From Utricularia gibba (taxonomy: Eukaryota > Streptophyta > Magnoliopsida > Lamiales > Lentibulariaceae), in assembly GCA_002189035.1 (NCBI GenBank), contig NEEC01000004.1, positions 5,146,001 to 5,210,000 of the forward strand: a stretch of 64,000 bases of DNA. The letters run 5' to 3'. Numbering within the stretch: the first letter of the stretch is position 1; each line of letters opens with the position of its first letter. Below the pieces are notes generated by a model. That model saw only the letters and a program-made list of their open reading frames with translations. It did not search any database and was not told the DNA's origin. Position numbers and translations under genes: made by a program. Positions 1-64,000 of the stretch are shown here, piece after piece.

Positions 1-1509
1 CTAAACTCAAAACAAAACTGGGGGCAACAACGGAAATAAATCTCATACGATCATAAAAACAGGGCAACAAGGCCACCAACCTTCCAAAATAAAGTGTCTT
101 GATAACGTAGGCGCTAAGCAGTCCAGCCTAAGATAAGAGAAAACAGTCAGGAAGAACCTAAATTGGGCAGCCCTCACAGAAAGACGAGAGAGAAAAGAAC
201 TCACAGCAACCCCAAAACTGTGCTGGTCGCAAACAGGTAGAAAAAATTTCCAACTAGCTTGAAGGCAATTTCGGTATTGATGTGAGAGAGGTCAAAATTA
301 TGGACAGCATTGAAGAGCACCACAGATGTTGCGTCATTTACAACACCTTCTCCGAATACTAGACTGTATAGCAATGGTGTTTCGTCTTGACTGAGAACCT
401 ACAGAATTAAAATCTCAAGTAAAAAATTTAAACGTCAAAATTAAAAGAGATAAAGTTACCTGCAACGTGCAGACTGAATCTGTGGCAGCAAAAATTGTTC
501 CAATGGCTGAAATGAAAAAAGTTCAGGAGATGATATGATGCGTTTCAACTTGAGAGATGTGCGACAGTGAAGTATATCATACCAAGATAGTCTCCAATAG
601 ATAAACCAAGATCCATTTTCCCGAAGATGGCAATGGATCCTAAGAAATGGATTTGAAATTTCAGAAACCAATACTTTGTAGAGATCAAATGAAAGAACAC
701 AAAAACCATGGAACATTATAGTTTCCATACCCAGGGATATCACTATGAAAGATATCAACGTCCCAACTGCACCATAGAGCATTATAGTTGAGAAGTTGCG
801 GAAAAAATGTTTCTTCTTAACCTGGAACCTGATCAAAGATTGACCCAAACAAAAGAAGTTAAATTAACCACAATGTCATGATAGAAGAAAATGCGAACAC
901 TCTAAAACAGTGATATACGATAACTCTGAATGTTGAACAACAAGAATGTGGAAAACGTCTGGGATATTTCCAACTAATTTCAAATGATGAAACGGGATGA
1001 TTTTCAGTGCACATGAAAGAATGTAAGCATGAAATTATATTATAATGGAAGAAGGTAATACAAAGGGAAAACCAAGCAGCTGTATCGTAAAGCATATGCA
1101 GTGTCTGAGCTACGAAAAATTACCCCGCATTAAAAATGATAGGCGGTAGCAAGTAAATGAAGAAAAGGTCCTCGCTGAATACCAAGAGGTGCGAGCTTTT
1201 CCCGCCACTTATCAACAGAATAACAACTCCTGTTCCTACACCCTTTTTGGTAAAAAGCAGTGGTCATTTGTAGTTGGCGAGAAAAATATACTAAAAGATA
1301 CAAGTCTGTGCGTGCACAAAAGCTTGGCAGCATACCACTATGAGAGCTGTTATAGATTCATTTAACCATCGATGTTCTTCAAGTAGATGACCAATGACAA
1401 TACATCCAGAAAGAAGAGTGATAAATAAGGTTATCGACACCACTGAAGCATAATCAGATGTTGACACAGCATTCATCATCTCAAGCATTGATCCCGAGGT
1501 GAACCCCAT
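1..1509 (-). CDS. NHX: Vacuolar Na+(K+)/H+ antiporter NHX, 5' part of gene, truncated by window edge
   Basis: Class I NHX exchangers move Na+ or K+ into the vacuole in exchange for H+. Exons seen (minus strand): 1336-1509, 1124-1242, 731-828, 583-639, 460-506, 205-398 and 81-127. The start is ATG at 1509; the in-frame codon upstream at 1521 is only TTG. The peptide opens MGFTSGSMLEMMNAVSTSDY and continues with the family hallmarks IGHLLEEHRWLNESITALIV, LLVFSEDLFFIYLLPPIIFN (the amiloride-binding-type segment), AATDSVCTLQVLSQDETPLL and FGEGVVNDATSVVLFNA (the ion-binding ND motif). Exons 1-6 join in frame at GT-AG sites. Exon 7 (GLLSAYVIK) fits by homology but needs a one-base shift at the 6/7 junction. 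The C-terminal half lies beyond base 1. Family assignment is certain; the subclass rests on similarity to NHX1-4. Confidence 0.93.
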
Positions 1510-2210
1510 GCCATCCACCAACTTAAACAGGAAATTTTGCAGATCTCAGCAGTAAAAGACTCTTCCTGAAAAATACGATAAAATCACCTTAAAAGACAGG
1601 GAATTCAACACCCCCCCTGTTTCAACTCAAACATCCCATACATAGACGCAGTTCCAAAACACACAAAAAAAGCCTTTACCCATTTATATATAGCAACTCA
1701 TATTACATCTATCTCAACTTTCTATAAATGACAAGGAAAATTCATTATATGAAGGGGCGAGTGGTATCATCTTAGATCAGTTTAATTGTTCCATTTCCGT
1801 AAATTCACATGAGCTACCGGTTATCTACCGGATCACGCGTTTACAAAAGGCGAGATTAGAACGCAAGAAAGCTTAAGTTCACATCGCCGAAAACATTGAA
1901 GAACTAAAAAACCTCCAACTCCCAGAATCTCATCTCACCAGCGACCGCAAAACAAACAAGCGAAGGACGTCTGCCCCTTCCACCAACACAATACAAATTC
2001 AACCTGTAAACTTCCCGAGGCAGAAAAAAACGGCCTCCTCTATGCACAGATACAACAGAAAAACTTCAAAATCCCGGTTTCTTGTTTTCCGGAGTAAATA
2101 CGGCGGAGACGGCCCCAATCAAGGAATCGGATCACAGTTTTCCTGAAATTAATGTAGCAGCGTGTGACGGAGAAGAAGGTGGCTGGCCCTAAATTTATAA
2201 TACCGTTGTG
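1510..2210 (-). promoter_or_regulatory. NHX leader and promoter region
   Basis: No ORF is worth keeping here. The stretch next to the NHX start is purine/pyrimidine-skewed leader-like sequence. Farther out (about 1830-2160) it becomes GC-richer, which fits a 5' UTR, possibly with a leader intron, and a core promoter. Placing it as the NHX promoter is inference from position. Confidence 0.4.
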
Positions 2211-3377
2211 TTGCGCAAGATTGCCCCCGATCTCCCTGCTAACGAAATGACACGTGGATGGCTGAGATGGAGTTTACTAAACATTTCGTCGTCGCATACG
2301 TATTCCACCTGGATTACTGAGCCCTGGCCCACCAACAGCTTTTTTCCGGCCCAGGATTTTTTTCATATAGGCCCATTAAGGCGGCCCATTATTACAATCA
2401 GACAACTGCCATAAACGAGAAAAATTAGAAATAAACCTTTCAAAACGTTTTTATTATTAACTTTTTTAGTTGTTCTGTAAAAATACATTCGAATGGCGGA
2501 AACTCGTTGTGGGAAGAGATGCAACATGTTGATGGTTTCTCTACGATGAGAATTTCTCCGCGAGCATCGAGTTTGATTTCTATTTTCCCAATGGATTTCC
2601 GTTAAGACAGTGGTGATATCTGGGAAATGTTCTGTGGATCAGGTATTGACGCGGTAATGAGGCCGGAAAATTGTTGGTTCATTGTGTTTATTGATGATGG
2701 TTTAGTCGGTGTTATATATTGGAATCTTGTTAATCGTTCATCAAACTGCGGTTGTTATCCTTGTTTACTTACATTTTGATTCCACTTATGGATATGCTTC
2801 GCTGTAGAGCAACGTGTAGTTCTCAAATCTCAATGCAGTTTAAAAGTGGGGGTTCTTGAATTTTTTTTGTGGAAATTACGGCGTGGTATTTGGTCTTATA
2901 AAACTGGGATCGGCCTTTGTGAGTTTAATGCTAGTGTATGCATTTTCTAAAATGTGGGTTTTTCCAAGTATGTATCTTTCGGGCTTCATTTCGGAGATCT
3001 AGCTTTCAAAAGTATTCGGTGCAAAGGATACATATATGTATAATCGTATGCATTCGCATTATTTCATGTTGAGAAATCATGCATGTAACGGCGACCTGAT
3101 TTTTTCCTTGGCGTATCTTTTGTTGCAATTTCTTGTTTTCTCTCTTCCTATTGTTGCTCTATCCATGATGTTGATTATGTTCATTTTTTTTTGTAGTGAA
3201 CTTGAGATCTACACAACGGCTTCATTTGACTGGTGTGGCTTTTGGCTACGGAGAGATAGCCTCACCCTGTAACAAATGTCCTTTGTCTTTTCACTGAAGA
3301 AGATATATTGGTGATTTGTGGTATGATCGAAGATCTGCTGCTAGAGTTCGAAGAGCTTAAAAGTTTTCAGTTTTTTG
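2211..3377 (+). promoter_or_regulatory. Upstream region of the 3378-6065 gene
   Basis: This stretch holds GGCCCA/TGGGCC-type (site II) motifs near 2325-2395, which are common in promoters of plant housekeeping and nuclear genes. T-rich sequence up to the start at 3378 follows and could include a leader intron. The ORFs at 2208-2414 and 3036-3272 lack coding character. NHX runs the other way, so this may act as a shared divergent promoter; that is inference. Confidence 0.35.
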
Positions 3378-6065
3378 ATGGTATGTGGTGCTGGAAGAGG
3401 AAAAATGTCAGCCTTGACAAGGCACCTGGATACTAGAAGTGTTTCTCAGGGTTTAACAGGTAAAAGTTTGAGGCCATCTAAGGATTACCTAATGTTTCCT
3501 TGTATCCTATGTTCTCTGATCTCCTCACATGGGGATTCCACCATAATTTTTTACATCAGTGAATTTTTCTCTATGTTATTCTACCGTAGAGGAAGCGGGG
3601 CAGCAGAAGCTAACTGCTCAGGATGTGAGAAGCAAATTACTAGATGCTCATGAAGCGAACTTGCTCGATGAAGAAGGTTTGAGATATAGATGAACTACTG
3701 AAAGACCCTGCTTAATCTTAAGGGGCCATGAAAATATAGCAATCATCTTGAGAAAGCGTCTGTAGCAATCATATAGCATTCATACTGGCTCAGACAATAG
3801 GGAGTGCCATCTATCATTTCAACATAATTAGATTGCTGTGCAAATTCCCCATGTTTTGGCTTGATTGGAACTCTACCTAATTGTTGTTGTCTTCATCTCG
3901 TAGATATGGATATCTTTGGCTTGAGGCCGATGACTGATCCTCTACATTTGGTAAGCTTGTAAATTTTACTATTATTTTATTGAGAGGATATGCCAGAACA
4001 CACTGTTGTATGTCAATGTGTCTTGATATTTTGAGATGTGGTTACAAAAGAAGAAAAAACATCTCATGTAGAACATCTTCGAGAGACTCTCCTCCAAGAT
4101 ACGAAAAATAGTAATAATTATCTTTGTTTTGTAGGTATGCTGTAATGCCTGCAAGAAGCCCATCAAGGCGAGCCAGTATGCTGCACATTCAGGTATCCTT
4201 TTTCTTTCTCTTCTATTTGTTGATTAGATTTGGAGATTCTTAGCTTTATTTTTGTTATTATTGATTTGTTTCCCTATAATTAGAACAAGACTTGTCATTT
4301 TAACGTCTGCTCAATCTCTGTTGCTCGTATTCATCAAAAACACGTTGTATTCTCCTCCTAAAGGGATCCTAAACGCACTTTGCTTCTCCAAACTTTTCAG
4401 ATTTTTGTAAGTCATTAAGCTCTGCAGCAATAATCAGCATGGGAAACGCAGTTGATGGGACACCTCAACGGAAAGAGCGGAAAAAAATATTAAATGCACG
4501 CAGGAGTATCCTTCACCCATTCAGCATTTGATGTGGTTTTTTGGCGTTCCTCAGTTCTTCGAAAATGAAGTTCTGAGTAATATCTTACCGAGTAGCTTCA
4601 GGCATTTGATCTGGGATAGGTGGTTATTCCGCAAAGTTGTGGCATAAAATTCTTAACCTATGAAAGAAAAAGCTTCTTCATCGCGAGAGCCTAGAAAATT
4701 CCATTCTGTGAACTCTGGTGACATGGCTGCTCCACAATGTGGTTTAGATAGGCAGATTCAAATGGCTTGTTCGGCTGAAGAAAAATGTACTCTCTTACTT
4801 ACCTTCACCTCTTATCTTCCTGTTAGTTTTTACAAACTGTAGTTTGTTAATATGCTACTTGCACGTATGAAATTGGCAAGATAGTCGTACTGATATCATC
4901 TTCCGGGATTAAAGTGGTTTATTTGTTATTGTTCATTATTGTGATCTTACCCATTTCTTTCTTATTGCAGTAAAAGTGTGTCACGGTTTAACTCCAAAAT
5001 CAAGTGATCCACCCCAAGGTAGGTGGAGTACGAAAAGTGCAACAGATGCAACAAAACCTTCGGTGAAACCGGTCAATGGGTACTTTTTTATGCATATGCT
5101 TTCTTCTTTGCTTTTCAAAGAGAATATATACTTGTGTCCAATTTTTCTGTATTTGATTTATAGATTTATGCGTGCCTTGATGTTTTTCTGGTGAAGGCTA
5201 TTGAAAGAGTAACAGCTTTGCTGATGTATGTCTGTTAGGATGACTGTTGAGAATTCACAAAACACAGATGCTACAAGCTCTTGCAGGAAAGTCGAGGTTC
5301 TTCCGTGTATGTTTCTTTATCCTATTAGACTAGTGAATAGACTGACATGGACTGACTAGTATTAAGCCTGGAACTTGCTTGATTCTCTCTCCTTTATGCT
5401 TATCTTATCCTATAGAGAGGTTTTCCATTGCTGTTGGCAGGGATAAATTCCGTCATAACATCCAGTTTTTTAAAACAATCAGATACTCTGACTCCGCTGG
5501 CAACGAAAATTTATTATTCCCAAAGGACTCATCATCTCCGTACAGCCATCAGGCACATGTTCTTCGAGAGCTCGAAAAACGAGTCTAGCCCTGGGTTCTC
5601 AAATGTAGATGCATTACAAGTATACGTGGACACCCAGGTCAGTTTGTTGGTAGAGACTGCTTATTTCACCATAAAAAAACATTGCTTTATGGAACTAATC
5701 ATGGATATGCATCAGTTCAACTTGTGTTATGTGGGATTTAAGCATTGGCAGCAATGATGTTTAACGTATTCGAACATCAGTTGTGGCTTTATCATATGCT
5801 TGCTCAGGAACACAGCCAGGCACCTGATCAAATTCTCGCATCAAGCTCAGAGGCACACAAAGGCGAATCATCCGGAGTTGCCCATCAGCCCATGATGACA
5901 ACCAGCTTGCGTCGCACTATCAACGAGGGCGCAGCATCTTGCAACCCAGATCCTTATTCTTTCATTAGCAATTCAGGTAACCAAATCTCAGCATTCGAAA
6001 CCCCCCCTACCCCTCAACTGTTCTCAGCATCATCTGATGCAGGAACCTACCTCTCTAATGGCTGA
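3378..6065 (+). CDS. Nuclear protein with ataxin-7/Sgf73-like C2HC zinc finger (about 403 aa)
   Basis: Ten-exon model: 3378-3459, 3590-3676, 3904-3950, 4135-4192, 4401-4505, 4667-4786, 4971-5079, 5239-5306, 5420-5641, 5752-6065. The N-terminus (MVCGAGRGKMSALTRHLDTR) leads into EANLLDEEDMDIFGLRPMTD, followed by a C-x2-C...H-x3-C finger (LVCCNACKKPIKASQYAAHS, then DFC). Spacing and flanks (acidic-DM-x-FG-x-x-P...D...LV-C-x2-C) resemble the first zinc finger of ataxin-7, the anchor of the SAGA deubiquitinase module. A basic RKERKKI patch follows. Farther on come a conserved-looking block (LATKIYYSQRTHHLRTAIRH) and a Ser/Pro-rich tail. Plants keep this as a single-copy unnamed family as far as I recall. 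The last junction (exon 9/10) is uncertain, because obvious donors give the wrong phase. A SAGA role is inference. Confidence 0.75.
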
Positions 6066-6630
6066 TGGAGGGAGGGAAGTGTCCCTGCTGTACAAACAAG
6101 ACTCCTCAAGAAGAATTTTGCTTGGTGAAGCTCACTGCTCTGATTTTTTGAAGGCTATGGCTGCCTCCATATTTTAACCCTGACAAAACTAATCAAAGAA
6201 AGTTGCAGTACATATCAGCATAGCATCAGCCAATCTTGTAACCCCCTTTGGACACACATACATGATTAACTGTCATTATATGAAACAGCAGCCTGGGCTG
6301 AAGAATCATTACAAGTTATTTTGTTCGTTACCCGTGTCGGATACTCCTCACCCAGGACACGTTCTTTGCATCTTTTAGTATCACAAAAACCCCACAATTT
6401 TTGAGGTAATTCCCAGTAGTTTTAGACAAGAAACCACCGTGAATAGTCAACCATGTGGGCGGCGATGGTGTCGGTGAGTGGCGCCGAAAAGGACGTCATT
6501 TTAACGGACCATACAGCGTTCCGTTCTCTGGGTTTCATAGTTTCCTGGTTTTCTTATTCCAGGGGCTTGAGCTGTTTTCCTTCGATACCACTCACTCCAT
6601 GCCCCGTGCTTATCCTTTTCCCTGCTCCCA
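6066..6630. other. 3' UTR of the zinc-finger gene and promoter of the small-protein gene
   Basis: No supported coding sequence. The ORFs at 6453-6673 show no recognisable protein. The first half is likely 3' UTR; the GC-richer second half leads to a TATA element. Confidence 0.4.
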
Positions 6631-6636
6631 TATAAG
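6631..6636 (+). promoter_or_regulatory. TATA element of the small-protein gene
   Basis: TATAAG preceded by a C-rich stretch, about 90 bp before the ATG at 6721, leaving room for a short leader. Confidence 0.45.
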
Positions 6637-6720
6637 CAAAACCCACGACCAGATAGAATTCAACAGCAGGTAAATATCCTACCCGAAGCCGAAAGATCAG
6701 ATCTTTATCTATCAATCTCG

Positions 6721-6924
6721 ATGCTGGAATTGTTCTTCGCCGTCGCGTTTTCTGCAGTCCCGCTGACGCTGTACCTTCCCCCGATTAGGAGTTTGAATCT
6801 CTTCTTGGGGACAGTGGAGATGATGTGGAAGGAGAGCAGTGAGAGTACTCGGAGGATGTACCCTCGTTTGAGGTACGCGTGGAGCAGGATCTTCAATTGT
6901 ATGCTGTTGAGCGATGCCGAGTGA
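6721..6924 (+). CDS. Conserved small plant protein with N-terminal hydrophobic segment (67 aa)
   Basis: Single-exon ORF from ATG 6721 to TGA 6922-6924. The N-terminus (LELFFAVAFSAVPLTLYLPP) is hydrophobic for about 22 residues, like a signal anchor. It is followed by PPIRSLNLFLGTVE and a basic/amphipathic stretch ending YPRLRYAWSRIFNCMLL. I recognise this layout (FFAVAxSAVPLTLYxPPxRSLNLF then YPRxR) as a widespread uncharacterised angiosperm family. No function is known to me. An N-terminal membrane anchor with a cytosolic basic tail is the simplest reading. A TATA box lies 85-90 bp upstream. The antisense ORFs over the same bases (6705-6942) are shadows. Confidence 0.7.
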   Translation: MLELFFAVAFSAVPLTLYLPPIRSLNLFLGTVEMMWKESSESTRRMYPRLRYAWSRIFNCMLLSDAE

Positions 6925-7329
6925 GTAGAAGAAGTTAGGCATCTGGGTTTTGTTTGTAAACCACGAACAATGGTGTTTTAGGGATCAATTTTGATCTGGG
7001 CTTTTCGTTGAACTGTAGTTAGAATCTTGTTGGTGGGTTTTGTACATCTTGGATGAGCAGTGTAGTGATCTATCAACCTTCAAGTTCTGTTTTTTAATGC
7101 TTTGGCAAGCTCTGATTTCATCAAATGGCCGCAACTACAGTAAGGCGATGCTTCTTCCCATTTGATAACTAGAACTGTTACATAAATGAGAAATCTTGAT
7201 GCATAAAATCTTCTAACTTTCACAAGGGGCATCATCATCTTCATCAATGGCAGATTTCATACTACGCTATTTACAATGCTAGGAGGTAAACGCAAGTGGA
7301 ACCTCGTTGCACTGTGGAACAATCCATCT
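6925..7329. other. Convergent intergenic region (3' ends of small-protein gene and BAM9)
   Basis: T-rich sequence with no supported ORF. It must hold both 3' UTRs. Nothing else recognised. Confidence 0.5.
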
Positions 7330-9045
7330 TCATCTACTTAGCTCCCACCTCGACTCATGCGACTCCGGCGGCTGCGAAAGCGCCCGGACGAACCTCGTGA
7401 AGACCGGGAAATGCTCTGGGGAGAAGAAATAAGCCCCCATTCTTTGATACGTGAACATCTTAACTTCGGCAGACAGCTTCTTCTTCATCTGCTCAAAGCG
7501 GCCTGAGATTGTGGAGTTCTGGCCCGACACTTCTGTTCCATGTTTACTGCAACACGAGATGATCTGTGCAAGAAGCGCCTCAGGGTTCGACCGTGGCTGG
7601 CCTTCATCCGACAAATCGAAACCGGGGACGACAACCGAACATGAGTGCCTTGAAAACATCTCAGCAACGGCGTTGTAGCCATCTCTGCTGTCTGTGTTGT
7701 AGAAGCCGGCGGTGAGCTCCGAAGGGTGGCTCCGGGACTTGTACGTCGAGTGCATGAGAGGGATTCTGCCGGACAATGAGACGCCGGCATCCTTGAAGGT
7801 GGAAGCAGCTAGTGACAGCATCCTATCTCCATGTTGAATCAGCTGGTTTGAATACCAAGAAAGGAAGAATTCACCATATGGTGTCTCCCAGGATCCACCA
7901 TTTTCCGCAAAGAAGCCTCCGTAGAATGGACAGAGGTGATAGGCAGGGGCATCATGGGGACCCCCAAGTCCCCAGAGAGGATTCCCAGTCTTCTCTGCGT
8001 GATGCTTGAGGTTTTCAAGCATGTATTTGTCGTAACACTGGAACTCTCCACCGCCATTACGGTTCTTGCCGTTCACAGATGGGTATTTCAGCTCACCATC
8101 TGGTCCAAGACCAACAGAAACACCCTGCATACACAAGCAGCAAACTACTGATAAGATGCTACTCTCCATTATCCTTCATCTCAGAAGCTATTTGCAAGAT
8201 GCGCAGAAAATACATCTTACCGTGATGGTTGAACCAAAGAACGGTGAGAATGTAGATCTGAAGCTCCCAAAGAATTCTTCATACACCTCAAGTGGAGTCT
8301 TCCCATTCAAGACAGGAAGCTCATCTACTGCAAACGACAGAGAGTCCTTATAATGATGCCCTGCTCGGTCCTTGAAGTAGATATCGGAATTGGAAGCACC
8401 GATCTTGTCAACCCATTGAGGGAGTGGGATTTTAGCTTCCTGTGATCCATGGAAACATAAAGAAATTTGAACCTTGAGTCCCAGCTTTTGCAACAATTCG
8501 ACAATCGCCAGGTATCCTGTCCAATCGTACTTGGACTGAGCCTCGTTTTCGACTACTCCCCACCACAAGGGGAGTTCTACACCATCCACTCCGAGTAATT
8601 TCAAAGCTTTCAGGCCAACAGAGATTGCTCGCTCATGGTTTATCTTGTTGGAGATGGAAACAGTATCCAACGGAAGCCCCACGAACAATTTCACCGATTC
8701 ATTCTGCAAAACAACAGGAAACAAGCAGGGTAAGCAAAATGTTAAAAAAAAAGGGATGCCCTCTTCTTCCAAAGAAACAAGACTCACAGGAAAGGTCTCC
8801 GATATCTTTGATGCCTTTTCAGAAACAAGCGGTTGTGCTTGGGAAGAAGCAGATGCGGATACTCTGAGGGAGAAGCCACAGGCAGATCTCGAAAAGCACA
8901 AATTTACTAGACCACAACCGAAGCCAGATCTCTTCAGTTCATTTGCACCGCCCAAATTCACAAGATTCCTGCTAAAGCTACAAACACCAGAATCATCCCA
9001 CCTCCCAAGAGCCACCTGCGAGCTCCCACAAACAAAAACCTCCAT
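7330..9045 (-). CDS. BAM9: Beta-amylase 9-like, plastid-targeted, probably catalytically inactive (511 aa)
   Basis: Exons 8788-9045, 8221-8703 and 7330-8124, all phase 0 with GT-AG sites. The start is ATG 9045 (MEVFVCGSSQVALG). Residues 1-85 are Ser/Ala-rich, like a plastid transit peptide. The glycosyl hydrolase 14 domain begins at NESVKLFVGLPLDTVS and continues through GVDGVELPLWWGVVE and LSFAVDELPVLNGKTPLEVY. The first catalytic Glu is kept (GLGPDGELKYPS, Glu258). The second is Gln449 (VSGQNS instead of the active GEN). The substrate-gripping loop (GGNVGD in active enzymes) is missing: FHGSQEAKIPLPQW is directly continuous. BAM9 proteins are regulatory, non-hydrolytic members of starch metabolism. 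The neighbouring PBL27, GRX and kelch genes match the Arabidopsis BAM9 neighbourhood. Confidence 0.96.
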
Positions 9046-9933
9046 TTCACACAATAACCCGGATGAGAGAAGAACGCGAAGAAACGAGCAGGTGTGTAGA
9101 AGATAGAAATACCAAAAGATCGACCTTTATGGCCTTATCCGAATAGAAAAGGCCAAAAGGTTCAATCTTCCGGGGAAGTAAATGAAATCAGACACAAATT
9201 TTGTTTTGTGCAGCGGCTTACATAAGGATAGAATCACCTAATCCGGGTTATGAGTGAAAAACGGAGTAAAAGAAAATGCAACGGCCATGGCTCCTCCCCG
9301 TAGGAGAAAAAGCGCATAATCCATCATTTTCTTAAACGTCAAATTTTTGAAAAAAGGTTGAGATGTTGAACACTTTATTTCCTCTCACCCAACATCCGTT
9401 TAGTCCTAAACCCACGAAAACAATTTCCATTACAACCTCTGTCTTCTCCGATTAACACAACACCCACAGCCACACACCCGGTTAGATTCATCGGTAGATT
9501 TTTTTCATTTTTTTACTTTTTTACAGATATTTATGGACAAAAAAATCTGGATAAACAGTGGCCACATGACGCCGGTGGCTAATTTGGAACACGACACGTG
9601 TCGACAGCCCACATACCCATGACTTGTTGCTGACTCAGATCCGCACACCGATTTCAAAAATAATTAAATTTAATTAAATGCCCAGGATAACGATTCCCAA
9701 TTTTCGAATTCAGACCACCACCTGCTTGTCGGTTTGTCCGCTCAACGTTTTGGAAAACTCCTGTCCATAAAAAAAATAAAGTTTTTTTTAGACCAGAAAA
9801 AATTAGCCGAAACTGATCAGTTCATTGGGAAGCGCGTCCAGAAGGTTCTAGATATAATGGATATCAATAGGCCCATGGGAGGTATGTATATGAATATTTT
9901 CAAAAGGCCCATTGGGCTGCAAGGCGGAATATA
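9046..9933 (-). promoter_or_regulatory. BAM9 leader and promoter region
   Basis: 9046-9110 is probable leader. 9110-9730 is AT-rich and carries a palindromic G-box at 9592-9603. 9734-9933 lies downstream of the next minus-strand gene and is probably its 3' UTR. The plus-strand ORFs here have no recognisable product. Confidence 0.4.
9592..9603. promoter_or_regulatory. G-box within a 12-bp perfect palindrome
   Basis: CGACACGTGTCG is a perfect palindrome around CACGTG, the core bound by bZIP and bHLH factors (ABA or light response). It lies 547 bp upstream of the BAM9 ATG. Function is inferred from the motif only. Confidence 0.5.
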
Positions 9934-10292
9934 TCAGAAAAATTGACTAGGAGGGCCTGGTGGACTGAAGACTGGACCGGGCTGAGCAGCAACAGGCCCA
10001 ATAACAGGCGGCGGAGGAGGTGGCGGCTCCGACGACCCAAAACCTGGCGCGGAAAACCCACGGCGATCAGTGAAGCACTCCTCTACGAGCCAGCAACAGC
10101 TGAAGAGGTAAACACTGGTGGAAAATAGAGAGTCAAGGATCCCATAACGAGGCCGAGTTAAGAGTTACTAACCAGGAACAGATACAGAGTACTCACTCAC
10201 CAGGAAGCTATGGCGGAGCACAAGGTGTGAAGAAAGGCGTTCCCCACGCCGGGTCTTCGCATGGGGGGGGGGCTCCATTCTCCTCGTAGCAT
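9934..10292 (-). CDS. Small Cys-rich/Pro-rich CYSTM-like protein (85 aa)
   Basis: Two exons, 10201-10292 and 9934-10099, separated by a 101-bp intron with clean gtgagt and ctcttcag sites. The product starts MLRGEWSPPPMRRPGVGNAF. It then has a short hydrophobic/Cys segment (LHTLCSAIASCCCWLVEECF), like the C-terminal module of cysteine-rich transmembrane (CYSTM) proteins. It ends with a Pro/Gly tail (SSEPPPPPPPVIGPVAAQ) and SQFF. Unlike typical CYSTM proteins, the Cys module sits mid-protein, before the Pro tail. A run of ten C near the start keeps MLRGEWS and MRRPG in frame, so one homopolymer error would change the N-terminus. The leader contains a four-codon uORF (M-Y-P-F). Function unknown; stress-linked membrane roles are known for CYSTM relatives only. 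Confidence 0.65.
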
Positions 10293-10929
10293 GCTTCTTT
10301 CTGATGAATGCCTTGAGATTACCAGAAACCAGAAAGTTCTCAGAAATTAAAACGGGTACATGTTCAGGGTTTCCACCGACGGAGATCTGAGAGATACAAA
10401 AGCACACTGCGGCGGTGGGGTTTGACTTGGAGCAACGCTATCGTTATTCTCTGCATGGCATACGCGTGGATTTACTACTGATCACGTCTTGTTCTTTTTA
10501 CTTTTTTCTTCTTGCTGTTTCCATGAGAAGGGGATTTGAAGCTTTGGGATCACGGGCCTTGGAGGGGCAAGGGGGCTGTGTACGGATGACATTGGGTCGG
10601 ATCTCGGGTTATGGGCTGCAGGATACTGGCCCATGACCCGCTGCTCATCCCTCCTAGTTGATAAAAAGTTTTACGATGAATTAATTTACATAAAAATGAG
10701 AGATTTAAAATATAAAAATTAGAAAATTGATGGGGCACAAATAGGATTTGATTAATCGGTTATTGAAAAAGGGGGCCAAAAGGTGTTCTAGCGTAAGCCG
10801 ACAAATCGATAACTATCAAAGTTTATCAACGGCGATCATTGTGCATAGTTTGAAAAGTTATCGAATTATGGTAAGTATAGAACATGCGGCACTTATTCGA
10901 AAAGCAGGACTGCAGTACGTATAGTAATC
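10293..10929. other. Leader/promoter of the CYSTM-like gene and AT-rich intergenic DNA
   Basis: 10293-10420 is leader for the minus-strand gene. The rest has no supported gene. Short ORFs in both strands lack coding character. Confidence 0.4.
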
Positions 10930-11270
10930 GTAGAAAGCACCCGACACCTACAATACTCAAAATTCGATCAAATCAACATTTCTTATAAATACAAGAAACC
11001 CGTAAGAAGAAGAGGTTGGACTTCATGCTCTACATCTTGTATTTCTCCCTCTCCCTTTAATTGAGTGAAATCATTTTTTTCATCGAGCTCCAACAATTTC
11101 GTGGTTTTTCCGTTTTTCGATGGTTTCCACGTAAAAATACATGTCTCCATTATTTTTGTTAACCTAACTATACCAAGCATTACACTTGAACCTTTATCGG
11201 GTACGACTCATGTAGCTATATCCAAAACTCGAAAATCAGTCTTTGTATTAACACCAATTTTTGCACTCAA
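10930..11270 (+). repeat. Copia-type LTR-like remnant A
   Basis: The order of elements matches the 3' half of a plant Ty1/copia LTR. A TATAAATA box near 10984 is followed by a pyrimidine-rich block. Next comes a GTGAAATC...GTGGTTTTTCC...GGTTTCCACGTAAAAAT segment, then diverged sequence with ATCCAAAACTCGAAAA. A second copy of the same layout is at 13860-14230. No target duplication or internal domain was found. Confidence 0.45.
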
Positions 11271-11993
11271 CAAAAATATTATTCAAGAAAAAGTGATTAT
11301 GATATATTTAGTATAAAATCTTATAATTATATATATTAATATGAAAAAGTAAATAAATTTTAAATATGTTAATAATGCATTTTATTAACATAAAGTTGGA
11401 GGACACACGTGTAGCTGCCCGATTGGATACGCTCCGTGACTCGGGATTTATTTGATTTATTATTATTTCTGGGTTCTCTTTTTTTTTTTGGTTACCCGGC
11501 GGCGGGCAGCGCGGGCATTGAGTGATTACTACATGGGGCCCACACGGTGTTGGTGGTACCCTTTGGTGGGCCATTCCTTATCTAGAAGCACGACGCAGCA
11601 GGCATCGGTCCCTGTGGCTTTGGTATTCGTTAGAAATAATTCTAAACTACAATTCCGCCCCACGCATGTTTCGAAATTATACTTTGTTGCCTTAACTTTA
11701 CAAAACTTTTCCTTTGACCACACTGTAGGGGCGAATTTGTAGTTTTTGAAACATACGGGTACTGAATTGTCTCACTAGTCTGACCTATCCATCCGTTTTC
11801 GAAGTGACACGTGGCTGTTCCTAGTTGGGTATCTCTATAATATTTGTAATAATTGTGTCGAATTTTATGTAATAAATAATTAATAGTCCGATATTTAAAC
11901 GCAATTTTTAACATACTAAATACTACAATAAATAAAGATAGTAATGCATCAAAAAGACGAACGGACAGAGTCGGCGTCTACTCAAACATCATC
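11271..11993. other. Intergenic AT-rich DNA with two CACGTG motifs
   Basis: No supported gene. CACGTG occurs at 11406-11411 and 11808-11813. Both lie at the 3' side of the adjacent minus-strand gene, so a promoter role is not evident. A poly-T tract occurs near 11480. Confidence 0.4.
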
Positions 11994-12686
11994 CTACATG
12001 CGTGTCTGCCTCGCGAGGTAGTGAATGGTCTGAAAAACAATCGCAATCATCAGAGCCGTCGCGACTATGGAGACGCCGGTGTACGGCTTCAGGTTGCTGT
12101 CCTGCGAGCTGATGTTCGCGAAGTCCACCGTGCCCTGGGAGGGGAAAGGATTGAAGGTCCCCACACTAACCCCAGAATCCACCGCCGATGCTCCAGCTCC
12201 GATCGCCCCCGTCGCAAGAAAAAGCTGCAAAAGAGACCAAAATACGCATAAATTGTGTTCCGATTCTGAGACTGAAAAGTAGAATAGGTATACCAGATCA
12301 AAGACGGCAAGGGCATAAAGTGGAACGAGAGAATTCCCCTTGCGAGCAAGGAGGGAGACGATGAGGGACGCCAGGGTGTACGCAGTGCTGAGTGCCTTCT
12401 CCGTTATCAGAAATCTGCAACAACAAGAACAATTGACTAAACACCTGAGCACTAAACAGAAGGAAATGGCGGCGCCGGAGGAGACGTACATCATAAGAGA
12501 GGAATTGAACTGGATCTCGGAGCCATTGATGCTGACGGTCATCCTCCCTCGAGCGATGGCAAGAATGATTATGTTCACCACACACAGGACGAGCAGGAGA
12601 AGCCTCTGGACGGCGATGCTGCGCTTCTGATACGGCAGCTCCTCGGAGACGCGTGTTCCGTACCCAGCTTCGATGTTGGCCGCCAT
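11994..12686 (-). CDS. CASP/MARVEL-like multi-span membrane protein (207 aa)
   Basis: Exons 12294-12686 and 11994-12224 join in phase 0. The start is ATG 12686 (MAANIEAGYG). A basic/acidic cytosolic N-terminus precedes hydrophobic segments at about residues 24-46, 64-84, 98-146 (two spans) and 180-201. NGS and NSS glycosylation sequons sit in the first loop. The stretch ending ARKGNSLVPLYALAVFD, with an Asp inside a membrane span, followed by an Ala/Gly-rich span, is like TM2-TM3 of CASP-like (DUF588) proteins. The first span lacks the usual Arg context and there is one extra hydrophobic segment, so the family call is tentative. A 30-nt in-frame block (12415-12444) with GT...AG ends may be coding or an ultrashort intron. 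Probable role: plasma-membrane scaffold, by analogy. Confidence 0.8.
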   Translation of the reverse strand: MAANIEAGYGTRVSEELPYQKRSIAVQRLLLLVLCVVNIIILAIARGRMTVSINGSEIQFNSSLMMYVSSGAAISFCLVLRCLVNCSCCCRFLITEKALSTAYTLASLIVSLLARKGNSLVPLYALAVFDLVYLFYFSVSESEHNLCVFWSLLQLFLATGAIGAGASAVDSGVSVGTFNPFPSQGTVDFANISSQDSNLKPYTGVSIVATALMIAIVFQTIHYLARQTRM

Positions 12687-12742
12687 AGAACTTGCTTGGT
12701 GAACTACTGCAGGACGATGAGAGGACCACAACTCAGCAAGTG

Positions 12743-12750
12743 CTTAAATA
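12743..12750 (-). promoter_or_regulatory. TATA-like element of the CASP-like gene
   Basis: On the minus strand the sequence is TATTTAAG, 57-64 bp before the ATG. Its position fits a core promoter with a short leader. Confidence 0.4.
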
Positions 12751-13574
12751 GATGAAAAGTTTCTCCCTTTCTAGAACCAAAGGAACGCGTAAACCACACT
12801 GGACAAGTTTTCTTTTTTTTTCTGACGGAGTTCTTGATTTATTTATAATATAAAAACCCGATTTAGTAATTTTTAAAATAGAAAAAATTTTACGACAGAG
12901 AATAAGTCTGCCTTTGACTTTTCAAACCGCGTGAGGTGTACTGTGTGATGGGATTGGAGGATGATCTTCTCCGGACGTCATTAAAGTTTCAAAGTCTTCA
13001 CATGACCTTTTGACTTGTAAATACTTTTCTCGTATGTTTGTGATCGCCCGAACCGGGCCGGGTGAACCGGGTCACCCGGTGTCCGGATCTAAACATGGTT
13101 AGGGTTTTTGGTCCTATTATATTTTACAAAAAAACAAATAATGCCCTAATTATCTTCCATTTTTCGTTCTCCTTTCTTCATTGCGGATCGGGTCAACCCC
13201 GTACCCAACCAAAAAACGCATAGGTTCATTTTTCTCCTTGTACCTAGTCGTGTCTCAAAAATCAAAGAATATAGTTGCGCTACTTATTTTTTAATTTATA
13301 ACGTAAAGAATAAGTTAAAATTAATTATTGCACACCATTTCAACTTTTATTTCTTTTAGACTTTTAATTTTAATTCTACTTATTTTCCTAATTATTTCAT
13401 TTTAATTAAAAATCAACTTAAAAATCTATTTATTCAATAAGTATTAAATTTGTTACCTATCAAAATAAGTTACCTACTTAGCCCAAAATTTTCATTTAAT
13501 GCCTCTTACTCTTATTTATTATCAATTATTTAAAAATAATTTTTATTTAAATTATTAGCAATGAATATCACTGC
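12751..13574. other. AT-rich intergenic DNA
   Basis: No supported gene. A GC-rich block of overlapping ACCGGG/CCCGGT repeats sits near 13045-13090 inside otherwise very AT-rich DNA. Its origin is unclear. Confidence 0.45.
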
Positions 13575-13744
13575 TATGACAATCTGTAACATATAAATAA
13601 GGTATAAAATGGATAGATGTCAAGTGGAGGTGATGGTATGAGATATGTATAAATCCATTGTAGAGTGGGATACCAAAATCGATTTTTTCCCGAATGATAT
13701 CAATCAAAAAAACGGAAACGACTTATGACAATCTGTAACATATA
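13575..13744 (+). repeat. 21-bp direct repeat pair
   Basis: The same 21 bases (starting TATGACAATCTG) occur at 13575-13595 and 13724-13744, start to start 149 bp. They lie just upstream of an LTR-like remnant. Confidence 0.6.
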
Positions 13745-13859
13745 GACGGGTCGAAAGGGATAAGAGCAAGATGATAAAGTCCATTTCAATAGAACCTTAA
13801 AAGTAATCAAATTGCAAAAACTTCATAGTAACGGATAGATATGTGTCAACATGATCACT

Positions 13860-14230
13860 TGTACAACTACTGAATGTTGAAAGTAGTTAACATCTTTAGT
13901 ATTCAATCGAGTTGATCTCTCATATAAATAAGGGAACATTTGTAGGAAGGGGGGGGGGGGGAGATGGATGCTAGACACATCATTCTTAATCCTTCTTTAC
14001 TTGTATTTAAGTGAAACCATTTCTTCAATGAACTACTCCACCTTTTTAATTTTTTTCATTTTAATGGTTTTCACGTAAAAATCTTTCTTTACTTTTATTG
14101 TTTTCATTCCAACAATGATCCAAAAACCCGAAAACGATAAATCGGATACGCACAAGCCAATTTCATAACCCAAAAATCATGCATCCTCAATAATCCGATT
14201 TTTGACCGCAACACTAATAATTTATACATA
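13860..14230 (+). repeat. Copia-type LTR-like remnant B
   Basis: Same layout as remnant A. It has a CATATAAATAAGG box near 13920, a G13 tract (13949-13961), GTGAAACCATTTCTTC, GGTTTTCACGTAAAAATC and then ATCCAAAAACCCGAAAA. The order agrees with remnant A but many substitutions and small indels separate them, so they look like old, independent or duplicated solo LTR pieces. Confidence 0.45.
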
Positions 14231-14592
14231 TAAGTCTAGTATGAGTTACAAAATAATTAGTACAAATTACACCATAAATTTCGAACATAATTATGAGAAT
14301 AGTTTATTTTGAAAAAAAATTTAAAATTTGAAATTTCGTCCAATGGAAGCCCACCGAGCCCAATTTGAAAAAATAGATATATTATTTTTTGGAATTTACT
14401 AAAGGAGAAAAATCAGGAAAAAATCGAAAACGCATCGAAGCATGTCAATATCATGGCGCCTTGCTTTCCCGCACGCACAAGGGTGTCTGCAAATATTCCA
14501 ACGGCTTCACTCTCTCTTCTCATGGCGAGTCGAAAACGACTTCATCAACAGACTCATCTCTCTCACACACGGGGACGCACTCCGTTGAGGCC
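14231..14592 (+). promoter_or_regulatory. Distal promoter of the bHLH gene
   Basis: AT-rich up to about 14390, then rising GC content toward the TATA box. ORFs at 14389-14692 are not convincing. Confidence 0.35.
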
Positions 14593-14600
14593 TATATATG
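14593..14600 (+). promoter_or_regulatory. TATA box of the bHLH gene
   Basis: TATATATG lies 92 bp before the main ATG. Transcription starting about 30 bp downstream would include the short uORF at 14659. Confidence 0.5.
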
Positions 14601-14658
14601 CATGGGTTAATCCTCGATTGAATACTGATCGCCCCAGTTTTCAGGTTCCCGGGTTCAG

Positions 14659-14685
14659 ATGGGCGATCGGGGGGAGGGCGTCTGA
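14659..14685 (+). promoter_or_regulatory. Eight-codon uORF whose stop overlaps the bHLH start codon
   Basis: ATG at 14659 opens MGDRGEGV and ends in TGA at 14683-14685. The A of TGA is the A of the main ATG (TGATG). This arrangement is seen directly. A role in translational control by termination-reinitiation is inferred. Confidence 0.55.
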
Positions 14686-15420
14686 TGGGTAGTGAAGAAA
14701 TGGGTTTCGATGATCTGAGGTTTTCGCCGTTGTTGAGTTTCCCTGCGGTCTCGGTGATCCCCATTTCTTCTTGTGGTGGTGATGGTTCGGGTACGGGGAA
14801 GAAGCGGTTAAGGGAACCGAAATTGGTTAAGGAGCGTAAGAGAAGGAATCAAATGAGTCAGAATTACTCTCTTTTGCGATCAATGTTGCCTTCTCTTAGC
14901 ACGCATCACAAGGTTGATTCATTGGGATTTTGGGTTCGTGGGATTTTGTTTGGAGTACAATTTCAGTATCCCCTGTTTTTCTATAGATTTTGGTCTGTTT
15001 TCTTGAACCTGGAACCTGGGTGTTTTGTACTTTGTGCAGATCACCAAGGAGATGATAGTGGAAGAGACGATGAACTACATAAAGTGCCTCGTAGAGGAGG
15101 CCGCGAGACTGGAGCATTTAAGGAATCTGCAAATGGAGCAGCGGACTAGAAGACCATCATCAGCTCTACAAAAATGTTTAAGCACATCTGTTAAAGTTTT
15201 GATCACCAGAAACATCGATTTTTTCGTCATTCAATGCCCCAGCAAACGAGGATTGTTGACTCAAATCCTCAAGGTGTTTGAGAAGCATGATGCTGATGTT
15301 TTGGAGGCGACAATCAGGGTCGATGATCAGAAACTGATGAAGCTTACAGCCACAGTGCTGATTCAGAGTGATCCCAGTAACACAATTGAGAAGATAAGGG
15401 ACCAACTATCCAGGATCTAG
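14685..15420 (+). CDS. bHLH transcription factor with ACT-like C-terminal domain (202 aa)
   Basis: Exons 14685-14912 and 15040-15420, phase 0, intron gttgat...tgtgcag. After an N-terminus starting MGSEEMGFDDLRFSPLLSFP comes a basic region (KLVKERKRRNQM), keeping Glu and the Arg pair needed for E-box contact. Helix 1 is NYSLLRSMLPSLS, the loop is THHK, and helix 2 is ITKEMIVEETMNYIKCLVEE. The intron splits the loop, as in several plant bHLH genes. The last about 75 residues (VKVLITRNIDFFVIQCPSKR through VLEATIRVDDQ) look like an ACT-like dimerisation fold. Nuclear; partner and target unknown. The subfamily is not assigned. The leader holds an overlapping uORF. Confidence 0.9.
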
Positions 15421-15858
15421 GGGTGCTCACTTCATTGTTTTCATTAGAGATTGGTGGTTTACAGGCTTATTTTTGTGTTTTTGATTCACTAACTTGTGAA
15501 GCAGAGCCGAGAATTCTGTAAATCGAGAAGCTTTTTTGCAAACTTGCAACTTTTTGATTCAATGAGAGGCACTTCATCTATTCTGTCTGCTAAAGAAGAC
15601 TTGGTTAACTGTCAAGTACGACCAGATACACTGTCATGGTACACTTTCCGGATCCGTGGACACCATAAGACAAAGACAAAGAATCATGACTCCAGTGAAA
15701 GAGAATCAAATCACTAGATATACATAGCATACACAGCATTGCAAGAAAATCATCCCTGTATATTATCATCACCATGGAGTGAAGAAGAAGTGAGGGAGCG
15801 ACAGAGAGAGCTTGCTGCTTCCTTTGATTCACTGTTCAAAAAATATCATACTCATGAG
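15421..15858. other. Convergent 3' regions of bHLH and PBL27-like genes
   Basis: No supported gene. Short ORFs at 15496-15832 have no recognisable product. Confidence 0.5.
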
Positions 15859-17903
15859 TCATGGATAGCCCTTCTTTCTCTCCCTCCAGTTCTCTCCCCA
15901 CACCCTGGCCTCAGCAACTGCACGTTCGCGGTCAAGGTCCCGATTTTTCAGAGCTTCTCTTCCTCTGCCTGCAGTCACTGGGCTACCACCCTGTTGATAG
16001 CTTGGGCGTTCTGCCTCATCCAAACAGCTTCTCCGACCTGATCCACCACTGAACTCACCATTTTGCAGCTCAATACAAGGCCGGAGAGGGTCTCTCTTTC
16101 TGGAATCTGTTGAAGTCCTGTGAGTCATAGGCGATCCATAGTATGCACCACGACTCAGATCCTCCACGCCATTTACACGATCAGATGCATTTCTGTGGTG
16201 ACTTGGGGTGGAAACGGTGCTGCTGTTTGCAGAATTGGGATCATATGTTTGTGATGCCAAATAGTTTAGAGCTGTCACAACATCACCGATCATGGGTCTT
16301 GTAGCAGCTTGCTCTTGCAAGCACATAGCAGCCACTGCCAGTGCATGATACAGACCTCGCATTGGGTAATGCCCTTGGAGCAATGGGTCAGCCATCTTGG
16401 GAAACTTGCGCTGGTCCTTGAACAAAGGTCTTGCCTGCATCAAAGATCAAATGTCAGGTTGTCAAAAAAGACAAACTTTTTTTTGAAAAATGTTAGGTTT
16501 CATACCCAGGCAACAAGATTCTGTTCTTCCCCTGAACCCTTGGTATTGTCAATAGCCTTGCGACCAGTGATGATCTCAAGTAAAACAACTCCAAAACTAT
16601 AAATATCAGATTTTAAGGTAAGTTGGCCGGTCATGGCATATTCTGGAGCACAATATCCATATGTTCCCATAACTCTTGTTGAGACATGAGTTTTATCGCC
16701 TACAGGGCCCAATTTTGCAAGTCCGAAATCAGATAACTTGGGGAAAAACCCATTATCAAGAAGAATATTGGATGATTTCAAGTCTCTGTATATAACTGGA
16801 GGATTAGCCATGTCATGGAGGTATTCAAGACCATTTGCTGCACCTGCAGCAATTTTCATCCTCGTATTCCAGTCCAGAGGTTCCTTATTTGGTGGAAGAT
16901 CTGCATTGAAATCACAACTTCAAGTTCATTTCTACTAGAAACTAGAAGGAGATTTTCGCATTAGTAACTGACCATGCAGATGATCTTCTAAAGACCCAAG
17001 TGGCATAAATTCATAAACAAGAAGCCGCTGTTCTCCATCAGCACAATATCCTATCAAGTTGACAAGATTTGGATGATGTAGGAGGCTAAGCATGAGAACC
17101 TCTACCAGGAACTCTCGGTTCCCTTGAAGGCCATTGCGATTGAGTTTCTTCACTGCAACCATCTGCAAAAATAACTTATGATAATCAGGGAGATGAGGAT
17201 CAAAAACAATTCAACCACAAAAAGAAAAACAAGATCATGCTAAAATCGACAAGGAATAGATTGCTACCTGTCCTGTGCCTTCAAGACGGCCTTTATAAAC
17301 ACGTCCAAAGCCACCTTCACCAAGCAAGCACTCTGATCTAAAGTTCTGTGTAGCTGCAGCGAGCTCGCGAAGTGTAAATATTTGTGCAGAAATATTTGTT
17401 TCTCTTGGAATTACTTCCTTCTTAGACTCATTAACACTCCAAGTTCTTGCTTTTTCTGGGAAACAAGAGGATAAGTAACTTCTTCAAGAATATAAGATCC
17501 TACCTATGACTCATATGAACGAAAAGCAGGCGAATTGGATCACATCTACCGAAATATTCTATCATACGTGAGATGCTTTCAGTTTTTTGCAAACTACAAT
17601 TTACAAAAGCAAGATTCTCATCTTTTAACTATCCAAATGACTAACTGATAGCTTCCCAAATAGCAGCCGAAAAACAAATTCATTTTAAACACTTCAATCG
17701 CTTAATGAGAATACAAATGGTAAGAATGGATAGAGCCCAGAACATCTTAAACCAAAAATACTTAGCCCACTCAACTAAAACGGCTATCAGTTACCTTGAG
17801 CTACTGAGCCTTCTTTAAAGGACTCCTTGGGCATTTCTTTGGTCCCATTTTTACGATCACTGCTTTCCCCCTCCGACGATCCAAAGCAGGAAAAGCACCC
17901 CAT
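15859..17903 (-). CDS. PBL27: Receptor-like cytoplasmic kinase VII, PBL27-like (485 aa)
   Basis: Exons 17795-17903, 17268-17455, 16973-17162, 16506-16900 and 15859-16434. The N-terminus MGCFSCF has an N-myristoylation Gly and palmitoylatable Cys residues, so it attaches to the plasma membrane. The Ser/Thr kinase domain is complete: glycine loop [11 protein letters not shown], Lys in VAVKKL, catalytic loop [14 protein letters not shown] (YRD, usual for this group), [10 protein letters not shown] and [14 protein letters not shown]. After the kinase comes the PBL27-type tail, with [13 protein letters not shown], a Ser/Arg-rich region and a basic end ([20 protein letters not shown]). In Arabidopsis PBL27 relays chitin signals from CERK1 to a MAPK cascade. 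Orthology is supported by the adjacent glutaredoxin and kelch genes. Confidence 0.96.
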
Positions 17904-20078
17904 ACCAATTCAAGAGAAAGAAAGCACAATCCACAAAATTCATGCAACCAATACAACGATCCGACTGCGCTTCCCAGAGTAGCCCATCTCATGCAAATCC
18001 AATCTCTGAATACTCCTGATACAGACCTAGAGCAGTAAGCAACTCATCAACAAGCCTAGAGATCAGCGAAGCCATAGACACAGCAGATCAATAAATCGAA
18101 GAAAACCCAATTGCCCAAGTGAAAAAAAAAAAAAAAGAAGCAAAAGTTGAAAATCCATCAGAACAAGTTCTCCTGCAAGTGGGCAATGAAGAAATGGCGA
18201 TGGTAGAAAAAGTCAAAAAGGAAGGACTGCTACTCGTTCTGTTTGTGGGTAAAGTTAAAAAATTTTGTCCACCTTTATGCACAACGCGGGATTCACCGTG
18301 TGTTCTTAACTGCGGTTAAACGTTTGGGCCCGTAGGGGATATTCCGTACACGTAACGAGCTGACATCGACCCATTAAAATGCGCTTTCCAAACCGGCCCG
18401 TTTTATCGATCCGGCCCATCTAACACACAAACCTTTTTATCACTCCTTGTTATCGTTTCTCTTGAATTTGAATTATAAGTATATTATTTTGATATTATTC
18501 ATGTGCCCTATCACAATTGAACACTAGAATCAAACATGTTCAACTTCTTATTATAGCAAACAATTCATATAGAAAAATTAAATTGATGTAGTTAACTATA
18601 TAAGAAAATATGAATTATTAATAATGAGTTCAATTCTAATCTTATCAAATATAATCCATGTTTTTTATAATTAAATATGACTTGCGGTATGATTTGAGTA
18701 GTCAAGACGGGTTTCATGTTAGTTTGAATTTTGATTAAAAATAAAGAAATATGTTAGGTTTAAACAACAAAATTAAATCATCTTATAATTCGAACCATAT
18801 CTAATCATAAAAAAATATTAACCTAATAAAATAAAGCAAACAATTCTGAATCAAAAAATAAAAATAATGTGATCCATGCATAAAGATTGTGAATCAATTG
18901 GATATAAAATTTTTGAATTTATCCATATTTTTTATATATCTAAACATCAAATATATGTTCGTCTGACATATCAAATCTTTAATTTCAACATACCTAATCT
19001 CAGAAAAGACGAATCAATGCAACGCAATCATGGGGCATCCGAATCTCCATTTCAAATGCGTTTACACATGGTTTCAAGTCCATTCCTCGGGCTCGTTGAC
19101 GGTGGCTTGTAGCACACCCCTGGAATCTAATCTTTTCGTCCCATCTGGAGAAATCTAAACCCAATTCTCTTGCTCACAAGATGCACATACCATATGCCTA
19201 TAGTCCTTCTATTGCCTTGGCATGGCTCTTTCTCGAAAACTTTTTTATCACATAATACATGTTCGAAGAACATACAAAAAAACACGAAAACCGAACCCGG
19301 TTCGCTGGTTTTGTAAAATAAAACGAGGGTGGACCGGACCCGATGATTTTGGTGATAGTCAACCCCCAAATGGTTTAAGGCACCAACTTTGATCTTGCAT
19401 TATGAACTATCTATCACACATCCCCAAGGAATATTTGATATTACATTTTAAACCCCTCGTTGGAAGTTGGACTAGTCAAATGATTCCACGACTGCTTTTT
19501 TGCAATACTTATCCTATGTTTTTTTCTACCGACATAAATTCAATAATGTACAGGTTAGTCCTTGTTTTTTTGTTAAATTTTCACTTGGCCCCCAAGATAT
19601 GCCTGAGCTAAAATTTCGATGATGTTGCTTCCATACACAAATTTGATAGCAAAATCATAAGGATTGAGTGCACGAAACATATAATATCGTTTAAGCATAG
19701 CATGAGTTGTTATATTTGGTACTTGGCCAAAATTAAATATGTAACGAATGGTGAAACGAGAGGGTACTTCATAAATCTAACAATATAACCTCTTAAATTT
19801 TACATGAGTTCTTTTTCCCGAAATTAAAAAACATAAATAGTAAGGTTTGAGTTCTCAGAACATACAATATTATGTAAGAATATGTGGACCGTTACAAGGG
19901 GGGAGGGGGGGGGGGGGGTGGTTCTTCGCTTTTTGGATTCCTCATAGGTGAGTTTTGGCCTTACCGTCATTAGCAAATGGAGTTTGCTGCGTTGTCCATT
20001 CCTGTTTTTGGAGTTTAGTCATGGTGCATGGAATCTCAGCAAACCCTAATCCTCTGTGTCTCTACAACACAACACCTC
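17904..20078. other. PBL27 leader/promoter and AT-rich intergenic DNA
   Basis: 17904-18350 is the likely leader and core promoter of the kinase gene. 18420-19890 is AT-rich with no supported gene. A long G tract (G6-A-G14) lies at 19898-19918. The rest, from 19920, leads into the glutaredoxin promoter, which has an AAACCCTAA telo-box at 20041. Confidence 0.45.
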
Positions 20079-20086
20079 TATATAAA
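20079..20086 (+). promoter_or_regulatory. TATA box of glutaredoxin gene 1
   Basis: TATATAAA ends 62 bp before the ATG, a canonical plant core promoter position. Confidence 0.65.
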
Positions 20087-20147
20087 CCCTTCAAGCATCC
20101 TCCATTTTCCTCACAATATCGTCCATCTCTCCTACTGCACAACACCA

Positions 20148-20456
20148 ATGGATAGAGTGCTCAAGGTGGTCTCCGAGAAGCCGGTCGTGATCTTCAGCAA
20201 GAGCTCCTGCTGCATGAGTCTCACCATAAGCTCCCTCCTCTCCGGCTTCGGGGTGAAGGTAACCGTCTACGAGCTCGACGACATGGCCAGAGGGCGAGAA
20301 GTGGAGCAAGCCCTAATGAGGCTGGGATGCAACCCCGTTGTGCCGGCGGTCTTCATCGGCGGCAAGTTTGTCGGAGGAGCCAGCGAGGTGATGAGCCTTC
20401 ACATCAACAGATCCCTTAAACCCATGCTCAAAAACGCTGGTGCCCTTTGGGTGTAA
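20148..20456 (+). CDS. CC-type glutaredoxin 1 (102 aa)
   Basis: Single exon, ATG 20148 to TAA 20454-20456, the usual length for plant class III (CC-type, ROXY) glutaredoxins. The fold starts [14 protein letters not shown], with the active site CCMS at residues 21-24. The cis-Pro segment is [14 protein letters not shown] and the C-terminus is ALWV, a variant of the ALWL tail that ROXY proteins use with TGA bZIP factors. The closest Arabidopsis relatives are GRXS2-like. It is GC-rich and intronless, like the family. The second copy 3 kb downstream has the same orientation. Likely cytosolic/nuclear regulator of TGA-dependent transcription; redox activity of CC-types is weak. Confidence 0.96.
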
Positions 20457-23201
20457 TGTAGCAAAGCCTTCGTTTCTTGGATATTCCATTTATAACTGGT
20501 GCACGGTTTACAGTGACGAGAGCTGTGTAAAACATTCTGGTTCTGAGCATTTCCTCAAATAACTGAAATTGATCCATGTTTCATCATACCCAAGGTTCGA
20601 AAAACCCATTCCAGAGACTAATCCTCAGCTGCAAACCTCACAAAAACAAAATACAGCAATCAAAGTGTGATAAAAAGTGAGGATTCAAAGCTCCAGACGT
20701 GATGCTTTTGAGCATGCTTCTTCTTTGTCCGATTCACAATCTTTTATCGGACACCCATTGGCTGACTGCCGCCGTCGTGAGCGTAGACGCCTGCGTCTGG
20801 ATGATGCATGGAATTGATTCAAAACGCCAGAATCGATGGCCACGTCAGGCATTAAAGAGCAAGAAGGGGCCGGTCAAGGGACTTGTGTGATTCGGTTGTG
20901 CTTTGTTCCTTCTGATCCACGCGTTGACGGGTCAATTCTAGGGTTTTAAATTCCGTGTTTTATGGATATCGCCAATATCCAAAAAAATTATTTCAACTTT
21001 GAATGTATTTGATATTTTGATATTAATTATTATATATAAATAATTAATACATATATTACTAAAATATTTAATTATGATAAAATCATGTAGTTGTGTGGGT
21101 GAGTATTATGTTATCTAAAACAGATTCGATAAACTTGTAGAAGAAGAGATTCGTACAATCAAGGTACAAATTCAGATATTTGAGAGTATATATATAGTAT
21201 ATATTCTAAAATAAATATCTATATCCTAAATATATTAACATTAATATATTCTAGATTCATGAAAATTTACATATTTATGGGGGTTCTTCTCTATGTTAGA
21301 GTTTATCATGTATTTTTGAGGCCTTGATACAGATACAAACAAGGTTTTGAGGAAAAGTGTTTGGAGTTGGAAATTTTACGAAAATTCAAAATTTTTAGAA
21401 ATTTCCAAAATATTTCATCCAAATTTAAAACTTTTGTTATGGGTTTTTGACACAAGCCTTTTTGGGATGGGCTTCAATTGCTGTTTCTGTTGGGCTAATG
21501 GGCCGACATAGGAGACCGCTAAGCCCAATAAAACACGTAATGAAGACCTGATTCTTCAAGGGGGCCCATACGGACCAAGAAAGCAATAGTATTGAATGAA
21601 GTCGTCCTCGGTCCTCAATGCATACGCATTTGTGCCATCGTTCTGTTCAAAATCCTTTGGTTTTAATGTGACCTAAGGGCATTACCTCCAGTATCAAACC
21701 CTAAACCACAAAAATGGTTTACCCTAAAATATCAAAACCCTAAACCCTGATTCTATTTCTACGTCCATAGACTTCATATAAGTTCACTCAGAACAAGAAA
21801 AAGGCCCAACAATCTCGTCCCATGATGAAGATCGTCTTTGATTATCTAAAACTAGTGACAAATCAACTTTCATAAATTATTATTGAAAAATCACGATTGA
21901 ACTATTTTTTTATCACGAATCATTCATAATAAATTTTTTTATTAAATTCGATAAAATCATGATTGAAACATAATTAAATTGATTTAAATAATGATTTGAT
22001 TGCTTAAACAATTCATGAAATTTAAAATTTTTTTGATACGGAAATTTTAATAATACTCATATGAAGTAAGAGTTTTGAAAAATATGATTGAACGAATTAT
22101 GCAGATGTAAAAAAATACGTTATACCAAATAAACGTAGTTACAAATACATAGGTATATTTTTATTTAGAAACATTTGTATCAAAACAATGTTAGGATTTG
22201 AGATAAAGTACCCTTTTTATTCCAATTATCAGTTGGGTTTCCATTTGGAAACATTACACAGAGCGGTAGTAGGAATGCTGATTTGTGTAGTCGTCGTCGT
22301 CGTCACCGTAAAATATCGCCGAAACCTTTCGAAACAAACGTCAGACAACAAGACCCATTCGTCTCTTTCGCGGCTCTGGGAAGTGGTGATGCAGCCCAAG
22401 TCCAAAATGTGCAATCGGATAAGAGATGGGTGATACTGAAGCAAGAAGAGTCGTTTTGACTGTGTGCCCTCAGTGATTCCTGATAGGGTGGCCAGTGGAT
22501 TGAATACTTTATCCTGCGCAAGAATCACGTACATGCCCTGGAGATAGATCTCTCATATTTTTTACCCTTTGAGATTCTGTGCACCTGATGTTCGAGAATC
22601 GGCATCAGAGGAAAAAGGAGGAGAATAAAGAGGGTTTCCAGATCCATATCAGGGACGAATGATTCCGAAATCTCAAACAATAATGGAACAGAAACGCTAC
22701 TCAGCTGATGTGTTAGTCGTACATCACCCAACCAAAAACAAGATATCACGGAGGAAAAGTCCCCGAGCAGCCCCCCCTTCTGGTCCGATCCACCCCTGCA
22801 CTCAGTATGCGTACTGAGAAGCACATTTCTTTCCTTTGAACGATGATCGTGGACCCAAATGGCGTACTGATGCTGCTGCTTTCGATCGCCTACCTTGACA
22901 GCATTGCGAAATCAGGGGAGGGAAGTTCAGAAAAATGTATTGAAAAAGATGTGGTATTAGTTACGAATAAAGGGAACTGCAAGTTGCTGAGAATGGAGTA
23001 TCTTCTTATCATTCAATCCCGGCACGGGAGTATGGACACGTCTGTAGTTCCCACCTGAACATCCTGAGCTACTCCTTTATCATTCACGCATAAATTCCCC
23101 ACCACCCAGTAGTGCAGCAACTATCCGTTTTCTAACAAGTAACAACCGTCGTAGTCAATGGCTACGGTGATAGCGCCGGTGCGGTGTATTCAGTTGTTCG
23201 C
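20457..23201. other. Spacer between the two glutaredoxin genes
   Basis: No gene supported. 20940-21440 and 21830-22180 are AT-rich. Telomere-like AAACCCTAAA motifs occur at about 21698-21750. Site II GGGCCC/TGGGCY motifs are at 21470-21570. A moderately GC-rich stretch (22260-23080) contains ORFs on both strands without recognisable products; it could be promoter or a non-coding transcript. Confidence 0.45.
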
Positions 23202-23208
23202 TATAAAA
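23202..23208 (+). promoter_or_regulatory. TATA box of glutaredoxin gene 2
   Basis: TATAAAA lies 41 bp before the ATG, implying a very short leader of roughly 15-20 nt. Confidence 0.65.
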
Positions 23209-23248
23209 GCAAGGCACGTCTCCCTGTATTCATCCCATCACAGGCAGG

Positions 23249-23557
23249 ATGGAGAGAGTGAGCAAAATGGTATCCGGGAAGCCGGTAGTGATCTTCAGCA
23301 AGACGACGTGCTGCATTAGCCACACGATCAAGGCCCTGATCAGTGACTTCGGGGTGAACCCAACTGTCTACGAGCTCGACGAGATCAACTGCGGCCGGGA
23401 AATCGAGCAAGCCATCGAGCAGCTGGGGTGCACGCCGCCCGTGCCGGCGGTGTTCATCGGGGAGGAGTTCGTCGGAGGGTCCAATGAGATCATGAGCCTC
23501 CATCTTAGGAGAGATCTCAGGCCCATGCTGAAGAAAGCAGGCGCTATTTGGCTTTGA
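23249..23557 (+). CDS. CC-type glutaredoxin 2 (102 aa)
   Basis: Single exon, ATG 23249 to TGA 23555-23557. Same length as copy 1, with active site CCIS (residues 21-24), cis-Pro segment [14 protein letters not shown] and C-terminus AIWL. Roughly two thirds of the positions match copy 1 on inspection; differences cluster between residues 28 and 65 (for example [19 protein letters not shown]). The pair is a tandem duplication. Divergent active-site third positions (Met/Ile) and tails (ALWV/AIWL) suggest the copies may differ in partner choice; that is inference. Confidence 0.95.
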
Positions 23558-23958
23558 AGCTCCTGCAGTACGTGCGGGTACCTCAGATGCCATGGTTGCG
23601 GGCACCGTAGTTTTGTGTGTCCGTGTAGTACTCATGTAATAACTCTCTTACTCCTCAACTGCCGATTGTTCAGTTGTTTTAATTTTTTGCATGAATTATA
23701 AATAATAATTAAATTTCATGATTGTTTAAAAATTAAAATAATATTTGGTACTGTCCTGTAAATCATGTAATTTCTTAAAATATTTACCTGTCTATATTTT
23801 AAAATAGATCCAATAATGTTAGCATCTTCATGCTCTAGCCTCGCAATTGGTATTATAATATGATCATTTTTTTCATGCAATATCTGATACATGACTAAAT
23901 TGTTAATTCATCCTACATTTTTATCCAACTCAGTTGGTATGTTGGACAGTTTTATAAT

Positions 23959-24007
<49 letters not shown>

Positions 24008-24704
24008 TTTTTTAAAAAATCAAAAAATTAAATATATTTAATTATGATTATAAAATTATATATGATAAATATCGTTTAAATTTTGTAGCCATAATTATTT
24101 ATATCTAGTACAAAATATTAATATTTATATTTAGTAATTTAATAATTTTTAAATATTTATAGGATATTTCATTTTTGTGGAATGAGAATTTTCGTAAATT
24201 TTATAAATTTAATATTTTTAAAATTCAAAATTCCGAACAAGGCGAAAAAATTAATGGCGAACCTACCCTCACATCCCTTATAATTACACATTGCACCCGT
24301 TTTTTTACTACGTTTTTTTTAAAAAAAGAGTTCAACTGTACCAATTAAAAAAATACTTTAACTGAAAGCAACCCCACGGGGGACGACTTCATTGTTGTGA
24401 GTACGACGCTCGGCGTATTTTAGCAGTGAGCCGTCCTTAAAGTGTGAAAATATCGTTTAACTTGCGCCGCCCCCTCTGCTCTCCTGCACCTCCTCCTCCT
24501 CTCCCATTTTATCAGCACAAAACGACGGCGTACGCGCGAACTCAAGGTTCAGTCATGGTCAAAACCTTTGACCTTTCTTAAAACCAACGCATGTGGAGTT
24601 CAGAGACTGGTAGTTTTGAAGGCGTCAGTATACCAGCATTACATTTTCAGGAGGGTATGGGTTGCCGTTTTGTTTCTAGGTTGAGGCTTTTGGAGTAGTG
24701 AAAT
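23558..24704. other. AT-rich spacer and promoter of the kelch gene
   Basis: No gene. It contains an (AT)n microsatellite. From about 24380 a GC-richer region with CGACG elements is probably the kelch gene promoter and leader. Confidence 0.5.
23962..24006. repeat. (AT)n microsatellite, about 45 bp
   Basis: Uninterrupted alternating A and T, about 22 units. Likely polymorphic and prone to cruciform formation. Confidence 0.9.
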
Positions 24705-27700
24705 ATGTTCGGGTTTTCGGGAAGAAGAATGAAGCTAGGGAGGTAAATTTACAGGATGTATTTTTTTTTTTTTTTTGGAGTAAAAACGCTTCTGTGATGT
24801 GAGGATGATTGTGTTTGGTTGGTTGCAATGGGTTCAGGAAAAAGGTTCAACTTTCCGATGCTGCATTGGGAACGCGAAGTCCTCTTAGATTCGCTAAAAG
24901 AGTTAGCTACACCCATGTCGGTTTTTGAATATAGTGTATTCTACCGTGCAGTTTGCGTTAACATTGACAATGTTAATAGGCGGAAGGTGCTGCTGCGGCA
25001 AGTAGTGAAAGCGATCATACCAATGGCCAATCGTCGTCTGATTCCTCGGAGTTTACCAACCGTACTTCCGGTAGTTCGGAAAACTGGATGGTCCTTTCAA
25101 TCGGCGGGGAGAAGCCACAACCTCGATTTAATGTAAATTGCTGTCTCTCTGCGGATATGTGTGTCATCCTCTTCTACTCTATGATGGTTGATGCGCGTTT
25201 TTGTTTTCAATACTGTGAGTAGCATGCTGCAGCTGTGGTGGGGAAAAAGATGGTTGTAGTTGGTGGTGAGTCTGCCGATGGGCTATTAGAAGATGTCCAG
25301 GTATTCATGATATTTCTTGCTTCGCAGGTTGATTTGTGATTGTTGATAATTCTCTTGTTTTGCTCTCAATAATGCCTAAGAAATATTAACGAAGTTCATC
25401 AATTCGTTGTATATATTCTTGATTTTCTTTTAGGTGTTACATTTTGATCGATTTTGCTGGACTAAGGCATCATCGAAGGTTTACCTTTCTCCCACAAGTT
25501 TTCCACTCAGAATCCCAGCATGCAAAGGCCACGCATTGGTATAAACTCATTGGTAGATGTCTTAAAAATTTAGAATGTAGGGAACAATTTTAAGCAGTTT
25601 ATACCCTTTGGCAATGGAGGATCAAAGCGCTGGATTAATCTTTCATTTTGAATCCCAGCTCAATCGTTTTCTGTTGTATTAGGTGCCTTGGGGTAAGAAG
25701 GTGCTTCTTCTTGGAGGAAAGAGTGAACCAGCAAGTGATAGAATGTCAAGTAATTTCCCTTCCAGTTGTTTGCATTTTATATGTTGTATACTTCAGATTT
25801 TTAGTATCTAGCATCTCATATAGATGTAATGCAGTATGGGCATTTGATACGGAAACTGAATGCTGGTCACTGGTGGAGGCAAAGGGAGATATTCCGGTAC
25901 TACTCTTAGACATGGCTGGTCTTCCTTCACATGAAAGTGAATATCCATTTTTAAATCGTAGATCGCACGTAGTGGGCACACAGTTGTTAGAGCAAACTCT
26001 GTTCTAATACTTTTTGGTGGTGAAGATGCTAAACGGAGGAAACTCAATGATTTGCACATGTTTGATCTGAAATCTCTGACTTGGCTACCTCTTCATTGCA
26101 CGTAAGAAAGCTCCCAGGAAGAGATGTCTTTGTTTATTATTTTTTTGTCTGATCAAAGATATAGAATATGTTGTGATGTTTTTTTAACATGCAGGGGATC
26201 AAGGCCCTCTGCAAGATCAAATCACATTGCTGCTCTTTATAATGAGAAACTATTGTTTGTGTTTGGAGGGTCATCGAAGTCTAAGACACTGAATGACTTG
26301 TACTCGCTTGACTTTGAAGCGGTTGGTTAATTCTTCTATATTTTTCCTGCATGCCTGGGAGGATGGTTTCATTCCACAACTTACACGGAGATCTTCTTTT
26401 CAGATGGTGTGGACTAGAATCAAAGCAAGAGGATTTCATCCATCACCTAGAGCTGGTTGTTGTGGAGCACTCTGTGGAACAAAGTGGTATATCACGGGTG
26501 GTGGTAGCAAGAAAAGTAGTATGAACCTTTTTTGGTAGCATTTCATGAATTTTTGTGGACATGATGCTCCAGTCCTTTAAAATTTCAACATCGTTCAAAC
26601 CTGAACAAATTCATTATACAGGCCCTGCAGAGACATTGGTATTTGACGTTCTTAAGCTTAACTGGTCGATTGCAGTATCATCCCCACCATCTTCCATTAC
26701 TACCAACAAGGTTTTTTTCAGATAAATATTTTCTGATTATCAATGGAGCATCACAGAGCTAACGTCGTAGAAATTTTCTGTTTCATTTAGTTGTGCATAT
26801 GCACATTCTTTCTCATTTTCAAATACTCATGCTTCTTGATTACGCCCTTTTTTTGTTATTTCTATGATGACATCCTCTTTTTTGGGTTCTACAGGGTTTT
26901 AGTCTTGTCCTCGTGCAACACAACGAAAGGCATTTTCTTCTTGCATTTGGTGGCACTAGGAAAGATCCATCTAACCAGGTTCCCTGAAGTTAAACGTGTT
27001 GCTTGTAATTGAAAGTTCTAAATTTACTGGTTTGAAACATACGTCATTCATTCCTTATAGGTTGAGGTACTTATGATTGAAACAATTGAATCGTCAATGA
27101 TTCGAAGATCAACTTTGAGCAAAGTTGTTGGATCATTGATGTCTGAGAAAGCCTCTTCATCCAGTAGACAGTTCAATGCTTCTCATATTGGACATCTCAA
27201 TACCAGCTCACAACAAAATTTATCATCTGCCATTGAACGTGGGGATTCTGGTAGAAAGTCACTATCGGAGTCCTTGTGTGCTGACCCAAATTCTTCTGGT
27301 AATCTCTCACTACGCAGGCAGTTTTACAATGAAGAGAATACTGATATTGCAGCCAAGAACACATCCGAGGACAAGAATCTGTCCCAGGTAAATAACATTT
27401 TTATTCTTGCTGTGCTGTGGTTAGTGAACCTTTTTTATTCTGCTTTGTTAATGGTCAAGGAACCTTTTTCTAACTATTAACATACAAGAGTGGTTTTTAA
27501 CTTTGGATGGTTTTCAAAGAACAGTTGGAAATATTGGTGGAAGAAAAAGAGTTAAGTCCAAAAAAAAAAAAAAAATGCATGATTCGAAGTATGGATCAAT
27601 TGGTAACCATTATTTTTTACTTTTCGTTCATCAGAATTATGAAGAAAAATTAGCTACCCTAACCAAGAGGAATGAATTTCTGGAGGGACAGTTATTATCT

Positions 27701-28576
27701 GCCATTAATGCACGTGAAACAGCAGAAAAAAACTTATCAGCTGCTCTCAGAAGCAGAGAAGAAATGGAGAAGAAACTGGTGCATGCGTTGAAGGAAATTG
27801 ATTTGCTTAAAGAGAGCCTAGCTGGATTAGAGGTTGCTCAAGAAGAAGCCAACAATATCTCTAACATTGTCCACAATGACAATGTGCGGCTCGAGCACGA
27901 TGTGGCTTTCCTAAAGGCTGTCTTGGATGATACACAGAAGGCAGAGCACAATTCTAATTTTGCAGACCTTTTTTTTACTTCACTTTTTATTTTTCCTTGC
28001 GAACGAATAAAGTAAATTACTTCTGTTGCAGGAGCTTCACTCGACCAGAGGAGTCCTCTCAGAGGAGCGTGCAAGAGCTTTCCAGCTGCAGGTACAGACA
28101 CCTTCTTGTCTAAATTTTAAAAAGGGTCTACTGTTTGCTGGGGAAGGTATCAAATTCATCCCTAAAATTCATGTAAAAAATGCTCTTGAGAAATTGCAAA
28201 GAACTAGTCTTTACTTCGGCCGGGGTTCTGTATAACTTCACAAATAATATTCCCAAAGTGCTGTTCCTCAAAGTGGTGAAAGTCTTGGTCTGTGCAGCTT
28301 TTTAAGGGTATTCAAGTTCAGTAATTGGTGAGAGTTCATGTGTGTTTTTTCTTTGAAGTATGTCGCATTCATCTCCAAATAATAAGTTAGAAATTCCCAT
28401 AAGAAGCTGCAAGCAACCAGGCGAACGTTGAGTTGCTGGTGCCTCGAAATGCTTTTATCTTGTTGTGATAACTATTCTAAGTTTTTTGTTTCCAGGTTGA
28501 AGTTTTTTATCTGAAACAGAGACTTCAGTCCTTGGGGTCACGGGAGCCTACACCTATGAAACAATTCCACGACTAG
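24705..28576 (+). CDS. Kelch-repeat protein with C-terminal coiled coil (656 aa)
   Basis: Seventeen exons: 24705-24742, 24838-24901, 24980-25132, 25223-25300, 25434-25538, 25683-25749, 25835-25896, 25962-26101, 26195-26321, 26404-26515, 26622-26710, 26895-26978, 27061-27387, 27525-27602, 27635-27940, 28032-28091, 28496-28576; the sum is 1971 nt. It starts MFGFSGRRMKLGRKKVQLSD. Kelch blades carry the GG/GGE signature: VVVGGESADGLLEDVQV, VLLLGGKSEP, VLILFGGEDAKRRKLNDLHM, LLFVFGGSSKSKTLNDLYSL, YITGGGSKK and LLAFGGTRKDPSNQ. A Ser-rich linker leads to a long coiled coil (YEEKLATLTKRNEFLEGQLL to RLEHDVAFLKAVL). Intron 15 has a GC donor (AAG|GCAGAG). Exon 14 includes an A15 run encoding lysines. Matches the Arabidopsis AT5G18590 type. 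Role unknown; probably a scaffold. Confidence 0.94.
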
Positions 28577-31500
28577 AACTTCATCACCAAACCATCATAC
28601 TGTTGTTGTGGATAGCTTTTTTTCTTTTGCAGAAATCGCTGCCACTGTTGATATTTTCTATGCTGGGGGTGTTTTGTTATAGACAAAAACGCTTATGATC
28701 AAGTTGAACATTCCACATTTCTGTTTAGAAGCCTTCAAGAATCATAGTTCAACTTCACTCAAATCTCAATGCGGAGGAACCTGGCCTGTGGAGAACTTAC
28801 AGTAATGCAGTGCGACAAACCTTGGGCATTTGTATTAAAATATGGCAAGTGTTAACTGCTGTAGACTTTCTAGAAGAATACACCTGCAACCAGCGAGGCG
28901 GGTGAAAATGATCTAAGGGGGGAGGTCTGTCACTTCCATTCGGAGTCCGAAATGATCAGAAAATTTGATCTTTTATGCGGGACGTGAAGAAAAACATTCA
29001 GCAGATTACTGATGAAGCAGACGAGCCTCAAATGATCTGGAGAATCGTTGAGAACAATGTACACGGAACAAGGATTTTGAAGACCCATCTGCAAACATAG
29101 CATTTAATTAACAGGGAAAACAAGGCAAGCTTCAGAAGTATCAAAATTGAGAACCAGCAGCCAGAGACTTGCTAAACGAACACGTCTACAGCCAGAGAAT
29201 TGAAGCAGAGTCAACAAATCTGAGGAAAAGATGATATGAAGAACACATCTTTGCAGAACGCACCCAGTTGAACCAAATCAGTCGACCCGACCATTAATCT
29301 CCACTCACATTCTCCGGAAAAGCAGTCGGGATTGCTTCCCGGGCCTCGACCTCCGGTGTCCGGCGATACTATCCTAGTGCATGGAAGTATTCTCCTGTAG
29401 AGTAATGTAAGGTGCATGCATTCACTTTGCATATCGGGTTTCAGTCCTTTGTTATGCAAGAATGGTGCAGAATAGCATGAAGACGATAAATTTATACGAT
29501 CGTGAATGCACGTCTTTCCGGGAAGATGCGCTGTGGAGGCGAAAAAACCGATCTTTTTGATCGGAGAAGTTAGGCATACCGTAAAATTATGTGATTTAGA
29601 TCTGGGTTAGCCGGAAAGGAAGAAACGAACTTTGGTTGCGAGAGTTAGCTTATTGTACCCCCTCAAATTAAAAATGACAATTGGCAGTGGGAGTCAGTTT
29701 GACAGGCATATTGCCTTCTAGGCTGTGGACAGCTGAAAAAGACATTTACTGTATCTGTGTCAAGCACGCCTAAATTGTTGAAATCAAGGCCTGGATTTCT
29801 GATTTGGAGAAGAAATGCAAACTGTACGACTGACTGCAGATTTTGGTGATGCATCCGGTACCTCTCTCCCTTGTCCACATATTAATGCATTCATTCAGTC
29901 AGACAGTGAATACCCTCATTATATGTTCCTTTGATCTATAATTTCCTGATTATTGCAAGCGTATCTTTTGATTTGCTTTTCTCCATACTCTGTCAGGAAA
30001 ACTGTGAAGCCTACAATGCAGAACTGCTAGAGATGAAGTTTTTATGTCAATTTTCAAACTCGCATGATGTTAGGGGAGTTATGTTTGGAAGATTCACCTT
30101 CCACTATTCTCACGAGTGGGGACTGGGGGATGATAAAAGGTAGGAAATTTTACGCTGGGCGAGGACCACCTTGTTACCCCTTCTGTCGTAGTACAATGTA
30201 CAAATCAGGGATGCAGAAAGAATTAACTTCTTTTTAAAGCTTTGCGTAAAAGGAGAAGGTTTGAAGTTGGTATTCAGAGATTTGAGGTGTGTAATAAAAA
30301 CTAAATTGTGTAATGTTGCATTAAAACTGAGATCTCCAAACACTTTGGATGTGTATTAAAGAGGAAACATTCCCTTGTTAGGTCCTCAAATGAAGTCACG
30401 TCCAGTGCACTAACTCTTGCTGCCAAGTTGAGGGACAGCAGATCTGATAGCCTCTTACCGTCTCATACTCTGGCAAAGACTCATTTCTTTTTCTACTTTT
30501 TACTTTTTAATGTCTAATGATGTTTGTGTGTATTTATTGCAGAGCAATGTGGTGGGTAACATTTTTTCGAACTATCAAGTTAAAATGATTATCTTAACTT
30601 GGTTTTCACATGGCTTCACTCTATATTTGACATGTATCCTCTTCTCATCTCCAGCGACGATTTTCAAAAGCTGAAAAGAGGATCCAGCACCAAGTTTCTG
30701 GGTAAAAACAGACTGCTTGGTTTGCAGGAGATGAGTAATATTCTGTAGATAAAAGCAAACGATGAAGAGAATCTGAAAACTTGCACGGATTGCTGCAGTG
30801 ATCGCTTTCTTGCCTCAGCTGTCACCTTCTCTTTAGAAGAACTGTCTCATCCTATTCATTAAAAATGCAAGTGGCTCTGTTTTTTGACGGAACACTAGCA
30901 AGAAAAGGAAGTTATGAGATGAATGGTACAAGAAGTTAAAAGAAAAAGGCAGAAATCGGAAGTGGGGAACCGCGTTCTGATAAAACAAGTTAAGTCCGTG
31001 GATTTTGTATTGTAATCATGTTCAAAATTGTCTGAACAGTATGACGCAGAGTGAATATTTTCAAAATTGTTGCAAAACGCTTACTCTCATAGTCCCTAGA
31101 AGTGATAAATTCTGGTGGCTTCCTTTTCAATATCATGGATAAAATTTTCTGGAAAATGCAGAAATCTTCAACAATTACGAAGTCCAGGAATGCCTTAGTT
31201 TTCCTGTGGTGAAACAATATGAGTTTCGCATTGCTACAAATATGTTTTTTAACCTTTTTTATGCTAAAGGAAGAGCATTAATGGCAAGGATTCTGAGTTT
31301 TTTCATTCGTCTTGATTGAATTTCTTGGAAAGGACAGTTGCAGGTTGGGATACAGTGGCAAATTTGTGAGTTGTGCGGCATTATAAATTGTAGTACTGCT
31401 CTTCGCTTCTGTTTCAACTTCTCAATTTTGTGCTCTTTTATTCTTTTTTTTTTTTTGTTGAGTGAAGCTTTTACAAAAAGGAGGATATTAAAAGTGTCCC

Positions 31501-31622
31501 TCCTATCAAGAAGGCAACTTGATCAACAGTCTTAGTGTTGAAGATACTGTTTCTACTGAAAAGAAGAGCATTTTTCATTCTTCTTCTGTAGATTAAAGTC
31601 TTCATATCTGTTCAAAACAACA
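28577..31622. other. Long intergenic region, 3 kb
   Basis: 3' UTR of the kelch gene to about 28700. I found no convincing gene after that. A GC-rich minus-strand ORF at 29211-29459 with splice-like flanks is the best candidate and is listed as a finding. The last part, from about 31260, probably holds the leader of the next gene. Confidence 0.4.
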
Positions 31623-33293
31623 ATGGCTGCTGCATTTGCAGTTATAGTGGGAGCTGGAGGTGCGCTCTTGGTGTTCGGACTAACCACCCTTTTAGTATGG
31701 TTTTTCAGGTTCAGACACAGAAACCTCTCATCGGAAACAGGCTCTTCAGACCCATCTGCAGCAGTCGGTAAAGCTAATCACCTTTTTGTCAGTTTGTTTC
31801 CCATTGATATTGTTCTTGATATTTCTCTAGATTTTTAATGTTCAATTGTCGTAGTGGAGATGACCAGTGGCAGAGGTGATGGCCCTTACACAAGTTCACC
31901 TGTTACTATTTCTAGTTCACCAGAAGCGAGAAAATTCAGAATGCAGGAACTGGAGCAAGCAACAAGATACTTCCATGAGAGCAACCTTATAGGCCATGGA
32001 ACTTTTGGTCAAGTTTTTAAGGGGTTGCTCTCTGATGGAACCATTGTAGCCATCAAGAGACGTAGTGGACCACCTCAACCAGAATTCGGTAAAGAGGTAA
32101 GGAACCAGATCGTCATGTTATTAGCTACCCTTTTCTTAGTTACTCCAGTTTTGGACATATATGGACTAGTAAAATGGTTTACTGGGATGTAAGTTTGTCA
32201 TACATAAAAGCAACTGTCCCTCGCTCTCAGAGTGAGTTGCTGGTTCAGGTAGCTCGTCTGTCAAGAATCCGGCATCGCAATTTGGTTAAACTTATTGGTT
32301 ACTGTCAAGAAGGTGGATTCCTAATGCTTGTTTTCGAGTACATGCCCAATGGCAGCATCAGAAGTCATTTGCATGGTATAATGAATGTTTGGGTTGTGCT
32401 CAATTGTTTTCTTGCTGATGTTTCTTCTGTTCGCTTTGTTGAAAATGGAAAGATCCTATGGCAAAGCTTGACTTCAAGCAAAGGCTCTCCATTGCTGTCT
32501 GGTCTGCTAGAGGTAACACTCAAGTTCTCCTTGAAGGTGAGGAATGATGAAGGATTCTGGACTTTTGCTTTTTTTTTTCTGTAGCAGGTTTATGCCACTT
32601 GCATTCTCTGCTTCCTCCATTACCTCATGGGAACTTCCGGACAGCAAATGTCTTGGTAGATGAAACATTAGTTGCAAAAGTGTCGGATACAGGATTATCT
32701 TGGCTCATTGCTCTAGTCAGTGGTGTGCCAGATACATGTGCCTCAAGCTCCTTCAATGCCTTCAGGGACCCAGAGTAAGTAAGTGCATATGTGAAAGTGT
32801 GGCAAGATTACTTGTTAAATCCTTGATTCTTGAATGCAGGTTGGGCCCTCAAGACACGCCCCGGGAGGCAAACGATGTGTACAGCTTTGGTATGTTACTC
32901 CTCGAGCTCATTTCTGGAAAAGAGTTAACAGATGAAGATGCATTTCAATCAAATAGCAGCAGTTTTCATTGGGTACAACCATCAAAACCTCTCTCTCTGC
33001 TCTCTTCATGTTTTTAAACTACATATGATGTGTGAAAAAAACAGATGCAAGAACAGCTTCGAGCAAATGATTTAATAGACAGTCGCCTGGAGGGTAGCTT
33101 CACTGAAGAAGGAATGAAGAACATGATCAGGTTAATGCAGAAATGCACAAGGTTCCCAGGGACAGAGAGACCAAGGATGGGGAATGTAGTGATGGAGCTG
33201 GAACAGTTACTAGAGAATGAGATGAAACGAACAACGGTTATGGGAGAAGGCATTGCAAGCATCACTCTTGGTAGCCAGCTCTTCACAAACTAA
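31623..33293 (+). CDS. Membrane-anchored receptor-like protein with degenerate (pseudo)kinase domain (380 aa)
   Basis: Exons 31623-31767, 31855-32096, 32249-32375, 32453-32512, 32588-32774, 32840-32972 and 33045-33293; 1143 nt. N-terminal membrane span (AAAFAVIVGAGGALLVFGLT to about residue 30) with no real ectodomain, then SETGSSDPSA and a kinase fold. It keeps the glycine loop GHGTFGQVFKG, Lys in VAIKRR and IRHRNLVKLIGYC. The catalytic loop reads LPHGNFRTANVLVD (HGN in place of HRD or HKD), the metal site reads VSDTG (not DFG), and the activation segment ends DPE. The end (TTVMGEGIASITLGSQLF) matches a conserved plant family whose members usually have HKD. Likely a catalytically dead signalling scaffold at the membrane. 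Confidence 0.88.
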
Positions 33294-33956
33294 GGCTGTG
33301 TAAGGTTCCCCCTTCAATGAAATGAAAGACATATGTGTAGGCTTTGGGCTCATTTTCACTCTGTTTTTCCTATCCTACTGGGAACTGGAGGAAAGGAAAC
33401 CAAGAGTGGAATATTGAATACCAGTAATCCAGCATGTGTTCTATCAGATTGCTTCTTTTAAGAACCTCGCAGGTTAAAGTAAATGAACCTCATGGTTCTT
33501 CTCAGGAACTCAGTAGTAAAAGCAGTGTTTCCATTTGAGGTTCAGATTGTGATGTTTGAACGGATGATTTTTATATGATGGCAAGCTAAAAAGAAAAGTG
33601 TTCAATGATTCAAAAACGAGTGAACGAGGAACAGATACAATGTATTCAAATTAAATAAGGTGGAAAACGACAAGGAGAAGCCGTTGCATTAGATATTCTC
33701 TACAAACTAGAGCCTTTGAGGTTGCGGACAAAAGACCACCTTGTTCTCCTGCCACAAAGCTATGGTCTTTCGTCCCGGAACCAGCATGATTGCTGGGGAT
33801 ACCTCTTTAACAAGTTTAGAAAAATCGAAACCCAAAGATTTCATGGCCACCAAACAACAGTAGTAATGTAAATAGTTTGTCATACCGTGCAACAGAAACA
33901 AGAACACAGTCATTAATACACAGCAGCACAGTGAAGCAACATTCTAATCTCAGAGC
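33294..33956. other. Convergent 3' regions of pseudokinase and MYB genes
   Basis: No supported gene. The minus ORF at 33707-33913 has no recognisable product. Confidence 0.5.
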
Positions 33957-35063
33957 CTATGAGCTATAGCTGAAATCCAATCCCTTGAGATTATTTTCAT
34001 TCCCATTACTTGTCTTGGGTTCCTTGAAAACTTCCCAGCTATGCGGTACAGATGCTAAAAGGGAACTTGTATCTTCCAAGTTAAGTAAACTTTCAGGGGA
34101 GACAAGACAGCTTGCCAAATCCATGGAGTTTCCATTTACCAACTGTGGTAGAGGAGAAAAGCCAAGTTGAACCTCATTGAATGACACAAAATCTGTGTCC
34201 ACCATCGGGTTCCTGCAAAACAACTCTTCCTGACCAGTAAAGCTGTCAGAATTTTCCTTTGCTCGAATGGGCTGTAGCTGATCAACATGGGTGAAGTTCC
34301 CAAAATATCTGTCGCATTCTGGTGGCAAAAGGTAGGGCAGTTGAGTGTACTTCCAAACACATTCTTGACTCTGCTGCTGTTGTTGCCTCCTCTGCCTTCC
34401 GAGAAGCTTCTTCCGCAGCCTTGTATTCCAGTAGTTCTTTATATCATTATCTGTTCTTCCAGGTAACTGTGCAGCAATGATAGACCATCTGGGCAATCAA
34501 ACTAAATTAAATGAGCCAAGACTTGTGTACCCCTCTGTTATTCTTGCATATTAAAAAAAATGAAACTCAAATAAAATTCAAGCAACTCCCTGTCAGGCTG
34601 ACTGATTATCTTCTTGTGCAACTCATGTTTTACTCTGGCTTATATTTCTGAAAATCACGAACTTTAAAAAACATTTTAAAATCTGATGCATAGTGAAACT
34701 CGTACCTGCTTCCAATGGCGATGTAGAGGTTGCAGATCAAGTTATCCTCCTCTTCCGTAAAGTCACCATGCTTGATGTTTGGTCTGAGATAATTCAACCA
34801 TCTAAGCCTGCAACTCTTCCCACATCTCTTCAGACCTGATCATATCGTTTTGAAGCAGAACAGATCCATTTCTTAGAACTATCAACTAAGAGAAATATGT
34901 GAAAGAAAAACTGAAAACTTGTCTTACCAACTTTCTGAGGTAAAGCAATCCAGTTTCCTCCAGTTCCATGCTTCTCAATGTAACATTTGAGTTTATGATC
35001 CTCTTCAGGAGACCATGGACCTCTCTTCACATTACCTTTGTCACAGCAAGGAGCTCTCCCCAT
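33957..35063 (-). CDS. R2R3-MYB transcription factor, subgroup 14 (RAX/MYB36/68/84-like), 265 aa
   Basis: Exons 34928-35063, 34706-34835 and 33957-34488, the standard two-intron R2R3 layout. R2 starts [20 protein letters not shown] and carries the regularly spaced tryptophans. R3 contains [20 protein letters not shown] and [20 protein letters not shown]. The [20 protein letters not shown] and [13 protein letters not shown] features are typical of subgroup 14, whose members control axillary meristems (RAX) or endodermal barrier formation (MYB36). After the DNA-binding domain there is a Gln-rich patch (QRRQQQQQS) and an acidic/Ser C-terminus with [20 protein letters not shown]. Nuclear. Which subgroup member it is cannot be settled without a tree. 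Confidence 0.95.
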
Positions 35064-35568
35064 GGATCTTTACAGAACCTTGTTGCTGCTTATATTTTTT
35101 TTTCTCTCATTGAGTCATCATTATATGATCAAAAAGTGGCGTGGCAACAGATGGATTTATCTATTTGTATATTAAACTATGGAAAGAAGCACTTTGAAGG
35201 ACAGTACACGTCATGCGTAAACCAAGCCTTTTCTCATTGTCCTCTAACTCTAACTCCAGAATCTCACAGCTTACAATAATAACCCACCTTATCTTACTGT
35301 TTTTTCACATTTCAATCAAATGTGAACAGTGAAATCTACAACATTCCATCATGGTAACATATGGATATGGCAGAGGGGAACGGCTCAAGTGAATCATGGA
35401 AAAATAAAAATAAATGATCGACGGTACTCCATTTTCTTCAAGGGAAAAAACTTTGTAAATAGATTGTTCATAGGTTTCTATAAACAGCTGAAAGTACCAG
35501 TTATTTGGATGGTGTTCCTACATCATCCACCACAGTCAATATCCATAAAGTAGTAGTGAATGTTGATG
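35064..35568 (-). promoter_or_regulatory. MYB promoter region and 3' flank of MO25
   Basis: No supported gene. 35064-35290 is the probable MYB leader and promoter, without a clear TATA box. The rest is 3' flank of the MO25-like gene. Confidence 0.4.
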
Positions 35569-37427
35569 TTACATGGGCTTGAACAGTTCCCCAGAACTGG
35601 AGCAAGACGAACTTGCAGATGGCTCAAGCTCCAAGATTTCTTTTACTACCTGAGCTTTGTCTGCCTGGAAATTTTCATCTTCTGCATTGGATTCAAGGAA
35701 GACTCTCATGTTTACATACAAGAATGATCAAGAACGAAGATACGAATTAGTCAGCAACATCACACACCTCTGTCAGTGTTGAAACCATTCAAAAACCACA
35801 CTAATTTGCTTCTATTGGCGCAAAGAATGTTGATGATGTCTTGTGGTTTGTTCTGATTTGCCACAAAAAGCTGTAACAAGAAAAAATTAGATATGAGATA
35901 TGCTTACTTACAACTACCATCCAGACTGTGAGTGGATTTCTTGCGAGGCAAACAAAAACCTTGAATACATGGAATGCATCAAGCTGGATGCTCTTATGTG
36001 ATTCCTGCACCAGACAGAGAGCATGGTATTGTAACCGGTGACCAGGTGTTCATATTGAATCTTAACTTGGCTTACCCTGAGAAGATTCATAAGAACTTTT
36101 ATATTGTGTCTTGAACTGACATAATTTATCATCACAGCAGCATTGGTTCGATCGAGTAAAATCTCTCCAAGAAGCTTCGTAGCATGTCTTCTCGTCATGT
36201 AGTTGGAGGATTCCAGCAGTTTTGAGTTGAATTCAGCAAAGAACTATGAATCAAAGCAAACAACAGAGTGAAAAACAAGAGAAAAAAAATTCCTTCAACA
36301 TTATGAAACACAAGCACTGACCCAGTCTTGGTTTTCTACCAAAAATCCTGCCACTGTGGACTTGTGTCTTGTCATAAGCTCCTAACACATTTGCATGGCA
36401 AGATTGAGGAAACCATGATTTTGAAAAAGGCTTGGAATCTAAAGGTAAACCTTGAAGGTAATAGCTGCATCTGATGCAACATCGAAATTCGGAAGTTGAA
36501 TGTAGTCAAAAAACTTCTTCACGAGCTCAGACTTCAATACATAACTATTGAGAAGAACCACACATCAGTAGGTACAGATGAGTATAGCATATACATCAAC
36601 ACATGCTGTTCTTATGCATATCTTCCTCTTACCTTGCAACAACCTGGTGCCTGATGGATTCCCTTAACATTCCACCTAAATGCAAAGCAAGAACAGGGTG
36701 CTCATAACTGCATGGAGAACATAACAAATCAGTCATCTAGCTATTCCATCAGCAACTAAAAGAATACTTCACATTTGAAGCTCACCCAATAACCAACTGA
36801 TCAATGAGATCAAGATTGGATTCAAGGTACTCTGAAGCAATCAATCGTGAATCAACAGGTTGCCGTTGCAAATTAGCCACAACTTGGGTAGCATCTTTGC
36901 GAGCCTACTCAGCAGAATAAGTAATACAGATAGGACCAATGACTAAAAATAACTTCAGCCAATTGATGCTTACTTCTAAGTTCAATTTGGGGAGGCAGAG
37001 AATGAGGAGGCGCATGGTGTCATACTTGAAGAACTCTTGAGTGATCTGAGCGCATGAATCTACAAGTGGCTCTGATTCATTGATGCCGTAAAGAATGCAC
37101 TTCAGTTCCCTTAAATCATTGTCTAATTGCTCCAACTGAAATCCCAAAAGGTATTTCTGTTATCAGAATTCCATATTACAATGTAAATGTTAATCAGCCA
37201 AACATATCCCATAAATCATCATCATTTTGCAAGAAAATGTGATGGTGATGAGAGCAGTATTACGCCATAAGCCTAACAGAAAATGCCTTGTAAAAAGTGA
37301 GAACCTTTTCAGAAGACTTGTGATTTCCATCTTGAGGCCTGGAATTGATGTACAAGAGCAAGTCCCTGGTCTCACGGACGACGTCAGCAGGGGGACGAGG
37401 CTTGTTGGATTTGAAGAGACTTTTCAT
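35569..37427 (-). CDS. MO25-like scaffold protein (CAB39/Hym1 family), 353 aa
   Basis: Ten exons: 37305-37427, 36974-37135, 36786-36904, 36633-36707, 36451-36544, 36322-36381, 36076-36243, 35960-36004, 35768-35870, 35569-35681; 1062 nt. Opens [20 protein letters not shown]. Armadillo-like helical repeats carry family motifs: [73 protein letters not shown] and [22 protein letters not shown]25 activates and positions STE20/GCK-type kinases upstream of NDR kinases in polarity and cytokinesis. The C-terminal tail is Ser/Glu-rich ([18 protein letters not shown]). The same frame stays open upstream to an ATG at 37532, which would add 35 residues. I chose 37427 because the family normally begins at MKSLFK. 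Confidence 0.94.
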
Positions 37428-38213
37428 AGAATTTGTCCGCAATACTTTGGGCACAAGCTTTTTCAGCATGGAAGACGATTTTGATTTAACCAACCCATTA
37501 TCTTCTTGCTCCATCTTCACCAGGACTGGCATCTTGTTTTCTGAAGAACACCCGGGGGATCGAGATCCCACCGGAGTATCCAATGGATTAGCACTCCGAC
37601 GGTTGATGCTTCTTTTTGTTCTTTTCTCGTGTGTCGAGAACAGGGGAGCCGTGGAGATGGGAATGGAAAATTTTTGTCATGAAAACGGGAGGTAGGCAAT
37701 GTGAGAAGCAAGAACTCCATATAGTATTCCGCCATTGACGGGGTAACAAGGAGTTGCAGAGATTGGGATCACTCTTTTTTCGGTACCCTATTGACCTGCG
37801 GTTTCCGCCATTGACGGAGAACAAGTCTCAAATGGATTAAAGCTTTTGTAGCATATCAAAATTCCACATTGAAAACTATGGAATGCCATAGCCTCAACAG
37901 CGGAGAAAACCTTATCTCACATCGAACCTAGTAACCCAACTATCATCTTCAACCACATAACTCCTCAGCCCACGCTGAAAGTACGGCATTTGAACAACAA
38001 CTTGTGGGAGTCATTGAAATGGAGAGAGAATTCGGTCGGGGAATCGACCTGCTCAAGCTAGTAATTTTCGTCGTTCACCTGCTTATCGGAGACGGCTGGT
38101 TCAGTCGCCGTCGAAGAATGCATCGGTGTGTTGAATATTTCCGGTATAAGGTGCTGATCAGACGGCTGATTATACAAAATCATTCTCCAATCGGCGTATG
38201 GATTTACCCCACT
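37428..38213 (-). promoter_or_regulatory. MO25 leader and promoter; convergent flank of the small minus-strand gene
   Basis: Contains a 15-bp direct repeat (TTCCGCCATTGACGG) at 37727-37741 and 37803-37817, 76 bp apart, in the probable leader/core promoter. The minus ORF at 37588-37824 spans both copies. No other gene supported; the plus ORF at 38004-38309 looks like a shadow. Confidence 0.4.
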
Positions 38214-38500
38214 TCAAGCCGCGCCATCTCTCCGGAAAGTAGCGTCCATGATCTGTTCCGCGTTGTACCGGGAGGAATCGAAGTTTTTGGCAGCGCGAAC
38301 TCCTCGTAAGTCGATATCAGCGACGTCGTCTGCCTCAGCTGCTTCCTCTGGAGTGCCTGAAATTGAAATTCAGTACTTATTCAATGCAGAATCAAAGGGG
38401 TTTCTCTTTTGATGGGATGCAAGATTCTGACTGAAAGTTCCGAGATAAAGATCTTTGTTACCAGCAAACTTTCGGATTTCAGCTTGCCACCGCCTTCCAT
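38214..38500 (-). CDS. Tentative small acidic protein, two exons (about 56 aa)
   Basis: Exon 1 38462-38500 (ATG 38500 in AAAATGG context, MEGGGKLKSESLL, donor gtaaca) and exon 2 38214-38345. The second exon frame, from EEAAEADDVADIDLRGVRAA through KNFDSSRYNAEQIMDATF to a TGA, has a strong RNY codon bias and acidic/helical character, so it looks coding. Joining the exons in frame requires the acceptor ...ccagag rather than the better ...tttcag eight bases earlier. The first exon may therefore be wrong. I do not recognise the family. Confidence 0.4.
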
Positions 38501-39889
38501 TTTGACGATATCTTCAGGTAACTGTGATTTCAGCAACAAATATCAGACCTTGTGGCGCCTCTGTAGATTGAAGCTCCCCTTGAGAACCCTCTGCCTTTCC
38601 TGCAAATTTCGCCTGTCATTCAAATGGGAGTTACAAGGTTGAAAGATAATATAACTTCAGCCTTCTTTTTAAGCTTCAAAGATAAAAGACGAATCTTTAC
38701 AGGTAACTAAAGCAAGGTGAAATCTGCATCAAACCTGGTGGCAGTGCTGTCTTCACTGCACACACTGTGCCATCAGATTTGAGAATCAAACAAGGGTACG
38801 AGCATCATCAGCTCCACAGCAAGTTTCAGGAAAAAGGGCAACCAGAGAAGCTACAGAGCTTGAAAAATGGTGAGAACTCCATGTTAGAAGCAGAAAAGGA
38901 GAAGCCTGACAAGTTGTTACTCCTGGAATAAAGCTCTTGTTCTCCATTACCGAACCAGAAGGCAAATTGCCCCCATCAAAGTTCCAAGGATATCAATAGA
39001 ACTAACAACAGGGCAGCTTCGGAGATGGTGATCAAATCAAGCCCATCTTTTCTTCCTTGAAATCGGAAAGCTTACCTTGTTCATGTTGCAGACACAATGA
39101 CATCAAATTTCAAACAAAATCCAGACCACAGAAAACTCCTCAAACTTCTTACTTTTCCACAGTTTAAATATGGTCTATTTAATTATAAAAAATTACATTG
39201 AGTTAGTTCAATTTTAGTATATTTTTTATTTTAAATATAAATTTTAAAAAAAATTAAATTTACGATTAAATCGTTTTAAACCATTAATTATTCATAATAA
39301 AAATCATATTAAAATTGATAGAATTGTGATTGAATTAAAATTGAATCAATTTTCATCGTACATGGTTTTCACAAACGGTTTCTCTTTTGTTTAAGGTTTT
39401 AAAATTCATTTATATTTTTTTGTATTTTACATTTTTGTAAATAATGCGACGCGAACTTTTCTTTATATAGAAAGAAAGGTCAAATAAAGGCGAATACGAT
39501 GACGCGGGCCGTGTCGCAACCCGCAGTCGCGACTCGTGCGGTATTTGATTTATTTAATTTAATAATTCTTGCATTTTGTTTTTTTTTTTTGTGTAAAACC
39601 ATATGAAGGCAAGGTGACACGAAAAAACGTCGACACGTGACACACCTTTGCCTACCTCGTTTGCCTTCTAATCCTTCTCCTCCGACGTCCCGCTGCGTCT
39701 TGTCATGGAGGTGCCGACGATAACACCCCCCGGACGGCACCTCTCCGGCTGCCGATCGCGCGGCGGAGCTGCGGGGGGTCAGGAGGCCCGGGGAGATCGG
39801 ATTGGCGAAGAACAACAAGGAGCTGGTTGCGCGGCGGATGCCTCACGGCGGCGTGAGATGCTGCTTGGATGGTTGTACCTTGACGGCGG
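38501..39889. other. Intergenic region
   Basis: 38501-39150 is leader-like and may belong to the small minus-strand gene. 39150-39480 is AT-rich. 39480-39889 is GC-rich with overlapping ORFs on both strands but no family match; it immediately precedes the NAGS fragment. Confidence 0.4.
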
Positions 39890-39996
39890 CGATGAGGGCG
39901 GCGCAGCCCTATCATATGATGCATCGCGGTAGTACGTTTGTGGTAGTTTTGTCCAGTGAAATCATCGACACACCCCACCTGTCCTCCATCCTCGAG
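39890..39996 (+). pseudogene. Truncated duplicate of NAGS exon 1
   Basis: [20 protein letters not shown] then EIIDTPHLSSILE aligns with [20 protein letters not shown] then [12 protein letters not shown] at the end of the true NAGS first exon. The match stops exactly at a splice donor (CTCGAG|GTAATT). No downstream NAGS exon follows before the intact gene starts at 40504. It looks like a partial tandem duplication or a decayed first gene copy. Confidence 0.65.
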
Positions 39997-40503
39997 GTAA
40001 TTTCCGCCATTTCTTTATTTATTTACATATTTGAAATACTTTAATTTTACTCATTAACAATTTTGCATTAAAAAAGGTAATTAAAATGGATTGAAATAAA
40101 TATGTTGCGTGTTTTATAAATAAAGAATTTTCATTTTATTCCATTTTTGGGATAATATAATTTAATAAGAAAATCCCAAGTCATCAAATAGATATTCCCT
40201 GTCCATTCGTTGTTTTTACAAGAAACGTCCCAGGGACATTTTGGGAAACTATTGATGCGGTGTGCATTTGTAATTAAGTAAAAAGTAGGGGCCTAAAGGC
40301 AATATTCGAAATTATAGTTCAAAAATATCGGGCGGTGCAACACATGTCGGATACTGTGGCCTGCGACAAATGTTGACCAGGAAACAACTTCCCGGTCCAA
40401 AATATACGCGCCTCCTTCCACCGGTCTGCCGCCGGGGCGGATACCTGAATTGGGGTATATATAGCTTTCATCAGGAAGCCGCCTTTTCTCGGGTGCGGAA
40501 CCA
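39997..40503 (+). promoter_or_regulatory. NAGS promoter and leader
   Basis: AT-rich to about 40320, then GC-richer up to the ATG. TATATATA-like sequence sits near 40455 (GGTATATATAGC), about 45 bp before the start. No ORF supported. Confidence 0.45.
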
Positions 40504-43481
40504 ATGGCCGCGGTTTTCTCTTACTTTTTTGCACCAACCCACAACAATCTCTACCATAACCCACTATTATTTTCTACTGCCTGTACTGGGAGATCGAGTT
40601 TTGGAAAATTGGGTTTAAAAGGGGGGAGGAAGTGTGTGAAAATTTTCTGTGCTTTGAATGGCAATGGCTCCCGGAAGGAAGTTCGTGTTTTGGGTGACGG
40701 AGGAGGGCGAGTTGAGGAGAGAATTGTTGATAAATATGAGATGTTCGTCGATTTCTTCCGTGAGGCGTGTCCTTATTTCATGGCGCACAGGGGAAGTACC
40801 TTCGTGGTTTTAATATCAGGAGATATTGCTGACAGCCCGCATTTGGAAAATATTCTCATGGCAAGACTTACATTTGGATTTCACTATAGTATAGGCCGAT
40901 TTGAGTGCTTTCGTTGGACACTAGATGGTGGACGCATGATTTCATTTTTAGGATTTTTGGTGCATTATGGAAGTTGATAATTTATTTTTCTGTCGTCTCG
41001 CAGGATATTTCCCTTCTTCATGGACATGGAATCAGGTTTGTCATCGTCCCTGGGACTCACGCGCAAATCGATAGAGCTTTGGCTGAAAAAGGTGAGATTA
41101 ATGGCTTGCTGTTTGATTGATTGTCTCTGGAAAAATGTGCACTCTTGGTTGGATTAAAGCTTCACTACATGATTCATGCGGAATCATTTTTGTATTTGAC
41201 CACGATTTGCATGCAAACATCTATGGCACAGCCGCATTTGTTAATGCATATGTCTTCTAGCATGCATCATATCCGTATCACCTTGTTTGTTCATTCGGCT
41301 TGTATCCTGAATGAACAGGTTGTGAACCGAAGTATGCAGGGAGCTACAGAATTACAGATGCTGAATCTCATAAAGCTGCAGTTGCTGCTGCTGGGTTGAA
41401 TCACTTCATTATCCAGTCCAAGCTTTCTCCTGGGCCTTCTCTAAATGGAACTCGTCGACATGGGAACAATGACCGATGGCATAATGGTGTCAGTGTTGCC
41501 AGCGGAAACTTTCTGGGTGCTAAGGTTGAAAGGCCCCTGCTTTGGTGTATATGCTTACTAACTATGTTTTCTCGTCATTCTAAATCAGATTCTGATCCTC
41601 ATTTTCAGAGAAGAGGGGTAGTGAACGGTGTTGATTATGGATCTACGGGTGAAGTTAAGAAAATAGATGTTCAGCGAATTCGAGAGAACCTTGATCAAGA
41701 TTGCATTGTTCTGCTAAGCAATCTGGGGTACTCAAGTTCCGGAGAATTATTGAATTGCAAGTATGGTATATGACTTTTCATACGTATTTTTGTTGCCACA
41801 TGGAGGGTGGATGTTTACATGGTTATGTCTTTGATCACTCAGATAGTTTGAGGGGGGCGTTTCGTGTAATTAACCTTTTTTTCTTTTGTGGACTCGTCTC
41901 TGATCTTTTCATGCTTCATGACACACTTCCCCTTGCTTGAGTTTATGAATGACGTTTTTCTGTTTCTTGATTTTACAGCACTTACGAAGTTGCTACAGCA
42001 TGTGCCATGGCTCTTGGTGCAGAAAAGCTCATATGCATAATTGATGGGCCAATTCTTGACGAAGATGGCAGGCTTATTCGGTTTTTAACTCTCCAGGATG
42101 CGGACAAACTAATTCGCACAAGAGCCAAGCAAAGCACAGCTGCTGCTAAATATGTGAAAGCTGTTGCTACAGAAGATCTTCCTCATCATGTTTGTGATGA
42201 ATCAAATGGATCAGTCCCATATGCAAAAGAAAATCCTTATACTTGGGCTCCAAGATTTCACAACGGTGTTGGATTTGACAATGGGAATGGATTATGGACA
42301 AGCAAACAAGGATTCGCCATTGGTGGTCAAGAGAGGCTCAGCCGATTAAACGGATACATCTCTGAACTTGCTGCTGCAACGTTCGTCTGCAAGGTTAGCC
42401 TCCACGCATATTGTTTTTACACGTCCTTTTCCATGCAATGGCATGTTGGCCATCTTCTCATCTTCCAGGATGGATCAGTTTTGCTTCTCTGATGCATATT
42501 CTCATTTTTTACTTCCCAAAGTTCTTTACTTATTTGAAAGTATCCCCATGTTCTTATCTTCCTCCAGAGTGGTGTTCAAAGAGTGCATCTGCTGGATGGC
42601 AGCATCAGCGGAGTTCTATTCAAGGAACTCTTTCAGCGAGACGGCGTCGGTACCATGGTGGCAAGGTACGTCTCCTGCTTACCGCCGATCATCCCCAACA
42701 AGCATATCGAAGTTGCAGACATGATGATCTTTACCATCTGTTTCTCAGTGATCTTTACGAAGGCATGCGAATGGCAAGGACCTCCGATGTCGAAGCCATC
42801 AAACAGCTTTTACTACCATTGGAGGAAGCTGGCACACTGATAAGAAGGACTCATGAAGAGGTTTCTTCAGGACACCTGTTAATTGTTTATCTTACAGTTT
42901 CTTGCAAGCGACCACCAATTCTATCCCTGTTTTTGCTGCAGCTCCTTCAAGCCTCAGATTCGTTCATGGTGATGGAGCGAGAAGGCCACGTTATAGCCTG
43001 TGCAGCTCTCTTCCCCTTCTTCTCTGCCAAGTGCGGAGAAGTGGCTGCCATCGCCGTGTCTCCCGAGTGTCGCGGGCAGGGACAGGGAGATAAGTTACTC
43101 GGTATGATACAACACCCCATCATCTGTTTCCTCGGAAAAATGCTTTGGGATCCACCGGCTGACTCTGCCGTTGCCCACTTACAGAATACGTGGAGAAGAA
43201 GGCTTCATCCCTCGGTCTAGAAACGCTGTTCCTTCTAACCACTCGCACCGCCGACTGGTAAGTTTCCGGCATGAGTTTTGGTGCAAGTTTGTGGCGTAAG
43301 CAGCTGATACCATCTTCATATTTTCAGGTTCGTGAGGCGCGGCTTCTCGGAATGTTCCATCGAATCCATACCCGAAGAAAGGCGGAAAAAGATAGACATT
43401 TCCAGGAGATCGAAGTACTATACAAAGAGGCTCTTACCAGACAAGAGCGGAATCCGGCTGGGCTCCGCCGAGGACTACTGA
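40504..43481 (+). CDS. NAGS: N-acetylglutamate synthase, plastid (604 aa)
   Basis: Ten exons: 40504-40860, 41004-41091, 41319-41524, 41609-41760, 41979-42393, 42568-42665, 42749-42860, 42942-43101, 43185-43257, 43328-43481; 1815 nt. It acetylates glutamate with acetyl-CoA, the first step of arginine synthesis. The N-terminus ([15 protein letters not shown]...) is transit-peptide-like. The amino-acid-kinase domain runs from [20 protein letters not shown] through [20 protein letters not shown] and [20 protein letters not shown]. The C-terminal GNAT domain has [20 protein letters not shown], the acetyl-CoA loop [16 protein letters not shown] and [16 protein letters not shown]. Intron 1 has a GC donor (CTCATG|GCAAGA). 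A broken copy of exon 1 lies 500 bp upstream. Confidence 0.96.
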
Positions 43482-44048
43482 CACGCTCCGGCGCCCCCCG
43501 TCTTTTCCTTATGCGGTCAAGTGTAAGAATTATTTCAATATCAATGTTTTTTAATCTTATTTTAATAATATTTTGATCTTAATAAATATCCCCAATTTTG
43601 TAATTTTTTTTATTTTAATCCAAATTTTGGTTTTTTAGTTTAATAATTTCGTAAAGTTTCATTAAATTATTTTTTACAATCTAAAATGAATTAGAAGATA
43701 ATTTATTCAGTAACAATTTTTTATATCAATATAATTTTTACCATTTATATTCATGAATATTAGGATTTTGAATTCAGGATAAAATAATTGTTTTATTAAT
43801 TAGTACCATAAAAATTATAGATAAAAAAATATTATACTAACAATCTTTTAAAAATTAAGGATAATATCAAATGTAATTAAATCCTCCATCGTAATATTTA
43901 AAACAATGACTTGTCTTTCCAACAAAAAAAAAAAACATTTGCAAGACACGGACACGTTTCTCCAGTTGTGGTTGCTTTGGCTGCATGACGGCTTACCGGA
44001 GGCTGACGGGACAAGTCTACCCGGCGGCGGCTAATCTTCAGGGTGGCC
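43482..44048. other. Convergent intergenic region of NAGS and BBX genes
   Basis: AT-rich with an A13 tract at about 43923. No supported gene. If the BBX intron is not spliced, its ORF would extend to 43898. Confidence 0.45.
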
Positions 44049-44709
44049 CTAACCCTGTCATGATTATAAAATTTGATTTTCGTAATCCCATCCCGTCGTT
44101 CAGCATTGCATACGGACAGTGTTCGTACCTTAGATCCGAAGGTGTAGGTGGAATGAAGCAAGTCCTCGACTTGCCAAGTCTTCTCCGTCACGAACTCAGG
44201 AGTAGAGACACCGGAATCTGGGTAATGGTTAGTGAATGAAGAAGCTGGAGAACAGGTAGCAGTTTCTTCACATTTCTCTGCGCCTGTAACCGAAAGCTCA
44301 ATCTTCGTTACGAGGAACCTGCTGTGCTTCTTCGTGTGTCTGTTGGTCTTGTGCATTTCCAAATCGCAGCCTCTGCAGACCACTGCTCGATGCTCCCGAC
44401 AAAACAGTAACCCTCGGTTTTCCTGCAATACAAAAAACCTTCAGAAACGTGTCTGGATCCGAAGTTCTTAAAGGGTTCCATGATGAACAAATGGAGACTA
44501 GTGTATGTTTCTTGTCTTAAAACCTTGCAAGTATCGCAGGGTGGCGATTGTCTGTGAGGAGATTCCACGAGCCAACTGCGGGTGTGCTGACTGGCAAGCT
44601 TGTTGGCTGCGTGAACTCTATAGTCACACAGAACGCACAGTGCGGCCTCATCTGCAGGGCAGAAGAGCGAGGCCTCTTCTTCACAGCAAACATCACACTG
44701 AATCTTCAT
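44049..44709 (-). CDS. Double B-box zinc-finger protein, BBX20-25-like (about 161 aa)
   Basis: Exon 1 (44524-44709) starts MKIQCDVCCEEEASLFCPAD at ATG 44709 and encodes B-box 1. Exon 2 (44129-44422) encodes B-box 2 (ENRGLLFCREHRAVVCRGCD, then LEMHKTNRHTKKHSRFL) and a short tail with TWQVEDLL. A third mini-exon at 44049-44054 (GGT TAG) after ...catgacag would end the protein after GSKG. The alternative without that splice adds about 58 low-complexity residues. Group IV BBX proteins act with HY5 and COP1 in photomorphogenesis. This one has no CCT domain and lacks the long C-terminus and VP motif usual in BBX20-22, so it could act as a short interfering form. Confidence 0.82.
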
Positions 44710-45218
44710 TCTTGACACGTTTGCTGTGAAGAAGGCGTTTGAAAATGGAAGATGATAGAAGCTGGAGGAGGCATTTATGGAGGCATGCTGTGACAGACAC
44801 AGCTAATCCAATCATCAATACCCCTCCCTCCTTCGACTTGATATGTTTTTTTAATTGCAGGCATTGCCGACTTCCAACATGGACTTGGAAGTTCGTTTGT
44901 CTGTCTGTGTATTATATGAACTGGGCCTGTGAACACCCTTTCAAGGTGACAGTTTGATCGAGCAGATCCTAATTGAAATAGATTTGGAATCACTGGTTGA
45001 TATTTGATAGTGAATTTTCGAAACGAGAAACACCCATATCAAAGATTGAAGCTTTTTTGTTTGCAAGTAAAAACAACCTTGTTGTGGTGGGGTTTGGGGT
45101 AGACATGATATGAAAAGAGCGGCGGGTGGCTGCTTGGTTTTGTAAATTTATTACAAGACAGAGCCCATGTTAACAGGTACAGAAACATTTCGAAGGCTCC
45201 AAAACCGAAATCTTACAT
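44710..45218. other. BBX promoter region and 3' flank of NDUFS4
   Basis: No supported gene. Short ORFs on both strands (44739-44993) have no recognisable product. Confidence 0.45.
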
Positions 45219-46560
45219 TCAAGAGGATGCTTCTGTAGGAGGCCCCTTCCATTTGAAGTTGTCTGCATAGGACTTGACCTGCAGCAAGTAGTAGAAAAGA
45301 AATGGGGTGACAAGTTAGAATATATTTGGTTCAAATCGAGTGCTCTGGATAGAATGGATCTAACCTTCAACAAGGGTGTGTGGCGTTTCTTGACCTGTAA
45401 GTACAACATTCATAAGCATATCGGAACTTCAATTTTCAAACAAAGGGATAATAATCAGATGAACATTAAGGATCCAAGTTTCTTTTGAACGGGACCAGAG
45501 ATTGATATGATTTATCCTCGTGTGTTTACACACATCAGTGAACCTAGTCGAGTTTGGATTATGGTGATTGCAGATGTTACATAGTGTGCTCCTTATTAGT
45601 CACCAAAATGAAGGCAATCAATGCAGGTAGTATAAGATATACCATGTATTCCCAACCATGGCGTTTGGCAAACGATACTGCCGCTTCTTCACTGTCAAAG
45701 CCTAATGCAGAATCACCAACGTGTGAATAAGGGTCTCCAGTGGAGGTCCAACCCATGAGCGGATTCTCCCATCTATGCATTCCCAATCCGATTCATATGG
45801 ATAACCAAACGAAATGAAAAAGATCATGAGTGAAAGATAGGGGGGAAAAACGTACTTCTGAGTGGACATAAAATTGATTTTCCACTTCCCAACCTTCCCA
45901 GATCCTTGTTGAGAAGCAGTCCTTGCAGGGGAGTAAATCAGGACCTGATTAAGAACCAAGATCATAACCCTAAATTCGTTCCAAACAAGTTTCATGTGGC
46001 AGGAATTCATACTCAAAGAACCCAATAAACAAGCTCATACAACTTTATGATCAGCTATCCACAACGAGACAAGAAAGAAAAACCCCATCTTTAAGAGCCC
46101 TGAATGTATAACCCTAAATTTGGTTTCAACACAAATTTCATATGGCAAGAATTCATAATGGAAGATTCCAATAAGCAAGATTAGGCTACATTTCATCAGA
46201 AATAGAAACAGAAACAACAGCCCTAACTTCTACGAATCATCGCAATACCCCATCTTAAGGATCCGTAAAAGAAAATGTAAAAGTCATGCTCAACCTAACC
46301 AATCTCGGCCAATCAATTTCACAAATTTCAGTATCAAATTGATGAAATTCATCAATTATTCAGCCCAGTAATCTCATTCTCGGAATTATTACCCGCCGCT
46401 GCAGCTGTTCCTTGGGGATGCCGGAGACCATTCCGATCTCCCCAGGCTTGATTTCAACCAGGGAATCCTCTGCAGACGAGAAAGCTCTCGTGAATGGGCT
46501 CAGAGAAGATCGAAAAAACTGCCGCGAATTCCCTGCCAACCGTTGCACAGAGCTCGCCAT
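45219..46560 (-). CDS. NDUFS4: Mitochondrial complex I subunit NDUFS4 (18 kDa), 158 aa
   Basis: Exons 46393-46560, 45856-45944, 45643-45772, 45365-45394 and 45219-45278; 477 nt. The N-terminus [20 protein letters not shown] is an Arg/Ser-rich presequence. The mature part has [58 protein letters not shown] and the end [18 protein letters not shown], all diagnostic of the ETC complex I subunit 4 family. It sits in the matrix arm and is needed for complex I assembly (Arabidopsis FRO1). Exon 4 is only 30 nt long. Confidence 0.96.
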
Positions 46561-46705
46561 CTCCGCGATTCAACCAACTCGTAGCCGACGAGCGTTGGCG
46601 TCTGGCTGACGTAAATTAGAATGTCATATCAGGCCCATATATGCGGAGTAGGCCCAAAACTTATAATGGACCTGAGCCTCAGACACATGAGAAAATCTGA
46701 GACGT

Positions 46706-46919
46706 TTGCGCAAGGACGATGAAGTCCAGGTTGTTAGCGGCACCTACAAGGGCCGCCGGTACCACCGTCAATGTGGGCATTCATCTCTCCAACGTTGTCA
46801 TCACCAAAGTACGCATCGATAAGGATCGGAAATCGCTGCTTGATCGCAAGCGGAAGGGAAGGGGTGAAGCTGAGAAGGGCAAGGGGGCGGAGTTAGATGT
46901 TACGCAGACGATAGATTAA
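46706..46919 (+). pseudogene. Ribosomal protein L26 (RPL26/uL24) pseudogene with internal deletion
   Basis: Two RPL26-like parts are fused. First [17 protein letters not shown] in one frame, then [20 protein letters not shown] followed by [20 protein letters not shown] in another, ending in TAA. The central part of RPL26 (the basic IERI region, roughly 25-30 codons) is absent, with a frame change at the junction. The N-terminal start is also missing. No introns are visible, so it is probably a retro-copy that decayed. The ATG-initiated ORF at 46719 is therefore not a genuine protein. Confidence 0.75.
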
Positions 46920-47651
46920 TCGATCAATTCTCGGTTTGTTCTACTACTCCCCTTGGTCTGTCCCTTTGAGCATCTCCATCGCTGGGCGCCCAAATCCCAT
47001 GTGGCACACAAACTTTATCTGTCATTATTATTGGTCCGATCACCAATGTGATACAATAAATGTCCAAAAAAAAGAAGTCTTCATATATTTTATTTCCGCG
47101 TACAAAATCTAATGTTGTTCTAAACCTAATTTATTTTATCTATCTTTCGTTTGTCTTTCGTCAAATTTCTTCCAAGGTAACAAATAGGTTTTTGAATTTC
47201 ATAAAATCTTACCCATAAGTACTTTGAAGATGTGGGTATAGTTAATTTCTTTATTAATGATTATTTTGGAATCATAAGTTATATATTTATTTTTTTAAAA
47301 CCTTAAATTTAATAAAATTGATTATATTTGTCTAATTTGTGTTTGTGAAGTAGTTCTATTAATATTTAAAAATCATTTATATTTTTTTACACTACTAGAA
47401 TTATTTGAAAAACTAAACATGATGTATAATTATTTTTTAGAAATCAAACAATGCATTTTATTTAATTTTTTTCATTTATCATTATTTTCATGCCAAAACT
47501 CCTCAAATTTTATGAATGTTCGTTAATTGATCTGAATTTGCTTACATGAAATTAAGTTGATTTATTTATGTGTTAGTTTGGGATATTTGATGACATTGTT
47601 TATGTATTTATATTGTTTATATATATTTTGCATTTTTTTTATGTAGGTACA

Positions 47652-48668
47652 ATGAGTTTCATGGCAAGATGGACTGATGAATAAATTAACATTTTAGTTT
47701 CAGCTTGGTTAAACACTTCTGTTAATCCAATTTCTGGCAACTCTAAAAAATCAGAATCTTTTTGGAAAGCTATAGCTTCCTTCTACTGTGATGCAATAAA
47801 GACCAACACCATCAATGCAAAGTTTCGAGATTCTGAAGCATTAAGGAAGAAATGAGGAAAGTTAAATGCAGATGTGCAGCATTTTTCCGGCATATATGAT
47901 GGTATTGAATGTAGGCATCCTAGCGGTCACAATAACAATGATTTCATTGGCATGGCTTTGAAGCAATACAAAGAGGTACTTCGCAAACCTTTCATGTATT
48001 TGGAAGCTTGGAAGATATTGTGTGATCAATCAAAGTGGAGAACGGTAAAGTTTTTTTCTTGTATTATATCTAACCATTAATTCTAGTAACCTATTGTTTG
48101 ACACTCTATACATGATATAGATAATATAAGAAATAAGAAAAAGAAAATAAACACAACATCAGATTCCTCATTAGAACAATCTTCTATGGCTCCAAACATG
48201 GAAGAAAGATAGGATTCAGAGACTCCAACTTTGGAGCGTCCCATTGGTCAAAAGAGTGCTAAAAAACGTCTACTTCGAGGAAGTCCTTCAAGAGGTATTT
48301 CTGAAGAGAAAATAGGTGCAGTGGAACTTTTGACTGACAAGTTAGATGGATATAGATTGAAGATGGCAAGACACAATGACCTATTTCAACAACATATATC
48401 TGTTAACAATGCACAGGTTTTAGTCAACTCCGCACATGAGTTGAGACTATTGATCGATATGGATATGTCAAAGATGAATGACTTCCAGAAGAAGTTGTAC
48501 ACTGAGGCATGTAGCCGTGCATTATTTGGTATGACTGCTTCAGGTTCTATTCCTGATAAGCCTTCATCAAACACTGAGACTGAACCTGCAAATCAGCCTA
48601 GATTGACATCACAGGACAACTTCCAAGAGCCACTTGTTGATTTTAGTGATGATTTAGATCTTTTGTGA
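47652..48668 (+). pseudogene. PIF/Harbinger ORF1 (Myb/SANT-NAM-like), broken by stops
   Basis: Frame opens MSFMARWTDE then stop, INILVSAWLNTSVNPISGNS ... SESFWKAIASFYCD ... EALRKK stop GKLNADVQHFSGIYDG ... EAWKILCDQSKWRT, the trihelix layout of ORF1. The stops at 47682 and 47853 look like single-base changes of Glu and Trp codons. A later part, after a likely intron, has a third stop near 48210 and then ERPIGQKSAKKRLLRGSPSR with a C-terminal helical region (NAM-associated domain) ending DFSDDLDLL. The C-terminal ORF 48231-48668 is open but cannot give full ORF1. Confidence 0.8.
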
Positions 48669-48811
48669 TTTCTCGGATTTTTAATTATTGTTGTTTATGA
48701 CTTTTATAACTTTAATAGTATTGTAGTGGGATTTTGATTGTGAACTACTATTTGTAATCATTTATATGTTTTTTAGGAGTGATACAAATAAGATTACCAT
48801 AGCATATAACC

Positions 48812-49018
48812 TAAAAGACTTCTACCTACCATGTTTACCAAATCTATCAAAGTAACACACTAACTAAAATACTTCTACCTACCAAAGTAATGCACCAAAC
48901 GAAAGTTCTCTAACTACCATACCTACCAAATTAGTGCACCAACCGAAAGTACTTTATCTACCACACCTACTGAAGTAGTACACCAATCGAAAGTCCTCTA
49001 CCAACCACACCTACCACA
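48812..49018 (+). repeat. 44-bp minisatellite inside the transposon, about 4.5 copies
   Basis: Units of about 44 bp share the pattern GAAAGT-x-CTCTA-x-CTACCACACCTACC...AGT-x-CACCAA. Two nearly full units (starting GAAAGTTCTC and GAAAGTACTT) are adjacent; others are shorter or diverged. It lies between ORF1 and ORF2, immediately upstream of the transposase start. Confidence 0.75.
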
Positions 49019-49074
49019 ATATTTTTAATCTGTATTAACTTATATATATACCATAGCACAAAAGTTCTTTCACA

Positions 49075-50271
49075 ATGGATCCTCACAACTCCGACAATAT
49101 TCCATTCCCAAATTTTCATTTCGATCCGAATGATATTCCATTCTTTATGCCTAGCCATAGTGATGTTATCATTGATGCTGTTGAAGTTGTTGTTGATTTA
49201 TTAGAAGATGAACCAAATACGTCTCGAAAGCAAAGAGGAAAGCGTGCATATATTGATCGTGATCGTGAGATGGACAATACTCGTTTGGTAGCAGATTATT
49301 TCTCTATTAATGCTACATACACTGATCAAATGTTTCATCGTCGTTTCAGAATGCGTCGTAGTTTGTTTGAGCGTATTATGTGCAGTGTTCGGGAAGTAGA
49401 TCCATATTTACAAGAAAGCATTGATGCAACAGGTCGTGTCTCATTAACTACAATGCAAAAGTGCACTGCTGCTATGCGAATGATGGCTTATGGATATGGT
49501 GCTGATGCTTGTGATGAATATCTTCGAATTGGTGAGTCTACTGCCCTCAAATGCTTAAGATCTTTTGTATCTGCAATTCGTATTGTATTCGAGACAGAAT
49601 ATATGAGGTGTCCCAATTCAAGTGATATTCAAAAATTGCTTTTATGGGGAGAGGAAAGAGGATTCCCAGGCATGCTCGGAAGTATAGATTGCATGTATTG
49701 GGAGTGGAAGAATTGTGCAATGGCTTGGAAAGGTCAATATAGTCGTGGACATGGTTCGTCTACTGTTATCCTAGAGGCTGTAGCTTCAAAGGATACTTGG
49801 ATATGTCATTCTTTCTTTGGAGCTCCTAGTTCTAATAATGATCTTAATGTGTTGTCTCATTCACCTTTATTCGATGATTTGCATCGAGGTATTGCCCCTC
49901 CGGTCGAATACTTTGGGAAGAAATATGACATGGGATATTATTTAGCTGATGGTATTTATCCTGAATGGTCTGTTTTCATGAAGACTATCACTCTTCCACA
50001 AAATCCGAAAACAAGGTTATTTGCTAGTACTCAAGAAAGTGCAAGGAAGGATGTAGAAAGAGCATTTAGAGTGCTTCAAGCAAGATTTGGGATCATTTAC
50101 TTACCAGCTCGAGTATGGGATCATCAAACGCTTATCAATATTATGTATGCGGCAATAATTTTACACAATATGATAGTAGAAGATGAATGTGATGAGAATC
50201 AGCCAAGCCCTGAAGATTATGATCGATTTAATGTTGGACAACTGCCCAATCTTCTAAGACAAAATATTTAA
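49075..50271 (+). CDS. PIF/Harbinger DDE transposase, intact ORF (398 aa)
   Basis: Uninterrupted from ATG 49075 (MDPHNSDNIPFPNFHF) to TAA 50269-50271. The N-terminal part has FHRRFRMRRSLFERIMCSVR, the helix-rich region usual in plant PIF transposases. The DDE_Tnp_4 catalytic triad can be placed at Asp205 (GSIDCMYWEWKNC), Asp292 (YYLADGIYPEW) and Glu328 (KDVERAFRVLQARFG). The length is normal for the family. A full open frame with all three acidic residues implies recent activity. Because ORF1 in this copy is broken, mobility would need ORF1 protein from elsewhere. Confidence 0.95.
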   Translation: MDPHNSDNIPFPNFHFDPNDIPFFMPSHSDVIIDAVEVVVDLLEDEPNTSRKQRGKRAYIDRDREMDNTRLVADYFSINATYTDQMFHRRFRMRRSLFERIMCSVREVDPYLQESIDATGRVSLTTMQKCTAAMRMMAYGYGADACDEYLRIGESTALKCLRSFVSAIRIVFETEYMRCPNSSDIQKLLLWGEERGFPGMLGSIDCMYWEWKNCAMAWKGQYSRGHGSSTVILEAVASKDTWICHSFFGAPSSNNDLNVLSHSPLFDDLHRGIAPPVEYFGKKYDMGYYLADGIYPEWSVFMKTITLPQNPKTRLFASTQESARKDVERAFRVLQARFGIIYLPARVWDHQTLINIMYAAIILHNMIVEDECDENQPSPEDYDRFNVGQLPNLLRQNI

Positions 50272-50797
50272 GCTTTTGAAGACTATCTTGATAGAGTTAT
50301 AAAATCCAGAGAAAAAACGTTGCACAAACAACTCAAGGCAGACTTGATCGATCACATTTGGGCTAAATTTGGTTAATTTAAAGTATCTAATATTAAGTTG
50401 TTTTTCATATTATGTTGTATGGTTGTTGTATTTTTAAGTAATAAATAATAAATTTAAATAATATAAAAATGGATAATGTTAATTATTCAATAATCAAATG
50501 TCCGGACACCAATCTGAAAAAAAATGTAAAGATGATGTGTAATTTTATATATTAAATTTTAATTAAAATAAATGTGATGTGGAAGATGGAGAATATGATA
50601 TTTAAAAAAAAATTAATTGCTTTGGACGATGTGGATGCTATTAGATTTCGATTGTGATCACTGTTCATGAAATGGTAGAACGAAGGCAATTCCACATGTT
50701 AGTTCTGCTGAGTATCCAATTTTGCTTCTTTTGAACAATTGTGATCAACAAAAATCACGTCTTTTCGTCAATGTGTACAGGTAATGAGAAAAGGTAA

Positions 50798-51939
50798 TCA
50801 TGATCTCCCGAATCCTAGAGCTTTCTTCCTTCTCCGTGCATCAATTCTCTCAGGGCTCGGCATTCCTGTTCTCATTTCATATTTCTTCTCCAGGGCCTGC
50901 AACTCATCGCGTATAGTGTCGAGAACCTGTTCGCTCATTCTCTCGAAGAACAGAACGCCCTGCCAACAACTTGGATTCAAAATCCTGGATAACAAGCAGC
51001 AAGAGATGTTGATTTTACAGACAAGCACCTGAAGATGATCATATTCATGCTGGAAAACCCTGGCAGGGAGCCCACTGAGGTTGATCTCAAACCTCGCCCC
51101 TGTGACATCCTGAGCATCAACCTTCAACGAATCCGGCCTCTGTATGTAACAAAGCCCAGAAATGTATCATGTCCAGTGTCACTGGCCTTGGCCTTAAAGG
51201 TAAACAGTGACAAGCAGATTGTTATGGAAACAGGGAAAGTGCCCCCTTAGAGTATTGTACCATAACATCAGCATAAATCCCAGGAAAAGACAAGCAGCCC
51301 TCGTTGAAAGGCACAATCTTTCTGGAGAACTGATTTATGCGCGGATTTATCAGAACGAAGTCGTTCCCTTCACCGGGTTCACCGGAGGGATTAAAGACCA
51401 TAAGTTGAAGATTGATCCCCACCTGGGGCGCCGACAGCCCAATGCCATCAGTTCTGGGAATTTTATCCACTAAACGATCAGAAAAGCACCAACTTCAACA
51501 ACGAGGCCAATTGAGAAAGAACTCACCTGTACATTACATCGAACATCTCGTCTACAAGCCTCTGTAATGACTCGTCAAAAGTATTGATTCGCTTGTTTTT
51601 CGCTCGCAGAACCGGGTCTGGGTACTCCACGACTTTCAGTGGAGGCTCGAATTCGAAATCAGCCGCTATCCTCGCAATTTACAAAAATGAAAATGAGACA
51701 AAAAGATTCCAACTTTGGTGAGCATCCGCCTCAAGCATCTGTGTTATAAACAAGGGCTTACGAGAGGCTAATAGTTGTTCCTCCTTAGACGTTGAAGTGG
51801 AGCTCCGCCGTGCCTGAGCCAAAACCGGCCGCCGGAGGGTGGCCAATAAAGAAGGCAACGTAGAAGAGGTTCGTCGCCGGAAAAACGGGGTGAATTCGCC
51901 GCGGAGAGTGGGGTACCGGAGAAAAATCCCAGCTGCCAT
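50798..51939 (-). CDS. PDF1B: Peptide deformylase 1B, plastid (260 aa)
   Basis: Exons 51762-51939, 51527-51665, 51261-51453, 51029-51139 and 50798-50959; 783 nt. It removes the formyl group from nascent plastid-encoded proteins. Residues 1-60 (MAAGIFLRYPTLRGEFTPFF, then Arg/Ser-rich) are a transit peptide. All three PDF motifs are present: GIGLSAPQVG (109-118), EGCLS (157-161, metal ligand Cys159) and QHEYDHLQG with ligands His201 and His205 and catalytic Glu202. LKVVEYPDPVLRAKNKRI marks the domain start. The C-terminal helix (LDTIRDELQALEKKYEMRTG) is the long form typical of PDF1B rather than PDF1A. Exon 2 uses the acceptor ...gatag at 51666. Confidence 0.96.
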
Positions 51940-52670
51940 TCTCCGATAACCACACAACCCTTCTCGCCCAGTAATTGCACTGAGATGATACGATAATCAG
52001 CGACAGCACCCTGGCCGACCATCGGCCCATTCCGGAGTAAAACTGGACTCGCTTTGGGCTCTGAATAATTTCCTCAGCCCACTGAGTTAGATTCCGATCG
52101 CAAAGACCTGGGCACGTGTCCGGAGGAGATGGCGTGCAGATGTCCCTCCGCTGCAGCTTCCAGCTCCATAGCCCTTCCCCTGCCGTCGACTTGTACTTAT
52201 CAAATCCGTTGAATTCAAAGGGAATCGGTGGGCATCTATGATGCGGTGGTCGCAGGTTCATGCAACTGCACGTGGGTCGCTGGTAATTCGCCAGAGGGAT
52301 AGGGAAGCTTGTCAGATGGATGGGGAGGAGGAGGGAATCATGAAGGAGATTGATGATGATGACTTTGTGCAGCAAAGTTTACATGGGCATCACCAACAAC
52401 TGTTCCAATTGTACTTACTGCACATCATCCTGGAACACCGATAACCATCGGGGCGACAACCGCCGTATCCCACTCTTTCTTTCTTTCTACTTCCGCATCA
52501 AGTTCAGTTTCGCCTCATTCTGCCATGTTTCACACTGAAAGTTTTCTTCTTTTCCCATCTTAACAATGAAAACCAGGTAATTTAATGGTCGATTAAGGTT
52601 AATGGTGAGAAAATTGAGAGGGTAATACTCGCTGACTCAAAAGATCAAACATTTTAGGCATCTACACTTG
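51940..52670. other. PDF1B promoter region and 3' flank of HLS1-like gene
   Basis: 51940-52200 is the probable PDF1B leader and promoter; TGGGCT/GGGCC-type motifs occur at 52020-52085. The remainder has no supported gene; the long minus ORF 51785-52375 overlaps PDF1B out of frame. Confidence 0.45.
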
Positions 52671-54245
52671 TCAAACCTCTCTCGGATCAACAAAAATGGG
52701 GTCACCACCGGGAGATTTTATCCAGTCAAAACAAGGGTTGGCTACTCTTAGCCGTTTGATGCACCACAGGTCTTCATCGCAGGAGAAGCGTTTCCAATGT
52801 GGGATCCCGTGGCGGAGAGGGTCATCACCGGAGACTTCGGTGGCCACCACCGCGCAGCCGTGGTCCGCGGCAAGGTTATGGGCGAACCCGGTTAAGGATT
52901 TCATCATCCCCGCTGCGTCGGGACCCTCGCCGCCGAGTCCGTATAGAAAATGAAACCCGAACGGGCGGAAAAAGTCTGGAACCGACGGCAGTCGGAGGAA
53001 CGGCAGAGCTCTGTCCACCACGCGCGTCATCCCCGACAACGCTTTCCTCAATCTTGACGCGCCGCGCACCTCCAGATTAAAAACCTCTTTCCCATTCCAC
53101 ACGCTGAGAACCGCCCACGACTCCGGTGGCCGGACGAGGAACTTGTGGGCTCCAGGCCACGTGTCGGCAGTGTAGGACCCTGTCGGTACGGCGACAAAAG
53201 TGCCGATATTAAGTCTGTTGTTCAGAACGGCGTCGATATCCCCGGGGAAAAACTCCCTCGACGAAAACCGCCGCCTGTAGAAAGTCTCCGCGTCGAGAGG
53301 GCTCAGGCGAATGATGGCCACACGCCGGGGAACACGAACATGGTGCGCAAACACCGGCTGCACCAAAACCGCCGGCGTACGGAATTTCTTATACCCACAT
53401 TTTCTCGTGAAGAGGTTCAGCGACGCCAAGTTATCCTTCTCGGTAGCCATGTACGAGTACTCCGCGCCGCTCTCGACGAACCACTTCTCCATTTTCCGCA
53501 CCAAGTTCTCCCCAATCCCCATCCTCCTGTAAAAGAAAGACATTGCATTTCCCCCATATTACATAAACGCCATTCTAAACATGGAAAATTTACACAAAGA
53601 GATCGACAGAATCCACAGCATGCACAAACAGCAAAGCCTAGAGGAGCATATTGGGGTTTCTTTTCTCAAGTATCGCTATCACAAAAGCGTTGAAAGCCAC
53701 CATATGGTCGACCTAGTGACGTGTCCGAGTCCGTGTCCGGGTCCATGGAAAAGCATGAGGGGCTTACCGATGAGAAGGAGAAACCCGAAGGCCTAAAATG
53801 TAGGCGGCTTTGGTGTAAATAGGAGACGGTTGAGTGGAGCAGTTAGTATCTCCATTCTTGATGGTTCCACAGGTAACGGTCTTGATGCATCCCCTGATCA
53901 CACCCACTATCTCCCGTCGCTCCTTCTCCCTCCCGTCGGCGCCGCCCACTAGCACCAGCTCCGCCACCTGAGTACAGACACGGGGGGAACCGGGAATTAA
54001 ATAGAGCTTGCGATGCAGGAATCTATAGGGGGACAAACCAGCATGAGATGCGACGGGGTGTGGCGAACCCGGCACATGGGGTCACCCAGATGGTCGGTGT
54101 AGAGGCAGAGTTTCCCGGCGGGGCCAGACTCGCAGCGCCGCTCCACCGCCTCCACGGCTCGGCAGTCCTTCTTAGCGTCGTACTCACGAACCACAACCAC
54201 CGCCACCATGGTCTGTGCTTGTTCTCCGGACACTGTATCCGCCAT
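52671..54245 (-). CDS. HLS1: HOOKLESS1-like GNAT-type N-acetyltransferase (420 aa)
   Basis: Exons 54039-54245, 53768-53967 and 52671-53526; 1263 nt. The GNAT core includes MVAVVVVREYDAKKDCRAVE, HTPSHLMLVAELVLVGGADG, REIVGVIRGCIKTVTCG, YTKAAYILGLRVSPSHRRMG with the acetyl-CoA loop RRMGIGENLV, then EYSYMATEKDNLASLNLFTR. The HLS-specific C-terminal half follows: VAIIRLSPLDAETFYRRRFS, REFFPGDIDAVLNNRLNIGT, PESWAVLSVWNGKEVFNLEV, GIPHWKRFSCDEDLWCIKRL, and the end DPIFVDPREV. Arabidopsis HLS1 controls apical hook bending through ethylene/auxin responses. Whether this is the HLS1 or an HLH-type paralogue needs a tree. A TTTATA on the plus strand (54281-54286; TATAAA on the minus) may be its TATA box, about 40 bp upstream. 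Confidence 0.95.
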
Positions 54246-57200
54246 TAAGCTCCACCTCCGCTCACCCTCCTATGTTACCATTTATACTGGGAGGCTCAAG
54301 GGAAGAAGAAGAGACAAAAATCAGCCGCAGCTTTTATGGCGAAGGCTGCGAATTTATAGGGTCTACAGAAAAATCGTAGCAGAAGCAAGAAATAGGACTC
54401 GGTGGATCTGGATCCTAGGCCTGGATTCGGAACAGTATCGAAACTATTTATTTTTAATAATAAAATAATCCGCCGCCTAAAAAAAAGATGCCGAAAGTTA
54501 TGACATGATGATGCGCAATTAAAACCTAACTTCCAAAATCACTCCAATTATACATTATTTAAAATTTTCCCAAACTTTCCTGATATTTTGGGATTTTCTT
54601 TTTTTTCCAAAATAAAATAATACAAAAATTAGCTCCAAATTTGATTTTTGAATCAAAAATTGCATGAACTTTGATGTTCTCGTTGATGATGACATGTACA
54701 TTTAAGGAGTATTTCAATCGACATGAGGGGGCAGCAAGGGGCCGGGACCCCCTCCACACCCCCTCTTTTTTTGCCTTTAGATTACGTGCTATTTCATATA
54801 TTTAATCTGCACTTGACCTCCATTTTTAACAAAATTAATCACTTGTTGCATGCATGTGATTAATAAATCAAAGTAGCAAAGGAAACGCATGATGATGCAA
54901 ACATCATATCTGATGTAGTATTTAGAAAAAAATTTACAACCTATTTTTATTCTTTTTAATAGTGTTGCAATATGAACAAAATCACTAAAAAATAATACGC
55001 ATTATACAATGCTTGATTATACCTATTAAAAAATAAAAAATTTGATAGACGCACACGTGAAACCTAAATATATAATAAATATATATTATAATAAAAAAAG
55101 ATAAAACTCAATCAATTTTAATTAATTATATAATTGAATATTTCATTTTAATTTTCTATAATTATTTATTTTAATACTTATCCTCAAGTCGAAATACGAC
55201 ACCTATCCAAAAACCATGACCCAAATGTTAATTGATTGTGGATGTAATTTTTAAGAGAACAGCAAATAGTACTTCAAAAGTTTACAATTACCTACTTTTG
55301 ATTTAACAAGTGCAAAAATAATACCTTCTGATTCCAAACAAAGTTTTTTTTTTTTTTTTTTTTTGGGTTCACTTGTACTTTTGTTTTTATTTTTGGCAGG
55401 TTTTTTAGAAGCTTCGTTTCTATTTCGGTAGAGACGTGTCGGATCCGCGGTATGGGAAGAAGCTAAGTTGTTCTTCTACTGCGAGGCATGGATCTTGAAT
55501 TCAATGGAATGATCAATAGAATAGAGTAGGAGATTTTACGCGGGAAAGACACGCAGTGGGCAAGTTGTAGAGACTTTTACGTGGGTGGCCGTGATAGGAT
55601 CTTGCGACATTTTTGTAAGATTAAGGTACACTTGTCGCCCTTTTCTTTTCGCTTTTTAATGTTAGAATTTCGAAAGATATTGACTGTGTTTTATGGGAGG
55701 GAATTCATGTTCCAAATGAAGAAGATCCAAGGAAAATCTAACCCTCTTTTGACATTTCCGGTGCGCAAATAATTTGTGGGCGATGATTCTTTTGAAAATT
55801 CCTAGGCGTCGTAGACCATCGGAGCCGCCGCCGCGATCCCGGTCATCACATAAATAACTCACAACACACAAAACAAAACACACAACTCATATTTGTTATA
55901 TTATGATGTCTTATAAGGAATTGATTTACAAAAATTAGAAACTAGAAACGCTTTTAAAGTTATTGTAACAAAAATCGATCGTATTTGTTAAAAACTAGAA
56001 ACGCTTCCAAACATATATTTATTCTCTTCTATTGTTTTGACGATCTTTTTCTTATATAAGTGGGAAATATAATAATGATAAGTGATGAAATTGATCAAAG
56101 CATAGTATAAGTAACTCAGCAATATACAAAAATAGTTTGGACATCATTATATTTAATTAATTTATATGATTCAAAGTGGTCTGGTCGTGTTTTTTAAACT
56201 TATCTAAAAGTGCGAAGATTATGTATATAATTTCATCAAAGAAACCTACTGCATGCCAACCCCACTTGATCCAAATTCCACAACCTTGACCGCGTGAATG
56301 ATTTCATCCTTACCGGAAAACAGTGGAAACCAACCCATGGAGATATCACCTTTTGCACTCTGAAATCTCATACCCTATCGAATAATCAGTTGCAAATTAG
56401 GTTAATGGGGGAGTGAATGGAGGATGGGTGGAAGATTTAGTGATGTAGCAAACAATCAAATATCGTAAAATTAAAGTGATATAATCAAATATATAATAAA
56501 TTATAGATCAAATTCAATCTAATATTCATGAATTTGTTTTATATTTTTGTGTATTTGGGGCTTATATTTCGATTATCGAATCTTTGAGTTAAACATTAGG
56601 CTCCACGAAGTAGAGATTAAAGAAAAAAGAAAAGGGTTCGGAGGGGTCAAAGTTAGGATGATACGGTTTTTATTGTTGAATCTTGGTTCCACAGTCGATG
56701 TTTTAAAACTACCCATGGAAAAAAAAGCTTCCTCTTTTGACAATTCCATCCATGGGGTTTACTTCCAAACCCAAACCTTGGCGTCTCTTGTTTCCACAGT
56801 ATACCCTTCTGCTGCATGCCGACGGGGTGTGGGGAAGAAGAGGAAGAGGTCCATTCCGTCGGGCCCATACGGTGGGCCTGAAATTTGGGCCTCCGGGGAC
56901 TCGACTCTACTCCGTGCCCATCCCAGACAGGGGCCCAATGTACGGATGGTTCAGAGATGGAGTGTAATTACTTAACTACCCCTACGGCCGGCGTGGGCCC
57001 CAGAGGTGGGGGATAAGGACGCCACGTTCGCGGAGGTCTTCCGGGAGGGAAAACGACGTCGCATTGTGCTGTCGTTTTGCAGCATTTTCCGGGGAACAGG
57101 GGTTGCAGTGTATCTCTTTCTCCGGGTCAGAGATCTTTGCTTTTGCTGATCGGAAGACCCCAACTTGATCGACGGATGCACAAGCATAGGAAAAGACAAT

Positions 57201-57601
57201 ATTACCCTTTCCATCAACGAACGGCTATTATTAATCTATTTTGTTCCGAATTAGAATTTATAAATTATTTATAATTCTGCGTAAATAAATATGATGCGCG
57301 TGACGTCATTTTCCAATCTTCTTGTCTGGCAGCAAATCCCCAAAAAGGACGACGAGATAATAACGCAGAGGAAAAGGGAAGGGGAGGGTACGTACAGTGT
57401 AGTGGTCCAGGAACACCGCAACTTGCACCGTCCAATCAGAACCCGGAATCTGTATCCGACGGTCCAGAATCGCTCCACCGCGAAAACTTGCAGCCGCTAT
57501 CTGCCCATGCCCAGCACTTGGGAATCTAACCCGACCACTAACCAGGGTGTGGTTAATCGTAACCCTGGATGCGCACACCCGTTTCCATTTCTATTCCTCT
57601 T
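54246..57601. other. Long AT-rich intergenic region and LBD promoter
   Basis: 54430-56540 is strongly AT-rich with a T20-like tract near 55347-55366 and no gene. 56550-57250 is GC-richer with ORFs on both strands but no recognisable product. It has an 8-bp inverted repeat AAAACGAC/GTCGTTTT at 57050-57078 and GGGCCC motifs. 57300-57600 is the probable LBD promoter. Confidence 0.45.
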
Positions 57602-57607
57602 TATATA
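57602..57607 (+). promoter_or_regulatory. TATA box of LBD gene
   Basis: TATATA in CTTTATATACGCC, 126-131 bp before the ATG at 57733, leaving a leader of about 100 nt. Confidence 0.55.
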
Positions 57608-57732
57608 CGCCTCCCCGTTCCACTTTCCCAGGTCTCTTTGTCTGAATTCTTGCATTCAAGTCTCGGATTTTTAAAATTCTTCGCTGGCATTCTCAGTCGG
57701 ATCCCCTCTGTTTTGCTTTGTGTGTTTGCATC

Positions 57733-58480
57733 ATGAGTTGTAATGGATGCAGAGTTTTGCGAAAAGGGTGCAGTGAAAGCTGTGTTTTGCGGCCTTGCTT
57801 GCAGTGGATCCAAGGCGCTGAAGCTCAGGGGCACGCCACCGTCTTCGTCGCCAAGTTCTTCGGCCGTGCCGGCCTCATGGGCTTCATCTCAGCCGTGCCG
57901 GAAAATCAACGTCCCTGTATGTCCATGTATTTTTTTGTTTGCCCCATTTTAGTATATTCTCATTTTCCTTGGGCATTCTTGGAATACATTGAATTTTTGG
58001 ATTGATCGGAATTCCTATTTCTTTTGTCAAAATGCACACTTTTCAAACCACGATGCATATGGTTGGTGTGCAGCGGTTTTTCGATCGCTTTTGTTTGAGG
58101 CTGTGGGAAGAACAGTGAACCCGGTGAATGGAGCAGTGGGGCTTATGTGGACGGGGAACTGGCACGTTTGCCAGGCGGCGGTGGAGACCGTCCTCCGCGG
58201 CGGCGCCCTGAAGCCGATACGCGATACTCTGGGACCCGTCCCAGGTCTGGACGATGGCTCCGACTGCACGGACATTTTCAGGGTAGAGGTTTCGATGGAG
58301 AAGCTGTACGTGGGCATTGGCGAGCCTAAAGACCTTGATCTCTGCCTCTCACCGGGCGGATCCCAGCCGCTACCCCGCCATAGCGGAAGCCCGTCGATGA
58401 ATTCCGAGGATTCCGTGATCACCACCTGTGGCGGCGACCACACCCCAAATGGAGTGAAGCTACTCAACTTGTTCAACTAA
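57733..58480 (+). CDS. LOB-domain protein, class II (LBD37-42-like), 196 aa
   Basis: Exons 57733-57916 and 58074-58480; 591 nt. The zinc-binding C-x2-C-x6-C-x3-C block is at residues 3-17 ([17 protein letters not shown]). It is followed by [20 protein letters not shown] and [20 protein letters not shown]. After the intron come [20 protein letters not shown] and [17 protein letters not shown]. The RVLRKGC core, the NPV-x-GAVGL segment and the lack of the class I leucine coiled coil place it in class II, which represses anthocyanin/nitrate-response genes (LBD37-39) or responds to hypoxia (LBD40-41). The acidic C-terminus ends LLNLFN. The intron sits at the usual class II position. Confidence 0.95.
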
Positions 58481-60697
58481 CCCAATAATAAACAAGAACG
58501 GCATGGACACCCGGTTCTTCCTTCGCCATCGCAGAGTGACTGACCCCTGGTTTTGTTTCCTGTATTCTCGAGAGATGAATTCAATGCGCGATCTGCATTC
58601 GGTGTTCCTTCCCTTCACCACGAACCACACGGGTATCGATCGGGTCGACCCGGAACTGGGATTCAAGAAGCTAGTAATATCAGTGTACTTGCCCAAAGAA
58701 AATGTTGCGAGATTTGCCTTTTATTGTCGTGTTCTTTGACGGGGTGCCGACAACGACAAAGAAAGTGGATTGCTGCGAATCTGAATCCGTGCTTATCTGA
58801 TAGATCAACGCCAAGTCTCAGAAAAATGAACGGGTCACCCGCCCACCCACTCAGCCCGGGTCTGGGTCTGGGTCTAGGGGGCCCCGTTTTGTCGTCTTCC
58901 TGGAGTCTCACATAAATGCCCTCACAGTCTCGCCTGCCTCTTTCGTCTTATTTATTTTCTTTTATTACTATATTATTAATTAAAAATAGAAAACATTGTT
59001 TTTTTTAGCAAGAGCCTCACCCCTCTGTCCCTCTGTCTGACACCGCCAAGTCGGTTGGAATGAACCCGGTTCGGCTCTGCTTCCAATGTAACCTTCTATT
59101 TTACTAAAAATCATATTGTTAATTCCAATATCTAATTTTTACTATTTTATGTTTTGTTTACGAAAAAACACTTCATACAAGATTAATGACCTATTTATCA
59201 CATTTGTAGTTGATCCAATATTTTCTTGCACGATATTATTTTAAAATGATTTTGCTTAAATAATAAATTAATTAAAAAATTTAAACCCATAAATTTTAAA
59301 ATGGGGTATCAAATAATTCTAATATATACTCCGAACGTGTCATATTCTAGATCCACAAATTCCATTTAAAAACATTCAAGTAAACCGATTTGTAGAAACC
59401 CACGGACCGGAAAACCGGCTGTCGCTGATATAAATAAATAAAGAACCGGCTGTCCGGAACCGGACGTGACTCATAAATGAGCGGGGGGTCTGGCCGGCTG
59501 CGCGCCTCATCACACCCCGAAAGGTTTTTCTATTTTTTAATCCTATTTAATAAATTATTTTATTGTTTTTTTTATCGAGGAGCAAAATAAAATAATGACA
59601 AAAGGATAAGGACGAGCAGGAGCCTGTGAGCGGACTTCACCATCGCCCATGTTCCTTTTCATCATCCGTCACAAACTTCCGAGCTTATTGGTGCACATGG
59701 GATCCAGTTCCGATGGTGCTCTTCAGTTGCATTTCCCGGTCGGTCGGCGTCGTCCTTCCGACGAGCAGCAGCCGCTGTCGGGAGATGTGGTCCAGAAAAC
59801 GGAATGCAAGACACGTATATGATCTTCTGGGCTTACTTTATAGAAACATGCAGATTCATATCTTCAGAAAGTAATATTTTTTTATATTAATGTCATTTTC
59901 GGTTTAAATTCATATAACTCTTATCATCCATATAATATTCTTAAAGTTGTATGGGTTTAAATTATTAGAACCAAAAATAATAAATCATTATTTGAAAATG
60001 AAATAATAAAAAAGATATGAAATTAAAGATTACTAATAATTGATTGGTTGTAATCTGTTTTTAATATAATAACTTCATAAGTATTTGTCTGACTCATTAC
60101 ATCCTTAATTTTAACATTACTATAATAGACTTGTAATCAATTTTGTAATTTTGATATTAATTATTAAAGTCGATTCTAATTCTATAACGCTATTAATAGC
60201 TGAAAGTTAACACAATTACTTTACTAATTAAAATTCAAGAAAATGATTTGTTATTAGTAATGATGTTATTAATACCATGTTTGATAGAACGTGAAATCTT
60301 AATTTGTGTTAAATAAAAATTATAATATATATATATGATAAAAATCGATATTTAACGAATATATTTAGAATTATATTGAAATAAAATTTATTTCATTTCC
60401 ATATCTAATAATCCCACACATATCTAATCTCGATTAAATTAACATATTATACCTACTACTTAAGGACTACTTAAGATTGAACCCCTCCACCCAATGCTTG
60501 ACTTTTGACATATAATATTGTAATTATTGCAAAGAAGTCTATGCTTTTCCACCATGATTAACATAATGTAAGTTAATTATGATTAATATTCATTATTTGA
60601 TATCTCAATGAAATTATAGAAATACATGTGTAACGTCACGTAGCGTGTAACATAATCTTAAAAGAATGAAAGTGATCATCGACCGGGACCAAATCTC
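58481..60697. other. Intergenic region between LBD and peroxidase genes
   Basis: 58481-58930 is GC-rich 3' flank with unproductive ORFs. 58930-59620 and 59880-60660 are AT-rich. 59600-59870 is GC-richer with no recognisable gene. Confidence 0.45.
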
Positions 60698-61912
60698 TTA
60701 GTTGAACCTTGAGCAATCAAACCGGATGTTCCCATTTGCCCCGTTCTTGACTCCGACCCGGCCCAATTTTGTAATAGCCTGAACGAACGCCATATTGAAG
60801 CCAATCGGGTCGGAGGCCCACTGCTCAACCAAGCCCCTGGATCTCGGGTCGGTGTATAGAACTTGATCCGAACTCAACAGGCCCCTACCCGCAACGAGAT
60901 TCTGGAAGTAGAGATTATCGAACGCCCTCGGCGTCGTCGGGTCCAGCTCCGCCACCACCCTCGAGTCCGGGTTCAGGGGACACGTGTTCTGAAGTTGCAG
61001 AGCGTACTGTTGATCCAAGGTCGGGTCGACTGGGCTGTCAGCCGTGAAGTTGTAGATCCGGCTGGAGAACCGGTTGCAGTGCGCGAATCCCACCGTGTGC
61101 GCTCCTGCAGCAATGATCGGAGATTATCGCCGGCGTAGTTGGGTGGTAGGAGGTTGTGTGTTTGGTACCTGAAAGGGCGATCATATCAGCTTGAGAGAGG
61201 CCCCTGTCGGCGAACATGGCGTTGAGCTGATCCAGGTTGAAGGAAGGCTCCGGCAAATTTCCGTCAACGCTGGAAGCAGTTGAACTGAGGGCATCAAGTC
61301 GCCCCAACTCCACAGGGTACCATGGACCACCGCCCTATATTTTCCCGGAGTTAACAGTATTGATGATAATAGTAGTATCCATGCATCGCTTTTGCCTTTT
61401 GGGACCAAGAAAGGGACAAAAACCAACCAGAAAAACGGCGTCTCGAGCTGCCAAGGCGAGAATATCCGCACAGGACACCCTGTTTCTGCACCCAGGGACG
61501 CTGTCCACGGCCTCCTTCGCTTTGAGGACGGTATCGAATCCATCTCCAGCGAGCGAGAGGTTATCTGGGTGGTCCTTCTCCGCCGTGTTCCCCGCCGCCG
61601 AAGCGATCAGCACCGACCCATCGCACCCCTGTCCACAGAACACCATCACCGCTAAAAACACACTGCGCACTTCTCCTAAAAAACCAAAAGTTGACAAATG
61701 CGCACGTTAACAATGCAATCATGGAAAAACAGTCGAATCACGGCAGGGACGGTGATCGCAGTCTGTGAGAACTTCTCGAACACAGCACTCCGGACAACGT
61801 TTTCGACGTCGGGGCAGATCCCGGCGTAGTAGTTGAGGCGGAGCTGGCCGGCGATCAACTCCGGGAAGACGAGAGAAAGTAGGACTAAAAGCTTTGCCAC
61901 CGTACCTGCCAT
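60698..61912 (-). CDS. Class III secretory peroxidase (326 aa)
   Basis: Exons 61706-61912, 61428-61628, 61169-61334 and 60698-61104; 981 nt with the classic three-intron layout. A signal peptide ([20 protein letters not shown]) precedes a mature start at about Gln23 ([13 protein letters not shown]). Catalytic Arg60 and distal His64 lie in RLFFHDC. The calcium site and loop are in NGCDGSVLI. The proximal haem ligand His194 is in [23 protein letters not shown] and [20 protein letters not shown] are conserved, and it ends IRFDCSRFN. All haem and disulfide residues visible are kept. Extracellular/cell-wall oxidation of phenolics is the family role. It resembles the group with Arabidopsis PRX16/45/51/55/73, by recall only. 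Confidence 0.96.
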
Positions 61913-61960
61913 CTTTAGTTAGCTCAAGTTAAGTAAAGATTAAGACCACTTCTCTACCCA

Positions 61961-61966
61961 TATATA
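61961..61966 (-). promoter_or_regulatory. TATA box of peroxidase gene
   Basis: TATATA 49-54 bp upstream of the ATG at 61912, implying a leader of about 20 nt. Confidence 0.55.
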
Positions 61967-64000
61967 GTAATACTGAAACTCCAAAAATAATTCTATTAAT
62001 GCGGAAATCGCGCCCTTCTCCCAGAAGTCACGAGCCATGCCTAACACTTAGACTTCAACCGAGGTCCCTTTTAGGCGCGCGGATGCACGGTTGTATCTAG
62101 GTTAGGGATGACCAAACATCACCGTCGTATATCATATTTCTGTATAGTTCTGAACATAGGTATATTAAAAATATAATACACGTATTTTAAATATTTTTTA
62201 ATTTTTAAAACAATTAATAATGATTTAGATCACATTTTCTAAAATTATAGCACATGACTTATATTATATATCACGACCCACACTCTTCATATTCAATATT
62301 TTTCAATTTAGGTATTCAATCATCATAATTTACTTTCTTAATTTTTAAGAAAAATACTTCATACAATATCAAATTTATCTTTTTATTTAAGTACGTATAT
62401 TCTTCTATCTATAATATAGTACATTCTATCCAAATTTTTGTTCTTATATTCTTCTCTATTTAGACATTTAGTACCCTTTCTAAGTGACTCTTGTACTAGC
62501 ATTGACAAGATACGGGTTTTATTCTAATAACAAATGTCACCATTTATATTTTACTTGTACAATATTGTTCGTTTTGATCAATAAAATCTCATAGTTTTAT
62601 TTTCTATTTTTTCAAGAAAAATGCCTTATAAAAAATTATGAGAATCTATATATTTAACCACATATTATCTTACATACGTAAATAATATGGGATATCATTT
62701 ACAGTTTTGAATTTATATATATAAAAGTATACTTATTTTAATGTCTTAATTAAAAATAAATAAATTTAAGATCTAGATCATAAAAATAGAAAACTTTGGT
62801 TTACAAAATTATATACTATAAATTATTTCTTAAATTTTATAATTAATTTATTAACTATCAGATTTTAAAAATATAATATAATTAATATTAATCAACGCCT
62901 ACTTGATTTGAAACTCGGATTCCGGATATTTTTGCAATATTATTTACTATTTTAAGGTTTGGGTTTGCAATAATTGTGAGTACCGCTTTTAGTTTTTATA
63001 ATCAAGGATGACGTTGACATGATGTGGGTCCCTTCACGTTGACGGAAAGAGAAGGAGTGGTTCACCCACTGCGTGGCGATCGGCTCCAAAGCCAGCTACT
63101 GAGCCGGAATTATTGTCCTCCTTTTAGTGCTAACTAGAATGTCTATTATTGGAATTATTTTCTTTATTTTATTATAAAGTAAACTAAAATGGCAACTTCT
63201 TTCTTTCCTCCTTATATATTATTTATTTATTTTCTCTAAAATTTCCATCAATGAAATTAAATAAAGTGTTTTTTCTTCAAATAAAACAACTAGTACTTTA
63301 GGTCTATCAAAATTATAATTTTGATGAAAAATTTGTTAAAATAAACCAAGCATGTGATGATGCACGCTAAAACCTTATAAATTGCAATTTCTTGGTCACA
63401 TTAATTGGTCATATGTGAGAGTTAATGAGTGGTTTGATGAGATTTTGACCTTTTTCATCATTCAATTTTAGGCTGTATTTTGTTAATGAAAATGGGAAAA
63501 AAATTTAGTCAGGTTTAAATTAATGTGACATATATATGGATTTGTTTTTTAAGGTTACAAGTGAGATTAAATAAAATAAGGTAAGGGGAGTGTGGTTTTA
63601 AATGAATATATTTATGTTGAATTAAAAAAAACTATGTGATCATGAATTTATTTAAATCTATGAAAGAAATATCTTATAATTTATAGTTTTATTTTTAAAT
63701 TTAATTAATACTATCAATCAAACGCTATCTTATTTGAAGAAGCCTTTTATTATGGACCTGGAATTTGTATTGGGCTGCCACCTCAAAAGGCCTGTAAATA
63801 CCTTCGGGTGTTATGATAAAGCATCGTGGGCCCGGAATCATTTAATTTTTTATAATAATAAAATATTAAACGTGGGCTTTTTCAATTCATTGAAGGGACA
63901 TGATTAAAATATTTAAAAAAGGAGAATTGCACAATAATTGAATAATTAGTTGGAATTTAATAAACGGAAGCGCACATTCCTAGGAAGTGGTTATTGGTTT
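61967..64000. other. AT-rich terminal intergenic region
   Basis: Peroxidase upstream region and very AT-rich DNA to the window edge. No ORF of interest. Site II-like TGGGCT/GGCCC motifs near 63770-63890 may belong to the promoter of a gene beyond the window. Confidence 0.45.

Follow-up and report, generated by a model that had tools for sequence, protein, structure and literature searches.

An ataxin-7-like zinc finger protein of a flowering plant as a candidate anchor of the SAGA deubiquitinase module

The locus and its gene model

The window, i.e. the whole stretch of 64,000 nucleotides analysed here, is plant nuclear DNA. Close to its beginning lies a gene on the forward strand (3378-6065) with 11 exons, introns that are all GT-AG and a single open frame of 361 amino acids, preceded by in-frame stops 5' of the ATG. 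The model of this gene is predicted from DNA, and its terminal exons are its least certain part. The features of the gene and of its neighbourhood are as follows.

3378..3459, + strand: exon 1, start codon at 3378 (MVCGAGRGKMSALTRHLDTRSVSQGLT), second in-frame ATG 9 codons further; open frame, GT donor
3590..3676, + strand: exon 2, helix-like LTAQDVRSKLLDAHEANLLDEE, runs into the finger
3904..3950, + strand: exon 3, pre-finger motif DMDIFGLRPMTDPLHL
4135..4192, + strand: exon 4, VCCNACKKPIKASQYAAHS, with zinc ligands C75, C78 and H90
4401..4505, + strand: exon 5, begins DFCKSL..., with the last ligand C94, then the basic stretch QRKERKKILNARR
4667..4786, + strand: exon 6, low-complexity linker
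4971..5079, + strand: exon 7, low-complexity linker
5239..5306, + strand: exon 8, linker
5420..5637, + strand: exon 9, C-terminal block TPLATKIYYSQRTHHLRTAIRHMFFESS, helical by prediction, with a weak resemblance to the SAGA-core anchor of ATXN7/Sgf73
5808..5976, + strand: exon 10, disordered-looking tail
6043..6065, + strand: exon 11 with stop codon
7330-9054, - strand: exons of the next gene, directly downstream of and convergent with the finger gene; presumably beta-amylase-like
49075-50271, + strand: intact single-exon open reading frame of 398 aa, which we take to be a Harbinger/PIF transposase-derived nuclease by its looks
52671-53543, - strand: open reading frame presumed to resemble the plant HOOKLESS1-type N-acetyltransferase family

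In the 361-aa product, an N-terminal finger is followed by the basic stretch, a low-complexity linker, the C-terminal block and the disordered-looking tail. When both ends were searched in the genome (100 Mb in 516 contigs, possibly incomplete), this gene was the sole clear match; the viral and prokaryote contigs scanned contained no relatives, and the NCBIfam search gave no match.

The zinc finger and its nearest known relative

A sequence-only reading of this DNA had located at 3904-4505 a pre-finger motif and a C-x2-C...H-x3-C finger of ataxin-7-like layout. This interval corresponds exactly to three exons (exons 3, 4 and 5: 3904-3950, 4135-4192 and 4401-4505), which together encode EDMDIFGLRPMTDPLHLVCCNACKKPIKASQYAAHSDFC, i.e. 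a finger of the form C75-x2-C78-x11-H90-x3-C94 with EDMDIFGLRPMTDPLHLVC directly before it. The layout ascribed to ataxin-7 is genuine, since it is present in the PDB sequence of human ATXN7 at 130-170, where 19 of 47 residues are identical to the plant finger in an ungapped alignment. Only the ending has to be read differently: H-x3-C is found in the plant finger, but ATXN7 itself ends with H-x4-H and yeast Sgf73 with H-x4-C. Sgf11 does have an H-x3-C ending, as does the fungal SCA7-domain protein of PDB entry 9YNU.

In a search of 177,635 distinct PDB sequences, the finger exons match human ataxin-7 finger 1 best (E 4.7e-4), followed by yeast Sgf11 (E 0.25) and the fungal SCA7-domain protein (E 0.27), the top three matches all being SAGA deubiquitinase-module proteins. 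Pairwise BLASTP of the plant finger with ATXN7 gives 37.4 bits (E 7e-10), and the likeness extends into the 20 residues before the finger, of which 10 are identical to ATXN7, versus 4-5 for the Sgf11 members. When the zinc ligands are kept in place during shuffling, the ATXN7 match stands at Z 7.5 and none of 200,000 permutations was as good, whereas the plant's own SGF11 reaches Z 3.6 and yeast Sgf11 Z 4.3. At 7.5 standard deviations, the match thus exceeds what the Cys/His skeleton or chance would provide. The full-length protein in a phmmer search of the PDB found only Sgf11 (E 0.54) and one chance match, ATXN7 becoming visible with the finger alone. In the reverse direction, the ATXN7 finger produced no useful match in the plant's own genome; with the plant finger divided among three short exons, such a search is blind here.

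On these comparisons, the plant finger is very probably related to finger 1 of ATXN7. By the profile and PDB searches, its nearest known relative is ataxin-7 finger 1 and not an unrelated C2H2 or C2HC family.

ATXN7 type or Sgf11 type?

The fingers of Sgf11 and ATXN7 have a common layout (DI-x-G, 12 residues, C-x2-C-x11-H), and this makes Sgf11 the serious rival. In an all-against-all phmmer comparison of known SAGA deubiquitinase-module fingers, with ATXN7L3 entered as a sequence that is absent from the PDB copy used, the plant finger and ATXN7 are reciprocal best matches with 28 bits in both directions. The Sgf11 members score 30-48 bits among themselves, approximately 15 bits against the plant finger and 4-5 bits against ATXN7. 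The fungal SCA7-domain finger, too, has the plant finger as its top match (18 bits), although the 9YNU fragment used is the stretch already aligned to the plant finger and therefore biased toward it. The profile-profile comparison that had been proposed as a check points the same way, with hhalign scores of 51.7 against the ATXN7/Sgf73 profile and 38.0 against the Sgf11 profile.

Family models are less decisive. Pfam Sgf11 (PF08209) scores 24.5 bits (E 1.9e-5) and 21.5 bits on the plant protein, i.e. under the cut-off of 26.4, compared with 59.4 bits for the genome's own SGF11, and zf_C2H2_13, the Pfam model of the Sgf73 finger, reaches only E 0.067. At 6-7 bits, the plant finger shows no significant similarity to yeast Sgf73 finger 1, and ATXN7 versus Sgf73 is lower still. 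As PDB queries, yeast Sgf73 finger 1 does not recover human ATXN7 at E values up to 10 and ATXN7 matches itself only; given this mutual failure, ATXN7 has a closer relative in the plant finger than in yeast Sgf73. A profile built from the plant finger and ATXN7 did not recover yeast Sgf73 from the PDB, and Sgf11 appeared at E about 0.35. Judged by sequence, the plant finger is also related to the Sgf11 finger, more distantly than to ATXN7, and the first fingers of ataxin-7 and the Sgf11 fingers seem to go back to one ancestral finger of the deubiquitinase module, as the motif and spacing that they share suggest.

The gene could, instead, be an SGF11-derived paralogue, i.e. a duplicated Sgf11-type finger with a new C-terminus that works in or against the deubiquitinase module, for instance on nucleosomes, and provides no tether to SAGA. 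This is an unlikely origin in our estimation: Sgf11 is indeed the best named Pfam family, the H-x3-C ending and the I-x-A-x2-[YF]-A-x-H core resemble those of Sgf11, and MDIFG is common to the plant's own SGF11 at identical spacing to the finger, but the Pfam score stays under its cut-off, a separate canonical SGF11 with 59 bits exists in the same genome, and ATXN7 is the better match in every comparison. The placement of the finger differs as well: it occupies residues 75-94 of 361 and is followed by another 260, whereas that of Sgf11 lies near the C-terminus, behind a long N-terminal helix that binds Sus1/ENY2; an arm of this type was not recognised in the plant protein.

The C-terminal half

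Pfam finds no SCA7 domain (PF08313) in the 361-aa protein, which is the reason for classing it as an SCA7-less ataxin-7-like protein and not as a full ATXN7/Sgf73 member; the best SCA7 match in the genome lies on a different contig and has 16.9 bits, below the 23-bit cut-off. Exons 6 and 7 (4667-5079) encode CGLDRQIQMAC...VCH, the first two cysteines of which are spaced C-x9-C as in yeast SCA7. As an SCA7 remnant the exon 6 motif CGLDRQIQMAC was rejected, with the hallmark RSLTCKxH missing and Pfam SCA7 silent, so that a decayed SCA7 domain in this stretch is possible but unsupported.

For the C-terminal block, comparison was made with the likely anchor regions ATXN7 514-566 and Sgf73 364-433 (PDB-verified sequences), which we take to be ordered parts of these proteins. 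In what is a low-power test, a profile of two yeast anchors matches the plant C-terminus best at residues 251-288 (2.7 bits, a score equalled by 4 of 500 shuffles), and the human stretch also maps to this block, though not significantly (69 of 500). The yeast and human anchors do not match each other either, which makes this test weak in both directions. Single-sequence AlphaFold predicts one long helix for exon 9 (pLDDT about 65, pTM 0.26), a model not strong enough to be searched against known folds, and the block found no match in the PDB. Its weak resemblance to the core anchor of ATXN7/Sgf73 is marginal, partly post hoc and suggestive only.

Discussion

The potential partners of the finger protein are present in the same genome. 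It encodes a canonical SGF11 separately (C328), ENY2 (C451) and an SPT20 domain (C412), and C3 carries a UBP22-like first exon with a zf-UBP domain, which we assume to be UBP22. In the plant's own SGF11 (L005 1321-1584) and in the finger protein alike, MDIFG precedes C-x2-C at a distance of 12 residues, a spacing that ATXN7 and Sgf11 share as well.

That plants have been described as lacking an Sgf73/ATXN7 orthologue agrees with the literature (PMC6128693, PMC8194025, PMC4532415), Arabidopsis or angiosperms being reported without one in several papers (PMC4532415, PMC4604261, PMC6128693, PMC8194025, PMC7915528); homologues are reported in Physcomitrella and Marchantia and, according to one survey, in early angiosperms. 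Table 1 of PMC4604261 lists Physcomitrella XP_001760795 as the SGF73 homologue and also among its SGF11/SUS1 rows, and this moss 'SGF73' may be an SGF11-type protein. The plant search was done by PSI-BLAST and HHpred with S. cerevisiae SGF73 as the query (PMC6128693); we infer that with so diverged a query a miss in plants is understandable. In the open-access literature, i.e. outside subscription papers and preprints, we found no paper naming a plant candidate of this type.

Published biochemistry speaks against a stable anchor. Tandem affinity purifications of Arabidopsis SGF11 and UBP22 contained UBP22, SGF11 and ENY2 and no fourth module subunit, and the subunits of the module are not robustly tied to plant SAGA (PMC6128693). 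The SGF11 bait also pulled down TONNEAU1A/B, and most UBP22 runs at 100-150 kDa, only a minor part being of high mass. From the missing Sgf73/ATXN7, the plant module has been inferred to be SAGA-independent (PMC6128693, PMC8194025, PMC7915528). Human ATXN7 is built into the SAGA core, with SUPT20H as its tether (PMC8660637).

Starting from the demonstrated gene model and kinship with ATXN7 ZnF1, we infer a role in which the N-terminal finger (aa 53-96) would adopt the ZnF1 fold of Sgf73/ATXN7 and slot into the deubiquitinase module formed by UBP22, SGF11 and ENY2, the basic linker (aa about 112-129) would lead on to the C-terminal helical block (aa about 245-275), and this block would dock on the SAGA core, such that the protein would tether H2B deubiquitination to SAGA. 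This picture of an SCA7-less plant ataxin-7/Sgf73-like protein that links module and core is one towards which we lean, if only just; for the narrower statement that the protein is the anchor of the module, the balance is about even. Of the proposal that the family is a candidate for the missing anchor, the part concerning the finger has stood up, its nearest relative being ataxin-7 finger 1, whereas an SCA7 domain was not found and the similarity to the core anchor is weak. Somewhat more tentatively, flowering plants may have kept a SAGA anchor for the deubiquitinase module in the form of an SCA7-less ataxin-7 orthologue that was missed by yeast Sgf73 queries, with the module attached at least conditionally.

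A true ATXN7-type finger protein may also have left SAGA and now bind the free deubiquitinase module or another partner. The homology of the finger to that of ATXN7 fits this scenario, as do the missing SCA7 domain and the lack of robust co-purification of the plant module with SAGA (PMC6128693), but the C-terminal block with its weak likeness to the core anchor speaks against it, and we regard it as improbable. Least of all do we expect an unrelated plant C2HC finger with an ataxin-7 likeness acquired by convergence: the finger comprises just some 45 residues and a single plant sequence underlies all conclusions, yet the match has E 4.7e-4 across the whole PDB with three module proteins on top, reaches into the 20 residues before the finger and was equalled by none of the ligand-fixed shuffles.

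With a specific gene for an ataxin-7-type finger at hand, the question of a plant anchor becomes directly testable. If the SCA7-less tether exists as proposed, the ataxin-7 finger can be parted from the SCA7 domain in the course of evolution.

Comparison with known systems

With Sgf11, ATXN7L3 and plant SGF11 (PF08209), the plant finger has in common DI-x-G, 12 residues and C-x2-C-x11-H-x3-C as well as the weak Pfam match; in contrast to that family, its finger is N-terminal with a long C-terminal extension, and the Pfam score lies below the cut-off. The fungal SCA7-domain protein (PDB 9YNU chain Q) resembles it in RP-x2-D-x-L-x-L-x2-C-x2-C-[RK]-K and the H-x3-C finger, but has 1273 aa and an SCA7 domain, and matches at E 0.27 only. 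Yeast Sgf73 (PDB 3MHH/6T9I; Pfam PF18508) differs by its H-x4-C ending, its SCA7 domain and an insignificant pairwise finger similarity, whereas both have an N-terminal C-x2-C-x11-H finger (Sgf73 residues about 78-98; plant ligands 75/78/90/94) and a weakly similar C-terminal block PL..[KT][IV]...R with R-x3-[LF]-R, which in the plant protein follows a long linker. Human ATXN7 is set apart by H-x4-H in place of the plant H-x3-C, and by its SCA7 domain, its polyglutamine and its 892 residues as against 361. Its ZnF1 (PDB 7KTR chain N, 128-174), however, aligns with the plant finger without a gap at 40% identity over 47 aa; EDM-x-IFG-x2-P-x2-D-x3-LV-x-CN-x-C...K...H is common to both, and both proteins carry the finger in their N-terminal part and, later on, a C-terminal block, helical by prediction in the plant protein.
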